A DNA stretch of 64,000 nt, taken from positions 1-64,000 of the forward strand of contig JALDRK010000009.1 of NCBI GenBank assembly GCA_031315915.1, in the 5' to 3' direction. Every line of letters begins with the position of its first letter. Position 1 is the first letter of the stretch. Position numbers and translations under genes: made by a program. The notes under the pieces were generated by a model. The model did not search any database. It saw nothing but the letters and a program-made list of their open reading frames with translations, and had not been told where the DNA came from. Below are positions 1 to 64,000 of the stretch, piece by piece. Source of the stretch: Nitrospirales bacterium (GTDB lineage: Bacteria; Nitrospirota; Nitrospiria; Nitrospirales; UBA8639).

Positions 1-421
1 CGACGGCCGGGGAGCCGATCATAGCCAAGGCTTCCACTGCCGCATCTCGGACTTGCCAGTCTCCATCCCGGAGGCATTTCGCAAGGGGTTCGATGCACCG
101 TTCATCTCCCATTTCTCCCAACGTGATCGCAGCTTCCCGACGGACGACCCAATCCGAATCTCCCAATAGATCTATTTGTATATCGATTTCATCTTTGACT
201 TGCTCTTCTTCCAGCACCTCAGCCTGCTCTTCGTTGGCTTCTCCATCCACTTCTGCAGATGCTTCTGTCGGCTCTTCTTGGGATTCGGCCGTGATGGCGT
301 CGGCCAACTGATCGACCTCGTCCTCCTTGGGCAATGTTTCTTTTCCCGCCAGCGATACGAATTCGGTTTGGTCGGAAAACTCGTCATCTATCTGATCTTG
401 CTGCTCTTGATTATTTTTCAT
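1..421 (-). CDS. HEAT-repeat protein, 3' end cut off by the window edge
   Basis: The gene starts at an ATG ending at 421, behind a strong AGGAGG about 10 bases upstream, and stays open to the left edge, so only about 140 N-terminal residues are seen. Residues 1-85 are very acidic and rich in Glu, Asp and Gln, with no signal peptide, so probably cytoplasmic. From about residue 86 come HEAT/PBS-lyase-type helical repeats, recognisable by the recurring pattern DWxVRxxAxxxLxxxGD, with at least two units. Such repeats are protein-binding scaffolds, and some act as phycobilisome lyases. No catalytic motif is visible, so only a scaffold or adaptor role is supported. The acidic tail in front of the repeats is the distinctive part. 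Confidence 0.8.
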   Translation of the reverse strand, partial: MKNNQEQQDQIDDEFSDQTEFVSLAGKETLPKEDEVDQLADAITAESQEEPTEASAEVDGEANEEQAEVLEEEQVKDEIDIQIDLLGDSDWVVRREAAITLGEMGDERCIEPLAKCLRDGDWQVRDAAVEALAMIGSPAV

Positions 422-481
422 GGCGTATGACCTCCTACCGAAGTAGTCCTGTGTGGTGGATATCGTGAGAGAAAAACGTAT

Positions 482-685
482 TTACGTCTCGGTCCCGGAC
501 TTTTTATTTTTTGGCCCCTCTGCACGCTGTCGAGTTATCCGAAGTTTGCGTTGCGCCCGTTTCAGCCGTTTTCGCAAAGAACGGATTTTATGCTGTCCCC
601 CAGGATTTACACTTTCCTGTGCCGAGGTTCGAATTTTTTCTTTTAACGTGGCGGCGTCATCCGTGAGAGAGCGTTTTTTTGCCAT
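482..685 (-). CDS. Small basic protein of unknown function
   Basis: This 67-residue protein begins MAKKRSLTDD and is very rich in Lys and Arg, especially in its second half (RSLRKRLKRAQRKLR). The start at 685 is chosen because AAGGAG lies about 10 bases upstream. A longer reading from 739 has no ribosome site. The composition suggests a nucleic-acid-binding or ribosome-associated role, but no family was recognised. It lies between the HEAT-repeat gene and a cytochrome gene, all on the same strand. Confidence 0.6.
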   Translation of the reverse strand: MAKKRSLTDDAATLKEKIRTSAQESVNPGGQHKIRSLRKRLKRAQRKLRITRQRAEGPKNKKSGTET

Positions 686-823
686 AACTGGTGTGATCTC
701 CTTTTCGAAATATGATTCGATTTCAACGGGCGTGTTCAACGTCTGGACTTGAGTCTAGTCAAGGGGCTGAAAGGGTGTCAACGGGCAAATCTGCCGGGTC
801 GATAATTGTGGAATGATTTTCAT

Positions 824-862
824 AAAAAAACCCCCGTTGGGTTGAACCCAACGGGGGTTTTC
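824..862 (-). terminator. Rho-independent terminator of the cytochrome c gene
   Basis: A GC-rich hairpin (ACCCCCGTTGGGT with its complement, short loop) is followed on the minus strand by a run of seven T. It sits 24 bases beyond the cytochrome stop codon. The U-run lies on the minus-strand exit side, so it serves the cytochrome gene. Confidence 0.85.
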
Positions 863-885
863 AAGATCAAAAGTGGTGGAAAAAA

Positions 886-1347
886 TTACTTTTTGCAGAA
901 GCTCCGTTCGTAAGCAATGACTTTCCACGCTTCTTCTTCGCTAATGGTAGCTGGCACCAAGGGGACCATTCCGGTACCGGGGCTCCCGTTCTTGATCACC
1001 CACATGAGCTCACCGTCTTTCCGTTTCTTGTGGAATTTGCAATTGGTAAAATTCCGTGGACCTGGGTTCAATACCGCCCCTGCCGGCCCATCGCCCGTAC
1101 CACTTTTTCCGTGACAATTGACACAGGTGCCTTTGCCCTCGAATATCGCCTTTCCTTCCGCCACGATTTCAGCCGAAGCATCTTCGGCCTTATCGTACAA
1201 CGGAGACTTATCCTTTTTGGCCGCGGCTCGTTGGTCCGCAGGCACACGTGGGGATTCTGGATCCTTCTCAGGGCCTGCAATGGCCAATCCTGAACTGAGG
1301 AACATAGCAGCCGTCAACATTCCAAGCACTTTCATCGAAAACTTCAT
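886..1347 (-). CDS. Monoheme c-type cytochrome, periplasmic
   Basis: This 153-residue protein has an N-terminal signal peptide (about residues 1-25, hydrophobic core LTAAMFLSSGLAIA). It carries one heme-binding CVNCH motif at residues 75-79 and a likely axial Met at 127 within GTGMVPL, typical of small class I cytochromes c. The start is backed by AAGGAGG directly upstream. It should be exported by Sec and heme-loaded in the periplasm, where it would carry electrons. The redox partner cannot be told from the neighbours. The gene appears monocistronic, with its own terminator. The spacing of CxxCH to Met (about 50 residues) fits a single-domain fold. Confidence 0.88.
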   Translation of the reverse strand: MKFSMKVLGMLTAAMFLSSGLAIAGPEKDPESPRVPADQRAAAKKDKSPLYDKAEDASAEIVAEGKAIFEGKGTCVNCHGKSGTGDGPAGAVLNPGPRNFTNCKFHKKRKDGELMWVIKNGSPGTGMVPLVPATISEEEAWKVIAYERSFCKK

Positions 1348-2004
1348 GCAAGCCTCCTTACGTTAAACAGAGTTGATGAAACCATAATAACTCTGAAGGG
1401 TGATAGTTCAGTGCCCCTCATTTTCCAATTTTCCGGTTTGGGGTGTCTAAGAGGGTGGAACACCAATATAAAATATTCCAAAACCACTCAAACCTTTTTA
1501 CTATATCAATCGATTTTTTAGACTGTCAAGAAAGGATGGTATTCCCAAAATCAGGGTTTTTGTATGTTCGATAGGACTCACGACTCCTGCGTTCAAATGG
1601 AATAAGGGGGGGGAAGCCCTTAAGGCGGTAGGAGTGGTCTATCCGTTGCTGGAGACCGAATGCGGAGTCCAGGCGCAAACTCCGGGAGCAATTGACAGTA
1701 AGTTCCGCAGGACAGAATCGGAAAATATTTCAACTTTTCTGATAACCCCCCTTCAATCCAACCATCCCTGCTGCGCAAAGTCCAGATATACAGACTTGGA
1801 TGATTGCAACCTGAAAAAGACTCCATTGGATTAGAGATTAACAGAGCGGCTCCGACTCGAAAAAAATTAGATGAAGGGCAATAGTTCTATGTTAAGGCTA
1901 TGTGAGCTTGAGCAAAACGCCGCGAGACATGGAGTGTGAGCGATCCTTTTCCGTTGGCACAGAATTAGAACTAATTGCGAGCAGTAGGCGTGAAGGACTC
2001 TTGC
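1348..2004. other. Intergenic stretch without a recognisable gene
   Basis: About 650 bases between the cytochrome gene and the rodZ-like gene. Short open frames here lack ribosome sites and resemble nothing known. The stretch upstream of the cytochrome start (1380-1560) is AT-rich and probably carries its promoter, but no convincing -35/-10 pair was picked out. A G7 run lies at about 1609-1615. Confidence 0.5.
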
Positions 2005-2919
2005 TTAGGGTTTGATGAGAATATCTCGAACCACTTGACCGGGTTTGCCGAATGGGCCTTGGGGCTCTCCGTTTAATCGAATAACCACACCGGCGGCATT
2101 GCCGAGCGTAAGTAAAAACTGGTTTGAGGCCTTCCAGGTGATGCGTTGACCGGGTTGAAGAAGTGCTTCGTTTGGAGGCTGATTATCTGAGCGCACGACA
2201 ACCCAGGTGAGCTGAGTGGCTTCAATTTCCAGGAGATAGCTTCCGGACGGGGTGGAGCCGGGGGGAGGGTCAACCGGACCTGGATTTCCGGGTTGAGAAA
2301 GTGGAGCAGTTTTTATTTGGGGTTCCTCCGGAATATCCTCAGGTATAAGGGGGGCATCTATCTCGGGAGATATGGGCTGTGATGGTACCGCAACGGTATC
2401 GGGTAAAGGCGTTGGTAAGGAAGGGGCTGTTTCAAGAGGGTTCGTGGACGACTCCGGTGCATCGGTCGTAGGAGGAGGTTGACCTTCCACCTGATGCTGG
2501 GGGGGCGGAGAACTTGGCTCCTCTCCCATTTCCAAACCTTGTTGCTGGGACGGGAGAAAATAAAAAAGGCCTATGCCAAGGACGACAAACAATACCAACA
2601 CCAGGTTTCGATTGAATCTGCCCCGGTATTCGGCCTGAACTTTTGTATGATGATGTTGTTGCTCCAGTTGGTGTTGTTCATAAAAATTTCTGGAGGTATC
2701 CAAGAAACGTTGAAGCGCTTCTTCATCATCCACCCCAATCGCTTTCGCGTATGATCGGACAAATCCTTTGGCAAACACTTTGCCGGGAAGATTGCCAAAA
2801 TCTTCTGCCTCAAGGGCCTCCAGGTATCTTTGTTGGATACGGGTTTGGGAAGCCACGTCTTCCAACGAAAGCCGCTTCTTTTTCCTGGCTTGTTGTAAAA
2901 ATCCTCCGAAACCTTCCAT
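2005..2919 (-). CDS. rodZ: RodZ-like membrane protein with N-terminal HTH
   Basis: 304 residues in the order typical of RodZ. A Cro-type helix-turn-helix (HTH_25) covers about residues 5-70 (LSLEDVASQTRI, FAKGFVRSYAKAIG). A single membrane span is at about 105-123. A Pro/Ser-rich linker (about 130-225) leads to a C-terminal beta domain of the DUF4115 type (about 230-304). In rod-shaped bacteria RodZ bridges MreB filaments in the cytoplasm to the elongation machinery in the periplasm. The gene directly follows the PfkB kinase on the same strand with a 24-base gap, so it is probably co-transcribed. No ribosome site is obvious before the ATG, and translational coupling is possible. The assignment rests on architecture. 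Confidence 0.82.
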   Translation of the reverse strand: MEGFGGFLQQARKKKRLSLEDVASQTRIQQRYLEALEAEDFGNLPGKVFAKGFVRSYAKAIGVDDEEALQRFLDTSRNFYEQHQLEQQHHHTKVQAEYRGRFNRNLVLVLFVVLGIGLFYFLPSQQQGLEMGEEPSSPPPQHQVEGQPPPTTDAPESSTNPLETAPSLPTPLPDTVAVPSQPISPEIDAPLIPEDIPEEPQIKTAPLSQPGNPGPVDPPPGSTPSGSYLLEIEATQLTWVVVRSDNQPPNEALLQPGQRITWKASNQFLLTLGNAAGVVIRLNGEPQGPFGKPGQVVRDILIKP

Positions 2920-2943
2920 AGAGTGGCTCGCCAGGGTTGGCTC

Positions 2944-3858
2944 CTACGAAAGATTGTCAAAATGAGTCAGTTGTTTGAAAGATCGGAAGCGTTCGTCAAT
3001 TTCATCCCTGGTCAATTGTTTCATCCGGTCGAGGCTAAAGGCCTCCACATTAAATGAGGCCATCACGCTGCCGAAAATGATGGCTTGTCGAAGCCCTGAT
3101 TCGGAAAAATTTCCTGTAGCCGTCAAATAGCCCATGAATCCCCCGGCAAAGGTATCTCCCGCTCCCGTCGGATCTTTGACAGCTTCCAGCGGATAGGCGG
3201 GCGCTCCGAAGATGCCTTTGGGGTGAAACATCAAGACGCCATACTCTCCACGTTTGATGATAACCGTTTTGGGGCCACGTGAGAGAATCGTTTTAGCAAC
3301 TTGGACGAGGTTGGGGTCTTGTCCGAGGGCTCGGGCTTCTCCATCGTTAATAATCAAGATATCGATCTTCTCCAGGACTTTCCAGAGAGCCTCCCGTTTG
3401 CTGTCGATCCAAAAATTCATGGTGTCCAATGCGACGATGGAAGGACGGGTAACCTTTTGGAGGACATCCAATTGCAACTCCGGATCAATATTCCCGAGAA
3501 ACAGGGTTTTCGGTGTGGTGAATTGACTGGGAATTTTTGGTCGAAAAGTTTCCAGCACGTTTAAATGGGTTTCCAGGGTCTGGGCCTCATTCAATTGATA
3601 GGAGTATTCCCCTCGCCATCGAAACGTTTTTCCCGGTCGTCGTTCCAATCCTTCCAGGTTAATTCCCCGTCCGGAAAGAAATCGGATATGTTCTTCGGGG
3701 AAATCGTCTCCCACCACTGCAATTAGATCAACCTGCGTAAAGAAACTTGCCGAAGTGGAAAAGTAGGTGGCGGAGCCTCCTAGCACATTCGACACTTCTC
3801 CGAAAGGCGTTCGAACCGAGTCAAACGCCACCGATCCTACGACAAGCAAATTGCTCAT
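2944..3858 (-). CDS. PfkB-family carbohydrate/nucleoside kinase
   Basis: 304 residues of the ribokinase/PfkB fold. The N-terminal GGSATYFS region lies near the substrate pocket. The C-terminal signature DPTGAGDTFAGGF contains the catalytic Asp and the anion-hole GAGD. The family phosphorylates sugars or nucleosides with ATP. It starts 5 bases after the mtnP stop, so it is in one transcript with methylthioadenosine phosphorylase. That pairing suggests a nucleoside or ribose-like substrate, but methylthioribose kinase proper belongs to a different fold, so the substrate is left open. Confidence 0.82.
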   Translation of the reverse strand: MSNLLVVGSVAFDSVRTPFGEVSNVLGGSATYFSTSASFFTQVDLIAVVGDDFPEEHIRFLSGRGINLEGLERRPGKTFRWRGEYSYQLNEAQTLETHLNVLETFRPKIPSQFTTPKTLFLGNIDPELQLDVLQKVTRPSIVALDTMNFWIDSKREALWKVLEKIDILIINDGEARALGQDPNLVQVAKTILSRGPKTVIIKRGEYGVLMFHPKGIFGAPAYPLEAVKDPTGAGDTFAGGFMGYLTATGNFSESGLRQAIIFGSVMASFNVEAFSLDRMKQLTRDEIDERFRSFKQLTHFDNLS

Positions 3859-3863
3859 AACCG

Positions 3864-4778
3864 TTACCTCTTTTGGGTTCGAAGGTGTGTAGATAAATAT
3901 CGCCGCAACAGCACCTGATAACGTTTTTTGGCGGTGGCCGTGAGCGAAGACAGCGGAGTAATCACCGCATGTTCCAAGGCGGTGTGGCAGGTGCAGGGTC
4001 CGAGCCCATCGGTCAACTCGATGGCTTTGGCCAATACGAGTTGAGCCATTTCCACATTCTTGTGCATGATCTCGAGGATGCCGCCAACCGACACCGCTTC
4101 TTCCGTTTCATGCCAACAATCGTAATCGGTCACCAAAGCCAAGGTGGCATAACATAATTCCGCTTCACGGGCCAATTTGGCTTCGGGAATATTGGTCATG
4201 CCGATGACATCGACTCCCCATTGTCGGTAGAGCAGCGATTCCGCTTTGGTGGAAAATTGCGGGCCTTCGATGCATAAATACGTCCCTGGACGATGGACGG
4301 CAACTGGATGGGGGTGTGTCGCTTGCCAGAGGATGTCAGACAGGGAGTGGCAGATGGGATCGGCAAATGCCACGTGGGCCACAACTCCTTGATCGAAAAA
4401 CGTACCGGCCCGTTGGGTGGTGCGGTCAAGAAATTGATCCGGCAGCACACAATCTCCCGGACGGATGGTTTCTTTCATGCTCCCCACCGCACTGACGGAA
4501 AAGATGCGAGTGACGCCGAGTGACTTCAGTGCGTGGATGTTGGCGCGATAATTAATCGCGGTAGGCATGATTCGATGGTCTCGCCCGTGGCGTGCCAGAA
4601 ACGCCACCCGCAAGCCTTGGAAGGTGCCAACTTTAATGGGATCGGAGGGGCTTCCAAAAGGTGTGGAAACCCGGATTTCTTTCATATGTGTGATGCCAGG
4701 CATCTGGTAGAGCCCGCTCCCCCCGATGACGCCTATCTGGGCTTGAGGGGCACGAAGCGTTGTCTTTCGCGTTGCCAC
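3864..4778 (-). CDS. mtnP: S-methyl-5'-thioadenosine phosphorylase
   Basis: 304 residues of purine nucleoside phosphorylase family 2. Visible motifs are the phosphate-binding GGSGLY near residue 19, ARHG near 63, GTYLCIEGPQFSTKAES, and MTNIPEAKLAREAELCYA followed by TDYDCW, where the Asp pair marks adenine-type substrates. The enzyme splits methylthioadenosine, made by polyamine synthesis and related routes, with phosphate into adenine and methylthioribose 1-phosphate in the cytoplasm. It is the first gene of a tight run with the PfkB kinase. A related methylthioinosine phosphorylase is the main alternative, and the TDYDCW motif favours MTAP. Confidence 0.88.
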   Translation of the reverse strand: MATRKTTLRAPQAQIGVIGGSGLYQMPGITHMKEIRVSTPFGSPSDPIKVGTFQGLRVAFLARHGRDHRIMPTAINYRANIHALKSLGVTRIFSVSAVGSMKETIRPGDCVLPDQFLDRTTQRAGTFFDQGVVAHVAFADPICHSLSDILWQATHPHPVAVHRPGTYLCIEGPQFSTKAESLLYRQWGVDVIGMTNIPEAKLAREAELCYATLALVTDYDCWHETEEAVSVGGILEIMHKNVEMAQLVLAKAIELTDGLGPCTCHTALEHAVITPLSSLTATAKKRYQVLLRRYLSTHLRTQKR

Positions 4779-4944
4779 CGGTCACCTCGTAACGTGTGAA
4801 AAATACCTTCACGAAGATTTCAGAACACAAGCAGGAATCTCGCCGGAAATCCCAATGTCCCTGCGAGATCTTTTGAAAAAATCTGGGAGACTTCCCGGGT
4901 GTGAGTCGGCTGTCCTGTCAAACGTGGAATGATTGTATCATGAT

Positions 4945-5973
4945 CTACCATGAATGGTTAGTCTTATGTGATTTTTCTGGAAGGCGGATAGTGTTCAAGG
5001 GATCCATCTCCAGGGATAGACAAAAATCGATGATTCGGTCAATAACGAGAGCTGCGGCACGGTCGGGAACATCCGACGGGGCGATGGATAACCATTGAAT
5101 TCCCGGCTCTTTGGCAAACCAGGTCATTTGTCGCTTGGCAAAACGTCGCGTATCGCGTTTGAGAATCCGGACGGCTTCCTCATAGGAATATTCTCCGGCG
5201 AGATATCCGGAAAATTGTTTATACCCCAACCCCTTCATGGAGCCCAGTTCCCTGGTATATCCACGATTCAATAGCTGTTGCGTTTCCTGAATCAGTCCTT
5301 TGGTTATTTCCCACTCCACTCTGGTGTCAATCCGTTCATAGAGAGTCGACCGATTCATAGTCAATCCAATCAATAGATATGGGTATGGCGCATCGGTAAA
5401 TCGGTGTTCGGCTTGGATATGCGAAAAGGGTTTACCCAAAATAGTAAACACTTCCAAGGCCCGTTGAATTTTCGGTTGATCGTTGGGATGGAGCCGTTGA
5501 GCCAACGCAGGGTCGACTCGCTGCAACTGATTGAACAAATACTGTGGACCATGATGCCTGACGTCCTCCGCCATTTGCTTTCGAAGAGCCCAGTCGGCAG
5601 GTGGGCCCGGGCATAGGCCCCGTAAGAGGGTTCGAATATATAACCCGGTTCCGCCGATCACCAGCGGGATTTTTCCCGATTGGTGGAGTCGCGCGATCTC
5701 GGGGATGGCGGCTTGTCTGAAATCACCGGTGTTGAATGGTTGATCCGGATTCACCAGATCGATTAATCGATGAGGAACCCCTTGGCGCTCACTGAAGCTC
5801 GGTTTGTCTGTGCCGATATCCATATCCCGAAACACCTGTCTGGAGTCGGCGGTGAGGATTTCGGTCTGTAACTGCTTGGCGATCTGGATGCCAATTCGGC
5901 TTTTCCCAATAGCGGTAGGACCAACAATCGCGATGACCGGGCGCCGGGTTTTGATGAGCTGGCCTGTGACCAT
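4945..5973 (-). CDS. miaA: tRNA dimethylallyltransferase
   Basis: 342 residues, the usual MiaA length. The P-loop reads GPTAIGKS (Ile replacing the more common Ser or Gly) at about residues 18-25. It is followed by the substrate-binding segment TADSRQVFRDMDIGTDKP and later GTGLYIRTLLRG. MiaA transfers a dimethylallyl group to A37 of tRNAs reading UNN codons, helping reading-frame maintenance. It begins 12 bases after mutL ends. The mutL-miaA order is also found in many proteobacteria, and co-transcription is likely. Confidence 0.93.
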   Translation of the reverse strand: MVTGQLIKTRRPVIAIVGPTAIGKSRIGIQIAKQLQTEILTADSRQVFRDMDIGTDKPSFSERQGVPHRLIDLVNPDQPFNTGDFRQAAIPEIARLHQSGKIPLVIGGTGLYIRTLLRGLCPGPPADWALRKQMAEDVRHHGPQYLFNQLQRVDPALAQRLHPNDQPKIQRALEVFTILGKPFSHIQAEHRFTDAPYPYLLIGLTMNRSTLYERIDTRVEWEITKGLIQETQQLLNRGYTRELGSMKGLGYKQFSGYLAGEYSYEEAVRILKRDTRRFAKRQMTWFAKEPGIQWLSIAPSDVPDRAAALVIDRIIDFCLSLEMDPLNTIRLPEKSHKTNHSW

Positions 5974-5985
5974 GAGGAGATGCCG

Positions 5986-7773
5986 TCAGGTTGGCCGTGC
6001 AAAGAGGGTCTGTAACTCTTGAACAGAATGGCGGAGGGCAATCCGACGTCCATGAGGACAGGTCATGGGAAAGCGTTCTTGTGCCCAATCCTGGAGAAGA
6101 GTATGAATCTCCGGGTGTGACATGGCCCGTCCGGCCTGGACGGCGCATTGACAGGCCATCGTGGCAAAAATCGGTCGAAGGGCTTTTTCCAGTGAATCCT
6201 GTGAACGCCATTCGGTGAGTTCTTCCAGCAATTCCATGACCAACGGACCTACGGATACCGATCCCAATATTGAAGGGACGCTACGGACAACGTAGGCGGT
6301 TTGACCAAATCGCTCAATCTGCAATCCGACTTTTTCGAAGGTGGGCAGCCATTCCTCTAATTGGCTCTGTTGATGGGGAGGGAGTTCAAGAGGCTCAGGG
6401 ATCAACAGACCTTGTTGGGAGAGTTCACGGTTGGCCCAGTTGCGTAACAGTCGTTCAAAGAGGACCCGTTCGTGAGCGGTATGTTGATCGATAATATAGA
6501 GATCGTCGTCAATTTGGCCCAAGAGATACGTGTGGTGAATTTGACCAAGTGGATAAATCGAACAAGGCTGTTCTGGCGAAGCGTAGGGCGTAGTTGGTTC
6601 CTGCACCAATAACGATAAAGCCCTGCCGGTCGGAGTGGATGTGGGAGAATGGCCTGCTGATCTCGTGTTGGAGGAAGCGGGAGACCAGAAGGATGGCTTC
6701 AATCCGCGTGATGTGACAGGTTCGGTCAGAGTGATTTCCGGAGTTTCCCGCAGGAAAGTCTTTTGGGTTGGAGCCTCAAAAAAAACATTTTTTATGGCTT
6801 GGCGGATCCCGCTATGGATGATCTCCGGTCGTGAAAATCGTACTTCACGTTTGGTGGGGTGAACATTGACATCCAGGCTATCAGGATCAAGAGTCAGGAA
6901 AAGAATGTATTGTGGTTGTCGACCTTTGGGGAGAAACGACCCATAGCCTTCCTGAATGGCATGCGCAATGGTCGAATTCTTGACTGCCCGACGATTGACG
7001 AAAATTTCTTGGGGGGATCTGGTATTTCTGGCGAAATGGGGACTCACGGTAAATCCTGCTAACTGGACCCCCTGACTCTGATGGGCCAGAGGGACATACC
7101 GCTCGAGAAAAGCCGTTCCGTAAACTTGTAATAACCGATCTTGTGTCGTGGTGGCCGTCGGATACTCAAAGACCTTATTTCCTTGATGAAATAACCGGAA
7201 GTGAACGGTTGGATTGACCAACGCGGCTTGTTGCACCACATAACAGATTTTAGAAAATTCGGTAGGAACGGATTTGAGAAATTTGAGCCGTCCCGGGGTG
7301 TTGAAAAAGACATCCCGGACTTCAATTTCCGTTCCTCGGGTTCCCGCAAAATCCTGGATGTCCCAGGTGGTTCCCCCGATCGACGAGGTTTCAGTTCCGA
7401 CGGGGGAGTCTGGGGGGATAGTTTTGAGACGAAAGCGCGAAATTGAAGCGATGCTGGGTAAGGCTTCCCCACGGAATCCGAGCGTATTCAGATGGTGGAG
7501 ATCGTTTTCATGGCGGAGTTTACTGGTGGCAAACCGCTGACAAGACAGTTGGGCATCGGAACGACTCATGCCCTCTCCATTGTCAATGATACGGATAAGC
7601 CGGCGCCCGCCTTCCTCCACTTCGATGGTGATCAGTGTGCTGCCGGCATCGAGGCTGTTCTCCAGTAATTCCTTGACGACCGAAGCGGGACGTTCCACCA
7701 CTTCTCCTGCCGCAATACGACAGGAAACATCGTCAGGAAGGACCTGAATTTTCCCCTGAGCTGGTGAGTGCAT
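5986..7773 (-). CDS. mutL: DNA mismatch repair protein MutL
   Basis: 595 residues. The N-terminal GHL ATPase shows all hallmarks: ENSLDAGST with the catalytic Glu and Asn, DNGEGM, and GFRGEALPSI. The C-terminal dimerisation domain carries an endonuclease-type motif DQHTAHERVLFE (consensus DQHAxxExxxxE, here Thr for Ala), MACQCAV and CPHGRR. These features suggest a MutL that nicks DNA itself, as in organisms lacking MutH, rather than the E. coli type. It couples mismatch recognition by MutS to strand removal in the cytoplasm. It is the first gene of a mutL-miaA unit. Confidence 0.93.
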   Translation of the reverse strand: MHSPAQGKIQVLPDDVSCRIAAGEVVERPASVVKELLENSLDAGSTLITIEVEEGGRRLIRIIDNGEGMSRSDAQLSCQRFATSKLRHENDLHHLNTLGFRGEALPSIASISRFRLKTIPPDSPVGTETSSIGGTTWDIQDFAGTRGTEIEVRDVFFNTPGRLKFLKSVPTEFSKICYVVQQAALVNPTVHFRLFHQGNKVFEYPTATTTQDRLLQVYGTAFLERYVPLAHQSQGVQLAGFTVSPHFARNTRSPQEIFVNRRAVKNSTIAHAIQEGYGSFLPKGRQPQYILFLTLDPDSLDVNVHPTKREVRFSRPEIIHSGIRQAIKNVFFEAPTQKTFLRETPEITLTEPVTSRGLKPSFWSPASSNTRSAGHSPTSTPTGRALSLLVQEPTTPYASPEQPCSIYPLGQIHHTYLLGQIDDDLYIIDQHTAHERVLFERLLRNWANRELSQQGLLIPEPLELPPHQQSQLEEWLPTFEKVGLQIERFGQTAYVVRSVPSILGSVSVGPLVMELLEELTEWRSQDSLEKALRPIFATMACQCAVQAGRAMSHPEIHTLLQDWAQERFPMTCPHGRRIALRHSVQELQTLFARPT

Positions 7774-7845
7774 AGTCGAGAACGAGAAGTGGATGAGACG
7801 ACGGTCTAGTCTCTCGTCAACGCGAAACCTACCACCTTTGAGAGG

Positions 7846-8763
7846 CTAGGACAAGCCTGACTTTTTCAATTGTTCCTTGGCGTGTGTGGCTTCAGGGGAT
7901 TCGGGAAATTCTTGAATGACTCGATTCCAGAATTCCTGAGCCTTCGTCCGTTGGTCGGTTTCCAACATGAGTTGACCGAGCTTGTAGAGAGCGGATATCC
8001 GGTATTTATTATTAGGATAGCTCGTCACCACATGTTCGAGGGTTTGTTTGGCGGGATCGTATTGTTTTTGAAAATACTGAGATTCGCCCAGGTAATAAAA
8101 GGCTTGAGGGGTCAAAGTCGTATCGGGATAATGTTTCACGAAGCGCTGGAATTCTACGGACGCTCGCTCATAATTTCCATTCAGGTACACTTTATAGGCC
8201 GACCGAAAGGCCGAGGCCTCGTTTTCGGTATTGGGGGCTGCGGGGGGATCCACGGGTTTATTTAAATCTGTCGTCGTTGCCCCGTTCCCTGAATTAGACG
8301 ATGGCGCCCCCGGAGAGATGCCCTCAACAGGGGTAGATCTGGGTTGGTGCACCATGTTATCCAGACGGCTTTCCAGAGCCTTGACGCGAATGGAGAGGTC
8401 TTGGTCTCTTCGCTGGGTCGTCATCCGGGTTTGCTCGATTTGTTCCCGAAGCATATTGCTGGTTCGCTCAAGTTTTTCAAGAAGGTGGCGGGTATCGAGG
8501 CTGGCTTCCTCTTCGGTTTTGATCAATTCCCCCACGAGAAAGTCATGCTCATCCAATTGCGATTCGATGGTACCGAGCCGTTCCCGCGCTTGCTGTTCGT
8601 GTTTTTGAGTCGCCTCTTGTTGGATGGTCAGCAGTTGTAGCTGCTTTTGGATATCGGTCAAGTTTGGTTCGGTGGCACAACCGGAAAAAACCACGACCCA
8701 GCTCAATAGGCCAATCCTCCATGATTGGAATGGGTTTACGGGGAGATGGGATAATACCTTCAT
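7846..8763 (-). CDS. cpoB: Tol-Pal system TPR protein CpoB/YbgF, lipoprotein form
   Basis: 305 residues. The signal peptide ends in a lipobox-like VFSGC, so the protein is probably lipid-anchored, unlike the soluble E. coli protein. Residues about 35-145 form a coiled coil (trimerisation region). A Pro/Ser/Gly-rich linker follows. Three TPR-like repeats end the protein (YKVYLNGNYERASVEFQRFV, YYLGESQYFQKQYDPAKQTL, YKLGQLMLETDQRTKAQEFW). In E. coli CpoB tunes peptidoglycan synthesis to Tol-Pal-driven outer-membrane constriction. It lies at the 3' end of the tol-pal operon, which supports the call. Confidence 0.88.
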   Translation of the reverse strand: MKVLSHLPVNPFQSWRIGLLSWVVVFSGCATEPNLTDIQKQLQLLTIQQEATQKHEQQARERLGTIESQLDEHDFLVGELIKTEEEASLDTRHLLEKLERTSNMLREQIEQTRMTTQRRDQDLSIRVKALESRLDNMVHQPRSTPVEGISPGAPSSNSGNGATTTDLNKPVDPPAAPNTENEASAFRSAYKVYLNGNYERASVEFQRFVKHYPDTTLTPQAFYYLGESQYFQKQYDPAKQTLEHVVTSYPNNKYRISALYKLGQLMLETDQRTKAQEFWNRVIQEFPESPEATHAKEQLKKSGLS

Positions 8764-8898
8764 ACGTTCTTTCTCGGGATTTCAGAGCAATACTTAATCA
8801 TATCATATAGTGTATCAAGGAACGAAGGATAGAAAAAGCGTCATTTTTCTGGAATTTTGTCTAGTCCAACATGGAAAAGCTATCGCATTCTTCTTCCG

Positions 8899-10707
8899 CT
8901 ATTTCTTGGGTTTTGTGCCTTGAAGGCGGTTGACGTGCTGAGCTAACTGGCCCAGGCGGTCTTCATGTTCATCCACCCGCTCTCCCAATTTGGTTCCGAT
9001 CGTATTCACCACATCGCGTAGCTGGTTCACGGTTTCTGTTAACTGGTTGAGATGATTAAGATTTGCTTGGGACCCCTCGGCTACGCCCTGGACTTTTTGG
9101 AAGTTTGTCATAGCCCGATTCAGTCGTTGCTCCTGATCTTCCATTCGAGTATTGAGCTTGTGGCTCACGGATTCCAGGGCTTGAGCCACAGACTCAATAC
9201 TCTTATTCACCTCCTTGAGGTGTGTATTCGTGTTTTGGGCGTCTGAATCAAGTTTGCCGACCAGACCGGATTGATGAATTTCCAGGTCCTGTAATCGCTT
9301 GGAGATCTCCTCAATCGATTGCCGCAATTGATCGGTCATATTAACGGCGGTTTTCATCTCGGCCACTTGCCCGGCCGTTTTCTGCTGTAACTGGTCAAAT
9401 TGCTGGGCCGTCTGTTGAAACTTTTTGAGGGTGTCTTCCTGTTGGGAGATCCGGTTGCCAAGGGATTGGGTGGTCTGTTCAAATGCCTGAGAGAGTGATT
9501 TGAGACTTGCCGTGACTTCAGTGAGATGGGTACCGGTTTTTTGCGTATTGGATTGTAATTGCTGGGTGAGTTCGGATTGGTGAGATTCGAGCACAGTCAT
9601 CCGTTCTGATAGTCTTCCCGCCTGCTGAATGATCTCATCGCCCCGTTTACCCAACAAGCTTCCCATAACATCCTGCGCTTCTCTGAGTTTCAGGACGGAT
9701 TGGGAAAGCTCTTGCACCTGGGTCGCATCGGCTTGAACATGGGTCCCGAGAATTTCCATATCCTTTTGGAGCGCTTCAATATGTCCGTGAACCGGCTGCT
9801 GCTGCGACTCGACATCTTTGACCACTTGCGTGAGGGCTGCCTGAACATCTTTCTCCAAGTAGGCTCGCAAAGCCTGGGTATCCTTTTCTAATTTATCTTG
9901 CAAGGTCGTCGTTTGTTCTTGAAGGTGATTGACCTTGACGCCTTGTTCATCAAGTCTTCCCCCCAATAGCGTTCCGGATTGTTCCATCGCTTCCCGTAAT
10001 TGGGTAAGACCTTGTGACAACTCCTTGGTGCTCGTGTCGAGCGTTTGAAGACGTTCGTCGTGTGCCACCGTGCTTGTATGTTGAGCCGTCAAATCTTCCC
10101 GTTGCCCTTGCAGTTTGGTCCCCACATCTCCCATGACTTCTTTAAATTGCGTCAGGGATTTCTGAAATTCGCCCATGGTATTCGTCAGTGCTTGATTCTT
10201 CTCGTCTACCTGTTGGATCAGAGCGGTGGTCTGAGCTTGGGCGGACTGTAATTGGTCTCCCTGGGTTGTCACGGTGTCTCCGAGCGCTTGCACGGAATCA
10301 CTCTGTTGCTTGAGAGAGTTTTCCAGGTCACGAATCCGTTTTTCGACTACCTCATTTTTTCCATACAAACTGGTGAGGTCCTGTTCACGGAGAAGTTTGA
10401 CCTGCTGATTCAATGGCGCCAAATCACTTCTCAGCTTGGCCATATCGGCTTTTTGTTGAGCAATCAGGGTTTGTGAGTCCGAGATGGCGGTTTTGGCGTC
10501 TTCCACCTGGGACCCAAGAGCCCGTTTTTCCTCTTTGATTTTACTAATTTGAGTTTCCAAATCTTTTTGAATCTTGGCCAAATCGGCTTGTTGTGCGATA
10601 CAGCCCGGTCCAATCATGAGCGTGAAACACACCCCAAGCATTCTTGCCAGGCAAGCAGGTTTGGTGTGAGGGAGCACATTTGCCATTCGACGAAAGCCAA
10701 TGTTCAC
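8899..10707 (-). CDS. Long coiled-coil lipoprotein inside the tol-pal operon
   Basis: 602 residues. A signal sequence ends in a lipobox-like IGPGC near residue 36, so an outer-membrane or periplasmic lipoprotein is expected. Almost all the rest is predicted coiled coil rich in Gln, Thr, Leu and Glu. It has loose internal repeats, for example recurring LRxxxxxxGxxLGxR segments near residues 235, 345 and 570. The start is a GTG with AGGAGG 12 bases upstream; an ATG seven codons later is too far from it. The gene sits between pal and cpoB, which suggests a structural partner of Tol-Pal in the periplasm. No standard Tol-Pal gene matches it, and the function is not known to me. Confidence 0.75.
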   Translation of the reverse strand: MNIGFRRMANVLPHTKPACLARMLGVCFTLMIGPGCIAQQADLAKIQKDLETQISKIKEEKRALGSQVEDAKTAISDSQTLIAQQKADMAKLRSDLAPLNQQVKLLREQDLTSLYGKNEVVEKRIRDLENSLKQQSDSVQALGDTVTTQGDQLQSAQAQTTALIQQVDEKNQALTNTMGEFQKSLTQFKEVMGDVGTKLQGQREDLTAQHTSTVAHDERLQTLDTSTKELSQGLTQLREAMEQSGTLLGGRLDEQGVKVNHLQEQTTTLQDKLEKDTQALRAYLEKDVQAALTQVVKDVESQQQPVHGHIEALQKDMEILGTHVQADATQVQELSQSVLKLREAQDVMGSLLGKRGDEIIQQAGRLSERMTVLESHQSELTQQLQSNTQKTGTHLTEVTASLKSLSQAFEQTTQSLGNRISQQEDTLKKFQQTAQQFDQLQQKTAGQVAEMKTAVNMTDQLRQSIEEISKRLQDLEIHQSGLVGKLDSDAQNTNTHLKEVNKSIESVAQALESVSHKLNTRMEDQEQRLNRAMTNFQKVQGVAEGSQANLNHLNQLTETVNQLRDVVNTIGTKLGERVDEHEDRLGQLAQHVNRLQGTKPKK

Positions 10708-10776
10708 AGTATCCGAGATCCTCCTTCTTGATCAGGGAAATTGAATAATCGATGCGAATCGGAGCCGCAACATTTA

Positions 10777-11793
10777 TCAGGGGGTTTGTACGAGAAGGTG
10801 CCCGCGACGGTTGAGTTGGTGGCACACCTCTGTGGGATCCTGGCAGAATGGTTTGTCCTTTCCATAAGAAATGATCGAAAGGCGACTCTGGTCCACTCCT
10901 AATTCATTGAGATAATCACGAATAGCTCCAGCCCGCTTTTTGCCTAAAATCATATTGTAGGCTTGCGTGCCTCGTTGATCCGCATGTCCTTCAATAAGCA
11001 ATCTGGCGGAAGGATCATTCTGTAACCACCCCATATTTCGCTCCAAAGCCTGCTTGCCTTCTCCGGTTAACGTCCAACTGTCAAACTGAAAGAATACATC
11101 TTCCAGCCCTGCGGATACGGCGGCCAGTTCTTCGCTTTTCATGCGCTCCAATTGATCTTGAAGGGCATCGGAAGGTTCGGCTTTGGCCACATGAAGATTG
11201 CCTGGGACTTGTTCCAAGTCGGGATCTGCAATGCCTGGAGGAGCGGTCTCCATCTGTGATGAGGAGGTATCGGATTGAGATGCTGGGTTTTGAGAGGAGA
11301 CGTCCTGAAATGATGAGGCTGTATTCTCGCCATTCCCTGATCCCACATCAGAAAATGCGGTCTGTGGGAGATCCCCAAAATTGCCGGAACCGGCGTTCTG
11401 AGGAGAAGTGCTGGACTGGGTATTCAGACTTGAGCCATCTTGAAGAGGAAGACCGCTCCCCTCGTTTGACGATGTGGAATCTGCCATCGTCGTTGGCGGG
11501 GTTTCGGAGTGAGTTAAGGCAGGTTCCGCCATAGGGACTGGATCAGGAATCTTTGTCAGGTCCAAGTCAGTGTTGGAAGTCTTTCCCCCAAGATTGGATT
11601 CGTCAACGGCGAGACCTTGAAGGCCCTGCGTGTCATCAGCGGTTGTCTGATTGTCCGCTTCTGACTCCATGCGCTCTCCGGGAGATCCTGAAAGGGTGGC
11701 CACATGAACCCGCTTTTCTGCACATCCGGTCAGGGAGACCATGGCCAGACTCATGATTCCAATGATTGTCATCGTGTGAACTGCTGGATACAT
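10777..11793 (-). CDS. pal: Peptidoglycan-associated lipoprotein Pal (OmpA-like)
   Basis: 338 residues with signal peptide and lipobox SLTGC near residue 24. A long Ser/Thr/Gln/Asn-rich low-complexity stretch (about 30-210) follows, then an OmpA-like C-terminal domain (about 225-338). That domain has FQFDSWTLTGEGK and the diaminopimelate-binding EGHADQRGTQAYN...KKRA pattern with the key Asp and Arg. Pal links the outer membrane to peptidoglycan and binds TolB. Ordinary Pal is about 170 residues, so the extra 180-residue linker is unusual and would let the domain reach further. The start is supported by AGGAG 7 bases upstream. It lies directly downstream of tolB. Confidence 0.9.
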   Translation of the reverse strand: MYPAVHTMTIIGIMSLAMVSLTGCAEKRVHVATLSGSPGERMESEADNQTTADDTQGLQGLAVDESNLGGKTSNTDLDLTKIPDPVPMAEPALTHSETPPTTMADSTSSNEGSGLPLQDGSSLNTQSSTSPQNAGSGNFGDLPQTAFSDVGSGNGENTASSFQDVSSQNPASQSDTSSSQMETAPPGIADPDLEQVPGNLHVAKAEPSDALQDQLERMKSEELAAVSAGLEDVFFQFDSWTLTGEGKQALERNMGWLQNDPSARLLIEGHADQRGTQAYNMILGKKRAGAIRDYLNELGVDQSRLSIISYGKDKPFCQDPTEVCHQLNRRGHLLVQTP

Positions 11794-11850
11794 CTCTTGA
11801 CTCCTTTTTTGAAAAACTACGAACTCATCTACATGGAAGACCGATAGGTG

Positions 11851-13209
11851 TTATGGTTGAAACGGCGACCACGAGGGAGAGCTTAAGTGACTCTCCATTG
11901 CTGAAATCTTCTCTAATCCCTTGCCATCAACTGTAATCATATACAGCTGACTTTCTCCACGGCGAATGGAACTAAAAACCAGGTGACGTCCATTCGGTGC
12001 CCATGACGGGGAATCGTCAATGCTTTGTCCCGTGGTAATTTGGGCGCGACGTTCCCCGTTCGGGGAAATTCTGCATAATTTAAAACCCTCCGAAGGTACC
12101 CGGCAGACATACACGATCCAATTGCCTTTGGGGGACCAGGCCGGGGCGGCATTATAGTCGCCATCGTAGGTCAAACGGTGAACATTGGAGCCGTCGGCAT
12201 CCATAAGATAGATTTGTGGACGGCCCCCTCGGTCTGAGGTGAATGCCAACTTACGTCCGTCGGGTGACCAGGATGGGGAAAGATCCGCGCTATCATGGGA
12301 GGTTAACTGCTTGACGGTTCGCGTGTCCAATTCTAATTGAAAGATATCGGAATTGCCCTCCTGGGCAGCGGAATAAGTCAGAAGTTTCCCGTTCGGAGAA
12401 AAACTGGGCGTAATGTTTAAACTCTCTGGAGAAACCAAGATTTCTTCACGCCCGGTGCCCAAATCACGTCTCATGATCTGCTGTTTCCGGTCACGATACG
12501 CGGTATACACTAGGGATTTTCGATCCGGCGACCAAGCCGGCATCAGATTCAGGTATCCATCTGCCGTGACCTGTTGTGGATCATACCCGTCATAATCCAT
12601 CACGAACAGTTCCCGCCCATTGCTTTTCTCCCCGACAAAGGCGATTTTTGTTCGTGCAATCCCTTGTTCTCCCGTGTAACGGTAGACCAATTCATCCGCC
12701 CATCGATGGGCCATCAGCCGAATGAGTGTGTCCGTGGTTTTTAAGGAAAAATATCGTTTTCCGGTTAACATATCTTGGTGCCCGGGATCGAAGGCGCAGG
12801 CATCAAAAATCAGTCCTTGCACCCCACTCGCAGTCCCCCCCACGCCCAATCGTCCCCACGTAGAGACTGTCACCTTTTGATACTGGGGACCTTGTGAGGA
12901 AGGCAGACCTACGCATTTGTTTTCTTGAAATTCTCCCTGAGTTCCCGGGATTTCGGCGACAGAAAAAACCTGTGATCGTTCTAAATCGGCCTTTAATACC
13001 TTCACCACAGCCTGAGGGGCATTATCTGAAAGAGCCGTGTCCCGTTTAACGGCTGGAAAATCCATCACCCAAATAGGAATTTTTTGAAATTCCGACCGAG
13101 TGGCCTCAAGGATGGCGTCTTCACCGAGGCTCAAAGAAGGTGTAAAGAGCCCAAAGAGGAGCGGTAATACAAAAAGAGCACGAGTGGGACTTGGAAAATT
13201 GGTTATCAT
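11851..13209 (-). CDS. tolB: Tol-Pal system beta-propeller protein TolB
   Basis: 452 residues with an N-terminal signal peptide (FVLPLLFGLFTPSLSLG). A small alpha/beta domain covers about residues 30-170. A six-bladed propeller follows, built from repeats of the form PxWSPDGxxLxFxSxRxGxxQIY (LMPAWSPDRKSLVYTAYRD, DLSPSWSPDGRKLAFTSDRG, and others). TolB is periplasmic and alternates between Pal and the inner-membrane TolQRA complex. It sits between tolA and pal as in the standard operon. Length and repeats match the family. Confidence 0.93.
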   Translation of the reverse strand: MITNFPSPTRALFVLPLLFGLFTPSLSLGEDAILEATRSEFQKIPIWVMDFPAVKRDTALSDNAPQAVVKVLKADLERSQVFSVAEIPGTQGEFQENKCVGLPSSQGPQYQKVTVSTWGRLGVGGTASGVQGLIFDACAFDPGHQDMLTGKRYFSLKTTDTLIRLMAHRWADELVYRYTGEQGIARTKIAFVGEKSNGRELFVMDYDGYDPQQVTADGYLNLMPAWSPDRKSLVYTAYRDRKQQIMRRDLGTGREEILVSPESLNITPSFSPNGKLLTYSAAQEGNSDIFQLELDTRTVKQLTSHDSADLSPSWSPDGRKLAFTSDRGGRPQIYLMDADGSNVHRLTYDGDYNAAPAWSPKGNWIVYVCRVPSEGFKLCRISPNGERRAQITTGQSIDDSPSWAPNGRHLVFSSIRRGESQLYMITVDGKGLEKISAMESHLSSPSWSPFQP

Positions 13210-13225
13210 GATCGGTTAAGTATCC

Positions 13226-14722
13226 TTAATCCTGTTTGATGAAGCGGTATGACACGTCGATGAATGATTTCTGGAGATCCGGGGGGAAGGGAGGCAAAGG
13301 ATTCACGGCCTGGACGGCTCGGAGGGCCGCGAGGTCGTAGTGATCGTTTCCTGAGCTTTGTTCCATGTGAGCTTGGGAGATTTCTCCATATTTGGCAATA
13401 CGAAACTTGATGACCACCACGGGATTATTCAAGGTCAACGGTGGAGCAACCCATCGTTGATCGATGGCATCTTCCACCATCGCCAAATAGCGATTTTCCC
13501 CTTGTGAGGGTTTTGAAGAGGAGGATCCAGAAGACGATGGAGTCTGAACGAGCTGCAGGCGTTTTTTAATCGATTCAACCGGCGCGACCGTGGGGATATT
13601 TAACTTTGCCAACTGTTGGTCCAGTTCGGACTTCAAGGGAGGTGAAGGTGTTGGAGTCGGAGCAGGAGAAACCCCGCTTGATGGAGCCTGGGGAACTGGT
13701 GCCGGCTGAATACTCGGAGCTTTTACCCCTGCCATGAGCTGTTTGATAAAATCCGACGTTTTGCTTGATTCCTGCGGCACGGGTGGATCTTGGGTTGGCG
13801 TCGTAGGAATCTGAGCCAATTGCGGTTGGGTCATTTTGGGAAGCGCTGTGGCTCTTGGCGGTTCGGAAGGATGGGGCGATGATTTTGTGATTGGCCTCTT
13901 AGGGCTCATTGAGGAAGGAATCGAAGGAAGAGATTCTTTCAAGGCAGACGCTAGGGACTTTTTCGGAGTCGGAGTTGAGGTCGGTTCCTTGTGCAAGGTT
14001 CGGGGAAATGGAGTTGATGAATCCAGAGTTGGTGGCTCGGGCACAGACATAGGAGAGGACTTTTGGGAGGGCTGCTCAACTTTTTGAGGTTGCGTCTCTA
14101 TGGGTTTGGGCGTGACTGGAGCGGCTATACCGGTTTCCGGTTCAGGGGAGCGATTCACCCGAGGGACTCTGACCGGTTGGGAGGGCGTCAGACGATCAGG
14201 TCGAGAAATTTCCGGTGGAGCTGCGGGTAACTGAATTTTATCGATCAGAGGAGCGCGATCAATAGAGGAAGCGGAGGGCTGTTCGATTGAAGAAGGTGTT
14301 GCCGGCGGCGATACGGTTTCCAGCTTTGAAGGAACTTTAATAGACCCTACCGCTCCCCCAAGAGAATCCGAAAGCCGTTCGGACGCTTTTGTTGTAGCCA
14401 ATGGGGGCAGGGGGTCTTCTTCTGTTTTTGGCTGAGGTTGAGGGACCGGCGGCGTGGGGTTGGCAACCGCCGGAGTTTTGGCTTTGGGCGTAGGTTGCGG
14501 AGACGGAGAAGGTTCAGTAGATGGTAATGAAATCAGCGCGACCTCTATCGCTCGAAAAGGTTGCTCCATGTCAGGTTGAAATCGAAGATGGAGTGCCAAA
14601 AAAAGAACGAGAACATGAAGAAGACAGGAAGCCACGATTCCCCATCTGAATGAGGCGCTTTCTGATGGGAAGTCGGTTGTGAGCCCGAGAGAGGTTAGGC
14701 TTGGGGATGACGCATGTCCCAT
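13226..14722 (-). CDS. tolA: TolA/TonB-like energy transducer
   Basis: 498 residues from the ATG ending at 14722, 7 bases after the tolR stop. A TTG further upstream (14776) would overlap tolR and lacks a proper ribosome site, so it was not chosen; coupling to tolR translation is likely. One N-terminal membrane span (GIVASCLLHVLVLFLALHL) is followed by about 330 residues rich in Pro, Ser, Thr and Lys that would span the periplasm. A TonB/TolA C-terminal domain ends the protein (NPVVVIKFRIAKYGEISQAH, ALRAVQAVNPLPPFPPDL). The Pro-rich spacer resembles TonB more than the helical Ala/Lys spacer of E. coli TolA. Context between tolR and tolB argues for the TolA role. Confidence 0.85.
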   Translation of the reverse strand: MGHASSPSLTSLGLTTDFPSESASFRWGIVASCLLHVLVLFLALHLRFQPDMEQPFRAIEVALISLPSTEPSPSPQPTPKAKTPAVANPTPPVPQPQPKTEEDPLPPLATTKASERLSDSLGGAVGSIKVPSKLETVSPPATPSSIEQPSASSIDRAPLIDKIQLPAAPPEISRPDRLTPSQPVRVPRVNRSPEPETGIAAPVTPKPIETQPQKVEQPSQKSSPMSVPEPPTLDSSTPFPRTLHKEPTSTPTPKKSLASALKESLPSIPSSMSPKRPITKSSPHPSEPPRATALPKMTQPQLAQIPTTPTQDPPVPQESSKTSDFIKQLMAGVKAPSIQPAPVPQAPSSGVSPAPTPTPSPPLKSELDQQLAKLNIPTVAPVESIKKRLQLVQTPSSSGSSSSKPSQGENRYLAMVEDAIDQRWVAPPLTLNNPVVVIKFRIAKYGEISQAHMEQSSGNDHYDLAALRAVQAVNPLPPFPPDLQKSFIDVSYRFIKQD

Positions 14723-14729
14723 ATCACGG

Positions 14730-15173
14730 TTATTTGAGGGGGGAGATTCCGAATGATTCCTCTTCAATGGTTTCAACCTTAGGCCCCGTCACCATGCCGA
14801 GGCGTTCAATGCGGGCTCCCTTGATTTCATCCATGATTTGAACGACCGCGCCATAGGGGACCGTTTGATCGGCTCGAAGATACACGGAGACTTGCGGATT
14901 TGCTGCTTTGCTCTGTTGGAGTTTCGTTTTGAGATCAACCAAACTGATCAGATCGTTGCCCAGGTACAGTGTGCGGTCCTTGTGGATGCTCACGACTAAC
15001 CGCTCTTCAGCCTTAATATTATTGGAGGCTGATGTGGGAAGATTGATATCCAGACCTCGATGCAGCATGGGAGCGGTTACCATGAAAATGACCAATAACA
15101 CAAGAACTACGTCCACCAAGGGAATCACATTGATTTCCGCTAGAAATTGTCGTTGTTTGAAGCCGCCGGTCAT
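14730..15173 (-). CDS. tolR: Biopolymer transporter TolR/ExbD
   Basis: 147 residues. A short cytoplasmic N-terminus leads into one membrane helix (INVIPLVDVVLVLLVIFMV). Its Asp near residue 21 is the conserved proton-path residue. A periplasmic domain with the ExbD fold follows (about residues 45-135). With TolQ it forms the proton channel that energises TolA. Its start overlaps the tolQ stop by 4 bases (ATGA), showing translational coupling. ExbD would be the alternative, and the tolB-pal context settles on TolR. Confidence 0.92.
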   Translation of the reverse strand: MTGGFKQRQFLAEINVIPLVDVVLVLLVIFMVTAPMLHRGLDINLPTSASNNIKAEERLVVSIHKDRTLYLGNDLISLVDLKTKLQQSKAANPQVSVYLRADQTVPYGAVVQIMDEIKGARIERLGMVTGPKVETIEEESFGISPLK

Positions 15174-15895
15174 CGGGCAATTTCCACTTCTTTTTCTTTC
15201 AGGGTTTTCTCGTATTCCTCAATCGCATTGAGAAATTCGATGGAAAAGGCTTCCACCCGGAAAGCCAATTTTCTCATTCGCGACAAGAAATAGTTGTAGG
15301 CCATGACGGCCGGAATGGCAGCGAAGAGTCCGGCTGCCGTGGCAACTAGGGCTTCGGAGACCCCCGGCGCCACGGCGGCAATACTGGCCGATCCCTGAAC
15401 GCCGATTTCGCCGAAGGCATTGATAATTCCCAGTACCGTTCCCAGTAACCCAATAAAGGGAGTTAAATTTCCGGTTGTAGCCAGGAAAGGCAGATAGGCT
15501 TCCTGTTGGTTAATTTGGTTTTGGATGATGTGGTTGGCCACTTTTTCCAAATAGGGACGACTCGGGAATCGTTCTTCGGATTGAGTTTCAATGTTCATCT
15601 GTGGATGAAATAAGCTTGAAGATGAGGGAATGCGTTCGCAGACTCCCAAAAACACAGCCGAACTTGGGCTCAGCGGCAATGTTTTCGCATCGGCCTTTAA
15701 GCTCAGTTGGTCGACGGAATTGAGTTCATAGGACCGTAAAAATTGAGCTTCTTCTTGCGTGATTTTCTTAAACCGTCTCAATTTGTACACGATGATTCCC
15801 CAGGATACGATAGAGAATATGGCCAAAATGAGAAGAATGACGATGGAAAGCCATCCCAATGAGCCGATCAGTTCAGAAGGATTACTGAATGACAT
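15170..15895 (-). CDS. tolQ: MotA/TolQ/ExbB proton channel subunit
   Basis: 241 residues with three membrane spans: about 16-36 (WLSIVILLILAIFSIVSWGI), a second near 140-165 (FLATTGNLTPFIGLLGTVLG) and a third near 180-205. The last two carry the family-typical Gly/Thr/Pro pattern GLLGTVLGIINAF and AATAAGLFAAIPAVMAYN. The N-terminus and large middle loop are consistent with TolQ. It is the first gene of the tol-pal operon, lying just downstream of tRNA-Asp on the same strand. Confidence 0.92.
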   Translation of the reverse strand: MSFSNPSELIGSLGWLSIVILLILAIFSIVSWGIIVYKLRRFKKITQEEAQFLRSYELNSVDQLSLKADAKTLPLSPSSAVFLGVCERIPSSSSLFHPQMNIETQSEERFPSRPYLEKVANHIIQNQINQQEAYLPFLATTGNLTPFIGLLGTVLGIINAFGEIGVQGSASIAAVAPGVSEALVATAAGLFAAIPAVMAYNYFLSRMRKLAFRVEAFSIEFLNAIEEYEKTLKEKEVEIAR

Positions 15896-15985
15896 AGAGT
15901 TTGTGGTGCCTCCGCTCAGGAAAAATCATCTGTGTGAGTAAAATCTGGAATGGGTTTTGGGAAACATCTTGGGAGAGAGAAATGG

Positions 15986-16061
15986 CGGGGCCGACGGGAT
16001 TTGAACCCGCGACCTCCAGATTGACAATCTGGCGTCCTAAACCTAGCTGAACGACGGCCCC
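15986..16061 (-). tRNA. tRNA-Asp (GTC anticodon)
   Basis: 76 nt cloverleaf read on the minus strand. Acceptor stem GGGGCCG pairs with CGGCCCC, discriminator G. The anticodon stem CCAGA/TCTGG encloses TTGTCAA, giving anticodon GTC. The T-arm is GCGGG TTCAAAT CCCGT. CCA is not encoded. It lies 116 bases downstream of tRNA-Val and upstream of tolQ. Confidence 0.95.
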
Positions 16062-16176
16062 GAAACGTGTTGACCTTGGGCAAGCAGCCCACTACTCTTT
16101 CTATGGAGGAGTCGAAATGATGTAGGGTCAAGGAATATATCAGATAATGGTTGAATATGCCAAAGAAAAAAAATGG

Positions 16177-16249
16177 TAGGCGGAACAGGGATCGAACCTG
16201 CGACTTCTGCCGTGTAAAGGCAGCGCTCTGCCAACTGAGCTATCCGCCT
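16177..16249 (-). tRNA. tRNA-Val (TAC anticodon)
   Basis: 73 nt cloverleaf on the minus strand. Acceptor AGGCGGA pairs with TCCGCCT, discriminator A. The anticodon stem CTGCC/GGCAG encloses TTTACAC, giving anticodon TAC. The T-arm is GCAGG TTCGATC CCTGT. CCA is not encoded. It is probably co-transcribed with the downstream tRNA-Asp. Confidence 0.95.
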
Positions 16250-16439
16250 GTGATGCAAAAAAAAATCAAATTTTCCTCATTATAACAGTCAGTTAGGTCT
16301 TGTCAACTTTACCGGAATGGTGTGGAATGCCGTTTGACAACCCATGGTGACGTGGGTATAACGCACAACATTTAGCTGTCTTAATCCGCAGCATGCCCCT
16401 TCATGGGCGCATGTATACATGTACAAAGGAAATATTTTC

Positions 16440-17261
16440 ATGACCTACAAGATCAAAGATATAATACCGAAGACCGCTCATGCAGAAGGGGGGAGTATTC
16501 TTTCCAGTAAAGAGCGATTTCTGTTTTGGGTTGAAGAAAATAGAGGATTGGTCTGGGGTGGCATTCTGTTAACGATCATGGTCATCATTGCCGCGGTGGC
16601 GTTGAGTTGGCTGTCGCAAAAAAAACATGAAGAAGCGTGGGAGTTGCAAGGCAAGGCTCAACAAATCTATTTAGATCGTCCCTTGGATGATGTAAAAAAA
16701 TGGAAGGAAAATATGCAAAGTGCCTCCGCGATGCTCCAGGAAGTACAGGAAAAATATTCGGGGACAAAGGGGGCGGAAGTCTCCCTGTTTTTGCTTGGCA
16801 ATAATCTGATGGAAGAGAAGAAGTTTTCAGCGGCTATTGAAAAATACCAGGAATTGATCAAGGACAGTGCCCAGGAGCCGATTCTTAGAGGATTGGTTCA
16901 GCAGCGTCTGGGGGTAGCCTATCTCTTAAATGGCGATCGGGATTCTGCGCTGGACACCTGGCAAGCGGTTTTGGCTGATCCGCAAACGCTCAATAAGGAT
17001 CAAATTCTGTTTGAATTGGCCAAGCTGGCTGAATCGGATGAACGGACTCAAGATGCGGTGACTCATTACAAAAAGCTGATGCAGGAATATCCCGTATCTC
17101 CGTTTGCCAATGAAGCAGGACTCCGGATTAAGGTATTAGCTCCCGAGGAACTGAAGGAGCCCACCAAAAATGAATCCACGGATACAGAGTTAAAACCCAC
17201 GGAGAGTGAAAAAGGGAAAGAGCCAAAAAACCCAGACGTGGAAAAAGCGAATGGTCCGTAA
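16440..17261 (+). CDS. Membrane-anchored TPR protein (YfgM/ancillary SecYEG-like)
   Basis: 273 residues from the ATG at 16440, chosen because AAAGGA lies 9 bases upstream; an ATG at 16419 would place that site inside the gene. A cytoplasmic N-terminus is followed by one membrane span (about 37-60, GGILLTIMVIIAAVALSWL). Tetratricopeptide-like repeats cover about 90-225 (FLLGNNLMEEKKFSAAIEKY, LGVAYLLNGDRDSALDTWQ, ELAKLAESDERTQDAVTHY). The tail is Lys/Glu/Pro-rich. This matches the YfgM/DUF2133 layout, proteins that help outer-membrane protein export at the Sec translocon. It is the only plus-strand gene in this neighbourhood and converges on the lytic transglycosylase gene. Confidence 0.78.
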   Translation: MTYKIKDIIPKTAHAEGGSILSSKERFLFWVEENRGLVWGGILLTIMVIIAAVALSWLSQKKHEEAWELQGKAQQIYLDRPLDDVKKWKENMQSASAMLQEVQEKYSGTKGAEVSLFLLGNNLMEEKKFSAAIEKYQELIKDSAQEPILRGLVQQRLGVAYLLNGDRDSALDTWQAVLADPQTLNKDQILFELAKLAESDERTQDAVTHYKKLMQEYPVSPFANEAGLRIKVLAPEELKEPTKNESTDTELKPTESEKGKEPKNPDVEKANGP

Positions 17262-17267
17262 AGGCTG

Positions 17268-19493
17268 CTACCGGCTGACCATTAACAGGTGTCCGGCTTG
17301 AATAATACTTGATGAAAGGTTGTTTAAAGCTTGTAAGTCTCTGACGCTGACGCTGAATTGTTCGGCAATACTCCAGAGGCTATCTCCCCGCCGAACCCTG
17401 TACCATTTGGAATCTTCCCCGTTTTTCTGTTGGTTCGCCGGCCGTCCTTTGATCTGTAAGCGGTCTCCCGGATGAATAATCGAATGAGAGAGATTGTTCA
17501 GACGCATGAGCGACTGGACCGACGTATGAAAACGTCTTGCAATGGTACCGAGAGAGTCTCCATATCGTACCCGGTAAACCGTCACCTGATCATCGGCATA
17601 ATCTTCATCTCCTCCTCGTACGCGTAGGCGATCGCCGACGCGGATCATATTACTTCGGAGATTATTCATTTCTTTTAAGGCACGGACTTTCATTCCGTAA
17701 CGCCGAGCAACGACTGATAAGCTATCTCCGCGTCTCACCCTGTACCATTCGGTTGGAGGAGGAGGTGGCTGAGTCCAGGCTGTCATCGTATCCTGGTGTT
17801 CTTCGATGAGCGAGGCCATGCCCACGGGAACCTTCAGGTGATAACCGCTGATCCCCTTTTGAGGCACGATACTGCGGCGAAGTTCAGGGTTGAGCCGTTT
17901 GAGTTCTTCGACGGAAATACCGGTTTTTTCGTTGATGGAGGAAAAGTGGACTTGTTTGGTGACAAGGGCTTCCTCAAATTCATGAGACGAACCAAACGGG
18001 ACAAGGAACCCATATGCCGTGGGGTTTTTGGCAATTAACGTAGCCGCAATGAATCGAGGAACGTATTCTTTCGTTTCACGGCGGATATATCGGGTTTTTC
18101 GGATTTTCCAGAAATCCCGAGTGCCGGTTTTTCGAATGGCACGGCTGATTTTGCCTTCTCCGGCATTGTAGGCTGCCAGTGCCAATGGCCAAGATCCGAA
18201 TCGGTCATAGAGGTCTCGCAGATGATGTGCCGCAGCCACGGTAGACTTGATAGGATCTCGGCGTTCATCCTGATACCAGTCAACCTGAAGCCCATACATG
18301 CGGCCGGTACCTTTCATAAACTGCCATGGCCCCGATGCCCGGGCTCGAGAAAATGCGCGAGGATTAAATCCGCTTTCTACCAGAGAAAGATACATGAGTT
18401 CCGTGGGAATCCCATATTCTTGGAAAATGGGTTCGACGATTTCTTGATAATGATGAAAGCGGTCAAGATAGGACTGAAACCGTTCAGGGATACCGGTTTG
18501 AAAATATTGGAGGTTCCGTTCCACCGCTTCATTTAAGACCAGCGGGATTGACCCGTATGGAGACTTTTGAGATAGGGAAGGCGGTTCCCATGATAAGTCC
18601 ATGATTCGAGAAAACCGGGCTTGGGATATTTGGGAAGTACTTTCCGTAGGCTCTAAAGTGCTGGCCAGGGGGCTGATTTCCTCATCAAGGCCGTATTTCT
18701 CACCTATTTCGGTCTGCCCCGATTCACGAATGGGCGGCCAGGCCTCGCCCTCTACTTGAAAAAGGGGGAAGGTTGGCGGATCTTGAGCTGTGTCCACAGA
18801 GGATAGAATATCTCCCTCTGTCTCAATTTCCGGGGTCAAGGATCCCTCCGAAGAGGCCTCCGCAGAGCTCTGAATTTGGTCCTGACTGGCCGGTGTTGGA
18901 GAACTTGCAGAACCGTCTCCTAACATGGGTTCATGGACGACGTAAGGAGAGGGGATTTCTTCGGATGATTCACGAGTCAGGGGCGAGGGGGCTTTGTCGG
19001 GAAAAGATGATGCAGGGATAGCCTCAATCTGGGGTGTAAGTGTGAGATCGTGCTCCAAGCTCTCTGACGGTATTTCCTGGTTTTGGTGCTGCGGGGCATC
19101 CTGGGATGCACCGGCTACTGAAACGGACTGGGCCGCTAGAGCATATCCATGGGACGTAACATTCAGTAAGGGGTCTGATTGTGACAATATGGCTAGAGGC
19201 TTTTCCGAAATATCAAAATGTAATGGGTCGTTGATAAATGAGAAAAGGTCCTGGTTTTTTCCTTTTGTCGCAAGCCGATAATTGTAAGTTAAAGGCCGGG
19301 AAGGGTCCGGGGAATTCAAGGATGCCTCAGTGGCCTGACATTCAAGGCCAGCAAAGGGCTGCAACGCCAATGACCATATGGCCAGCGGCATAAAAAAAGA
19401 AAAGCGGAATACCTTGGAACTCGTGTGAACGAGGATTTGTGAGGTTTTTCCTAAATCACTCATCTTATGAGATTTTTCGGAATTTCCAGGCAC
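17268..19493 (-). CDS. mltD: Membrane-bound lytic transglycosylase, SLT plus three LysM domains
   Basis: 741 residues. An N-terminal hydrophobic segment (about 30-48) serves as signal or anchor. A roughly 290-residue low-complexity Ser/Glu/Pro region follows. The SLT domain (about 355-470) has the catalytic Glu at about 374 in [13 protein letters not shown], then GPWQFM and [12 protein letters not shown]. Three LysM domains end the protein at about 583-626, 639-682 and 697-741, each beginning YRVRxGDSL. It would cut glycan strands of peptidoglycan, leaving anhydromuramyl ends, and bind the wall through LysM. E. coli MltD is about 450 residues, so the long spacer is unusual. The start is uncertain: a GTG at 19493 or an ATG at 19463, neither with a good ribosome site. 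Confidence 0.87.
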
Positions 19494-19662
19494 AACCTTA
19501 ATAGGCTACCGACGTGGAAAAAAATTGTCAAATGTGAAAGGCTTCTTTTGCCGATTAGAATACCTGCACAAACCACACCACGAACAAAAAATTAAAAAGT
19601 ACAACGAAATCGTGCCAGGGTTCAGACCGTCGGAATCCTGACGAGCGAAAATGGGAAATTTG

Positions 19663-21609
19663 TTACCGGTGAGGATTGACCGGGAGGGCTAACGTGAAGA
19701 ACCTTCTATTTTCCTCATACAGTAACCGTTTCCCAGTTAACACCTGTAGGGCATCGGCTAAGGGCAAGATGGCTTCATCCGAAGTGACTGGTCCGTTTTC
19801 CTGAAGCCCTTTTCGGATCTGTTCAACAGTTTTCGGTTGGTCATTGCAAAATTCAAGGATAAACGCATAGGGCTCGTCAAATCGTTCACTCGTCGGACGT
19901 TCCCCCCGGCCATCATACACAGTGAGATAGCTTAAGGCCTTTGAAAAAAAGAGGAAGGGTCGGTTATGGGAATGATAGCGTTCTTTCCACTCACGTACTA
20001 GACGGACAAGGTCGTCATATACACGGGGATCCACTTTCCAATCGATGTCATACTCAAAATCATAGGCAATCTTGTTTAAATCGACTGTCCGTTCATCGTA
20101 GACATACCCATATGCCAGGCCAGGTCCGGTCAGGCGAATGCCATATCGCTCAGGCCATTTATAATACGGGCTGAATCGCTCAAGCCATAATTTGGACGTG
20201 GATTCAGGCGGTTGAAGATGCAGCAATGAAGGAATGATCTCCATTTGCCGTTGATAATCGGCATTTGTCTCCAGAGGAAAACCCAGCAAGATATTCCAAG
20301 ACAGATCAATGTTGTAATAGCGACTCCATTTCAAACATTGAATATTTTGCAAAGGACTGACGCCCTTATCCATTTCTTTGAGTTGGGCCTGGCTGAGGCT
20401 TTCAATCCCCGGTTGCATGCATTTGACTCCGCCATGGGCCAGGGTTTGGATTTGGCTTTTGGTCAGGTTGCTTTTCGTTTCCATGAAGACATCCAAATCA
20501 ACATGGCGTTGGGCTAACTGGCCAAACAGTCCGTCCACATATTTCATGTCGATAATATTATCGACCAATCGGAAGCGGCAGGTGTCATAACGGCTTGAAA
20601 GATACTCCAACTCGGAAGCGACCTGTGCCGGAGACTTGGCCCGAAAATCCATCGCCTGGGCGTTCAGGCCGCAAAAGGTACAATGATGTTTTTCGCCCCA
20701 CCAACATCCTCGAGACCCTTCATATAATAAAATGCGATTAAGCCCCGTCGAACCCTGACGGTCCAATTGGTCAAGTTCGGCAAAGAAATCGTCATAATCG
20801 GGAGGGGGCGCCTGGTCGAATTTCGTCACCAGGTGTTCATTCGGCATAAAACAAATTGTTCCGTCTTTTCGATGCACTATCCCTGGTGGAATATCCGTCT
20901 CCTGTTTGAGCAGAATACGTTTCACCAATTGAGGAAAGGGGTGTTCGCCTTCTCCACTGACGACATAGTCGATCCAGCGAAACGCGCGAAATTGTTCGAG
21001 CCCCATCTCGCCGTCGAAATTGGCACCGCCGAAGACAATCCGAATATCTGGATACACATCCTTGATCAGTTTGGCCAAAGAAAGGCTTGCGACATTTTGG
21101 TCGAAAGTCGAAGTAAAGCCCACCACATCGTATTGATCCCAATCCACCGTGGTTAGAGCCCAAGTTAAAAATTGCGGGGCAATCGTGCGAGCGATCTCCT
21201 CCAAATACCCAATCGAGCAGCCGGCCTCTTTGGCCGTGTCTTCAAAGACGGGCTTGAAGATTTGGGGGTATTGATCATGTTTCGGGTTATCGCGAAAGAG
21301 CAAAGCCGAAAAGAGCCATTCACCAAATAACCCACGCTTCTCGCACAATATTTCATAGAGCGGGATGCCAATCTGGTGAGCGAACTGTAAGTTGAAGTGA
21401 TAGGTTTTGGCGCCAATTCCCTGGGATTTTAAGAGTGCCGACAGCGTGCCCAGTTGGATAGACGGAAACTTGGAATACGAAAAAGGCATGGTCACCAACG
21501 CGACCCTGGTTCCGAATGAACGGAAATCTGTCATGAGTTCCGGAGCGGTAGAATCCATCGGTTTCGCTCCGGAAGGAAACGGCTGTATCAGGGGAAGGCT
21601 GGTTGCCAT
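19663..21609 (-). CDS. B12-binding radical SAM protein, RiPP-maturation type
   Basis: 648 residues. The N-terminal part (about 30-240) has a B12-binding-like fold (VALVTMPFSYSKFPSIQLG, VVGFTSTFDQN, IVFGGANFDGEMG, VSGEGEHPF). A radical SAM domain follows. Its cluster motif is SRGCWWGEKHHCTFCGLNA, Cys spaced CX7CX2C rather than CX3CX2C. I associate this spacing with the family annotated as RiPP-maturation radical SAM protein 1, cobalamin-dependent C-methyltransferases acting on ribosomal peptides. A C-terminal winged-helix-like region (about 590-640) could bind a leader peptide. No precursor peptide gene is visible nearby. It begins 7 bases after the pterin dehydratase gene. Confidence 0.8.
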   Translation of the reverse strand: MATSLPLIQPFPSGAKPMDSTAPELMTDFRSFGTRVALVTMPFSYSKFPSIQLGTLSALLKSQGIGAKTYHFNLQFAHQIGIPLYEILCEKRGLFGEWLFSALLFRDNPKHDQYPQIFKPVFEDTAKEAGCSIGYLEEIARTIAPQFLTWALTTVDWDQYDVVGFTSTFDQNVASLSLAKLIKDVYPDIRIVFGGANFDGEMGLEQFRAFRWIDYVVSGEGEHPFPQLVKRILLKQETDIPPGIVHRKDGTICFMPNEHLVTKFDQAPPPDYDDFFAELDQLDRQGSTGLNRILLYEGSRGCWWGEKHHCTFCGLNAQAMDFRAKSPAQVASELEYLSSRYDTCRFRLVDNIIDMKYVDGLFGQLAQRHVDLDVFMETKSNLTKSQIQTLAHGGVKCMQPGIESLSQAQLKEMDKGVSPLQNIQCLKWSRYYNIDLSWNILLGFPLETNADYQRQMEIIPSLLHLQPPESTSKLWLERFSPYYKWPERYGIRLTGPGLAYGYVYDERTVDLNKIAYDFEYDIDWKVDPRVYDDLVRLVREWKERYHSHNRPFLFFSKALSYLTVYDGRGERPTSERFDEPYAFILEFCNDQPKTVEQIRKGLQENGPVTSDEAILPLADALQVLTGKRLLYEENRRFFTLALPVNPHR

Positions 21610-21615
21610 GAGACT

Positions 21616-21963
21616 CTAAGAGTTGAGGGGCGGAAGGGCATAGGCGCGGTCGGCCTTTGCCGCTAAAAAAAAGTCACTTTCGGTCAGCCCCTGAATTTTA
21701 TGAGTCCAAATTTCCACCTTGCATTTCCCCCAAGCCAAATAGAGATCAGGGTGGTGGCCTTCAATTTCGGCGACATTGCCGACCCGGTTGAGAAAGGCCA
21801 ACGCGTCGGCAAAATTTTGAAACGAGTACAGCTTTTCCAAGTGACCGTTGTTATTGAGAATCCATCCGGCCTCAAGTTGTCCCAGCAATTCTTGTATTTT
21901 CGGTGGCGCCAGAGGCGGGATTCCCCCACGACATGGAATGCAGGCGTTATCAGCTAAACTCAT
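21616..21963 (-). CDS. Pterin-4a-carbinolamine dehydratase
   Basis: 115 residues from the ATG ending at 21963, which follows AAGGAGG 8 bases upstream; a longer reading upstream adds non-homologous residues. Features are the N-terminal CIPCRGGIPPL and the active-site region EGHHPDLYLAWGKCKVEIWT with the paired His. The enzyme dehydrates 4a-hydroxytetrahydrobiopterin, recycling the cofactor of aromatic amino acid hydroxylases, or acts in folate-type pterin metabolism. No phenylalanine hydroxylase is seen here. It is tightly followed by the radical SAM gene. Confidence 0.9.
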   Translation of the reverse strand: MSLADNACIPCRGGIPPLAPPKIQELLGQLEAGWILNNNGHLEKLYSFQNFADALAFLNRVGNVAEIEGHHPDLYLAWGKCKVEIWTHKIQGLTESDFFLAAKADRAYALPPLNS

Positions 21964-22289
21964 ACTGTGTCCTCCTTCCCGTTCTCGAATTTCCTGATGA
22001 AGTACCTCAATAATGCGCTCTTCTTGATCTTTCTTCTTACGAGACAAGCAACGAGGCTTACGGGTGTCGATGGGGCCAGCAATCCAGGTCTGACCGGCAT
22101 TCTCGCAGGGTCGATCACTACCCTGGCCCATGGACAATTATAGACAGCCCCAACTTCGGTGCACAAATGAAATTGTTTCCTGGTCCCGATTCCTGCACAC
22201 AAAGGGGTAGTGTGCCGGAGGTGTGTCTGAAAGGGGATGAAAGTGTGAGGCCCAGGTACACAGGAGAAAAGGGGTTTAAAAAATAAAAA
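21964..22289. other. Intergenic stretch upstream of the pterin dehydratase
   Basis: 326 bases between two minus-strand genes. Open frames in it lack ribosome sites, and no hairpin terminator or RNA was recognised. It presumably holds the promoter of the dehydratase/radical SAM pair. No RiPP precursor-like small gene was found in it. Confidence 0.4.
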
Positions 22290-24836
22290 TTACAGAGAGC
22301 CTTCGCAATCCCGGGAGTAGTCGGTAAAAACTTTGTCATAAGGTGCTTGAGGATTGGGGGTTCCCATGAGATGTTGCAAGACGCTTTCTATGTTTTGGGA
22401 ATTGGCCAGTGAGGCCTTGTTTATTATCCTGACGGGTTCCTGAGCATTGAACGAAGGTAACTGGGCATCAATTTCCTGGCGGCTGAACTCCGACAACATC
22501 CATCCGAGCGGCAAGCGATGTTTGTATTCGCACAATTGAAAATGAGCGAATGATCCACCGGTCTGCTCGTCTCTGAGGTGTTGGTGCAGACCGATTATGG
22601 CCCGGTCTCCAAGGATATCTCGTGCCTGGTATCCCCGGGCCGGACGAACATTCAGGAGTGCCCAAATTGGAGAGAGCACTTCCGGAAGGAATGCATGGGA
22701 CCCGGTGAACTGCTCTTCCTGTCGAGTTTGCGGCCTGAGAGGATCATTGCTGATATGGATGACGATTGGATGAATCGTAAAATGATGGTGTTCGGCCAAA
22801 CGCGCAATAGCCAAAAGAATTTCATCGGTGGTGACCGCCCCGGAATTTTCGAAATAACCCCCGTCCACGACTCGAATTACTCTTGGATCCGCACTTTCGG
22901 TTGCCACATAATCCTTGGGAAGGTCCTGCCGGAATATGGTGCCGGCAGGGCTCACGTAGGTAAATCGGGCGCTCATATGGACGGCCGTACTCAATGGCAC
23001 CCGTCCGCCCAAAACGGCCGGTCCATCCAGAGCATCGTTAAAGTAATGTTGAAACGGGCGAAACGGTGTAGAATCGATACCCTTAAGAGAACCCAGGCCC
23101 GGTTGGGCCGCAAAGGGGAGGGGATGCATGATAATCCGCTGGCCGGTTTCCACAACGGTGCTATTTAAAAAGAGCAGCGGGACATCATAGCGGTGATCTT
23201 CCCACAAATCGTCGAACGGTTGGGCAAATCGGTCCGATTCCACGCAGGTCATCCAGGCTTCTTCCCATGACCGCTCCAGCGCCAAAGCCCGATCATCAAG
23301 AATGGCCAAGGGAAGGAATCGTTGAAACATGTCAGGGAACAGCAACACTCCCACCGTGGGAGAGAGAAAATCCTGTTTAAGAAAGGCCCTGGCCGTCTGC
23401 CGGGATGAAGGATAGAAAGGGAGTTGGCAGTGTTGGCCGGTTCGCCTGGTCTCTGGGAACTGGTTCTGATCTTTTACCAAGGCGGCAAATACGGCGGATC
23501 CCAAACTCCCACCGGATACCCCGCTAATGGAGAAGACATGACGGGAAAATGTAGTCGGCAATTGACCTTTTTTGACCATGGCCCGGCTTTGATCTTCTAA
23601 TTCCGTGAGAACGGCAGCGGTCCAATAGGCTGCACGTATGCCTCCCCCTTCCGCCGAAACCAGAATGACCGGGATGGGAGTATGGGGTTGCATGCCGGGG
23701 CGGTGCCATTGGTCTCGTAGGTCTTCAAACCACGATACAAAATAAGTCTCCAAAGGATCATTGGTGGGGGAGAAGCCTCTGGGCATGATTCCCTTGGCCA
23801 TGTGGAGCATGCTCTCAAAAATCGATGAAGGAAGTTCTTTCCAGCTTGCTTGTTGTTCCTGGTAAGGGCGCATGGTGGCCAATTGACGAACACGATGGTT
23901 GTCATTAAACCACGCAAAGATGATAGCCATGACCAGCAGCAATCCGATGATGGGAATCCGATACGTGTTCCCCACATACACGAAGGCACCCCCAATAGCC
24001 ACCATGGATGTGGCCCAAAGCATTAAAATTCCGGCCGTGCCTAACCATGGGCCAATGACCCCGGATTCAAACGAAAATACGACCAGGGCCAGCAGATTTG
24101 CGGTCACGGCAATGCCGAACCATCGTCGGAAAATAGGCGGCAGGTCCCAAAATGAGGTGAGCGAAGAATAGGCTATGGCGCCAAGGCTGTCGTTGAACAC
24201 CGGGCGATTTTTCCAATACGCCATGTAAAGGGCCAGAAGTGCCCCGCCCACCAATATTCCTGCCATAGACCATAATTGGATTGATCCTGCCTGCCACCAG
24301 GATTCATAGTTGGAAGCGGCTTTGAGTAAAGCTCCGGAAATCAGGGCAAAAAGCACCGGACCCAAAAAACGTGCAATATGGGTTTTCGTTCTTTGAAGGG
24401 ATGGGTGAGATTCGGGGGGGAAATTCACTTCAGATTCGCCGGGAAAGCGAAACAGAAACATGACCCGAGCAAAATACCAGGCAGTCCATCCGAAGGATGC
24501 GGTAAAAATAAGAAAGGAGAGCTTGGGAAGGCTGTGATCATACCATGGTTCGACCTCCACCATGGCCCTGAGTATATCTTGTCCCTGCTCCGTATAGAGG
24601 GCCAGAGACCAAATAATTCCAAGAAGAAGATTGAAACGAATGAGATTGAAGCAATGATAAATGGTGCGAATCTGATTCCATTTTCTGGCGAGCCTATCGA
24701 GCTTCCTGCCGACGGCTTTGGCCAGTCGAAGGCGAAAAGCAGGTGGTGGGTTCAAAATAGGCATATCAATGGAGGCAAACCGTTTACATTTGAAACCCAA
24801 CGGAATTGTAACGGGTTTCTGCAAAACATGAAACAC
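22290..24836 (-). CDS. Patatin-like phospholipase with N-terminal membrane domain
   Basis: 848 residues. The N-terminal about 330 residues contain several membrane spans (FNLLLGIIWSLALY, LSFLIFTASFGWTAWYFARV, VLFALISGALLKA, GIAVTANLLALVVF, IIGLLLVMAIIFAW). The catalytic part has the oxyanion glycine run GGGIRAAYW, the nucleophile elbow GVSGGSLG, and the dyad Asp in VDGGYFENSG. Such a Ser-Asp dyad hydrolyses acyl chains of lipids; the substrate is unknown. Start choice is uncertain between a GTG at 24836 and an ATG at 24764, neither with a clear ribosome site. The gene follows the metacaspase gene on the same strand, possibly as an operon. The polytopic N-terminus is much larger than in ordinary patatins. 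Confidence 0.82.
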   Translation of the reverse strand: MFHVLQKPVTIPLGFKCKRFASIDMPILNPPPAFRLRLAKAVGRKLDRLARKWNQIRTIYHCFNLIRFNLLLGIIWSLALYTEQGQDILRAMVEVEPWYDHSLPKLSFLIFTASFGWTAWYFARVMFLFRFPGESEVNFPPESHPSLQRTKTHIARFLGPVLFALISGALLKAASNYESWWQAGSIQLWSMAGILVGGALLALYMAYWKNRPVFNDSLGAIAYSSLTSFWDLPPIFRRWFGIAVTANLLALVVFSFESGVIGPWLGTAGILMLWATSMVAIGGAFVYVGNTYRIPIIGLLLVMAIIFAWFNDNHRVRQLATMRPYQEQQASWKELPSSIFESMLHMAKGIMPRGFSPTNDPLETYFVSWFEDLRDQWHRPGMQPHTPIPVILVSAEGGGIRAAYWTAAVLTELEDQSRAMVKKGQLPTTFSRHVFSISGVSGGSLGSAVFAALVKDQNQFPETRRTGQHCQLPFYPSSRQTARAFLKQDFLSPTVGVLLFPDMFQRFLPLAILDDRALALERSWEEAWMTCVESDRFAQPFDDLWEDHRYDVPLLFLNSTVVETGQRIIMHPLPFAAQPGLGSLKGIDSTPFRPFQHYFNDALDGPAVLGGRVPLSTAVHMSARFTYVSPAGTIFRQDLPKDYVATESADPRVIRVVDGGYFENSGAVTTDEILLAIARLAEHHHFTIHPIVIHISNDPLRPQTRQEEQFTGSHAFLPEVLSPIWALLNVRPARGYQARDILGDRAIIGLHQHLRDEQTGGSFAHFQLCEYKHRLPLGWMLSEFSRQEIDAQLPSFNAQEPVRIINKASLANSQNIESVLQHLMGTPNPQAPYDKVFTDYSRDCEGSL

Positions 24837-24980
24837 TTTCCGGCTCTTAAGAGGCCAAGGCTGCCTGCACCGTTAGCCGGGGAGGGATTGTGGAGGAGGA
24901 AGCCAATGGGCTTGCTGGACCTTAAGGGGGATAGGAAAACATGGAGGTGCTGTTTGGAGCGCGAAAGGGCAAAGGTTCAT

Positions 24981-26294
24981 TCATGGGGAAGGCAGGACAA
25001 AATAGAAATCCCCGGAAAAGGAGGAAGAAGTCCATGGCGATTGTTTGCCCTGCGTTTCACGTTCAACCTCTTGTAACACGCGTTTGAAGACCTGCTCCAC
25101 AGGTATGCCGGGTGTTTGTAGGTGTGCGAGTAAATATTTGGTGTACAATCCGTTCCGGTCTTCCCCATCGCTGGCCACTTTCCCGGGGCTGGTGGCATAG
25201 GCAATGAGTGTTCCCTTGACTGCTGAACTACTCACGACCGCCAAGCCGCGGCTGGCCGAACGAAATCCTTTGGCAAAAGAGTTATCCCGGCAGGCATCCA
25301 GGATGACAATATTCAATCCGTTGCGAGCTTCCCCCATTTTTCCCAGAACCTGGCCGATGTTCACGGCCTTATACCGAACATCGCTTTCACTTTCAATATT
25401 AGCGTTCACCGGGATCAGATAGTTTTCTCCATTCACCTGGACGCCATGGCCGGCGTAGTAAAACAGTCCAACTCCGCCTTGATAGAGTTTTCGACCAAAG
25501 TCGCTAATGGCTTGCTCCATCTGTTCTTGCCCTGCGTTAAGCGTGAAGGTGACATCGAATCCCAGGCGCTTCAATGTTGTGGCCATATCCTGTGCGTCGT
25601 TGGCGGGGTTTTTTAATGCCCCAATTTCATATTGGGCATTTCCTATGACCAATGCAGTTCGTTTTCCGACTTCTGTCACCCGAAGGGGCGTAGGGCTCTC
25701 GGAGGGAGGGGACGAGAAAGGTAAGGGGGAAGATCCTCTTCCCGGTGATATGGGTTTGACAAGGGAGGGAGTAGTTCCATCGGTATACACGGTGACTTGC
25801 ATGGAACCGGCATTGTCTTTCACCCAGTCAAACGGATCATTAATGGCAAAATAGAGACCCCCGGTTCCTGTGGCCTTTATCTCGCATGCTGGGCCTATTT
25901 CAAATGGTTTTCCCTCTGTTCCTATTTTACCCATAAGGGCATTGGAGTTGATCCAAGGGACTTCCTTGTCAGGGCCGGAAGGCAGTCCTTCCGGTCCGCT
26001 CCAGACATTGAATGCCGGAGCCAGGCTCCATTTTCCCATAGCCAGAATTTTGATTCGGACTCCCGGAGCCACATGAACTCCGGAGGATTGCCAGGATTGG
26101 TTGGCTTGAATGGTCACGGTATGACCTTGGAGCTGCTGGATGTTGAGACCGGTAGTCGGCTCATAGTTGATGGGATCCTGCTCATAAGATCGGGAAGGAG
26201 GAAACTGACTACAACCCATCGTCAAAAACCCCATGATGAGCGAGCACAGAACTGACCTCCAGACCCAATACTGAAACGTTTTGTTGGAACCCAT
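24981..26294 (-). CDS. Metacaspase-like (peptidase C14) lipoprotein
   Basis: 437 residues. A signal peptide with lipobox LTMGC near residue 28 predicts lipid anchoring. The middle region (about 50-190) looks like a beta-sandwich carbohydrate- or ligand-binding module (ANQSWQSSGVHVAPGVRI, GGLYFAINDPFDW). The caspase-like domain covers about 220-437. It carries the catalytic His in FYYAGHGVQ and Cys in ILDACRDN, with the opening segment KRTALVIGNAQYEIG. Bacterial metacaspases cleave after basic residues or serve signalling roles. A cell-envelope location makes envelope stress or quality control plausible, but this is inference. It precedes the patatin gene on the same strand. Confidence 0.83.
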   Translation of the reverse strand: MGSNKTFQYWVWRSVLCSLIMGFLTMGCSQFPPSRSYEQDPINYEPTTGLNIQQLQGHTVTIQANQSWQSSGVHVAPGVRIKILAMGKWSLAPAFNVWSGPEGLPSGPDKEVPWINSNALMGKIGTEGKPFEIGPACEIKATGTGGLYFAINDPFDWVKDNAGSMQVTVYTDGTTPSLVKPISPGRGSSPLPFSSPPSESPTPLRVTEVGKRTALVIGNAQYEIGALKNPANDAQDMATTLKRLGFDVTFTLNAGQEQMEQAISDFGRKLYQGGVGLFYYAGHGVQVNGENYLIPVNANIESESDVRYKAVNIGQVLGKMGEARNGLNIVILDACRDNSFAKGFRSASRGLAVVSSSAVKGTLIAYATSPGKVASDGEDRNGLYTKYLLAHLQTPGIPVEQVFKRVLQEVERETQGKQSPWTSSSFSGDFYFVLPSP

Positions 26295-26462
26295 GCTTCA
26301 GAACTCGGTTGGTCTAAGTACCAGGACTCCCCGAAGTCCTTGGGATTCGTGTCGCATGCGGGATATCCATAAACTCCAAGAAATTTTCTACCCTCAGAGC
26401 ATTGTAGTCAGAGGAGGATAATTGCTCAAAAAAGTGTAAATGGTGCCATGTCCTAAGGCATG

Positions 26463-28043
26463 TTAGTGCAGATCGTAGAGATAGAGTGAGGCGCCCTGTC
26501 GTGTAAAGGAAGCGATCTGTCGCCCTAGTTGGTTAAGGACAAATAAGTAAAACCGTTCTTCGTCAATGCCAAACTGCTTATGGACATGAGAGAACACAAT
26601 CCATACACGTGGATTTCCACTGAAACCATTTAAGTCCAGGACATACCTATCCCAATTTTTTCTACTCACTACTCCCACTTGATAAGAGGCCTTTTCCAGG
26701 CCAAATCGTCGGTCATAATATTCAAATGCCGCCCAACTAGACGGGTAGAGGTAAATGTGATCACCCTCCTGATAGTGTGCGCTCAAATACGCCATAATTG
26801 GTCTGATCTCTTCACGCTCCATTCTTGCGGGATTCAGGAGAGTTGAAAATGCCGTATGGGCGGGAAACAAAAACATGAGGAGGCAAAGGCTCACCGGAAT
26901 GATCGGGCTTGTCGGTTTGGCCATCGTGATTATCCGGTCGACGCCCTCACCAATAAAAATTATCAGGGAAGGCACAAGAAAGAGAATCAATCGCCCTTGA
27001 AACGGGTAAGCATGCAGCCCACTGGCGATTAAGCTAACGGCAGCAGGTAAGATGAGCAGAAAAAACGCATATCGGTTCTGCTTCAAATGCGATATCCATC
27101 CTGCAATAAAACACAGGGCTGTCAGACCGGAAAGGTACAATCCCGCCGTCTGCGGAAACATGGCGAGAAATGTCTTTGGAAACCAGAGAAGATCTTCAAC
27201 GGAGATCGGTGGCAGAGGCATGAACGCTGTGCTGCCGCTCCAGGCCTTTATCATTTTCGGATGGTGACTTACATCAAGATGGGCGAGGGAATAATTGAGT
27301 GCAAAACTGCCCAGCCAGAAGACCGCAGGCAACGCCAGCCAGATTAATTTTCGCCAATTTTTGGTCTCTAAAGCCTGGATGACCAGGGTAAGGCCCACGC
27401 CTGCCAGGACAAATATGGAGGGGTGGGAAAACCAGATAAGCAAGGCGCCCGTTATGGAGGTCAGAAGGAGTATGGAGACCCAGCCCGACTCGTTTTTTAC
27501 ACAGAGTAATCCCATCAGGGATATCGTCAAGGCAATGGCGACGTCCGACGAATACTGCTTGAACTCCGATGCATAGCGAATGAGCTGTTCGGAGAGAGCA
27601 AACAATCCTAGGGCAATACTCAGTCCCCGGAGGGTTAGTATGCGACGAGACACTTCATAAAACAGAAACAGGGACAGAATTCCCGCCAGTAAAGGGAAAA
27701 CTCTTAACACATGCTCGTCAGTTCCGAAGATTTGGGTCAAAAATTTTTCTATGAAAAGAAACCCTACTGGGGCCATTTGGTTATAATCCAGAGGTTGGAC
27801 CAATTGGCCAAATGACTTTTGAATAATATTTAATGCGAGCTTGGCTTCATCCACCCACAAAGATCTGTTGGAGAGATAAGGAATAAATCTCAATAAAATT
27901 CCGAATCCAATAATACTGCCTACCAGTATTTTCCCATTGCCAGAGATTAGGGAATTTTCTGTCTGCCATATCCAGGCAGATGAGAGAGTTTGTTTTCCGG
28001 CAGACATGAATCGTTGCAGTTTTTTTCGTATGGTTGGCTGCAT
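26463..28043 (-). CDS. Membrane glycosyltransferase, GT39/ArnT-like
   Basis: 526 residues with about ten membrane spans. The first periplasmic loop has SLWVDEAKLALNIIQ, whose acidic residues match the catalytic DE of the GT-C superfamily (PMT, ArnT, RgtA-D). The C-terminal segment (about 415-526) is soluble. GT-C enzymes transfer sugars from polyprenyl-phosphate donors on the periplasmic face. It lies at the 3' end of the glycan cluster, separated from it by a 514-base gap. Confidence 0.8.
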   Translation of the reverse strand: MQPTIRKKLQRFMSAGKQTLSSAWIWQTENSLISGNGKILVGSIIGFGILLRFIPYLSNRSLWVDEAKLALNIIQKSFGQLVQPLDYNQMAPVGFLFIEKFLTQIFGTDEHVLRVFPLLAGILSLFLFYEVSRRILTLRGLSIALGLFALSEQLIRYASEFKQYSSDVAIALTISLMGLLCVKNESGWVSILLLTSITGALLIWFSHPSIFVLAGVGLTLVIQALETKNWRKLIWLALPAVFWLGSFALNYSLAHLDVSHHPKMIKAWSGSTAFMPLPPISVEDLLWFPKTFLAMFPQTAGLYLSGLTALCFIAGWISHLKQNRYAFFLLILPAAVSLIASGLHAYPFQGRLILFLVPSLIIFIGEGVDRIITMAKPTSPIIPVSLCLLMFLFPAHTAFSTLLNPARMEREEIRPIMAYLSAHYQEGDHIYLYPSSWAAFEYYDRRFGLEKASYQVGVVSRKNWDRYVLDLNGFSGNPRVWIVFSHVHKQFGIDEERFYLFVLNQLGRQIASFTRQGASLYLYDLH

Positions 28044-28557
28044 GTCTTTGGCGCGAATTCAATAAATACCCGATTCTTTGATCGCAGTCGCTCTAACCCG
28101 CAATTTCCAAATTTCCAATAGCTCTGCCACGTTCCTCATTACTTCATTAAGTAGTATTCGGTATGGATGTGAGAAAACTTCATTCTTCCCGGCCATCACC
28201 CCATTCACGTTCTAGGGGAACAAATGGATTTCATCCAAATGTATGCAAGTATGTGCGACGGTTGCTCGGTTTCTATTCTGCATCACATCCTCTAGCCGAA
28301 AGATGAACACATTCAATCGGGCTACCTGACATTGAATTCCCCTAACGTCAGATAGGGCAAAAGGATTATGGGTCCTTTGAATCCCCAATTAATCATCGAC
28401 AAGAGGGTTGTATGAGAAAAAAGCCGCCTACTATTGCTTGGGTACAATGTCTTGATCGGTGGAAAAATTGCTCTTGGATGAGATCACTTATACAAACGCC
28501 AAGGTACCGCGGTTCTCTGTCCGCTATCTGCAAATATTCCGCGAAAATTTTCAGACA
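28044..28557. other. Intergenic stretch in the glycan cluster
   Basis: 514 bases between two minus-strand glycosyltransferase genes. No gene with a ribosome site, no RNA and no clear terminator hairpin was recognised. It probably carries the promoter of the GT39-like gene. Confidence 0.4.
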
Positions 28558-29445
28558 TCAATCTACTCTACCCATGAGTGCGCGGCTCCACTCCATGAAG
28601 TATCCACAAGTATTGGCAACCTGTGTGATGATCAAGAGGGGCGCGACCACTATCGCTCGCTTCCATGAGAATAGGCTAAAGGGATAAATGACGAGCTTCA
28701 GATAAAACGTTAAAGGTTCCCATTCTGGACGGACTTTCATGTGGTGGAAAAAGAATGCTCCCTTTCCATAATTGAAATGTTGCCGCCAGAGCGTACGGCC
28801 GTTGAGGAGGTGCGCATGGAAAACGACGGCATCCGGTGCAAAACGCAAGCGGCGACCTTGGGCAGTCCATCGGTCGCAAAGTTCACGGTCCTCCCCTGCC
28901 GGCACTCTATAGGTGGGGTTGAAGCCACCGCTCGTCAGGAAGTCATTCCGAGAAAAGGCCAGGTTGTTAGAGGCGAAAAATCTTGGGGCCTGTGAATCTT
29001 GATTATAATACTCGTATAAGTAATCAAGAAGTATTTGGCTCGTTTCTGCGTAGAGATTGTTGGTGAGGAGGTTGATGGTCTTTCCTCCAATGCCGCAATC
29101 CGGAGCGTCGCGAAAGGCATCGGCTATGGCTTGGAGCCAGCCTGTTGATGGAGTACAGTCATCATCGGTGAACGCGAGAATTTCTCCTTTAGCTTCGGCT
29201 GCTCCACGATTCCGTGCGGTGGCCGGTCCGGAATTGCGTTGGGAGATCAGTGTGATAGCCATACGATGTGAGAAGTGTTCAATGGTCCTATCCAATGGAG
29301 TTCGACTTCCGTCATCGATGACAATGACTTCAAAACGATTAGAAGGGTAGGTGAGCCTGTTAATGGCCTGCAGGCAGGAGAACAGCTGATCGGGCCGGTT
29401 ATACGTCGGAATAATGATGGAAACCATTGGAGGGATTGGGAGCAT
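28558..29445 (-). CDS. Family 2 glycosyltransferase
   Basis: 295 residues. The GT-A fold opens with VSIIIPTYNRPDQLFSCLQA. It has the nucleotide-sugar Asp in IVIDDGS, the DXD-type motif AFTDDDCTP, and an acceptor-side acid in AGEDRELCDRW. C-terminal hydrophobic stretches (about 245-280) suggest membrane association. It would add a sugar to a lipid-linked or surface glycan. Two start codons six residues apart are possible, neither with a clear ribosome site. Confidence 0.85.
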   Translation of the reverse strand: MLPIPPMVSIIIPTYNRPDQLFSCLQAINRLTYPSNRFEVIVIDDGSRTPLDRTIEHFSHRMAITLISQRNSGPATARNRGAAEAKGEILAFTDDDCTPSTGWLQAIADAFRDAPDCGIGGKTINLLTNNLYAETSQILLDYLYEYYNQDSQAPRFFASNNLAFSRNDFLTSGGFNPTYRVPAGEDRELCDRWTAQGRRLRFAPDAVVFHAHLLNGRTLWRQHFNYGKGAFFFHHMKVRPEWEPLTFYLKLVIYPFSLFSWKRAIVVAPLLIITQVANTCGYFMEWSRALMGRVD

Positions 29446-29508
29446 CTGACGGATTCGTGTTATTGGTTATCCTAAGGCACGGCTCATCGAAGTCATCTCT
29501 ATTATCAA

Positions 29509-30627
29509 TTATGACTGCGCGCGGATCTGATCCATGGTTCGCATGATACTGAGCGATTCGTCCCATGGCATGATCGGGCTTTCCATCCTACCCGCACGCA
29601 GACACCGGTTCACTTCAGATACCTGATAGTGAAGACCCTCTCCTTTCGGGGGGTCGTAAAATATGGTGGTATGGATACCATGGAGGATGCGATTGCTGAA
29701 GACGGGGAAGCGTTCTCGCAGGAGGTGTAAGAACCTCTTGCCTTTCGCATACTGTATCAATCGATTCTTAAGGGTGGGGGTGCCATCCGAACGTTTGAGT
29801 GTGCGAGAGGTCTTTTGTGGGCGAAAGTCTTGAACCGTCAAGCACGATGGACAGTTAATGGGGGGGTGGATCCGAAGCAGGCCATTGGTCCCCACGATGG
29901 CCCCCTCGCGCTGACCAGCAATACTAATTGAACACCATAGGGTGGCCAAACTATGGCAGCCATACTTCAGAAGAAATCCCGTTTCTTCATCAACTCCGCT
30001 TTCCCCTTTCATTGAAAAGCTTTTTACGCTCGAAGGGGAGCCGAAGATCATGTTGGCAAGAGACAACAGATAAATACCCCTCTGAAGCATGGCGCCCCCG
30101 CCCAGTTCAGCATTAAATATTCGACTCTGGGGATCGAAAGGAGCGGGACTTCCCAGGTCTGCCATAAAGTGATGAATCTTCCCAATCCTTCCCTGTGCGA
30201 GAAGATCGCGCAGTTTTCTTATGATCGGAAGAAATCGGGTCCACATGGCCTCCATGAGAAAAACTTGCTTGAGGCGTGCCAGAGCAATGACTTCCTCGGC
30301 CTCATGCCCTGTGACTGTGAGCGGTTTTTCGCACAGAACGGCCTTGCCTGCGGCCAAGCACAGCATAATATTATTCTTGTGAACCGAAGCCGGTGTCGCG
30401 ATGTAGACTGCCTCTACTCCCGGATCATCCACAAGTTCTTGATAAGACCCGTACTGGTGATGAATTTCAAACCGCTTACCGAACAGTCGGGCCGTTTCCT
30501 GACGACGAGAACCCACCCCTACTAATCGCGCGTCGTTGAGGTAGGAAAAATCCGCGGCAAATCGTCTGGCAACATTCCCCGTCCCGAGGATTCCCCACCC
30601 GATGGGAGTGTCGTGGCTAATTGACAT
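29509..30627 (-). CDS. Gfo/Idh/MocA-family oxidoreductase
   Basis: 372 residues. The N-terminal Rossmann fold has GILGTGNVARRFA. The family-typical CEKPLTV carries the catalytic Lys, and VYIATPASVH follows the usual pattern. The C-terminal beta domain contains GGGAMLQRGIYLLSLA, where Gln replaces the more usual Asp. The family oxidises or epimerises sugars or nucleotide sugars with NAD(P). In this cluster it probably prepares a precursor for the surface glycan. Tail residues from about 250 on diverge from common members. Confidence 0.85.
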   Translation of the reverse strand: MSISHDTPIGWGILGTGNVARRFAADFSYLNDARLVGVGSRRQETARLFGKRFEIHHQYGSYQELVDDPGVEAVYIATPASVHKNNIMLCLAAGKAVLCEKPLTVTGHEAEEVIALARLKQVFLMEAMWTRFLPIIRKLRDLLAQGRIGKIHHFMADLGSPAPFDPQSRIFNAELGGGAMLQRGIYLLSLANMIFGSPSSVKSFSMKGESGVDEETGFLLKYGCHSLATLWCSISIAGQREGAIVGTNGLLRIHPPINCPSCLTVQDFRPQKTSRTLKRSDGTPTLKNRLIQYAKGKRFLHLLRERFPVFSNRILHGIHTTIFYDPPKGEGLHYQVSEVNRCLRAGRMESPIMPWDESLSIMRTMDQIRAQS

Positions 30628-30664
30628 TACACTGAAAGCCTTTTTTCTTCACGTTACACAGGAT

Positions 30665-31816
30665 TCAGGCGACCGGTGCAGATGCATGGGAAGGTGATCC
30701 TGCCGGCTTTGTGGGAGTAATCACGAGCAGAGCGAGACCCAGCCCGATCCATCCAACTTGCCGCATACGCCGGAGGAGGGCAAATGCCAGGGCTTGTTCG
30801 GGTGTGAATCCTAGAAATGCGAACACGGCCATCACTCCGGCTTCTTGTGTTCCCAGATTAGCCGGCACAAAAGATGTCAGTCGGTTGACGATCATCAGCC
30901 AGATTTGGACAAGCATGGCGGAAAGAAAATCAGGCGATAGTCCGAGTAAAAGCAGGAAGATCCATGCTTCGCCTGCACCGGCAGCCCACCCCAGGAGATG
31001 CCCGAGACAGGATAACGAAAACCGCTTGTGCCTGCCAAGAAAGGACTTGAGTATCTCGTCCGTCGAAGTTAACACGCCTTCATGACGATCAATTAAGACT
31101 GTCAGCCCATCCAGTCGTCGCCCCAACCAGATCATGGGTCGAAATAATCCCATACGCTGCCAGATGATCAATCCCATGAAGAGGAGACTGATCGCGACTA
31201 ATCCTATCGTCAGTGAGGTCAGAAGGGATGCATCAATGGCAAGAAACTTGGGAAGAATGAACAGACCGAATCCGATAAACAGGAGTTCCGTGAGGATAAT
31301 CGTGGTTTTCGCACCTACGACCGAAGCGATCCCGACATCGAGCGGAACTCCTGCGGAACGCAGCAGGTGGATCTTCAGCAATTCACCCGCCTGCGCGATT
31401 GAGGGAGTGATAAGCTGAATGGCCTGTGCTGCAATGCTGATTCGAATAAGCTTGAGAAACATGAGAGGCTGCACCGGTCCCTGGAAAGCTGCCCACCATC
31501 CACACGAGTTGCCAAGAACGACGAAAACAAACGGCAGCCATATCAACGGAATTGCCCAACCGATATCCCACACCAGTTTGCCGATATCGTGAATTCCTGT
31601 TTGCCACATGAGAATGGCGAACAGGATCAACCCTAAAAGAAATACCACCGTGGTGAGTCTCGAATGCGGCACGCGACTTCGATCGGATCCTCCTTTTTCC
31701 CTCTTGGATGCCAATGTCCTGCGTTCAGGAGTGGGCATGGATCTATCAGATTTTGTGTTGCCAGGGCGTTCTTGGTGTTTCTTCATGGATTTTTTCGATT
31801 CCCCGTTTTCGGGCAT
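30665..31816 (-). CDS. Flippase-like integral membrane protein (UPF0104/LPG synthase TM type)
   Basis: 383 residues. A basic, hydrophilic N-terminus of about 50 residues precedes seven to nine membrane spans. The middle has TPSIAQAGELLKIHLLRSAG, and PANLGTQEAGVMAVFAFLG is typical of the YbhN/AglD/LPG-synthase membrane region. Members are thought to move lipid-linked material or are the flippase domain of lysyl-phosphatidylglycerol synthase. The synthetase domain is absent here. Its place among glycosyltransferases fits a glycolipid transport or modification role. Confidence 0.78.
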   Translation of the reverse strand: MPENGESKKSMKKHQERPGNTKSDRSMPTPERRTLASKREKGGSDRSRVPHSRLTTVVFLLGLILFAILMWQTGIHDIGKLVWDIGWAIPLIWLPFVFVVLGNSCGWWAAFQGPVQPLMFLKLIRISIAAQAIQLITPSIAQAGELLKIHLLRSAGVPLDVGIASVVGAKTTIILTELLFIGFGLFILPKFLAIDASLLTSLTIGLVAISLLFMGLIIWQRMGLFRPMIWLGRRLDGLTVLIDRHEGVLTSTDEILKSFLGRHKRFSLSCLGHLLGWAAGAGEAWIFLLLLGLSPDFLSAMLVQIWLMIVNRLTSFVPANLGTQEAGVMAVFAFLGFTPEQALAFALLRRMRQVGWIGLGLALLVITPTKPAGSPSHASAPVA

Positions 31817-31840
31817 GTGACAAGACTGTACGCTGGAGGT

Positions 31841-33367
31841 TTATCCGGTGTTAGAACGTGCCTCGAGTAAAGGTTGCCCGGCCAAATCTTGAGAGTCGAT
31901 ACGGAGAACTTCACAGATAGTCGTGACCATATCGATGATATGGGGAGGTCTGGCCGGAGTTTTAATTGTTGAAGAGCCGGGAACCATCAAAGCCCAGGCG
32001 TCCCCATTGCGACATCCTGTGCGTCCCGTTCCCCATCCTGACGATGCCACGTTGCCGAATTTGTTGGAATTGACCCCTGCCAAGGGACTCACGAGTCGTT
32101 CGTTCCAATGCACCAGTAAATCCGGTAACAAATGAGTGCAGGACCCAATCAGTCCCAAGTCGGCTACACGATCGATCCGTTGAATGGCGGGGCTTCCGTC
32201 TTCGTTATGGAATGTTTGAAGGCCTGCGATGATACCATCTAACGTTTTTTCAGCGTGCTCCGGTTCTACCACTCCGTCTCGCTCGCGTCCCCGCAGGTTC
32301 AACCGAACGTACCCAACGTCATCATTAGGCAGCATGAATCCTTTGGTGCGGGTCCAGTCAATGCCCCGTAATTCCAAACGAGCCGCCAGCTCATTGGCCC
32401 AACGGTCGGGCATGGCCCGGGCAATCAATGCTCTCAGTGAAGTCGGAACCATAGAACGGATACGCCAGAGTGAACCGCCAGAGGAAGCAGATTTTTCCGT
32501 CCGTTGTAAAGGATTGTCTGTCAGTACGGCTTCCAGCATCCCTGGTAATAAATGAGATCGGCTTGTGTTCGGTCCCATTCCCGATGGGGAGAGGATAATG
32601 ATATCCGTACCTGTAGGAAGGCTGGCGATAATTCGAGCCATGGCCTGGTCCACGGCCGTATAAATATCTTTGAGGGCGGTGCGAAGGTCACGGTATCGGT
32701 TGAGATCAATCTCCTCGGCATATCGTGTAACATCCAGGAATCGATGGCCACCCAGATGGGCTGAACTCAAACTGATCCATATGAGGTCGAATTGTTCGCG
32801 CTTCAAGATCTCTTCGATGGCCTCTGCGCCACGGAGAGGGGCGGTGATCAGATTGTTTTTCAGGGTGACGAGTTCCGGAGCTGCGGGTCGTCCGTAAACT
32901 TCCTCACCCAGAGGCGGCTGCCCGAACTCCCTGATCAACTTTCCATGCATGTGACCGGGAACCGAGCGGCTGGTGAGCACGACGCGATTCTTGAATTGCC
33001 AACCGCTCAGAAAAATGCCATTCATGGTTTTCGGCGGTCTCATTTCATAAGGATCAATGATAAGAGATCGCAGGCCTGCGCGACTGACCCGTTCCCACAC
33101 CGCCTCCGGTGCCGGGAGATCTTCAAAAAACCGCACACGCTGCTCGGTCGGAGACCAAAGCCAGGGGTAATACAGGCCATGATTCGCCACGCCGGTACCC
33201 GTATATAGTGAATAGGCTGCCGCTCCCTCGAGATGCGTCGCCGGAGTTTCAAGATCAAGCCATGTGCCACGGTTTCGAAGACCAGCCAGAGTGGGTAGGT
33301 TGCCTTCCTCAAGCATGTTCTCCAGATGCATGAGATTGGTTGAATCAAATTGAAGGATGGCAATCAT
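31841..33367 (-). CDS. Alkaline-phosphatase-superfamily protein, copy A
   Basis: 508 residues, closely related along its full length to the next gene upstream. It begins MIAILQFDSTNL, matching the metal-Asp strand of the type I phosphodiesterase/nucleotide pyrophosphatase family. The nucleophile region would be LEGAAAYSLYTGTGVANHG. The usual metal-binding SDHG strand is here ILSPSGMGPNTSRS, without the Asp-His pair. Near the C-terminus GRTGCRNGDAW lacks the usual His. It has no signal peptide, so it is cytoplasmic as written. Canonical two-metal chemistry looks doubtful; an altered or non-catalytic role in glycan metabolism is possible. Confidence 0.75.
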   Translation of the reverse strand: MIAILQFDSTNLMHLENMLEEGNLPTLAGLRNRGTWLDLETPATHLEGAAAYSLYTGTGVANHGLYYPWLWSPTEQRVRFFEDLPAPEAVWERVSRAGLRSLIIDPYEMRPPKTMNGIFLSGWQFKNRVVLTSRSVPGHMHGKLIREFGQPPLGEEVYGRPAAPELVTLKNNLITAPLRGAEAIEEILKREQFDLIWISLSSAHLGGHRFLDVTRYAEEIDLNRYRDLRTALKDIYTAVDQAMARIIASLPTGTDIIILSPSGMGPNTSRSHLLPGMLEAVLTDNPLQRTEKSASSGGSLWRIRSMVPTSLRALIARAMPDRWANELAARLELRGIDWTRTKGFMLPNDDVGYVRLNLRGRERDGVVEPEHAEKTLDGIIAGLQTFHNEDGSPAIQRIDRVADLGLIGSCTHLLPDLLVHWNERLVSPLAGVNSNKFGNVASSGWGTGRTGCRNGDAWALMVPGSSTIKTPARPPHIIDMVTTICEVLRIDSQDLAGQPLLEARSNTG

Positions 33368-33429
33368 TGGGATTTCTCTCTAAAGAAGATTGTGAACATG
33401 AAAGTCGCCGTCTCACGAGATTTTCGCTA

Positions 33430-34977
33430 TCAGGACTCACGCATGAAAGGTTTTCCCGAATTTGGCGCCAGGAGAGAGTCTCCGGCTAACCCCTGCAAGT
33501 CGACACCGAGGCATTCGCAGACTGTAGCCGCAATGTCCACGATATGCGGTGATCGTGTTAGTGGTTTGAGGGTGGTCGAACCCGGCTGGATCAGTACCCA
33601 GGCGCCATCGCAGTGCTCGCCCGTGCGGCCACTTCCCCACCCCGGAGAGGGAACCGGGCCAAAGTCGGGAGATTGCACGCCGGTAAGATGGGTCGGAAGG
33701 CGTTCGTTCCAATGGACGATGAGATCCGGAAACGGATGTGTTAATGAATGGAGGTGTAAATTTTCTGTCGATAGCTCAACGTTCGTGATTGTCGGTGCGC
33801 CGTCAGGATCGCGAAAGCTCATAAGACCGGAGGTGATTCGTTGCAAGAGGGCTGGGACTTCTGTTTGGCTGACTATGCCTTCCCGCTCGCGATCTTTCAG
33901 ATTCAATCGAATATAGCCGCAGTCGCCGCTTGGCACCATGAATGCCGGTGTTGTGCTCCAATCGACTCCCCGCATGTCCAGACGTGCCGTCAATTCCAGT
34001 GTCAGTCGATCTGGAAGAGCGCGTGCGACCCAGGCTCGGAGACCCCGAGGAATAGCCGCCCGTATGCGCCACAACGAGTTCCCTCCACGTCGTGTACTTC
34101 GGGCCTCCTCAAAAGGCTTTTCGGAAAGTACGGCTTCCAACATCCCAGGCAAGAGGTGAGATCGGCTTGAATTTTTTCCCATGCCGCTGGGTGAGAGAAC
34201 CAGAAGCACCGTATCCGGCGGGAGGGCCTCAAGAATCCGGCCTATCGCTTGATCAACAGCGATATACGCATCGGTCAACGCAGTCTTTATGTCATCCTTT
34301 ATGCTCCTATCAAACTCATCTTGGGGAAGCTGTATGGGATTCAGGAACCAGTGTCCTGCCAAATGCGAGCTGGAAAGGGTGATCCAGGCAAGATCGAAGG
34401 ACTCGCGCTCAAGGAGAAAGACTGCTGCGTCGGCGCATCGACGTGGGGCTTCCAGGAGATGTCGTCGCATCGACATGAGATCCGGCCCTGACGGACAACC
34501 GTAGACTTCTTCCACAAGGGGCGAGCGACCAAATTTCCGTTGGAGTTCCTTGTTGAGACCTTTCGGAACCGACCATTGAGGCATGGTGACTTTATGTTTG
34601 AACTGCCATCCGCTTATTGCCGTTCCTTCAAGAGTACGGGGATGACGGCAGGTATCGTACGGATCTATCACGAGGGATCTGCGCTTTGCCCGTCCGATTC
34701 TGTCCCAGATGAAATCGGGGGCAGGAAAATCTGTTTGTGGTCGAACGCGCTGGTCGGCAGCCGACCACATGAACGGAAAGTAGAGTCCATGGTCGGTCAT
34801 GCCTTTTCCGCTATACAGCGAATAATAGGTCGCGCCCTCCCATGGAACAGCATCCGTCTCAAGCGGGAACCACTGGCCACTGGCTTGCAATCGTTTGAGT
34901 GTGGGGAGGCGATTTTCTTCCAGGAGTTTGTGAAGGTGGGGAAGATTGACGGCATCAAATTGCACAATGGCGATCAT
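33430..34977 (-). CDS. Alkaline-phosphatase-superfamily protein, copy B
   Basis: 515 residues from the ATG ending at 34977, which has AAGGAG 7 bases upstream. A much longer reading to 35307 covers the end of the neighbouring gene and is rejected. The sequence parallels copy A throughout (MIAIVQFDAVNL, YSLYSGKGMTDHGLYFPF, VLSPSGMGKNSSRSHLLPGM). Like copy A, it has SPSG in place of SDHG, but it keeps a His in GRTGEHCDGAW. The pair is a tandem duplication that has diverged. Function is likely tied to the surrounding glycan genes. Confidence 0.75.
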   Translation of the reverse strand: MIAIVQFDAVNLPHLHKLLEENRLPTLKRLQASGQWFPLETDAVPWEGATYYSLYSGKGMTDHGLYFPFMWSAADQRVRPQTDFPAPDFIWDRIGRAKRRSLVIDPYDTCRHPRTLEGTAISGWQFKHKVTMPQWSVPKGLNKELQRKFGRSPLVEEVYGCPSGPDLMSMRRHLLEAPRRCADAAVFLLERESFDLAWITLSSSHLAGHWFLNPIQLPQDEFDRSIKDDIKTALTDAYIAVDQAIGRILEALPPDTVLLVLSPSGMGKNSSRSHLLPGMLEAVLSEKPFEEARSTRRGGNSLWRIRAAIPRGLRAWVARALPDRLTLELTARLDMRGVDWSTTPAFMVPSGDCGYIRLNLKDREREGIVSQTEVPALLQRITSGLMSFRDPDGAPTITNVELSTENLHLHSLTHPFPDLIVHWNERLPTHLTGVQSPDFGPVPSPGWGSGRTGEHCDGAWVLIQPGSTTLKPLTRSPHIVDIAATVCECLGVDLQGLAGDSLLAPNSGKPFMRES

Positions 34978-35000
34978 GTGGGTCTCCTTCATGCCTGACG

Positions 35001-35975
35001 CTAATTCTCGAGCACGGAACAGCGTACGCCACCCTGTTTCACTGATTGTCGCACCGCTTCGATAACCGACATGACCACGACCCCGTCTCTGACCGTACCC
35101 AACGAAGTGGCCGAAGTGTTGTTTCTTACTGCCTGTGCAAAGGCCTCCAATTCCCCGACAAGCGAGTTCACCAATGGGTTCTTTTGGGTAGGTCGGAGTT
35201 TGCCAATAATTCCGGCCACGATTCCACCGCGCGCGAATGATCCTGCCAGGGAACCGTCGTTCAACCTGACCTGGGCTACCTCGCGATAGGGACTGTTGGA
35301 AGAACACACGATCATGGCATTCCCGCGCTCCAGTTCCAGGGCAAATTCCGCTCGATCTTGCTCGAGCCGTAACCCTATGACGGATCGAATATGACTATTC
35401 GTGAGCCACTGGGCCAGATCGATGAGATGTGGGCCAAGATCCAGTAAAGCATCGTCGGACATATCAAACGGGTTCCAGGATTTTCTTCGATAATGAAGCT
35501 CCAATCTCAGGCAAAGTGTGCCTTCTCCAGGTAATCCGTTTTTTATGCGGATGAGCTCGGGATCAAATCGGCGGTTGAAGGCAATCCAGGGTTGAGGTGT
35601 CAGATTGAGCAGAGCTTGAGCCTGGGAAAGATCAATCCCAGGCGGTTTTTCCAAGAGAGTCGGCAGATGGTCCCGTGCCGCTCGTTGGGCATCGGCCAGA
35701 TGACACCGGGTAGGTGTGGCGATGATAAGTGCATCAATATTCTCCGCTTGAATCAATGGTTGGATTCCGTCGTAGGCCGGCACTTGAGGGGCAATGTCAT
35801 GACAACGGGATTGATTGATGTCGGCCACGCCTACCAGTGAGACCCCTGCTGCTTCATGAAATGCCCGGACATATCCCGCTTCCGCAAGTCGACCGCACCC
35901 GACGAGTCCGATACGAATCGGAGGCTCACGCTCATCATAATCTGCTACATTCTGCTGAAGGTCTGCGGTACTCAT
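35001..35975 (-). CDS. Gfo/Idh/MocA-family oxidoreductase
   Basis: 324 residues. Rossmann motif GLVGCGRLAEAGYVRAF, then ALIIATPTRCH, LLEKPPGIDLS with the catalytic Lys, and DLGPHLIDLAQWL with the His of the active site. It ends 23 bases before copy B of the phosphatase-like genes. Probably an NAD(P)-dependent sugar dehydrogenase or a sugar-modifying step for the glycan cluster. It is only distantly similar to the other family member at 29.5-30.6 kb. Confidence 0.86.
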   Translation of the reverse strand: MSTADLQQNVADYDEREPPIRIGLVGCGRLAEAGYVRAFHEAAGVSLVGVADINQSRCHDIAPQVPAYDGIQPLIQAENIDALIIATPTRCHLADAQRAARDHLPTLLEKPPGIDLSQAQALLNLTPQPWIAFNRRFDPELIRIKNGLPGEGTLCLRLELHYRRKSWNPFDMSDDALLDLGPHLIDLAQWLTNSHIRSVIGLRLEQDRAEFALELERGNAMIVCSSNSPYREVAQVRLNDGSLAGSFARGGIVAGIIGKLRPTQKNPLVNSLVGELEAFAQAVRNNTSATSLGTVRDGVVVMSVIEAVRQSVKQGGVRCSVLEN

Positions 35976-36019
35976 AATCGATAGAGACGGAACAAGTAAT
36001 TCCCGTGCGAGAAGCTAAG

Positions 36020-37261
36020 TTAGGTCTTTGTCACTCCCGGCGATTTCCGTGAAACTTTCCGAGCTTTCCCAATTCTTTTGATCAGTTCGAAGTATCGCTT
36101 GAGATGAACGTCCGCCGTCCACCTTTTTTGTAGAGCCTCGAACCCTTGTTGTCCCATGGAAGACCTGAGGCACGGTTGGTCCAATAACTTGTCCATGATC
36201 ATCATGAGTTCCTCATCGGTGTCGAACACGAATCCTCCGCCGCTTTCCGTAATGACCTCCGGCATCCCACCCCGATTCCTGACAATCACCGGAGTTCTTT
36301 GGGCGAAGGCCTCCAATATCACAATTCCGAACACTTCATACCAAAGCGACGGTACTATGACTGCAATGGCTTGCTGATACAACCGACGAAGTTGTTCCCC
36401 GGTTTGAAACCCGAGGAATCGAATGGTGTGGCAGTCGCCAGCAAGTGTTTGCAAGGTTGTCTCGTATTCGCCAGTTCCGATGACCCACAATTGCGCTTTG
36501 GTATACCGCTTAAAGGGTTCGATCAAAGTCTGAAGCCCCTTCATTTTCTCCAGACGTCCAACAAAGAGGAAATAGGGAGGGTCGCCAGGAGAGGGGGGCC
36601 GAGGAGTGTCGCTTGTATCCCAGCGTGAGGTGAAATACGGGAATTCTGCGATCGGCATGTCCGGGGCGGACTCCAGATGTTTAGCCTTGGTGAATGCAGT
36701 CGGGGCCAGGAACAGATCGACATGAGGGATCGTTCGTTCGATGAGACCGGTATATCTCCAGAATTGGGGTGGGCGCCTGTGAGTGAGCGTACAGGAGAAG
36801 CATGCCTTCTTTGTGCATACCTCGCGATCAAACTTAAACAACATATGCGTCGGACAGAGGAGCCAATATTCGTGAAGTGTGTACAGTTTGATGGCCCGTC
36901 CATATTCCAGCACCGCGGGGCCACCCACCAGCGAAATATTATGATAGTGAATGACATCAAAAGGCTGCCCTAAAATTTTGGCCAGCCGGTTGGATTTGAA
37001 TATTGGCCTGCCAGTTTGTTGAGTGGCCAGCGGTGAGAGCCATCCGACCGGACTTTTCAATCTGTGCACCAGAACATTTGGGTGTTCGGCGACACCACTT
37101 CGCGGTGGATAGCGTGATAAAAGGTGAAAGGCGTCAATGCAGTGAACGACTTCCACATGATGACCGCGGGCAGCCAATTCATGAGACAATTGCTGCACAT
37201 ACATGGCATCGCCGCCGAAATGATAGGGTGGATAAAATGTGGTAATCATGCAAAATCGCAT
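36020..37261 (-). CDS. Family 4 glycosyltransferase
   Basis: 413 residues from the ATG ending at 37261 (AAGGGA about 6 bases upstream). GT-B fold: the N-terminal loop YPPYHFGGDAMYVQQLSHEL, the second-half FLFVGRLEKMKGLQ, and the donor-binding EVFGIVILEAFAQ (the EX7E motif). A Cys cluster CTKKACFSC at about residues 150-158 may bind metal. It likely adds a hexose from a nucleotide sugar to a glycolipid at the inner face of the membrane. Confidence 0.87.
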   Translation of the reverse strand: MRFCMITTFYPPYHFGGDAMYVQQLSHELAARGHHVEVVHCIDAFHLLSRYPPRSGVAEHPNVLVHRLKSPVGWLSPLATQQTGRPIFKSNRLAKILGQPFDVIHYHNISLVGGPAVLEYGRAIKLYTLHEYWLLCPTHMLFKFDREVCTKKACFSCTLTHRRPPQFWRYTGLIERTIPHVDLFLAPTAFTKAKHLESAPDMPIAEFPYFTSRWDTSDTPRPPSPGDPPYFLFVGRLEKMKGLQTLIEPFKRYTKAQLWVIGTGEYETTLQTLAGDCHTIRFLGFQTGEQLRRLYQQAIAVIVPSLWYEVFGIVILEAFAQRTPVIVRNRGGMPEVITESGGGFVFDTDEELMMIMDKLLDQPCLRSSMGQQGFEALQKRWTADVHLKRYFELIKRIGKARKVSRKSPGVTKT

Positions 37262-37294
37262 CAAATATCCCTTGAAGGTATTTCTTGAGAAGAT

Positions 37295-37591
37295 TCAGTT
37301 ACCACTCTGTTTTGTTCCAGTCACCCCTTGACTTGGATAGATTGCTGGAATCGAAGCCAGACGACCATTCTGCGAGTTGGGGACTATCTTCAATATGTCG
37401 CTCGGAATCCGGCCTTCGAGTCGAGTCGATTCGACAAGCATACACTCTTCTTCAGAGGATTCCTCCTGGTCTGCCCATGTCAGTAATGCACGACGGATGT
37501 CCCCCCACGATTTCTCTGAGTCGGAGGCGTAATCCGAGACGACGATAACCGACAACTTTGCCGGGTTGCCTATTGCTTCTTCGAGAGTCAT
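37295..37591 (-). pseudogene. Truncated N-terminal fragment of a family 2-type glycosyltransferase
   Basis: 98 residues. The fragment starts MTLEEAIGNPAKLSVIVVSD, a GT-A opening strand, then continues through a helix and IPSDILKIVPNSQN. It then ends after an unrelated short tail. A full enzyme would need 200 more residues, including the DXD motif, and none of these is found downstream. It is probably the relic of a deletion. It lies between the GT4 gene and the small membrane protein gene on the same strand. It might be a real short protein, but that is less likely. Confidence 0.5.
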
Positions 37592-37742
37592 AGAACGATC
37601 TACAGAGCTGCTGCTTTGGTATGCGGGACTTTCACAGCCAGGTGTCGCGGGCGGCGGTATCGAGATTCGGAGTGCAATGACCTGCGCTCCGCATGCCTTA
37701 GTAACAGTCCGCACGCTTGTCTTCCTGAAGCGCTGGGTCCAT

Positions 37743-38066
37743 TCATGTTCCCGTCTGCTTGCCTTGCCGGATTCCTGCTACCTTGTTATAAATATACCCG
37801 ACAGTCCATCCCAGAATTCCCCCGGTCAGAGTCCCATAAAAGAGTCCGATGAGACTACCCCCCCACGTAACTGAATATCCGATAAAATAGTTCGACAGTA
37901 ATTGAAGATGTGACCCAACGTGAGGTCCGTCTTCAAGTAGAAGCCAGACGGTCATGATAAAAAGGCCTAATCCGCCAATCAGCCCACAGGCAATTGACAA
38001 CACTCCCGCCTGAATTCTGGCTACGGTCCGGCTAAGCTCTTCCTTCTCTTTTGGGTCTGTTCCCAT
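37743..38066 (-). CDS. Small membrane protein matching the C-terminal domain of the adjacent flavoprotein
   Basis: 107 residues from the ATG ending at 38066, with GGAGG about 7 bases upstream. Two to three membrane spans (GVLSIACGLIGGLGLFIMTV, then a second half). Residue by residue it echoes the tail of the flavoprotein gene just upstream. The shared pattern is GxxxGLxxFxxTxxLLL, GPxxGxxLxLL, and TWGGxLIGxxxGxLxGxxxGY. No known domain was recognised. The pairing of a fused and a free copy suggests the two proteins assemble together in the membrane. Confidence 0.72.
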   Translation of the reverse strand: MGTDPKEKEELSRTVARIQAGVLSIACGLIGGLGLFIMTVWLLLEDGPHVGSHLQLLSNYFIGYSVTWGGSLIGLFYGTLTGGILGWTVGYIYNKVAGIRQGKQTGT

Positions 38067-38094
38067 CTCTGCCCTCCATGCCTCTTCTTGGGTT

Positions 38095-39936
38095 TTAAAC
38101 CTTGTCCAGAAGATGGCGACGTCGATCCGTTTCTTCTCTCCAACGCCTGAATTTCGCATAGGTTCTCAGGCTCCCATTTCGGATGAACGCACCGGCATAT
38201 CCAATCGAAAACCCCATAAGGCTTCCCTCCAGGCAACCAATCAGGGCTCCTCCCCATGTCATATTGAAACCAAACAGGAAATGTCCCAACAGGGACAACC
38301 TGGGACCTATGACCGGTCCTCCTTTTAGTAAAAGAATGGCTGTAGCCGCAAAGATGGCTAACCCGGTTACCACCCCCACCGCCACACCCAAGGCTACTGG
38401 ATCCAGCTTGGCAAAGACGATCTGGATGATTGCTTCTTGCCCGCTTAAGGACTCATCGACCGCGCCCTGGACTTGTGTCGGCACCATTCGATCGCCGGCA
38501 GACGGCAAGGCCATCCGTCCTTCCTCATGATATTCTTTTTCGGTATTCACCGCCCACACATCATGATGGGACAAGCCCATGATATTTCTCGCGGCGTACA
38601 CTCCTGTCATCATGGAATGATCCTGATTGTTATATCGATGCAGGCCGTTCCGTCCAATGGTCTGAAAATTAGAAAACGTTGCCAAGTACTGTCGGATCGT
38701 CTGGACATGATCCTGGTATTGCTGGTCGTACACGGGGTAGGCCTTTTTCATACGAACCACGGTTCCGTCTTCAACTTCTCGTGGATGAATGAGCCGAAGA
38801 TGCGCACATTCTCTCACGCCAAGTTCGATTAACCGTTCGTTCGACCATGTCCATTCCTCATCCTTGTCCCAGAGAAAATATTCGAGACCGAGCGAAGTCC
38901 GTGAAGGGGCCGGCACCATAGATGGGCTCCAGTTTTTATAGTTTTGTATTCTTCCCATTTTGACTTCAGGGGAGTGAATATAAATCCAGTTGTCGGGGAA
39001 TACGTCTTCGCGTTTGACGATCAAGACTACCGTTAAATAATCCCGATACCGGAGGCCAAGGGCCGCCTGTACGACCTTTTCCGGAGGTTGAGGGTCCATG
39101 GCCACGATTAGCTCGCGGAGTGGCATGGTCGAGACGAAACGAGTGCCGTCAAATTCAACCAGGTCCCCTGACAATGAACGCCCTGAGACACCACGCACTT
39201 GGCCATTGCGATGATGGATGCGCTCCACCTTGATGCCTTTTAACGTTTGTGAGCCGAAACCGGCCACCAACTCTTCACATCGTTCCCACATCATCCCCGG
39301 ACCCAAACGAGGATAGTGAAACTGTTCGATCAGGGAAGTCACGACTTCCCTGTTTTTCCCGTTCTTGGCGCCAAATAGGGCATTGCGAACGGCTTCTTTC
39401 AGCGAAAGATTTTTTATCCGCTGCGCGGCCCAATCGGCTGATATTTCCGTGCAAGAAATGCCCCACACCTTCTCGGTATAGGTTTTGAAGAATATCTGAT
39501 ACAGCCGTGATCCGAAGCGGTTGATCACCCACTGCTCGAAATTTTTTTCGTCGGGTCCGGGGAAGACTTTGGTTTTGACATAGCTGAAACAGACCAAGAG
39601 CGCCTCAACCGGACCCAAGCCTATCAATGCATTCGTCGGTTTTAGCGGATACTCAAAAAATCTGTTGTTGTAATGGATGCGTGAGATGCGTGGACGGAGG
39701 AGAAAGTCTTCTCCGAGAATTTCTTCCCATAAAGTATTCACGGTCGGAACTTTCGAAAAAAATCGGTGACCGCCGATATCAAAACGAAAATCTCGGTAGT
39801 TGACCGTTTGAGATATTCCGCCTACCTGTTTCCCCGCTTCAAGGAGGATCGAGGGTAACCCGTTTTTCCCAAGTTCATAGGCCGTCGTGAGACCGGCAGG
39901 TCCCGCACCAACGATCACGACGGGTTGAGTGGTCAT
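38095..39936 (-). CDS. FAD-dependent oxidoreductase (UDP-galactopyranose-mutase/protoporphyrinogen-oxidase-like) with membrane tail
   Basis: 613 residues. The FAD-binding Rossmann motif VVIVGAGPAGLTTAYELG is at the very N-terminus. GGHRFFSKVP and a C-terminal FAD-contact GLHRYNNQDHSMMTG are typical of the amine-oxidase/UDP-galactopyranose-mutase group. Residues about 500-585 form a two- to three-span membrane module not found in standard members. In glycan loci such enzymes often act on nucleotide sugars or polyprenyl-linked sugars. Its start overlaps the upstream glycosyltransferase stop by 4 bases, so the two are translated together. Confidence 0.82.
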   Translation of the reverse strand: MTTQPVVIVGAGPAGLTTAYELGKNGLPSILLEAGKQVGGISQTVNYRDFRFDIGGHRFFSKVPTVNTLWEEILGEDFLLRPRISRIHYNNRFFEYPLKPTNALIGLGPVEALLVCFSYVKTKVFPGPDEKNFEQWVINRFGSRLYQIFFKTYTEKVWGISCTEISADWAAQRIKNLSLKEAVRNALFGAKNGKNREVVTSLIEQFHYPRLGPGMMWERCEELVAGFGSQTLKGIKVERIHHRNGQVRGVSGRSLSGDLVEFDGTRFVSTMPLRELIVAMDPQPPEKVVQAALGLRYRDYLTVVLIVKREDVFPDNWIYIHSPEVKMGRIQNYKNWSPSMVPAPSRTSLGLEYFLWDKDEEWTWSNERLIELGVRECAHLRLIHPREVEDGTVVRMKKAYPVYDQQYQDHVQTIRQYLATFSNFQTIGRNGLHRYNNQDHSMMTGVYAARNIMGLSHHDVWAVNTEKEYHEEGRMALPSAGDRMVPTQVQGAVDESLSGQEAIIQIVFAKLDPVALGVAVGVVTGLAIFAATAILLLKGGPVIGPRLSLLGHFLFGFNMTWGGALIGCLEGSLMGFSIGYAGAFIRNGSLRTYAKFRRWREETDRRRHLLDKV

Positions 39937-41081
39937 GACGGTTTCCCCGAGTTTTTTAAGGCATTGAAGGATTCAGGTGATAGAGGAGAAGTGATGGAAG
40001 TCCGTTGCCTGCCTCTACGAACAATGTGTCGGAACAGGCCGATGGCGAAAGCCAGGCCACTGTAGAAATAGTACAGCCAGTGCCAGGGAACACTCTGCAA
40101 GGCAAATCGGAGACCGCGTTTTTTCAGAAAGAAGCTATAGAGAGGTGCGTTGATGACTAGCAGCGCGAACATCATCAAGATGGCCAACGCCAACAATCCA
40201 TTCCACCATAGTCCGCCAAGCACTGTTCCAATAAAGCCGTACACCAAGATGACACATAGGCGTTCCGAATGACGAATGTTTAAGTCGTTGACAAACATGC
40301 GATCTCGAAGGATTAATTCCGTCCATGGAATGGCTCGGTAAAAAAAGTCCGCTTTGAGCATTGAAGCGATGCCCCATCGTTTTAAATGCTTGACTGTAAT
40401 GTCTTTACACAGGTGAATCTCATGACCGGCCTTTTTCAATCGGTACCCTAATTCAATATCTTCAATCGACGGGCGACGGTAATGTTCGTCAAAGCCGCCC
40501 ACCTCCAGGAAAGCCTGTCGGCGAATGGCTCCGCAGGCACCCCAGAACGTCGATGCGTTCTGTTGGGCATGTTGATGGACATAGTGATGAATGAGATTTT
40601 TGTATTGGGACAGAAAGTTTTTTTCGGAAGGGGTATCATCGTAGGATCCGATCAACGCCGTCAGGTCGGGATGACGGTGAAACGTTTCGGTTATCTGCCG
40701 AAGGGTATCGGAAGACACGCACACATCCGCGTCGACAAAGAATAAACATTCGCCTGTCGCCTGTAAGGCGCCAAGGTTTCGAGGTTTGGCCGGTCCTCCC
40801 GAGGAAGTTGGGAGTCTGATCACATGAGTCCCGAATGCCTCGGCTAGTTGCCAGGACCCATCCGTATCGCCATCGGCGACGACGATGACTTCCATCGGAG
40901 GTGGATTTAAGTTTTTCAGGCTCTGGAGACATTGCCGAAAGGGCTCGCCTCCATTGTAGACGGGAACAATGATTGAAATGGTCAAGTCGGGCAGGGAAGG
41001 GTTCAGTCCACCACGTTCCTGCTCGGTTCTGCCCTGTGAAAGAACGGGGTTAAAGGCTTTTTCGTGAGTAGGTTTTGCCAT
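39933..41081 (-). CDS. Family 2 glycosyltransferase, membrane-associated
   Basis: 382 residues. GT-A core: ISIIVPVYNGGEPFRQCLQS, VIVVADGDTDGSW, FVDADVCV (DXD), and acceptor region RRPSIEDIELGYRLKKAGH. Three membrane spans follow (about 285-345: VILVYGFIGTVLGGLWWNGL, ALAILMMFALLVINAPLYSF). This resembles sugar transferases acting on undecaprenyl- or dolichol-type phosphates. It is the first gene of the flavoprotein unit. Confidence 0.86.
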   Translation of the reverse strand: MAKPTHEKAFNPVLSQGRTEQERGGLNPSLPDLTISIIVPVYNGGEPFRQCLQSLKNLNPPPMEVIVVADGDTDGSWQLAEAFGTHVIRLPTSSGGPAKPRNLGALQATGECLFFVDADVCVSSDTLRQITETFHRHPDLTALIGSYDDTPSEKNFLSQYKNLIHHYVHQHAQQNASTFWGACGAIRRQAFLEVGGFDEHYRRPSIEDIELGYRLKKAGHEIHLCKDITVKHLKRWGIASMLKADFFYRAIPWTELILRDRMFVNDLNIRHSERLCVILVYGFIGTVLGGLWWNGLLALAILMMFALLVINAPLYSFFLKKRGLRFALQSVPWHWLYYFYSGLAFAIGLFRHIVRRGRQRTSITSPLSPESFNALKNSGKPS

Positions 41082-41880
41082 CCCTTTTTTACCAATGGTT
41101 CATAGACTTCAAAATGAAATTTTTGCAGGGCATCGGTCCGGCCATATTCTCCCTGTTCATACGACAACGGCCCATCAGCGGGAAGACCCCAATGATGAAG
41201 GAGCTATTCTCGAGAAAAGAAGGTACAGGGCCAAAGTCTTTTTGGTTGAGGCGGCGGAGACCACATAAAAACTTGCGGAGTTCATCAAACCTACGCCGTT
41301 GTATCTTGAATCGTCCACAAATCGTTCATTCCAACACGGGTATTTTGTGGAGAAATCCGATATGAACCCTATCCGGACCTACTTGCCTGGGAATCATTGA
41401 ATCACTCGGTATCACCTCGAACCGGTTGGCTTTTGCTTAGGAATTAAAGCCTGGTACTGTGAAAAACTATCCCCCATTAGAAGGATGGAACACGGAAAGC
41501 GGCCTCTCATCATAGGGAAAATGCCATTCCATTGCCAGTGGGTAACGAAATTCATACCAAAAGAGAGTTTCTTGTCGTTGACCATGTAGAGAACCATGAG
41601 TGTATGAGATCGTCGACAACAAGCGACGCAATTCAGCCTGCCCTGCGTTACTCGATCTGAAGAAATCTCAGGAATTTTCCCGAAGTCCAGGGTGTCCTAA
41701 CAAAAGTGTTTGAGGGTGACTGGGCTTGTTGTCAAAGGCCAATTTGACAACACGAATCCGGGACAGGTAGAAAACTCCTCGGAAACGGACATTGACCTGT
41801 CCGGTGGGGTGTGTATTGGGGAGTTCGTGGGTCTTATAGCAAACCGAGCGAGATCGGAATAGTCTTTTAAGGAAAATGGT
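41082..41880. other. Intergenic stretch, about 800 bases
   Basis: Between a minus-strand glycosyltransferase and a plus-strand gene, so it should hold two divergent promoters. Several short frames exist on both strands, but none has a ribosome site and a recognisable product. The last 60 bases lead to AAGGA and the ATG at 41881. I see no RNA or repeat. Confidence 0.4.
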
Positions 41881-42439
41881 ATGCCGGTAAATGTACTTCG
41901 AAAACCTGGAGCCCGAATGAGTCTTCAAGAGGCGTTGGATCGAGTCGAAAAGTTGAAGCGATTGTCGACCAGCAGCAATCCTCATGAAGCGGCATTGGCG
42001 GCCATGCGGTTGAAAAATTTTGATGTCAATGTGGCGCGATCTCCGCGGGTTGAGGCAAACCCCGCGGAAGGTCCAGTGGAAGAGGAAGGGCTGGATGCCG
42101 ACTGTCCGGTTGAGATCTTAGATGAGCTTCCTGATGTGCCGTACGAAACTATTGGAGAATTTGAAGTTCAACAACCGCCGGGAAAAGCTAAGGTCAATTG
42201 GGATAAATTACATTTCGAGCTCCTGAAAATTGCCCATGGAAAGGGAGTGGATGCCTTATTCAATATCCAATTGAAAGGCACCGCCGATCAGAAAATCCTG
42301 TCCGCGACAGGGCTCAAATATCTTACCCCCAAGAGAGATTCTGGACATTCAGCAATCCAAGGCGTTGGAAATGGAGGAAAAGGCCTATTTTGAAGCTCAA
42401 AAAGAACGTCGCGATGAAGCTTCCGCGCCTGGGTTGTAA
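41881..42439 (+). pseudogene. Conserved hypothetical gene interrupted by a frameshift in a C5 run
   Basis: The start ATG at 41881 has AAGGA 7 bases upstream. About 149 residues read well: an N-terminal helix (MSLQEALDRVEKLKRL), an acidic linker, and a compact domain (NWDKLHFELLKIAHGKGVDA, FNIQLKGTADQK). At the CCCCC run (42326-42330) the frame runs on into junk, stopping at 42393. Dropping one C restores PREILDIQQSKALEMEEKA and about 25 more residues to a TAA at 42437-42439. So either this is a real disruption or a one-base sequence error. The small domain is reminiscent of heavy-metal-binding YbjQ-type or RcsF-like alpha/beta folds, only weakly. Confidence 0.6.
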
Positions 42440-42830
42440 GCCTTTGTCCCTTGATTCGATTCTAGAATACATAAGAAATCATTGAATATTGGAACATGTT
42501 GGTTTGCCCATGGCTTATAGCCATTGGGTATGATTGAGGAATCGAGCCTGTTCTATTGAAATCTATGCTAAAGTATCATGGACAAGACAGTTAGCATCAG
42601 TAAAGTATGGAATAAAAGTCTGAGCATGGACCGACAGGGAACCTCGCATTACCTCTGAATCGTCCAGGTCAATCTCCCATTATCCTGTCTTTATAAAATC
42701 TACGAAGTAGTCACCATTCGGTAGGGGCATCATACGGAAGCTCCCATTGATGTGGGGGATAAGAGTCGGCGCGTTACCCGCGCATACTGGTTTTTGTGTT
42801 TAAGAACTATGCAGGACATTGATCAATTTT

Positions 42831-43394
42831 ATGATTCTGGCAACGTGGAAAATACTCTGTGGAGTGCTCGTGTTGGGAGGGTTTGTCCTTCCTTCAGTTA
42901 CGCCAAGGTGAAAAAAAACTTGAAATGCTCTCAGTGGGATTCCGAGGGCTCATTTGGAGCATGGAGGGATTCCTCCAGGGGAAAAGGAAGATTTTCAAGT
43001 CTTTGAAGCCTTACGATTTTGGGGTTCCCAGGTGTCGGAATGGCCAAGCGGGTGGGAGGCCCGCTATACCTGGCGGTTTACGGCCGGTCTTTTGCGGGGA
43101 GCGGGAGATGAAGGATTCATTGGAACCACGGGGCCGGCCTTATCCTTTACCAATTGGAATTGGCGGGTGACGTTCGATATTGGAACGGGTGCAGCGTTTG
43201 TCAGCGATGAGAAGTTTGGAAGCCAAGATTTTGGGGGTCCGGTTCAGATCGTCGGACATGGTGGGTTGAGCTACCATTTTCCCGGACCTATCACGCTCGG
43301 TTGGCGGTTCCAACATTTTTCTGATGCCACGATCTACGGGACACATAATCGAGGGATAGATTTCAACTTATTTGAGCTGAGCTACCGGTTTTAA
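42831..43394 (+). pseudogene. PagL-like lipid A deacylase gene with two frameshifts
   Basis: The signal peptide MILATWKILCGVLVLGGFV starts at 42831 and runs into a stop at 42909. The sequence resumes one base over (GEKKLEMLSVGFRGLIWS), then shifts back near 42970 (GIPPGEKEDFQVFEALRFWG) and stays open to 43394. The last part ends in a PagL-type barrel. It includes the catalytic His-Ser pair in GWRFQHFSDATIYG and the terminal aromatic strand ELSYRF. PagL removes the 3-O acyl chain of lipid A in the outer membrane. The two lesions compensate each other, an extra A near 42905 and a missing base near 42970. A sequencing artefact is as likely as real decay. Confidence 0.68.
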
Positions 43395-43472
43395 CGTAGT
43401 CCTTTTCCCCTCAGGATACATTCTTCGGTTTATGTTTTTCGGGCCATTTTCAACGAAGAAGGCTGACAATCC

Positions 43473-44867
43473 TTAGCCACGCCGTTGTTTGGCAATATCC
43501 AGGGCAGCCACACGGTAGGTTTCGGCGAGGGTCGGGAAGTTGAAAATGTTCTCGACAAACGAATCAATCTGAATCCGATGCAATAAACCCATTTGCCCGA
43601 TATGAATGAGTTCCGTGGCGCCCTCGCCGACAATATGCACTCCCAGCAATTGCTTCCCTTGCGCGTCGGCGACCATTTTGAGCAGACCGTTGGTCATGCC
43701 GGAAATCTGTCCGCGAGCAATTTCATGAAACCTCGCTCGTCCCACCATCGCTCCGCCATGTTTGGCGATAGCCTCCTGTTCGCTTAACCCGACGCTGGAC
43801 ATCTCGGGGATGCTATAGATCCCCATGGGAATGTGTTCAGGCGCACTCCCCGGAGACAAGCCCAAAGCATGACATACGGCCCGACGCCCTTGTTCCATTG
43901 AACAGGAGGCCAGGGAAGGAGGCCCGATCACATCTCCCACCGCATAAATGTGCGGCATGACCGTTTGGCAATGTTCGTTGACCGATATGAGTCCTCTGGA
44001 AGTGGGTGTCAACCCGGCCGCCGGGACGTTCAGGTATTCAATATTGGCCACGCGTCCCAATGCCACCAACATTTTTTCGCTTTCCAGAATCTGTCCGTTG
44101 TCCAACGTCGTCGTAACTTTAGAAAAGCCGTCCCATTGCACCTGCCGGATTTTTTGCAGGCCTCGGTATTGTCCTCCGGATTCTTCAAAGGCTTGGCAAA
44201 ACTGATCGGTGAGGTCTTGGTCCAGGAATTTCAGTGGCCGATCGGCCGAGTCCACCATGATCACCTGAACGCCCAACAGAGCGAAAATCGAGGCGTATTC
44301 GCTGGCGATGACTCCCCCCCCGAGGACGGTCAACGATTTGGGAAGGTACACCAGAGACAGGATGGAATCGCTATCGAGGATGTGCTCGTGGTCGATTGGC
44401 ACATGATCCGGAACCCGTGGGCGTGAGCCCGTTGCAATGACGATCAGCGAGGCCGAGACGTTCGTGTGCGTGCCATCGAGGTGTTGAATATCGATTTCAC
44501 GATCTGAAAGAAATTTTGCCCGGCCGTGAAGGTGTTGAATACCATTGCGAGTCAATTGCTCCTTCATGAATTCCCCATGGGCACGAACGACACGGTCGAG
44601 CCTGGTCATCAAACTGGAAATTCGGACATCATCCCGCATGCGAAATTCAAAGACATCCGTGGCTCGGAGAAACCTGACCATTTGAAGCGCGCTTTCTCGA
44701 AGAGTTTTGCTGGGGATGGTGCCCTGGTATACGCAAGCCCCGCCCACTTCGCGGGTTTGTTCGATCAGCCCTACGCGTTTACCGGCTTTGGCTCCCTGAA
44801 TGGCCGCCTTCTGTCCGGCGGGGCCGCTTCCAATGACCAGCAAATCAAACATGTGCGGGGACGTCAT
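43473..44867 (-). CDS. sthA: Soluble pyridine nucleotide transhydrogenase-type flavoprotein
   Basis: 464 residues from an ATG that overlaps the upstream stop by 4 bases (ATGA); a GTG four codons earlier is the alternative. FAD motif LLVIGSGPAGQKAAIQGAKA near the N-terminus. The redox motif is GGACVYQGTIPSKTLRE with a single Cys, as in SthA, where lipoamide dehydrogenases have two. A second nucleotide motif is LTVLGGGVIASEYASIFALL. The C-terminal dimerisation domain is standard. SthA interconverts NADPH and NADH in the cytoplasm. It is coupled to the HDOD gene upstream. Confidence 0.88.
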   Translation of the reverse strand: MTSPHMFDLLVIGSGPAGQKAAIQGAKAGKRVGLIEQTREVGGACVYQGTIPSKTLRESALQMVRFLRATDVFEFRMRDDVRISSLMTRLDRVVRAHGEFMKEQLTRNGIQHLHGRAKFLSDREIDIQHLDGTHTNVSASLIVIATGSRPRVPDHVPIDHEHILDSDSILSLVYLPKSLTVLGGGVIASEYASIFALLGVQVIMVDSADRPLKFLDQDLTDQFCQAFEESGGQYRGLQKIRQVQWDGFSKVTTTLDNGQILESEKMLVALGRVANIEYLNVPAAGLTPTSRGLISVNEHCQTVMPHIYAVGDVIGPPSLASCSMEQGRRAVCHALGLSPGSAPEHIPMGIYSIPEMSSVGLSEQEAIAKHGGAMVGRARFHEIARGQISGMTNGLLKMVADAQGKQLLGVHIVGEGATELIHIGQMGLLHRIQIDSFVENIFNFPTLAETYRVAALDIAKQRRG

Positions 44868-45733
44868 GATAAAAAACACTCTACGTGATGTTGGATGGAT
44901 TCCTTCAATTCCAATAAGGCGGTCATATCTTCAGGATAAAAATTCAGGTCCCGAACCACTTGGAGATTTCGAAGTGTTTCCTCTTCCACGTCCGACGTTC
45001 CTAACGCATGCGAAGCCAAATGATCGGCCAGGCAGGTGATGATCGCGCCCTTGGCCGGAGATGTCGCCTGGTCATAGAGATGGTCGGGGAAACAACGAAT
45101 CGCTTCCTTGACGGAATCGGGTAATTTCCATACCTCTCCCAAAGCCGTACCCGCTTGGAGGTGAAATTCGTCAAAAAGTTTTTCCAGCACGGGCCAAGAA
45201 TGCAGTCTTCCGGCAAGGGGAGGAGTCTGAGAAGTCAAATGAAGAATGGCCGGTTTGCCGATGAGGTGAAGCAAGCCGCATAGAAAGGCATTTTCCACGT
45301 TATGGCGAATCCGGCGGGCGATTTCTTTGCCGTAGAGGCCGGTGGCCAGGGCGTGTCGCCATAAACCTCTGACCTCTTTTTCATATCCTGCTGTTTTAAA
45401 CACCCCGCTTTGTACCGATACGGAAAATGCCAGTCCGGCCAGCATGTTGAAGCCCAGCCAGGCAATGGCTTGTTGCAGGGAGACAATAGGGGATCGCGGC
45501 GCATATGCCGGAGAATTGGCGATGCGGAGTATTTGGCCTGCCAGGGCCTGGTCCTGTTGAATCAGAGCGGAGAGTTTCGAAGAGTCTACATTGGGATCAC
45601 CGGAAAGAAGGAGTACCTGGTGCGCCACGACAGGCAGCAACGGGAGGTCCACCCCGGTCGTTTTCAATCGGTTGGCGAGAACGGGGCGAATCGCAGCAAG
45701 TTCTTCTTCGAGAAGGCAAGAGGAGGGTGACAT
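44864..45733 (-). CDS. HDOD-domain signalling protein
   Basis: 289 residues from the third candidate start (ATG ending at 45733, GAGG 7 bases upstream). The HDOD fold shows PLLPVVAHQVLLLSGDPN, LIQQDQALAGQILRIANSPA, SLQQAIAWLGFNMLAGLAFS and a later GLLHLIGKPAIL. The metal-binding HD residues are partly missing, as in most HDOD proteins. These are usually regulators without hydrolase activity, often linked to cyclic dinucleotide or stress signalling. Transcribed with sthA downstream. Confidence 0.85.
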   Translation of the reverse strand: MSPSSCLLEEELAAIRPVLANRLKTTGVDLPLLPVVAHQVLLLSGDPNVDSSKLSALIQQDQALAGQILRIANSPAYAPRSPIVSLQQAIAWLGFNMLAGLAFSVSVQSGVFKTAGYEKEVRGLWRHALATGLYGKEIARRIRHNVENAFLCGLLHLIGKPAILHLTSQTPPLAGRLHSWPVLEKLFDEFHLQAGTALGEVWKLPDSVKEAIRCFPDHLYDQATSPAKGAIITCLADHLASHALGTSDVEEETLRNLQVVRDLNFYPEDMTALLELKESIQHHVECFLS

Positions 45734-46028
45734 AGTCATACCTCTATTTTGTCGGTTTTTCAAAACTAACCTTTAATAGCTGATGAGCGGAAGATCTTCG
45801 GTGGATAGCCTGCATCGGAGGATGCGTTCGGCATGATGTATCGGAGATGTTGGGGCATCTGGGAATAACGACAAACCATTGCTACAGTAATTTAACAGTG
45901 GCGGAGATAGGCTTGGGGAAAGGACAAAGAGAAGGCTGGATTGTGTGTCGCTCTTCTTAAGAAGTGGAAACGAACCATGAGAGAAGTAAAACGGTTTCTC
46001 TGCATCATATTTATCAAGGAGTCGGCCA

Positions 46029-46433
46029 ATGAAAACCCTTGCAAATGCGATGATCACGGCGTTGGAAACCATTTCCGATAAGGCGGATGTCATTGCGGCG
46101 GCCAAACGGATGCGGGAAAAACAAATTGGCTCCCTCGCGGTCGTGCGTCGCGGCACCTTGATGAGGGATCGGGAGGAAAGAATTATCGGTCTGATTACGG
46201 AAACGGATATCATTCGCAAGGCAGTGGCTGAAGAGCGGAATTTAGCTGCCACGACGGTGGATATGGTCATGAGCAATCCAATGGTGGCTGTTGAAGCGTC
46301 TTGGCCGTTGCCGGAGGCCTATCAGATGATGAAAGACGCGGGTGTTCGTCATTTATTAGTGACTCAGCATGATGTGGTCGTTGGCTTGGTTTCCCTCCGT
46401 GACCTTTTAGTGCACTTGCATGAGATCTCCTGA
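46029..46433 (+). CDS. CBS-domain pair protein
   Basis: 134 residues, essentially two CBS motifs: AAKRMREKQIGSLAVVRRGT with IIGLITETDII, and VAVEASWPLPEAYQMMKDAG with RHLLVTQHDVVVGLVSLRDL. Stand-alone CBS pairs bind adenylates and regulate partners. AAGGAG precedes the start. No fused effector domain is present, and no partner is evident next door. Confidence 0.9.
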   Translation: MKTLANAMITALETISDKADVIAAAKRMREKQIGSLAVVRRGTLMRDREERIIGLITETDIIRKAVAEERNLAATTVDMVMSNPMVAVEASWPLPEAYQMMKDAGVRHLLVTQHDVVVGLVSLRDLLVHLHEIS

Positions 46434-46790
46434 TAACTCCGGCAGGTTCCAACACGCTTCCCTTCACTCGCGTTTGAATGGTTCCCCCCACTGCTCTCCT
46501 GTGTTGAACAAAAGCCGGGGACCGATAGTTGTGGTTCCTGGGATCTGAAACATGCAATGGGTGAGGCAACAGGTTCCTCACTCGATAACACCTGATCAAA
46601 AGAATTAACGTCGTCCTGGAGAATCGAGAGCGATGGAAGCGTGTCGATGGAACCGATCTTTCGCAGGAAGTTGTTATGACGGCGTTCCGATTGACATCTC
46701 TTTTGGGGCAGGCTAGCCTCTGCGACAATAATCCGCTACTTGGCCATGACAAATTACAATCTAACGCTGATTTTTCGAGAGGAGAGTGTG
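46434..46790. other. Intergenic stretch between the CBS and cupin genes
   Basis: About 357 bases on the way to the cupin start. Frames in it have no ribosome site. The last bases hold GAGGAG, which serves the cupin ATG at 46791. No terminator hairpin with a T-run was recognised. Confidence 0.4.
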
Positions 46791-47156
46791 ATGCCAAAAA
46801 TTTTTTCAGCGCCATCGGTCATTAAACCGGCCGGAAACAAACCCAAGATTATCGAAGAATTTTTTGGGCGCGTGAATTCGGAGACCGATGCCGTGAGCAT
46901 TGCCAAAATGAGCAGTCCGGAAGGGTGGATGGAACCCGGCCAAACGCCTGAATTTGACGAATATACGGTGGTGTTGAAGGGGATGCTTCGCGTGGAATCA
47001 AAAGATGGCGTGGTTGAGGTCACGGCAGGGCAGGCTGTGCTCACCCCTAAGAGAGAGTGGGTTCGGTACAGCACGCCTCAACCGGGAGGAGCTGAATATA
47101 TCGCGGTGTGCCTGCCTGCCTTTGGTCCGGATATCGTTCATCGAGATGAAGAGTAA
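46791..47156 (+). CDS. Cupin-domain protein
   Basis: 121 residues starting MPKIFSAPSVIKPAG, chosen for GAGGAG just upstream over an in-frame ATG 51 bases earlier. The single cupin fold shows PEFDEYTVVLKGMLRVES and AGQAVLTPKREWVRYSTP. The metal ligands are weak (no clear HxH), so it may bind a ligand without metal. Small stand-alone cupins have many roles and none can be named. The short-chain dehydrogenase gene follows 52 bases later. Confidence 0.83.
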   Translation: MPKIFSAPSVIKPAGNKPKIIEEFFGRVNSETDAVSIAKMSSPEGWMEPGQTPEFDEYTVVLKGMLRVESKDGVVEVTAGQAVLTPKREWVRYSTPQPGGAEYIAVCLPAFGPDIVHRDEE

Positions 47157-47208
47157 AGGGCGAAGAATTTCCGGAGTGGACGAGACGCATAGCGCGACAA
47201 TCTGAGCA

Positions 47209-47943
47209 ATGGATGGGGATTTGATGAAGCGACTTGCAGGCAAGGTGGCAGTGGTCACAGGAAGTAGCAGCGGAATCGGCAAAGCCATTGCCTTGCGTTT
47301 TGCTCAAGAAGGCGCAAAAGTCATGGTGGCTGCCAGACGACTGGATTTATGCCGGCAGACCGTGAACCAGATCGAACAAGCGGGAGGGGAGGCGTGCGTT
47401 CAAGAAACCGATGTGTCTCAGGAAGATCAAGTGAAGCGTCTGATGCAAGAGACGGTCAGGCGCTACGGTCGGCTGGACATTCTTGTCAACAACGCCGGCG
47501 TGTTTGGAGGAGCCCGCTTGGCCGATACCTCGACCAGGTCGTTTGATGAAGTCATGAACACGAATCTTCGGGGGACGTTTTTTTGTTGCCGGGCGGGATT
47601 TCGGCAGATGAAAACCCAGAATGGCGGACTCATTCTCAACATATCCAGTGTGGCAGGAGTCCAGGCCTGGGCAGGAACGGGAGTCTATAGCGCTTCCAAG
47701 CACGGCATGATGGCGTTAACCAAGTCACTGGCTGATGAAGGGCGAGCGTTCAACATCAAGGTGAGTGCGATTTGTCCTGCCGGGGTTGCGGATGAATTGG
47801 TCGATGCGTCGCCTGAAGAAATCCTGAGCAGCGAAAAGATCAATCCATTTGATATTGCCGAAACGGCCATCTATCTGGCGACATTGAGCCCCTATGCGGT
47901 GGTCCAGCAAATCGTGGTCGATCGGCTGGGGGCGGATTGGTAG
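47209..47943 (+). CDS. Short-chain dehydrogenase/reductase
   Basis: 244 residues from 47209; an in-frame ATG at 47224 with GGGG upstream is equally possible. The cofactor motif TGSSSGIGKAIALRFA, the NNAGVFGG strand, the catalytic Ser in LNISSVAGV, and the YSASKHGMMALTKS motif (Tyr, Lys) are all present. The Arg pair AARRL after strand two suggests NADP. The substrate is unknown. Probably co-transcribed with the cupin. Confidence 0.9.
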   Translation: MDGDLMKRLAGKVAVVTGSSSGIGKAIALRFAQEGAKVMVAARRLDLCRQTVNQIEQAGGEACVQETDVSQEDQVKRLMQETVRRYGRLDILVNNAGVFGGARLADTSTRSFDEVMNTNLRGTFFCCRAGFRQMKTQNGGLILNISSVAGVQAWAGTGVYSASKHGMMALTKSLADEGRAFNIKVSAICPAGVADELVDASPEEILSSEKINPFDIAETAIYLATLSPYAVVQQIVVDRLGADW

Positions 47944-47980
47944 GCAAGGATCGTTGCTGACGGAAGAGGCCGGCAGATAG

Positions 47981-48018
47981 AAAAAAACGACCTTCGGGAT
48001 GAACCCGAAGGTCGTTTT
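47981..48018. terminator. Bidirectional terminator between convergent genes
   Basis: A perfect hairpin (ACGACCTTCGGG and its complement, 5-base loop) is flanked by A7 on the left and T4 on the right. It can stop the SDR transcript (plus) and, with a seven-T run, the small secreted-protein transcript (minus). Confidence 0.85.
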
Positions 48019-48044
48019 GAGATTCAGGAAATAGTGAAAGAAGA

Positions 48045-48257
48045 TTACTTGCCTTCTTTGTTATCCTCTTCCTTGTCCCCTTTTTTGTCATCCATCTTTT
48101 CGCCTTTGCCATCTTTATCACCGTCTTTATCCCCATCCGATCCGAGAGGGAAGGTATTCTGGATCGAAGAAGAATCCCCTAAAGACTTCGCAAAGGTCAT
48201 CCCGCCGAACGATAAACCAACAATTAAGGCCAATAAAATGGTGAATAATTTAACCAT
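48045..48257 (-). CDS. Small secreted Asp/Lys-rich protein, copy 1
   Basis: 70 residues. The start at 48257 has GGAGGGCAGG upstream. The signal peptide MVKLFTILLALIVGLSFGG is followed by MTFAK. The mature part is short and highly charged (DGDKDGDKDGKGEKMDDKKG). Its leader matches that of the gene at 48.9-49.1 kb nearly word for word (KLFTxxLAxxxGxxFGGMTxAK). The charged tail could bind metal ions or polysaccharide. No family is known to me. Its terminator is at 47981-48018. Confidence 0.75.
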   Translation of the reverse strand: MVKLFTILLALIVGLSFGGMTFAKSLGDSSSIQNTFPLGSDGDKDGDKDGKGEKMDDKKGDKEEDNKEGK

Positions 48258-48272
48258 GATCCTGCCCTCCAA

Positions 48273-48885
48273 AGATGATTGTTAAAAAACTGTATTCCCC
48301 GCAACCCTTAAAAGTTTCGGGAGAATGATTCGTAATGTAACGTAATTGAGCAAAACCTATTCCAATTTAATTTTTTACACTCAAAATGCGTAAAACATTG
48401 ATTTTAATATGAAAAATGTATTCTAACCCTGCTCATGATTGTTAGAAAAAATTAATAAATAAGAGACAAAATACATCATAAAAAAAATCCTCTTTTACAA
48501 CCATTGAGGCGACCATAAAAAAATTATTTTATTCATATAGTTATGAAGTTTAACCTTACCAGACTTTTCGAATCGTAAAGATTTTCAACAGTATGGAATT
48601 CCCTTCATGAGTATGGTTTTCACTTCATCTGCCATAAAAATGATTTTTAAAACGCATTTGAATCTTATGAAAAATCAATGCGTTTCCTATGTTCTTTGTG
48701 CAGGCAGGGAAAAAATTGTGGTTGACCGAATGAGTAGATTGGGTAGTTGTCTGCCTGAAGCAAAACCACAAGAGCTAGTATCGAATAACAAACGGCCGTC
48801 TAGAAATTCTTGAATGAATCTCTAGACGGCCGAATGGGTTTTTAAGGGTGCGTAGCACACCCATTTTTCGCAGAACAGGAAGGAA
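48273..48885. other. AT-rich intergenic stretch with an inverted repeat
   Basis: About 600 bases with base composition much more AT-rich than the surroundings, especially 48300-48600. One plus-strand frame (48607-48813, 68 codons) has no ribosome site and no recognisable product. A perfect 12-base inverted repeat CGGCCGTCTAGA, with a 16-base loop, spans 48793-48832 and probably ends the transcript of the small secreted-protein copy 2. The AT-rich part is likely the promoter region of copy 1. Confidence 0.45.
48793..48832 (-). terminator. Perfect 12-base inverted repeat, likely terminator
   Basis: CGGCCGTCTAGA and its exact complement flank a 16-base loop. On the minus strand it is followed by TTTGTT, 53 bases after the copy 2 stop. 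The T-run is short, so termination is likely but not certain; a protein-binding palindrome is an alternative. Confidence 0.5.
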
Positions 48886-49131
48886 TTAATGTTCCTTCTT
48901 TTCTTGCCCTTTCTTTTTCCCTTTGCCTTTGGATTTTTCTTGATCCCCTTTGGCTTTACCGTGGTCTTCACCAGCCTTGCCATGATCCTCTCCGGCCTTA
49001 CCGTGATCCTCCCCCGCTTTCCCGTCAGCAACCATGATCGGGGCCGTTTGATCCGCAGCTTTGGCGATAGTCATTCCGCCAAAGGTCATTCCAAACACCA
49101 CTGCCAATACGAGTGTGAAAAGCTTAGCCAT
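48886..49131 (-). CDS. Small secreted protein with seven-residue repeats, copy 2
   Basis: 81 residues from the ATG ending at 49131, with AAGGAGG about 10 bases upstream; an ATG nearer the site is too close. The signal peptide MAKLFTLVLAVVFGMTFGG is followed by a mature part with three exact GKAGEDH repeats and a fourth altered one. It ends in a Lys-rich tail (KSKGKGKKKGQEKKEH). It is paralogous to the copy at 48.0-48.3 kb through the leader only. The His/Asp/Glu repeat could bind divalent metals. Confidence 0.75.
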   Translation of the reverse strand: MAKLFTLVLAVVFGMTFGGMTIAKAADQTAPIMVADGKAGEDHGKAGEDHGKAGEDHGKAKGDQEKSKGKGKKKGQEKKEH

Positions 49132-49491
49132 ACGGGCCATCCTCCTTGTTGTGGAATTGAATAAGCCGACCCTTTTGTGGATTCAGGGGCGGGGTAGTGT
49201 GAGCCGGTACATGAGCAAGACGTGTTCCCCTGGGAACGTGGGGGGTGATGGGCAGTTTAAGCATGTCTAAGCAATTGAATTAAAATGAAAAAGTCATTCT
49301 AAGTGAACGAGGTAATTTTAAGTGGCCGGTCAAACATAAGGAAAACTTGTCCTCGGAATGACATTTTGTGTCGCCAACTCAAAAAAACCTTGTGCCATGA
49401 GATCGTGGAGGGGATAACCGACCTTGGGATGGCAATGGTGTAATGATCTATCAATGGTCATGTATTGGGTGCTTGCCATGTGTAGACCCGA
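49132..49491. other. Intergenic stretch at the left edge of the defence island
   Basis: 360 bases between the small secreted-protein gene and the 3' end of hsdR. No gene, integrase or tRNA was found. No repeat of the tmRNA 3' end was recognised here. Confidence 0.4.
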
Positions 49492-52400
49492 TCACATCGT
49501 TGTTTGCGCACTGAAATATGGCGAAGGCACGGTGGGGTAGGTGCGATAGATATGGCGGAAGACTTCCTCGGCTTTGACCCCCACATCCTTTTCGGCAAAA
49601 CAATCTATCGGCAAGCCGGTATCCTCGTTCCAGAGAAAATCATAAATAGCCTGGCGTACGGCATCCCGGGTAGATTCCTTGTCGCGCCACTGATCCACCC
49701 GAAGTTTCTCTTCCTTCAACCGTTTCAGTAACTGCGTGGCCACTGCCTTGATTCGTTGAATTTCTGTCGGCTTCAAATCCGGCTTTTTCAGCAGGTCGAA
49801 AATGGCCAGTGACTCCTCGTCCAGTCCTTCCCGCACGGCCCGGCATGCTTCATCATCGAGTTCCTGTACCAGTTTGAACAGCGCCTCGAAGGTTTTCTCG
49901 ATGGTCACCCGATCTTTTTCGCGGTTGTACTCGGACACAATCCGCTCGTAGTGCTGCTGGAAGTCGGTGCGCAACGGGTTTTGCCGCAAGAGGCGTTGCA
50001 GACGCTGCTCGACTGCCTCGCGCAGGTTCTGTACCGTCGTATTTTTTTTCGGACTGCGTTCGAACTCCTGTCGCAGACGGTCGAAATCAATCTTGCTGAT
50101 GTTATAGGGCGGAGAAGCTTCAGAGATATGGTCGGATCGCACCTCGATTGCCTCGTCCACCACCTGATGCAGTTGGCGGATGATATCGGTGATATCCGCC
50201 TGCTCACGATCCTGTTGCAGGCTCTTGTAGACGATATTAATGGCATCCCGATCCGTGCGGCAGGCATTCACCCCCTGCACATTGATACAGGCCTTGAACT
50301 TTTTGAACACTTCCCTGCACATGACCTCGAAACGCTTGCGGCTTTCGTCATTTTCGTTGGCTGCTTCTTTGCAAACCACGATAGCGGCATTGCGAGCAAA
50401 ACCGAGCTTTTGGATCACGTCATCAAGCGCGGCGTGCCGGTCAGTCAGAAAGGCTCGCACCAAGGCGATGGCTTCGGCCAGATCGGCTAGCAACTCTTCC
50501 TCGGGCCTAGTAGGGTCGGTCTCAACGCCTTTGCCGTCCGGCCGCATCCCGGCAAACGTGGCCAAGGCCTGGCGCAGATGTTTGAGAATGCCGCAGTAGT
50601 CCACGATCAGGCCGTTATTCTTGCCCTCGGCCACGCGATTGGCCCTGGCGATGGCCTGCATCAGCGTGTGGGCCTTGAGGGGCTTATCCAGATACAGGGT
50701 CGACAACGTCGGCACATCGAAGCCGGTCAGCCACATGGCGCAGACGATGGCCACGCGAAGGGGGTGTTCCTCGGCCTTGAAGGCATCGTCCAGGGCCATG
50801 GTCTGCATGTTGCGGTGTTCGGGCTTGGTCCGCATGGACTCCGGCAGGTCAATGCCCTCTTTCATCAGCTTGCGGTGGGGAGTAATGTCCAGGTCCCACT
50901 TGTTGAACTTGGCGACTTCGCCCTGTTCCTCGCTCACCACCACGGCCATGCGGGTCTCGCGCATCCAGGCCACCTGACGCTGCAGAAACACTTCCTCCTG
51001 CTCATCGGTGGCCGGGGCGTTGCTCAATTCCCGTATGCGCGCATCCCAATAAAAGCCGATCAACTTGTGCATGCGCACGCAGGTGACCTTGTCGATGCAC
51101 ACCAGCATCGCCTTGCCGGTCTCCCAGGCGGTTGAATAGTGCTGCACAAAGTCGCGCGCCACCTGATCCAGTCGTTTCCCTGCAGTGATGATGTGATAGT
51201 CGCGCTTCAGCTCCTTTTCCAGCCGCTGCTCCACGTCGATGTCGTCGGTTTCAATCTCTTCGAGCTTCTCGGCAATACGTTCATTGAGGTCGCCAATGGC
51301 GATACCCAGCTTCTCGCCGCGCGCGTCGTAATAGAGCGGCACCGTGGCGCAGTCGTCCACGGCTCGTTGAAAGTCATAGGTGGAGACATACTCGCCGAAC
51401 ACCCGGCGGGTGATCTCGTCGTCTTTGAACAAGGGCGTGCCGGTAAAGCCGATGTAGCTGGCGTGGGGCAGAGCATTGCGAAGGTTCAGGGCCAGCGTGC
51501 CGTACTGAGTGCGGTGCGCCTCGTCGGTGATGACAATAATGTCATCACGCTCGCTGTAGGGCTGCTCCGGCTCCACCTTTCGGTTGAATTTCTGAATCAG
51601 CGAAAAGACAAAGGCCTTGTGCTCGGTCAACAGCGCGTTCAAATGCTGTCCGCTGGAGGCCCGGCATTTCTCCTGATCGCTGATGACCCCGCAATTGGCG
51701 AAGGTCTTGTAGATCTGAGTGTCCAGATCGTCGCGGTCGGTGAGCACCAGAAAGGTAAAATTGCCGCCCAGCTTGCGGTGTACCTTGCGGGTGAACATCA
51801 CCATCGAATAACTCTTTCCCGAACCTTGCGTATGCCAGAATACCCCCAGTTTGCCCTGCCGTGCCTTGCGGTCTCTTACCGAGTCGATCGCCCGATTTAC
51901 GCCGAGAAACTGGTGGTTGCGCGCGATAATCTTTTTCGGCTCGCCAGCGGACTCATCAAACAGAATGAAATTCTCCACCAGGTCAAGAAAGTTTCGCTTG
52001 TCACATATGCCCTTGAGCAGCGTTTCCATGTCCACCGCGCCCGGCGTCTCCTCGGCCAACCGCTTCCATTCGCTGTAATGTTCCCAGCGGCTGGTGATCG
52101 AACCGATCCTGGCCTTCTCGCCGTTGCCGAACATCACCATCGCGTTGTGGTGAAACAGGTGCGGAACGGTGTCGCGGTAGTCGGAGAAGTTTCGCTCGAA
52201 GGCGGTTTTGAGATTCTTGTGGATGTTCTTGCACTCGATAAAGAGCAGCGGCAGGCCGTTCACGAAACCGACGAGATCGGCCCGACGCCGGTAGAGATCG
52301 CCACGCACCCACAGCTCGCGTACACAGAGAAAGTCGTTATTCTCCGGCGTATCAAAATCAAACATCTGCAGCCGCTGGCGTACCCGTTCGCCTTTATCGT

Positions 52401-52719
52401 TACGGAAGGTGACTTGCACACCGTCGCGCATCTGGGCGTATTTTTCGCGATTGGTCGCGACCAGGGTTTGCGAGGCGACGGTGGCGGTAATCTGCCGAAC
52501 GGCATCCTCGTAGGCTGCTTCGGGCAGGCCGGGATTCAACGCCACCAGCTTGGCGCGAAGCGGTCGGGTCAGCACCACCTCACGATCGGAAATACGACCC
52601 AACAAACTTCTTGGCCCGAAGTCCTCGTAGTTATAGGCAAACACCGACCGCCAGCCGAGTTGGTGCTCAAAGTAATTGGCGGTGGTTTGCTGGACGAGGG
52701 TATCTTCGGTGTAGGGCAT
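49492..52719 (-). CDS. hsdR: Type I restriction enzyme R subunit (HsdR)
   Basis: 1075 residues starting MPYTEDTLVQQT, the usual family start; a TTG five codons earlier is not needed. The N-terminal nuclease domain shows the PD-(D/E)xK residues Asp148, Glu162 and Lys164 (RADLVGF, FIECKN). The SF2 helicase motor has TQGSGKS at 297-303 and DEAHR at 399-403, with RecA-like motifs through about 750. The C-terminus is helical and binds the methylase complex. It cuts unmodified DNA after ATP-driven translocation. It is the last gene of the island operon and starts 12 bases beyond the hepT stop. Confidence 0.93.
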   Translation of the reverse strand: MPYTEDTLVQQTTANYFEHQLGWRSVFAYNYEDFGPRSLLGRISDREVVLTRPLRAKLVALNPGLPEAAYEDAVRQITATVASQTLVATNREKYAQMRDGVQVTFRNDKGERVRQRLQMFDFDTPENNDFLCVRELWVRGDLYRRRADLVGFVNGLPLLFIECKNIHKNLKTAFERNFSDYRDTVPHLFHHNAMVMFGNGEKARIGSITSRWEHYSEWKRLAEETPGAVDMETLLKGICDKRNFLDLVENFILFDESAGEPKKIIARNHQFLGVNRAIDSVRDRKARQGKLGVFWHTQGSGKSYSMVMFTRKVHRKLGGNFTFLVLTDRDDLDTQIYKTFANCGVISDQEKCRASSGQHLNALLTEHKAFVFSLIQKFNRKVEPEQPYSERDDIIVITDEAHRTQYGTLALNLRNALPHASYIGFTGTPLFKDDEITRRVFGEYVSTYDFQRAVDDCATVPLYYDARGEKLGIAIGDLNERIAEKLEEIETDDIDVEQRLEKELKRDYHIITAGKRLDQVARDFVQHYSTAWETGKAMLVCIDKVTCVRMHKLIGFYWDARIRELSNAPATDEQEEVFLQRQVAWMRETRMAVVVSEEQGEVAKFNKWDLDITPHRKLMKEGIDLPESMRTKPEHRNMQTMALDDAFKAEEHPLRVAIVCAMWLTGFDVPTLSTLYLDKPLKAHTLMQAIARANRVAEGKNNGLIVDYCGILKHLRQALATFAGMRPDGKGVETDPTRPEEELLADLAEAIALVRAFLTDRHAALDDVIQKLGFARNAAIVVCKEAANENDESRKRFEVMCREVFKKFKACINVQGVNACRTDRDAINIVYKSLQQDREQADITDIIRQLHQVVDEAIEVRSDHISEASPPYNISKIDFDRLRQEFERSPKKNTTVQNLREAVEQRLQRLLRQNPLRTDFQQHYERIVSEYNREKDRVTIEKTFEALFKLVQELDDEACRAVREGLDEESLAIFDLLKKPDLKPTEIQRIKAVATQLLKRLKEEKLRVDQWRDKESTRDAVRQAIYDFLWNEDTGLPIDCFAEKDVGVKAEEVFRHIYRTYPTVPSPYFSAQTTM

Positions 52720-52730
52720 GGACAAACCGG

Positions 52731-53078
52731 TCAAACGATGTTTTTCAGCTTTGGAATCAAAGCGGGTAGGTCATCCTGGAGAATACTCCAGATCGTATCG
52801 TCATCAATCCCCAGATAGGCGTGAATCAACCGGTTACGGGTGGCAATGATCATCCGCCAGGGAATATCAGCATATGCAGCACGGATGTCGTCCGGGACGC
52901 GGCTGGCCGCTTCGCCAATGAGCTCCAGGTTGCGCAGCGTGGCATCGTACGTGATACCGCTGTCGACAAACTGTTGCTGATCCATGCCATCCGTATACGA
53001 TAAACACTTCTCCGCAAAACCAATCATATCCTGAAGATAGAACCGCCATTCCCTCTGCGAGCCACGCGAATCAGACAT
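52731..53078 (-). CDS. hepT: HEPN-domain toxin, HepT family
   Basis: 115 residues from the ATG ending at 53078, overlapping the mntA stop by 8 bases. The DUF86/HEPN fold ends in the RNase motif RNRLIHAYLG (Rx4HxY). With a MntA antitoxin it forms a type VII toxin-antitoxin pair in which the antitoxin AMPylates the toxin. It is nested between hsdS and hsdR, so it travels with the restriction system. Confidence 0.88.
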   Translation of the reverse strand: MSDSRGSQREWRFYLQDMIGFAEKCLSYTDGMDQQQFVDSGITYDATLRNLELIGEAASRVPDDIRAAYADIPWRMIIATRNRLIHAYLGIDDDTIWSILQDDLPALIPKLKNIV

Positions 53079-53361
53079 GGATCGCATCCTTTTCCACATA
53101 CGGGCGCAGTTCCGGGCGTAGTGCCTTGTCTGTCACCAGATCTACCGGACACCCCAGTACATCCTCCAGATAGAACTGTACCCCGAAATATCGCTTCGAG
53201 TTGGCCGGCCCATCGAATGAGACCAGAATATCGACATCGCTGCCCTCGTCAGCCGTATCCCGCGCCATTGAGCCGAACAGGGCGAGATCCGTGACACCGA
53301 AGCGTTCACACAGGGTCGCCTTGTGCTCATCCAGTAGCTTGATCACCTGTTCTCTTCTCAT
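53071..53361 (-). CDS. mntA: Nucleotidyltransferase antitoxin, MntA family
   Basis: 96 residues. The minimal nucleotidyltransferase motif LFGSMARDTADEGSDVDILV has the GS and the paired catalytic Asp. It would AMPylate the neighbouring HepT and keep it inactive. Its stop lies within the hepT start region, showing coupling. It follows the relic ATPase sequence downstream of hsdS. Confidence 0.88.
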   Translation of the reverse strand: MRREQVIKLLDEHKATLCERFGVTDLALFGSMARDTADEGSDVDILVSFDGPANSKRYFGVQFYLEDVLGCPVDLVTDKALRPELRPYVEKDAIHV

Positions 53362-53509
53362 CTGGTGCGCCTTATCGCCTTCGTGTTCATGAGGTTAGCG
53401 TATCACAGCACCATTTTTACCCAAAATTCTCATAATTCCTGACGAATTCCGACTATCAACCGAGCTACGGCTCCAGGGAAGTGGCGGTGGTCGGTTGACC
53501 GAGGATGCT

Positions 53510-53758
53510 TTCGTTAACCATTCTGCAATAAATAGATCGTCCTTCTCCAATCCGTATGCTTTTGCAAATAGTCCTCGTCAATCAGCTTGCTGACATCAGT
53601 AGCAGAGGAGGCATGCTCTTAAAAAAACACATTTAATGCTGCCAACACCGTGGACTTGCAGGCCCATTCGGGCCAACAAAACAGCAGTAAGAATTCAAGT
53701 CAATTCTTCGATCCCTGAAACTGCGGAAATTTTCAATTCTTATCGTCTTTTTTCTCAC
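53510..53758 (-). pseudogene. Relic of an OLD-family/AAA ATPase gene
   Basis: A GTG at 53758 overlaps the hsdS stop as GTGA. The first 28 codons read RIENFRSFRDRRIDLN and CCFVGPNG, the opening of a RecF/OLD-type ATPase. One base is then missing; with it restored the frame reads ACKSTVLAALNVFF, a damaged Walker A, followed by an in-frame TAA near 53620. Beyond that, SSATDVSKLIDEDYLQKHTD continues the family sequence before all homology ends. A full enzyme would have 500 or more residues. So a nuclease-associated ATPase gene once sat in the operon and has been deleted down to its start. Confidence 0.68.
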
Positions 53759-54957
53759 ACCGCCACCTCTCCGCTCATTAGGCGTGGGAGCAACAAGTCG
53801 CGGGCTTTTGCCGCATGTTTGCTTTGATTTGACAAAAGCACGATCTGGCACTGGATCGCATCCAAAATAGATTGTATCTCATGAAGGATGCTTTTTGGCG
53901 GAACCAGCACCTCAATGAGCTTTAGATGCTTAGCCCCTAGGTGGGCAACGGTTGTTCCAACAATCGTTGCATTAAAATCTTTAATTTGTTTCTCGCATGC
54001 ATAGCGGAGGTATGCAGTGCTTAGTTCTTTTTCTCCTGCGATTTTGACCACACGTTGATTTATCCAGGCCATTCCACCAGTCCAAAAATTCATATGGAAA
54101 TCGCCATCCATTCCAACGACAAAATCACCATCTTTTAATAGTTTATCTTTTGGGGCATCCTCCCTTGTGTAAGTCTTAGATTCACCTGGTGGGATGTCTC
54201 GGATTCTTGCCACTGGCAATCCATCGTCCTGTTCATTGAAAAGCGTGGACTTAAACGAAAATCCGTATGTAAGCGTGGCCACATCAAAAAGGTTTTTCTT
54301 CTCCCATCCCTCGGGGATGCCGTTGTGGATTTTGGTGTGTTCGTGGCCGGGGAAGCGGAGGTGGACGAACCATTCCTTATAGAGCAGACGTGCGGCCTGT
54401 TCCAGCAACAGTATTCGCCGCCGGTTGTTTTCGATCAGGTCGTCGTAGGCGGAGAGAATGGAGGCGATGCGACTTTGGACGGGTAATGGCGGAAGTGGAA
54501 CTTGCAATGTTTTGACATTGGTAATGTTTATATTTTGTTGTGCTGCCCCGCGTGATACAGATGATAAGCGTTGTTGCCCAACCCGAGAATTGAACCAATA
54601 CCGGTAGAAATCAGGATTAGCTTTATCACTCAAACGAAACCGGATTAAGAACGCTCCTGGCAAAACAGGTAGGTGATAACCAGTGAATAACGCTGTCGTT
54701 CCGACTCGACCGGAACGTGTAATCACAAGATCATTTATCTTTAGAAAATGCTTAGCGAAACTCGCTTCATCAAGCTGTGCCAGTGGCATTGTTTTATAGG
54801 AAATCTGTCCATCTTCGGATATATCTGTAGTTCTAAGCGTTGCAATATTCCCGTTTTCATCGTAGGCATCACCACTAAATCTCGGACCAAATGCGCTATC
54901 TTCGATAATTTCATCGAATACGACCTCACCCCAATTGCGTGCCGATGCTGTACTCAT
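53755..54957 (-). CDS. hsdS: Type I restriction specificity subunit (HsdS)
   Basis: 400 residues with two target-recognition halves. The first ends in the conserved spacer LPPLPVQSRIASILSAYDDL followed by a coiled coil (NNRRRILLLEQAARLL). The second half opens at IPEGWEKKNLFDVATL and ends with a second coiled coil leading to LLLPRLMSGEV. Such a protein reads a bipartite DNA site for both methylation and cutting. The target cannot be deduced from the sequence. Its stop overlaps the start of the relic ATPase. Confidence 0.92.
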   Translation of the reverse strand: MSTASARNWGEVVFDEIIEDSAFGPRFSGDAYDENGNIATLRTTDISEDGQISYKTMPLAQLDEASFAKHFLKINDLVITRSGRVGTTALFTGYHLPVLPGAFLIRFRLSDKANPDFYRYWFNSRVGQQRLSSVSRGAAQQNINITNVKTLQVPLPPLPVQSRIASILSAYDDLIENNRRRILLLEQAARLLYKEWFVHLRFPGHEHTKIHNGIPEGWEKKNLFDVATLTYGFSFKSTLFNEQDDGLPVARIRDIPPGESKTYTREDAPKDKLLKDGDFVVGMDGDFHMNFWTGGMAWINQRVVKIAGEKELSTAYLRYACEKQIKDFNATIVGTTVAHLGAKHLKLIEVLVPPKSILHEIQSILDAIQCQIVLLSNQSKHAAKARDLLLPRLMSGEVAV

Positions 54958-55054
54958 ACTCCCAATTCGTCAAAATTCTTTTTGATGGCTGTTAAAAAGT
55001 TGGAAGGGTGAAGAGTGGAGTTTGAAAAACCGCACTTGCTCTTCCTTTCAGACT

Positions 55055-56113
55055 TCATACCCCATCCTCCAGGATTCTGGCGATTTGCTCAGGGCTGGGG
55101 AGTTGGCCTTTGAGCGCCTTGGGCAGTCGCTTGACGATCTGGTAGGTGGCGACGCCGATGGGCTTGTCGGCGGGCATCAAGGCGTATTCCACAATGGTGC
55201 GCTTTTTCTCCTTGCAGAGGATGATGCCGATGGCTGGATGTTCGCCCTCTTCGCGCACCTGTCTGTCCAGGGCGGTGAGGTAGAACTGCATCTTGCCGAC
55301 AAACTCGGGCTCGAAATCGCCGATCTTAAGTTCAATGGCCACCAGGCATTTGAGCCTGCGATGGAACAGCAGCAGGTCAATGAAATACTCTTTCCCCTCG
55401 ACCTCCAGGCGGAACTGGCTGCCCACAAACGTGAACATCCCGCCCATGGCCCGAAGAAAATCCTCGATGCGGCCGATCAAGGCGCGTTCCAATTCGCGCT
55501 CCGAATGCTTTTCACCTAATTCCAGAAAATCGAAGGTGTATTCGTCCCTGACGGCGAGCTTGGCTTGGGCGCGTAATTCCGGGGTGAGCGTCTTGTTAAA
55601 ATTGGTCTGGCCCAAGAGGCTTTTCTCGTAACTCTGGTTTTCGATCTGATGGATCAACACATTCTTCGACCAGCCGAACTTGCGGGTCATGCGCAGGTAG
55701 AATTCCCGTTCAAGGAGATCCTTGCACTTGCTCATGATGGCGAGGTTGTGCGCCCAGGCAATTTCTCCAACCAGTGGTTGGAGTCTTTCGTTGTCATGGT
55801 ATTCCGCATAAAACTGTCGCATGTACCAGAGGTTCTGAACCGAAAACCCACCCACGCCAGGGAATTCCTGCCGCAGGTCGTTGGACAGCTGCTCGACTAC
55901 GGATTTGCCCCAACCTTCGGTGGTCTGGCGTTCGATGATGATTCGCCCGATATCCCAGTACAGCCCGACCAGTTGTTTGTTGACCGACTTCAGGGCCGCA
56001 TATTGGGCTCTGCGAATCCGTTCTTTGATTTCCGCGAACGCTGTTGCGTAGGCTGCGGGCTTTTCCCCATTCGCCGATCTGGTCAGGCTGGATGTCTTCC
56101 TTTTTCCCTTCAT
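55055..56113 (-). CDS. DUF1016/PDDEXK nuclease-domain protein (YhcG type)
   Basis: 352 residues. An N-terminal helical domain (DUF1016_N, about 25-170) precedes a C-terminal PD-(D/E)xK nuclease fold. That fold has the Asp in KEYFIDLLLFH and the Glu-x-Lys in LVAIELKIGDF. It is often seen inside type I restriction loci, where its role is not settled. Its start overlaps the hsdM 3' frame by 4 bases (ATGA), so it is part of the same operon. Confidence 0.88.
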   Translation of the reverse strand: MKGKRKTSSLTRSANGEKPAAYATAFAEIKERIRRAQYAALKSVNKQLVGLYWDIGRIIIERQTTEGWGKSVVEQLSNDLRQEFPGVGGFSVQNLWYMRQFYAEYHDNERLQPLVGEIAWAHNLAIMSKCKDLLEREFYLRMTRKFGWSKNVLIHQIENQSYEKSLLGQTNFNKTLTPELRAQAKLAVRDEYTFDFLELGEKHSERELERALIGRIEDFLRAMGGMFTFVGSQFRLEVEGKEYFIDLLLFHRRLKCLVAIELKIGDFEPEFVGKMQFYLTALDRQVREEGEHPAIGIILCKEKKRTIVEYALMPADKPIGVATYQIVKRLPKALKGQLPSPEQIARILEDGV

Positions 56114-56586
56114 ACCCCCAGCTCCTCAAAATTCTTTTTGATGGTGGCTGCCAGGGTGACCGCCTCGGTGTTGAGATCTTCCAGTTCCACATGGATTTCA
56201 CGCAGGGTTTCCTCGAAGTCAAAATTTTCGTCTACTTCTTCAGGGGCGATGCCAACATAGCGGCCGGGAGTGAGGCTCCAGTCGTTGGCTTCTATCTCCT
56301 TCATGTCCACCAGTTTGACCAGGCCTTCCACGTCGCGCAGTTTGGCCTCGGGGAAGCGTTCGGTGAGCCAGTGGGCCTGTTTCCAGAAGTAGCGCATAAG
56401 CTTGAGTTGCTCGACGGCCAGTCCGCGTGCTTCGTCGGCAGCCTTCCGGGCGCGGGTGATGTCACGGCTGGCCCAGGCATCGCTCTCTTTTGCGTTACAC
56501 TCGTTTTCGCAGGTGTCGATGAGGCGAGTGGCGAGTTTGTAGATGAGGTCGGTCTGTTTGATTAGGTCGCGGCTGGTTTCCGCCAT
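56110..56586 (-). CDS. HsdM C-terminal part in a separate frame
   Basis: 158 residues. They match the C-terminus of long HsdM methylases: QLKLMRYFWKQAHWLTERFP, NDWSLTPGRYVGIAPEEVDE and DFEETLREIHVELEDLNTEA. The ATG ending at 56586 may be a real start of a split subunit or just the first Met after a frameshift; the frame is open for some codons upstream. DUF1016 overlaps its stop by 4 bases. Confidence 0.75.
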   Translation of the reverse strand: MAETSRDLIKQTDLIYKLATRLIDTCENECNAKESDAWASRDITRARKAADEARGLAVEQLKLMRYFWKQAHWLTERFPEAKLRDVEGLVKLVDMKEIEANDWSLTPGRYVGIAPEEVDENFDFEETLREIHVELEDLNTEAVTLAATIKKNFEELGV

Positions 56587-56753
56587 GGGTTCAAACTCGT
56601 TTGTGAGCTTGTTATGTTGCGTTGGTGGCGGGGCGAAGCCTCCATTGTTTGGCGGGTTTGCTGGGCGAAGCGTTGAACTGCTCGGATGTCTTGCTCGAAC
56701 TGTGCGGTTTCATGATCGAGTTCCTTGACGAGTTCTGTTAGCCTCACCTCCAC
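56562..56753 (-). pseudogene. Middle piece of hsdM in a third frame
   Basis: 63 codons between the long N-terminal and the C-terminal hsdM frames. It reads VRLTELVKELDHETAQFEQD and so on, a coiled-coil linker expected in HsdM. It begins at a GTG overlapping the previous stop by 10 bases and ends inside the next frame. One base lost near 56745 would break the first joint. The second joint is less clear. Confidence 0.55.
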
Positions 56754-58258
56754 TCTGGCTTTCTTCTGCCTCTTGGCGAGGGAGTAGTTTCCTCTTTGAA
56801 AAACGTTCGAGAGTGTTCCGCAAAAGCTTTCATCGCCTCGGTAAAGGCCGGCAGGGGCTGGAATGTCTGGCCCAGGTCGTCCTTGATTTCGAAACAGGCT
56901 TGGGCTTCGTCGGCGACCTGGCCGAGGTACTGCGAGACCAGTTGCAGGTAGCGGTCGGTCTCGTTCCGGTAGAGCCAGACGATGGCTTGCAGATTTTGTT
57001 GCTGCTCGGGACTAAAATCGTAGATCTTGCGTGTGACCTTGTGGTAGACGTTGCGCGCGTCGATCATGAGCACTTTGTCTTTGTGGGCCTTGGGTTTGTT
57101 GCGGTTTAAGAACCACAGCTCGCAGGGCACGGTGCGGGTGTAGAAGAAGTTAGAGCGGATGGCGATCATGACGTCCACGTCCCCGGTTTCCACCAGCTTT
57201 TGCCGAACCTTGGCCTCACCGCCCCCGGCGCTGGAGGCCTGAGAGGACATGACGAAGCCGGCTCGGCCTTTGTCATTTAGATAGCTGTAGAAGTAGCTGA
57301 TCCAAATGTAGTTGCCGTTGCTGACCTTGCCTCCCTTATTGACGCCGGGCAGGCCGAAGGGCAGGCGCGGGTCGGATTTGACCTTGTCGGCGTCGATCTC
57401 ATCCACGTTGAATGGCGGATTGGCCATGACGTAGTCGACCTTGCCGACCAGTTCGTGCGATTTTTCATGGTAGTAAGTGATGGCCTTCTGGATATCGCCT
57501 TCCAGGCCGTGGACGGCCAGATTCATTTTGGCCAGGCGGATGGTGGTGGGGTTTTTCTCCAGGCCGCGGAAGGTGAGTTTTTCCGTGGGGCTGTCGCCGT
57601 GCTCTTCGACAATGCGGGCGCTCTGCACAAACATGCCGCCGGAACCGCAGGCCGGGTCCAGCACGGTGCCGCGCTCGGGATCGAGCACATGGGCGATGAG
57701 CGAGACCAGGGAGACGGGGGTGAAGAACTCGCCGCCATCGTGGGCCTTCTGATCGGCAAACTGGGTGAGGAAGTATTCGTAGATGCGGCCAAAGACATCG
57801 CCTTTGACGGTTTTCAGCTCCTCGGGGTTGAGCGTTCGCAGCAACTGGGCGAGCACCTCTTTCCCCAGCTCCTGATATTCGCTTTTGGGCAGCATCCCGC
57901 GTAGGTTGTCGTAATCCTTTTCAATGGACTCCATGGCCTCGATGATGGCCTTGGCCCGATCGGCGCTGTTGGGCAAGGATACGAGATAGTCGAACTGCGC
58001 CTGCGGGTGCAGAAAAATGGCACCCTGCTGGGAAAAGTCCTCCTTGGTCAGCGCACGCGTCTTGCCGCCGCGGCTGGGAAGCGTCGGCTCGATCTTCGCT
58101 TTCACCGCGAGATAGCGGCTATAGGCGTATCGGAGAAACACCAGGCCCATGACCGGCAGGAAGTATTCATTGCTGGCGTAGTTGGAGTTGGCGCGCAGGC
58201 TGTCGGCGGCGCTCCAGAGGCGTGTTTCAATCGCTTCGATGTGTTCGAGTTGGGACAT
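56744..58258 (-). CDS. hsdM: Type I DNA methyltransferase HsdM, N-terminal and catalytic part
   Basis: 504 residues: an N-terminal helical domain (HsdM_N, about 5-130), then the N6-adenine methylase fold. S-adenosylmethionine motif DPACGSGGMF is at 201-210 and the catalytic NPPF at 280-283. The frame ends at a TGA after RRKPEWR. Intact relatives continue about 250 residues, and the missing parts follow in two other frames. The catalytic core is whole, so activity is possible if the pieces assemble. It is the first gene of the restriction operon, transcribed away from the AbiEi gene. Confidence 0.88.
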   Translation of the reverse strand: MSQLEHIEAIETRLWSAADSLRANSNYASNEYFLPVMGLVFLRYAYSRYLAVKAKIEPTLPSRGGKTRALTKEDFSQQGAIFLHPQAQFDYLVSLPNSADRAKAIIEAMESIEKDYDNLRGMLPKSEYQELGKEVLAQLLRTLNPEELKTVKGDVFGRIYEYFLTQFADQKAHDGGEFFTPVSLVSLIAHVLDPERGTVLDPACGSGGMFVQSARIVEEHGDSPTEKLTFRGLEKNPTTIRLAKMNLAVHGLEGDIQKAITYYHEKSHELVGKVDYVMANPPFNVDEIDADKVKSDPRLPFGLPGVNKGGKVSNGNYIWISYFYSYLNDKGRAGFVMSSQASSAGGGEAKVRQKLVETGDVDVMIAIRSNFFYTRTVPCELWFLNRNKPKAHKDKVLMIDARNVYHKVTRKIYDFSPEQQQNLQAIVWLYRNETDRYLQLVSQYLGQVADEAQACFEIKDDLGQTFQPLPAFTEAMKAFAEHSRTFFKEETTPSPRGRRKPEWR

Positions 58259-58485
58259 GTCGGTTTGGGTTCTCGTTAGTTGGCGGTGGTGTCAGCCATT
58301 TAGTTTGCTGGTGCTTATTTTGTGGTCCCTTAAGGGCGACCTTTCGCGAACTGTTTGTTTGGTGCTTCGCTCTATCCTGCGAAATTTAATGAAATATACC
58401 ATTTGGCAGTTATATTTCCAGCAAAAATCTCGCTCTGGGTATCCGGAAGACTGGTAGGGAAACACTTTTGTTCACTAATTTATAT

Positions 58486-58504
58486 TGTTCATGTTTCATG
58501 AACA
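58486..58504. promoter_or_regulatory. Palindromic operator in front of the AbiEi gene
   Basis: Perfect inverted repeat TGTTCATG TTT CATGAACA. The half-site GAACATG recurs 17 bases further on at 58517-58523, over the AbiEi start codon. A likely -10 (TATAAC, 58511-58516) lies between. AbiEi antitoxins of the type IV systems repress their own promoter through inverted repeats, so autoregulation is the natural reading. The hsdM promoter must also lie in this 260-base divergent gap. Confidence 0.6.
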
Positions 58505-58520
58505 TGATACTATAACGAAC

Positions 58521-59621
58521 ATGAAGATAGGGGGAAAGGATATTAACCTTGTCAATGCCGCCCTGGAGCGGTTGAAGGCCGTCCATCCAGTCCAGGTCAA
58601 GAATCTGGTGATTCGAGGAGAGCGGCAAGGCTCATGTCGGATGGGATGGCGAGGTGACGCTGAAACCGCTCAGGGCACGGTCAGTTACGTTTTTGAAGCC
58701 AGCTTCACATCTGGAGGCCTGGAGGCGGTTCGTCACCTCCTCATTCAGGCCAAGACTGCAGGGCAGCCCAACAAGTCCAAAGGGATTTTATTGTTGGCCG
58801 ATTACGTCAACCCCTCCTTGGGGCAACAACTCAGGGAAGCTGACATCAATTTCATCGATACGGCTGGAAATGTATTCTTACAGCAAGAGCCCGGCTTGCA
58901 CCTTTACGTTGAGGGGAAGAAACTCCAAACTCCTGCGAAGGAAGCACCAACGCGCCTGTTTCAACCGAGTGGGCTGACCCTACTCTTTGGCCTTCTGGTG
59001 ACACCGGAGTCAGTGAATAGGTCCTATCGTGATCTGGCCAAAGCGAACGGTGTTGCGTTGGGGACGGTCGGTTGGATTATGCGCGACCTCCGTGAACAAG
59101 GATATGTCGAACCTCTGGGGAAGGACCGAATTCAACTTATCCGAAAAAAAGAGCTTCTTGACCGCTGGGTTGATGGCTATGCGACGCGGCTTCGGCCCAA
59201 AATACTTGCAGGAGAATTTGTATTGGACCCGACAAAAGATTTTGATTCGGTCATGGATGGATTTGAAAACTATGCCTTTGAGCAAAACATGCAGTGGGGC
59301 CTTACGGGAGGTTTTGGCGCCTTTGAACTCTTGCACCATTACCGGGGGATGACCCTTTCCATTTTTATTGAAAAATGGAGCTCTTATACTGCCCTCGCAG
59401 CCCTTCATTTACTTCCACATGAGGGAGGATGGGAAAGTGCTTCAAAGTTTCTCGCCTCAAGTATTTGGGAAAACCGCCAGACAGAGCCGGACACCCGGTG
59501 GTTCGCCATCCCTTTACTTGTCTATGCCGAATTAGAGCAGCTTCAAGGTGGCGACCGCGAACTTGAAGCGGGTCGCCACCTTTATACGACTTTCCTGGAG
59601 GAGTCCCTTGCCAAAGATTGA
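58521..59621 (+). CDS. abiEi: Type IV antitoxin/transcription repressor, AbiEi family
   Basis: 366 residues from the ATG at 58521; an earlier in-frame ATG would take in the operator. A central winged helix-turn-helix (SYRDLAKANGVALGTVGWIM) sits behind an N-terminal alpha/beta region (ADYVNPSLGQQLREADINF). This is the AbiEi-like arrangement that represses transcription and neutralises the AbiEii nucleotidyltransferase toxin. Its stop overlaps the start of the toxin remnant. The antitoxin itself is undamaged. Confidence 0.78.
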   Translation: MKIGGKDINLVNAALERLKAVHPVQVKNLVIRGERQGSCRMGWRGDAETAQGTVSYVFEASFTSGGLEAVRHLLIQAKTAGQPNKSKGILLLADYVNPSLGQQLREADINFIDTAGNVFLQQEPGLHLYVEGKKLQTPAKEAPTRLFQPSGLTLLFGLLVTPESVNRSYRDLAKANGVALGTVGWIMRDLREQGYVEPLGKDRIQLIRKKELLDRWVDGYATRLRPKILAGEFVLDPTKDFDSVMDGFENYAFEQNMQWGLTGGFGAFELLHHYRGMTLSIFIEKWSSYTALAALHLLPHEGGWESASKFLASSIWENRQTEPDTRWFAIPLLVYAELEQLQGGDRELEAGRHLYTTFLEESLAKD

Positions 59622-60159
59622 AGAAGATCTCGCGGAAGCCCTGCATATCCTCCGCGATTTCTTCGAACAAAAACAGATTCCCTTCGCCCTGATAGGTGCT
59701 CTTGTTCCGGCTCTCTTGTTGTCTTCTGGTTGGCCTGTGTTCCACGATGCCGATCACGTGATCCGACTCCAGTCTGGGCAGCCTGGAGTGAGGTGATACG
59801 AACTGAAGACCTCGGATTTACGAGGGCCACCGCGAACAGGAGCACCGGTTGGATTATAACTGTTGAGATCTGGTTCCATTTGGAATCTTCGATGGTCCTT
59901 CTGATGTATTAATTTACCCAAGTCGGGGAATCGCATGAACATGACGGGGCTCCGACAAGTCTTCCACTTTGCTACGCCGACAGAAGGATCCCGGAGCTTC
60001 CGCCCGTTGTGCCGCTTTGCTTTTCACGCTTCTGGAAGGTGGTCGCGTATTCTGACCTGGCAGTTTCTGCGAGATCTTCATGATTTGGTGTATGTCTTGG
60101 AGCACTTACGGAGGCTGTTGGCAAGAGTTCCCGCCGATTTGATCTCCCTAGAGACGTAG
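59608..60159 (+). pseudogene. Decayed AbiEii-like nucleotidyltransferase toxin
   Basis: The start is a TTG at 59608 behind GGAGG, overlapping the antitoxin stop by 14 bases. It reads LPKIEEDLAEALHILRDFFE, IPFALIGALVPALLL and DADHVIRLQS, the nucleotidyltransferase opening. After that, the family sequence jumps between frames at least three times: WSEVIRTEDLGFTRAT, then DLVPFGIFDGPSDVLIYPSRG, then MNMTGLRQVFHF, then RDLHDLVYVLEH. The toxin cannot be made whole. A conserved DxD pair that should follow GALVPA is already altered. Confidence 0.7.
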
Positions 60160-60192
60160 AGGCCGACCTATGGGACTGCGGGTGCCTTCCTG

Positions 60193-60423
60193 TTAGGCCA
60201 AGATGTTAACCGCCATGCCTCTGCGAGAGGCTCTGAACTTGGTGAGAGTGATTTCTTGGACATACTTGAGAATGCTCATTTCCGTACTGCTAACCGTTAC
60301 GACCAAACCTCGCTGTTTGTTTTGATTTCTTTGCGTGAGGGTGATGGTGCCTTCCCCATCGATTATTCCTGCGAGATAGCCTGCATCCAGGGGTGACCGT
60401 GTTTTTACAGTTAGGTAGGTCAT
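60193..60423 (-). pseudogene. Truncated LAGLIDADG homing endonuclease
   Basis: 76 codons beginning MTYLTVKTRSPLDAGYLAG, with the signature YLAGIIDGEGTITLTQR (LAGLIDGEG version). It then shows VTVSSTEMSILKYVQEI and stops. A working single-motif enzyme needs about 130 residues or more, so the C-terminal half is missing. It lies 37 bases beyond the tmRNA terminator on the same strand. Such enzymes often move group I introns, and one interrupts the adjacent tmRNA, but this piece lies outside the intron. Confidence 0.7.
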
Positions 60424-60459
60424 GAATTTTCCCGTGCCATTGTAGGAGGTGGGCTGAAC

Positions 60460-60495
60460 AAAAAAAAGGCCTCTGGATCGTGTGATCCAGAGGCC
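60460..60495 (-). terminator. Rho-independent terminator of tmRNA
   Basis: Perfect 12-base stem GGCCTCTGGATC with a GTGT loop. It is followed on the minus strand by eight T, starting three bases after the CCA end of tmRNA. Confidence 0.93.
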
Positions 60496-60498
60496 GAT

Positions 60499-61107
60499 TG
60501 GTGGAGGTGAGGGGACGGATGTTCCATGCTTTTCAGCGTGGGCCGGACTATGCCTTCATCCACGTGGGATGCGGGGCGTCTTAGCATCGAATGATGCTCC
60601 GAGTGCCCGCTCATCTGACGACCAGCGGGTCTCTGAGTCTCTACAGGGCCAAAGAAGTTAGCCTTCTTCGACCCCTCGGCGTTGCCATGGCCCGGTGTGT
60701 CCGAGCGGTAGGGTTCACCGAATGAGCCCCGTGTTCACCCGAGGATTGCTCCCCGGGGCGACCATGTTTGTTAATCGAACCCCTGTCCGAGAACATTCAG
60801 CGCAACAGCCCTACGTGTGTAGCCGATGATTTGTTATTCGCAGTTGCCCACGCCCACCGACCGGCTTAGAGCACCCGCTAGCCCAGAATGTTCTCGTCCG
60901 CCGCCGCTGAGCACCGGCATTGGACCAGCCTGCAGTGTGACGCCCCTTCCTCACCCGCAGGCAAAGAAAGGAGGGACGTCGCGGTCAATTAAGCCGCGAG
61001 AGCCAAGTTATCGTTGGCACTTAATGTTTTCCCGAAGGTTTTACGAGACTCCGAGAGCTCGACACGCTCTGTTGACCTCTTGATTCCCGTCGAAGCCAGT
61101 CACCCCC
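60499..61107 (-). ncRNA. ssrA: tmRNA (ssrA), interrupted by a group I intron
   Basis: The 5' end at 61107 reads GGGGGTGACTGGCTTCGACG. The acceptor 5' strand GGGGGTG pairs with CACCTCC just before the encoded ACCA (60499-60509). The tag reading frame is at 60989-61018: GCC AAC GAT AAC TTG GCT, then CTC GCG GCT and TAA, giving ANDNLALAA. The T-stem AGGGG/CCCCT encloses loop TTCGATT, but 258 bases are inserted in that loop. Removing them gives a mature RNA of 351 nt, the normal size. tmRNA frees stalled ribosomes and tags the unfinished protein. The order of parts is standard, not permuted. Confidence 0.95.
60516..60773 (-). ncRNA. Group I intron (IC3-like) inside the T-loop of tmRNA
   Basis: 258 nt. 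The 5' exon ends TTCGAT and the intron starts with T after it. The intron ends CATCCG, followed by TCCCCTCACC. This gives U before the 5' cut and G as last base, both required for group I. The internal guide GTCG pairs with the exon CGAT with a U-G wobble at the cut. Core pieces match those I recall from the Azoarcus tRNA-Ile intron: GGCAACGCCGAG (60675-60686), GTAGAGACT (60636-60644, P7 5' side) and AAGGCATAGTCC (60545-60556, P7 3' side). It carries no open frame. Confidence 0.92.
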
Positions 61108-61464
61108 TTGTTAATGATGAACTTTTCTTAATCTCACGAACGACTCTCTTTAGTCTACCCCAGAATAGTGCCGTATGCCACCGAAGAGGATTCATCAACC
61201 TGTATTGACAGATAACCATTTGCCTGCTCGGATCAAGCGATCGTAAGAAAAGTGGAGCGCATAAACAGAATTGATGGATCTTCTGCACGGAATGCCTGCT
61301 TATTAGGTCTTCATCATCATGAACGAATTGCCAAGAATTGGGTTCAAAAAATGTCTGGACCATACTTTTCACCATCCACTTTGGTATACAAGAAGAAACT
61401 GGCAGTGTCCGCGTAATCTGAAATTTTTTGGATCGGTTTTAAATCCAGGAAGGAGAGTAACGGA
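61108..61464. other. Intergenic stretch upstream of tmRNA and the SMR gene
   Basis: 357 bases with two divergent promoters expected. No clear riboswitch (guanidine type was looked for) was seen before the SMR gene. Its end carries AAGGAG for that gene. Confidence 0.4.
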
Positions 61465-61785
61465 ATGGCATGGACGTTATTGTTTGTGGCGGGGTTCTTT
61501 GAGATCGTGTGGGCCACAGCCCTGAAATATACCGACGGATTTACGCGACTGGGTCCCAGTGTGGCCACGGTGTTGTCCATGGGCATCAGCATGGTGTGTA
61601 TGTCGTTTGCGCTCCGTGAAATTCCCATGGGAACGGCCTATGCCATTTGGACGGGGATTGGGGCAGTGGGAACCGTGATTTTGGGGATTGTTTTATTTAA
61701 TGAACCAAGGACCGCGATCAGGATTTTGTGTATCGTGGCAATTATTGGGGGAATTGCCGGTTTAAAATTGTCTTCTCCTTCCTAA
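61465..61785 (+). CDS. sugE: Small multidrug resistance transporter, SugE/Gdx-like
   Basis: 106 residues with four membrane helices. The essential Glu at 13 sits in AGFFEIVWATALKYTDGF, the SugE/guanidinium-exporter type rather than the EmrE type. AAGGAG lies 9 bases before the ATG. It would exchange protons for guanidinium or small cations at the inner membrane. Its stop overlaps the convergent oxygenase gene by 4 bases. Confidence 0.88.
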   Translation: MAWTLLFVAGFFEIVWATALKYTDGFTRLGPSVATVLSMGISMVCMSFALREIPMGTAYAIWTGIGAVGTVILGIVLFNEPRTAIRILCIVAIIGGIAGLKLSSPS

Positions 61786-62351
61786 AATGCCCAAGCCACA
61801 AACGTATAGCGTTCGCCCTTGGTAACTTCTTTCACTTCATGGGGGTACATGAAATTTGAGGGAAATACCATGATATCCCCGGCCTTCAGCGGCACCTCGT
61901 GGTGGCCAAAGAACACAAACTCTCCTCCTTCATACCCGTCGTTCAGCACTCCCAGGATACTGAGGATCGGGATGCCTTTTCGCTGTCCATCGAAGAGGGA
62001 GTGGATATGATCGTAATGTTCGCGCATCATGGTGCCGGTTGAATAGCGATTAAATCGGATCGGGGTAAACGTCTTGATGAACCCTTTTATTTTTTCATCT
62101 TTTTGTGGCACATGCTTCAACATATATCCCTGGAGAGCCTTGAGCACGAAGGGGCCAAGCGTGTCCTGTAATGCCTGGGTGGTGTTTTGTACGTCTAACT
62201 CTTTTTCTTTTTCGGAGGAATAATGATCGACTCCGTAGCTGTACCAGGAGTGTTTCGTCCATTCCCTGCTTTGAATGTCTTTCAATACCCCTTCACAAAC
62301 GGGAGGAGGGATGACATTCGTCACAAACACATAATCGCTGACTTTGTCCAT
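61782..62351 (-). CDS. 2-oxoglutarate/Fe(II) oxygenase (prolyl-4-hydroxylase-like)
   Basis: 189 residues. The iron ligands are seen in MREHYDHIH (HxD) and in PHEV near the C-terminus; the 2-oxoglutarate-binding Arg is in GERYTFVAW. GGEFVFFG and LKAGDIMVFPS are typical of the fold. It probably hydroxylates a protein or small molecule in the cytoplasm. PKHD-type hydroxylases are the nearest group. Confidence 0.87.
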   Translation of the reverse strand: MDKVSDYVFVTNVIPPPVCEGVLKDIQSREWTKHSWYSYGVDHYSSEKEKELDVQNTTQALQDTLGPFVLKALQGYMLKHVPQKDEKIKGFIKTFTPIRFNRYSTGTMMREHYDHIHSLFDGQRKGIPILSILGVLNDGYEGGEFVFFGHHEVPLKAGDIMVFPSNFMYPHEVKEVTKGERYTFVAWAF

Positions 62352-62536
62352 GAAAAAGCCCCCTGACTGGTTTTCCGGGTATTGGCCGGCCGCTCAATGC
62401 CATGAATGAGGGAGAGTCTACAATGACGAAAGAGGCGGATCAATCCGTTGGAAAAGGCCACCCGGCCTGTCCTCTTTTGCGACACTTCGGGAATAGCGGA
62501 ACATAGTGAAGAAGTCAGAATGTGAACCTGGGAGAG

Positions 62537-64000
62537 CTAAATGGAAAACTGAAACTCCCCCTGTCCTCTGGACGATTCACCCAAAATGCCTCGGGTTTTG
62601 AGTAATTCGATAAGGGAATGCGTACAGTCATCAAAATTTTCCGGTCCTGCGAAGGCCAGGTCGGTATCGGGTTGAGGCCCGGTGAGATCCTTGGCCATAT
62701 GGATGGTGATGACCGGAATGGGATTCACGAGTGTTTGTAACGTTGGAAGCAAGTGGCGGCTGGCCTGTGGGAAGGCGTTGGTGGTGCAAATGACCAACAA
62801 GCCCGTGTCTGTGAGAAGCCTGATGACTTCCCCAAAACGACGGATGACTTCATCGGGTTTGGTCTCTACCAGGTCCGCATCGAGACCTCTCTGCAGATTT
62901 TCCGGGGATAACAGATAGGCATGACGTCCTTCGGCCACCAGCACGGTTTCCAGTTTGCGTGCCAGAAATCCTTTGGCGGTCGTATCGGGTCCGGTCAAGA
63001 GTAATACAGCCGCTTGGTGTCCGTACTGTTTCGCGCGATCCGCTGTTCCGACATCGCCCTTGACCCAGGCCGAATCTCGTTCCCGGGCTTCCGTACGGAA
63101 ACTCTCCTGTTCGTCGGGCACCGATTCGGTGATGATGCCGCCACCTGCCACATCGTAGTCGTCCACCAACACAAAGCGTCCCGTGGTTTCAAAGCTGGTA
63201 TAGAGATCAAACGCCATTGGCGTTTTGGTTCGGAGCGTGATGTCGGCGACTTCGTTTCGTTGCACACTGGATTGGGTCTGCCGGTCATTCAAATTGTTGG
63301 CGTCAACAATTCGGTGAATTGTAGCAATTTCGCAAGGTACCTCACGGGTGGCCATCCGTAGACTGTAAGGGCGTCGTATTTCCAGTGGCCGTTTGCCCAG
63401 CCAAAACAGGTTGGCGCGTATCCTGGTGGAGACGAGCGGCCGATCGGTTTCCTGGGCGGCAATTTGTCCACGCTCCACGAAAATTTGTTCGTCCAGTGTG
63501 ATCCCGACAGACTGGCCGGCAACGGCTTGCGTGGGAGGCGGATCGATATTAAAAGCTTCAATGGTTTGGATATTGGCCGACTTATTCGATGGCGAAAAGA
63601 CCAAGCGGTCGCCGATTTTCAGTTTTCCGGCGGTGATGCGCCCTACCAGGATTCGGCGGGCATCGAATTTATACACGTCTTGGATCGGAAGCCGTAGGGG
63701 TTTTTCGGTGAGGGTGGTTTCCAGACTGAAGTGGGCGAGCGAATCCAACACCGAGGGGCCTGTATACCACGGGGTTTCAGGGCTGACCTGGGCGATATTT
63801 ACCCCCAGTTTCGCGCTGGCTGGAATCACATATTGGGGCGTGACGTTCAGTTGATTCAAGAAATCACGATATTCCTTTTCAATCCCCTTGAACGTGTCTT
63901 CCCGGTAGCTCACTAAGTCCATTTTGTTCACGACGACCGTGACCTGCTTGACTCCAAGCATGGATAAGAGGAGGCCATGCCGCTTCGATTGATCGCGGAC
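62537..64000 (-). CDS. cysN: Sulfate adenylyltransferase GTPase (CysN) with degenerate APS-kinase domain, 5' end cut off
   Basis: The frame is open through the right edge: codons before 63961 read VRDQSKRHGLLLS, so the start is outside. The EF-Tu-like part shows NKMDLV (the G4 motif), SAKLGVNI and LPIQDVYKF. The C-terminal 190 residues resemble an APS kinase (RKLETVLVAEGRHAYLLS, LVICTTNAFP), but the P-loop is GPDTTAKG instead of GxxGxGKS and DGDN is SPEN. Activation of sulfate to APS is the expected job, with CysD outside. The kinase half is likely inactive. Confidence 0.85.
   Translation of the reverse strand, partial: VRDQSKRHGLLLSMLGVKQVTVVVNKMDLVSYREDTFKGIEKEYRDFLNQLNVTPQYVIPASAKLGVNIAQVSPETPWYTGPSVLDSLAHFSLETTLTEKPLRLPIQDVYKFDARRILVGRITAGKLKIGDRLVFSPSNKSANIQTIEAFNIDPPPTQAVAGQSVGITLDEQIFVERGQIAAQETDRPLVSTRIRANLFWLGKRPLEIRRPYSLRMATREVPCEIATIHRIVDANNLNDRQTQSSVQRNEVADITLRTKTPMAFDLYTSFETTGRFVLVDDYDVAGGGIITESVPDEQESFRTEARERDSAWVKGDVGTADRAKQYGHQAAVLLLTGPDTTAKGFLARKLETVLVAEGRHAYLLSPENLQRGLDADLVETKPDEVIRRFGEVIRLLTDTGLLVICTTNAFPQASRHLLPTLQTLVNPIPVITIHMAKDLTGPQPDTDLAFAGPENFDDCTHSLIELLKTRGILGESSRGQGEFQFSI

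Follow-up and report, generated by a model that had tools for sequence, protein, structure and literature searches.

The tmRNA gene (ssrA) of a Nitrospirales bacterium is interrupted in its T loop by a 258-nt insert that is well supported as a group I intron, and just past the end of the gene lies the remnant of a LAGLIDADG homing-endonuclease gene. Both occur in a stretch of 64,000 nucleotides, hereafter the window. The best explanation, to which we give a probability of roughly 0.7, is that a T-loop group I intron and a separate LAGLIDADG endonuclease are partners in collaborative homing, and that the endonuclease of this pair is truncated in the window.

The interrupted ssrA gene and its intron

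The window has a complete ssrA on the minus strand (61107-60499). The tmRNA covariance model (RF00023) matches it with 147.2 bits (E 8.2e-58; minus strand, 61100-60772), and the match ends inside the T arm. The acceptor pairs a 5' strand GGGGGTG with a 3' strand CACCTCC, followed by ACCA, and the missing 3' end of the gene, TCCCCTCACCTCCACCA, is found 258 nt further on. ARAGORN calls no tmRNA in the unspliced window. Once the 258 nt are deleted in silico, which leaves TTCGATT closed by AGGGG/CCCCT, it calls a tmRNA with the tag ANDNLALAA, also read directly from the sequence. The features are as follows.

60774-61107, minus strand: ssrA 5' exon, 334 nt, from the acceptor 5' strand to T-loop base 6 (TTCGAT); RF00023, 147.2 bits
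60989-61018, minus strand: tag reading frame, ANDNLALAA and stop; sequence, and ARAGORN on the spliced form
60516-60773, minus strand: well-supported group I intron, 258 nt, T-loop position 7; RF00028 at 26.2 bits, model R1, covariation
60759-60762, minus strand: internal guide GTCG, which pairs with CGAT of the exon (P1, with U.G at the cut); sequence and homologous introns
60635-60642, minus strand: P7 5' strand region AGAGACTC; four P7 pairs invariant in 31 of 31 introns
60545-60551, minus strand: P7 3' strand region ATAGTCC; invariant P7 pairs
60524-60541, minus strand: P9 hairpin with GAAA loop; alignment-based structure
60499-60515, minus strand: ssrA 3' exon, 17 nt, with the last T-loop base, T-stem 3' strand, acceptor 3' strand and ACCA
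60468-60495, minus strand: terminator-like hairpin with a T run after it, separating ssrA from the endonuclease gene; 12-bp perfect inverted repeat
60244-60423, minus strand: truncated LAGLIDADG homing-endonuclease gene, first about 59-60 codons, the open frame continuing to 60193; PF14528

An earlier reading of the sequence alone had placed here an ssrA complete at both ends with this tag, split by a group I intron whose removal would restore TTCGATT and a 351-nt RNA. Its coordinates, splice sites and sizes are correct to the base, and the tmRNA model that it had named as a check breaks off in the T arm, as given above. The insertion point, TTCGAT^T, lies between T-loop bases 6 and 7, with U before the 5' cut and G as the last intron base. 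We found ssrA interrupted at the same site in 45 loci, window included, which makes an assembly artefact unlikely. The terminal G is present in all 45 introns, and the guide GTCG lies within the first 26 nt in 43 of them (GTTG in the other two). In-silico removal of the intron leaves a recognisable tmRNA in each of the 45 loci; a 46th locus, L099, has no intron and is not among them. The insert with short flanks (60510-60785) is more stable than 200 of 200 shuffles (z -4.97). Chance and assembly artefact were rejected, since ssrA with its intron and the neighbouring endonuclease gene share the same arrangement in 40 loci.

The test with a group I model, named beforehand as one that could refute the intron, went against it if taken literally: the window intron is the best match of RF00028 in the 3.83-Mb genome (E 1.8e-4), but its 26.2 bits are below the gathering score of 50. 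None of 39 complete intron-bearing ssrA (52 loci scanned) reaches the gathering level, which four of four tested other Nitrospirota group I introns pass, and we judge the threshold rather than the intron to be at fault. These other introns (L116-L127) are of a different kind, present in 12 of 395 Nitrospirota genomes and scoring 27-35 bits with the tmRNA intron model. The four tested score 73-88 bits with RF00028. By eye their 3' flank resembles a tRNA anticodon arm; ARAGORN found no tRNA in the 12 loci.

Because the RF00028 score was below threshold, we looked for independent evidence in covariation. We aligned the 3' halves of 31 of the 45 tmRNA introns, the other 14 being two with a gene inside, four with long loops and eight set aside to limit redundancy. 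The aligned structure has what we take to be P7, P8, P9.0 and P9, with two further helices enclosed by the strands of P7. Both-sided changes occur in 22 of 33 tested pairs, with P7 invariant. Paired cells make up 95.4%, against 75.4% in shuffles and 25-38% when the structure is slid, figures biased in its favour because it was partly derived from the same alignment; P8 is partly misaligned, two of its pairs having 12 and 10 cells unpaired. A model built on these 31 sequences (R1), the window's own among them, gives 142.5 bits on the 3' half of the window intron with the 3' exon. The core had been likened to that of the Azoarcus tRNA-Ile intron. This stands for the P4- and P7-type motifs, whereas the two extra covarying helices between the P7 strands, which the Azoarcus intron is not known to have, led us to drop the Azoarcus type as the closest class.

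T-loop position 7 group I introns of tmRNA were reportedly described by Williams in 2002. The portion used here of a 2025 database paper (PMC11915505) counts 883 intron-form tmRNAs, most of them at T-loop position 7, where they occur in 21 phyla; they have U before the cut (C in 15 exceptions) and G at the end, with a mean length of 293 nt over 843 founding introns. The site was thus known, as expected from the sequence alone, and is less rare than had been supposed there. By our own reading of the numbering in that paper (a passage and a figure legend), the window intron is a fresh instance at the already known main site, with the same gene, insertion base and U/G ends, and 258 nt against the mean of 293 nt. 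The endonuclease genes described there, in 36 of the 883 introns, lie inside the intron, whereas that of the window lies beyond ssrA and its terminator.

Among close relatives the intron has a patchy distribution. The comparison with uninterrupted ssrA, also proposed from the sequence, found three intronless genomes (g6) whose exon is 96-99% identical to the window's. The window genome, 91.6% complete, has one tmRNA over the cut-off, one SmpB (PF01668, 204.9 bits), two proteins of release-factor length and a short GGQ protein, called ArfB-like from its sequence rather than from a family search. Splicing of the window intron is probably needed for trans-translation. The sequence-only reading went too far in stating that ribosome rescue should fail without splicing: the GGQ protein, judged by its sequence, is a possible backup, so that the cell may not depend on the ribozyme.

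The endonuclease gene beside ssrA

The endonuclease remnant (60423-60244) had been overlooked in the sequence-only reading. Its product starts MTYLTVK...DAGYLAGIIDGEGTITL, carries the LAGLIDADG_3 domain (PF14528; 26.9 bits, cut-off 22.5) and matches positions 1-60 of 150 of the full protein (E 1.5e-19). The gene begins on the far side of the terminator-like hairpin, 75 nt from the ssrA 3' end; the first 70 nt after ssrA fold with -30.4 kcal/mol. DNA homology to full-length relatives stops at about 60247, after some 59 of 150 codons, and the window holds no full-length copy, defined as at least 125 aa with a match reaching query residue 130. The nearest relative among the loci compared (L057, Nitrospiria bacterium Co_bin.365) shares with the window 338 of the 340 bases that lead to the splice site and 251 of the intron's 258; its endonuclease open frame spans 158 aa, against the truncated copy of the window. 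Because of this truncation the window intron is probably now immobile and still has to be spliced, and most likely it represents a late, immobile stage of its cycle. Elsewhere near ssrA (55055-59621), the window encodes an HsdM-type methyltransferase, a YhcG-family PDDEXK nuclease and a protein weakly matching AbiEi.

A scan of GTDB with five intact endonuclease proteins from Nitrospirota gave 53 loci. In 38 of these the endonuclease gene follows an intron-bearing ssrA on the same strand, outside the intron (37 are complete; in L088 the sequence begins within the intron, at the end of a contig). Judged by record title, most of these belong to Nitrospirota (6) and Gammaproteobacteria and some to Betaproteobacteria, and the gene is also found beside a split ssrA in named strains of Thiocapsa and Methylophaga. 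One of the loci, L065, is titled Anaerolineae, yet its tag (ANDDNYAL...) and intron type match Gammaproteobacteria, and it may be a misbinned contig. Two further loci, in Elusimicrobia (L091, L095), have a related LAGLIDADG gene at the same ssrA position (best segment 35-36% identical to the query), lying inside the intron between the P7 strands, whereas the window-type gene lies downstream of ssrA. Four loci adjoin an intronless ssrA: in L097 and L099 a broken endonuclease follows it, and in the Parcubacteria L073 and L093 an intact one points towards it (convergent; the ssrA of L093 was read by eye, with no Rfam scan). One locus (L072) has no ssrA in view, and there was no tmRNA match in the remaining eight (L098, L100-L106), seven of which are at 26-36% identity and one at 45%.

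Some of these loci have features of their own. In the two Parcubacteria ssrA (minus strand), an A-U pair closes the T loop (GGATTCGATTTCC), against G-C in the intron-bearing loci; the A-U pair may have let these genes evade cutting, or may simply be characteristic of the group. Positions 1-700 of L099 hold tandem ssrA 3' ends, the second followed by the broken endonuclease, with an N run between them and a possible cause in assembly. An extra partial ssrA 3' end (TTCGATT...CCTCCACCA), similar to an att site, lies past the endonuclease at about 4470 in L064 and about 4440 in L092.

Forty loci can be read across the interval between the two genes: the 37 complete ones, the window, G017 and G042. 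In all 40 the endonuclease gene lies beside, not inside, the intron-bearing gene, as in collaborative homing, at 36-185 nt from ssrA (median 66.5). A stable fold (below -15 kcal/mol) separates the two genes in every case, with a T-run pattern in 31/40, and a Shine-Dalgarno-like motif precedes the endonuclease gene in 20/40. The endonuclease is full length in 31 of the 40. Among endonucleases on the same strand as ssrA, the intron accompanies 31 of 31 full-length copies and 9 of 11 broken ones, a contrast that is suggestive only.

Within Nitrospirota, we surveyed 395 genomes drawn from a larger group. Nine have the tmRNA intron (intron model above 134 bits) and eight the endonuclease, which is present in 6 of the 9 intron carriers and in 2 of the 386 others (Fisher p 4.6e-10). 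It was not found in the three other carriers, G242, G278 and G035, the contig of G035 ending 146 nt on. The two endonucleases outside carriers belong to G064, with an intronless ssrA like that of L097, and to G252, which has a displaced ssrA 3' end and a decayed intron half (59.7 bits with the intron model, counted as a relic and not as a carrier). The G252 locus (L041, 5946-9310) reads in order: an intronless ssrA, an endonuclease relic, a radical-SAM-like gene and a second gene (6654-8751, both named by eye), then the displaced 3' half of the T-loop intron with its 3' exon, a terminator and a broken endonuclease. The order suggests an insertion or replacement by which ssrA lost its intron.

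The predicted structure of a full-length relative (pLDDT 89.4, pTM 0.82) has its best fold matches in I-CreI and I-MsoI (Foldseek E 4e-7, TM 0.70 to I-CreI), and I-MsoI is also the best sequence match. Both are single-motif enzymes of about 150 aa with the same fold as the ssrA-linked endonuclease, at about 20% identity. They are homodimers, and their genes lie inside introns of chloroplast rRNA genes, unlike the ssrA-adjacent gene. The ssrA-linked endonuclease, with its single motif, probably works as a homodimer too; an argument from a palindromic target was left out, the T stem being symmetric about a base and not about a step. In the four least diverged of nine endonuclease pairs, dN/dS is 0.13-0.26; three Nitrospira pairs are not independent, and dS is saturated in three of the nine.

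Genus g2 offers a comparison of exons. The T stem reads AGGGG in its 4 intron carriers and GCGGG in its 8 intronless genomes, and identity between the two sets ranges over 0.92-1.00 in the exon and falls to 0.88 across the final 30 columns ahead of the insertion, a pattern such as co-conversion would leave. Elsewhere, intronless ssrA can also have AGGGG, and intron-bearing ssrA can have GCGGG.

Histories of intron and endonuclease, and other readings

Trees and Mantel tests cover 32 of the 40 loci, those with an endonuclease of at least 125 aa (L076, the window and shorter copies are outside this set). The introns form two lineages, defined beforehand by a core motif and supported at 100/100. 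The endonuclease tree requires 6 changes of intron type, with strong support on only 4 of its 29 inner branches, and a single endonuclease clade for the second intron type is rejected (p-AU 2e-5). Endonuclease distances correlate more with those of the tmRNA exon (r 0.59) than with those of the intron (r 0.34), so that much of the association between intron and endonuclease may be descent at a shared locus. With the exon allowed for, the correlation with the intron is 0.24 (p 0.0002). Judging from these sequence comparisons, enzymes and introns seem to have been re-combined, with a residual link beyond the shared host gene. A single co-evolving unit is not favoured by the Mantel tests, the endonuclease tree or the p-AU; the best explanation for one endonuclease family combined with two intron lineages is that the two are separate genes.

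The closer agreement of the endonuclease with the exon would also fit a homing endonuclease that stands on its own and has a different target at the ssrA 3' end or close to it, with the intron as a mere neighbour at a much-used locus. Genomic islands often integrate at ssrA, according to the portion of PMC11915505 used here, the Parcubacteria have the endonuclease alone beside an intronless ssrA, and the extra 3' ends of L064 and L092 are similar to att sites. We nevertheless consider this unlikely, given that the T arm is conserved whereas the sequence past the terminator varies, by eye, from locus to locus, that the association with the intron is strong in Nitrospirota, and that every full-length same-strand copy accompanies an intron. 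Some LAGLIDADG proteins are maturases, and this one matches, among others, the bI3 maturase in both sequence and fold. That it aids splicing and not mobility is very improbable all the same: G242 and G278 have an intron-bearing ssrA without the endonuclease, though their tmRNA must presumably be made; in the window and in 8 of the other 39 loci the gene is broken or shortened and tmRNA is presumably still made; and the best matches are the endonucleases I-CreI and I-MsoI. Such a gene, moreover, was counted inside only 36 of 883 tmRNA introns (PMC11915505, same portion).

The truncated gene of the window, which cannot make a full enzyme, could suggest that intron and remnant are inherited relics whose interplay has ended, with nothing beyond the known tmRNA introns. 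It is hard to reconcile with a full-length gene kept in 31 of 40 loci, with the low dN/dS of the pairs tested and with an intron absent from the three g6 genomes in spite of their nearly identical exon, and we regard it as a poor candidate. We give almost no credence to an insert that is not a functional group I intron, in an ssrA that would be a pseudogene: the RF00028 score under the cut-off speaks for it, against the covariation across homologous introns, the terminal G in 45 of 45, the exact restoration of the T loop on removal, and the fact that the genome encodes SmpB but no other tmRNA above the cut-off.

Proposed mechanism and precedents

Collaborative homing with a LAGLIDADG partner thus remains our preferred reading. 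It is built on the anatomy, the recurring position of the gene, its association with the intron, the re-assortment and the low dN/dS. Against it count the three Nitrospirota carriers in which no endonuclease was found, the intact Parcubacteria copies next to an intronless ssrA, the small contrast between full-length and broken copies, the closer fit of the endonuclease to the exon, the few strong branches of its tree, and the Shine-Dalgarno-like motif in only half of the 40 loci. A Clostridium tmRNA intron is described, in the section used of PMC2729099, as earlier shown to self-splice, and on this ground we infer that the compact window intron would excise itself from the ssrA precursor and restore the T loop. 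Having no endonuclease gene of its own, the intron would have as its mobility partner the separate gene just past the ssrA terminator. The enzyme is predicted to cut intronless ssrA near the T-loop site, and the intron would shield the carrier chromosome from cutting. Repair from the carrier allele would then copy the intron and, with the flank, presumably the endonuclease gene.

Collaborative homing is described in these terms in the parts used of three papers (PMC6083498, PMC3984707, PMC10448857): a free-standing endonuclease cuts an intronless gene at the intron site, the intron blocks self-cutting, and repair spreads both. The closest case is the psbA intron of cyanophage S-PM2 with F-CphI (PMC6083498, in the part used), where, as at ssrA, an intron without endonuclease stands beside a separate endonuclease gene. 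F-CphI has an Endo VII motif and belongs to a phage, whereas the ssrA case involves a LAGLIDADG protein on bacterial chromosomes, an RNA gene and at least two phyla, with cleavage that is only predicted. Among the literature matches listed, which mostly leave subscription papers outside their scope, no report places an endonuclease beside an intron-bearing ssrA. We lean, with some reserve, towards regarding the ssrA system as chromosome-borne LAGLIDADG collaborative homing in at least two phyla, in which a free-standing endonuclease homes to the ssrA T arm and has been teamed separately with two ribozyme lineages. As for the vehicle of such spread, viruses were rejected as carriers (identity at most 43%, or 51-53% over short pieces, in 80 of 101 viral-contig loci), as were phages (39% identity at best among the matches listed, the best 20 of 24) and plasmids (no plasmid matches).

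How collaborative homing arises is not clear, and a turnover in which an intronic enzyme is lost and a free-standing one gained is an alternative (PMC10448857, in the part used). Each of the proposed stages seems to have a present-day representative in the wider family: the enzyme alone in Parcubacteria, beside the intron in Nitrospirota and Proteobacteria, inside it in Elusimicrobia, and in decay in the window. Since a single insertion site in ssrA would thus show all four situations, the order of events becomes testable. Some tmRNA introns that seem to have no endonuclease may have one just outside the gene.
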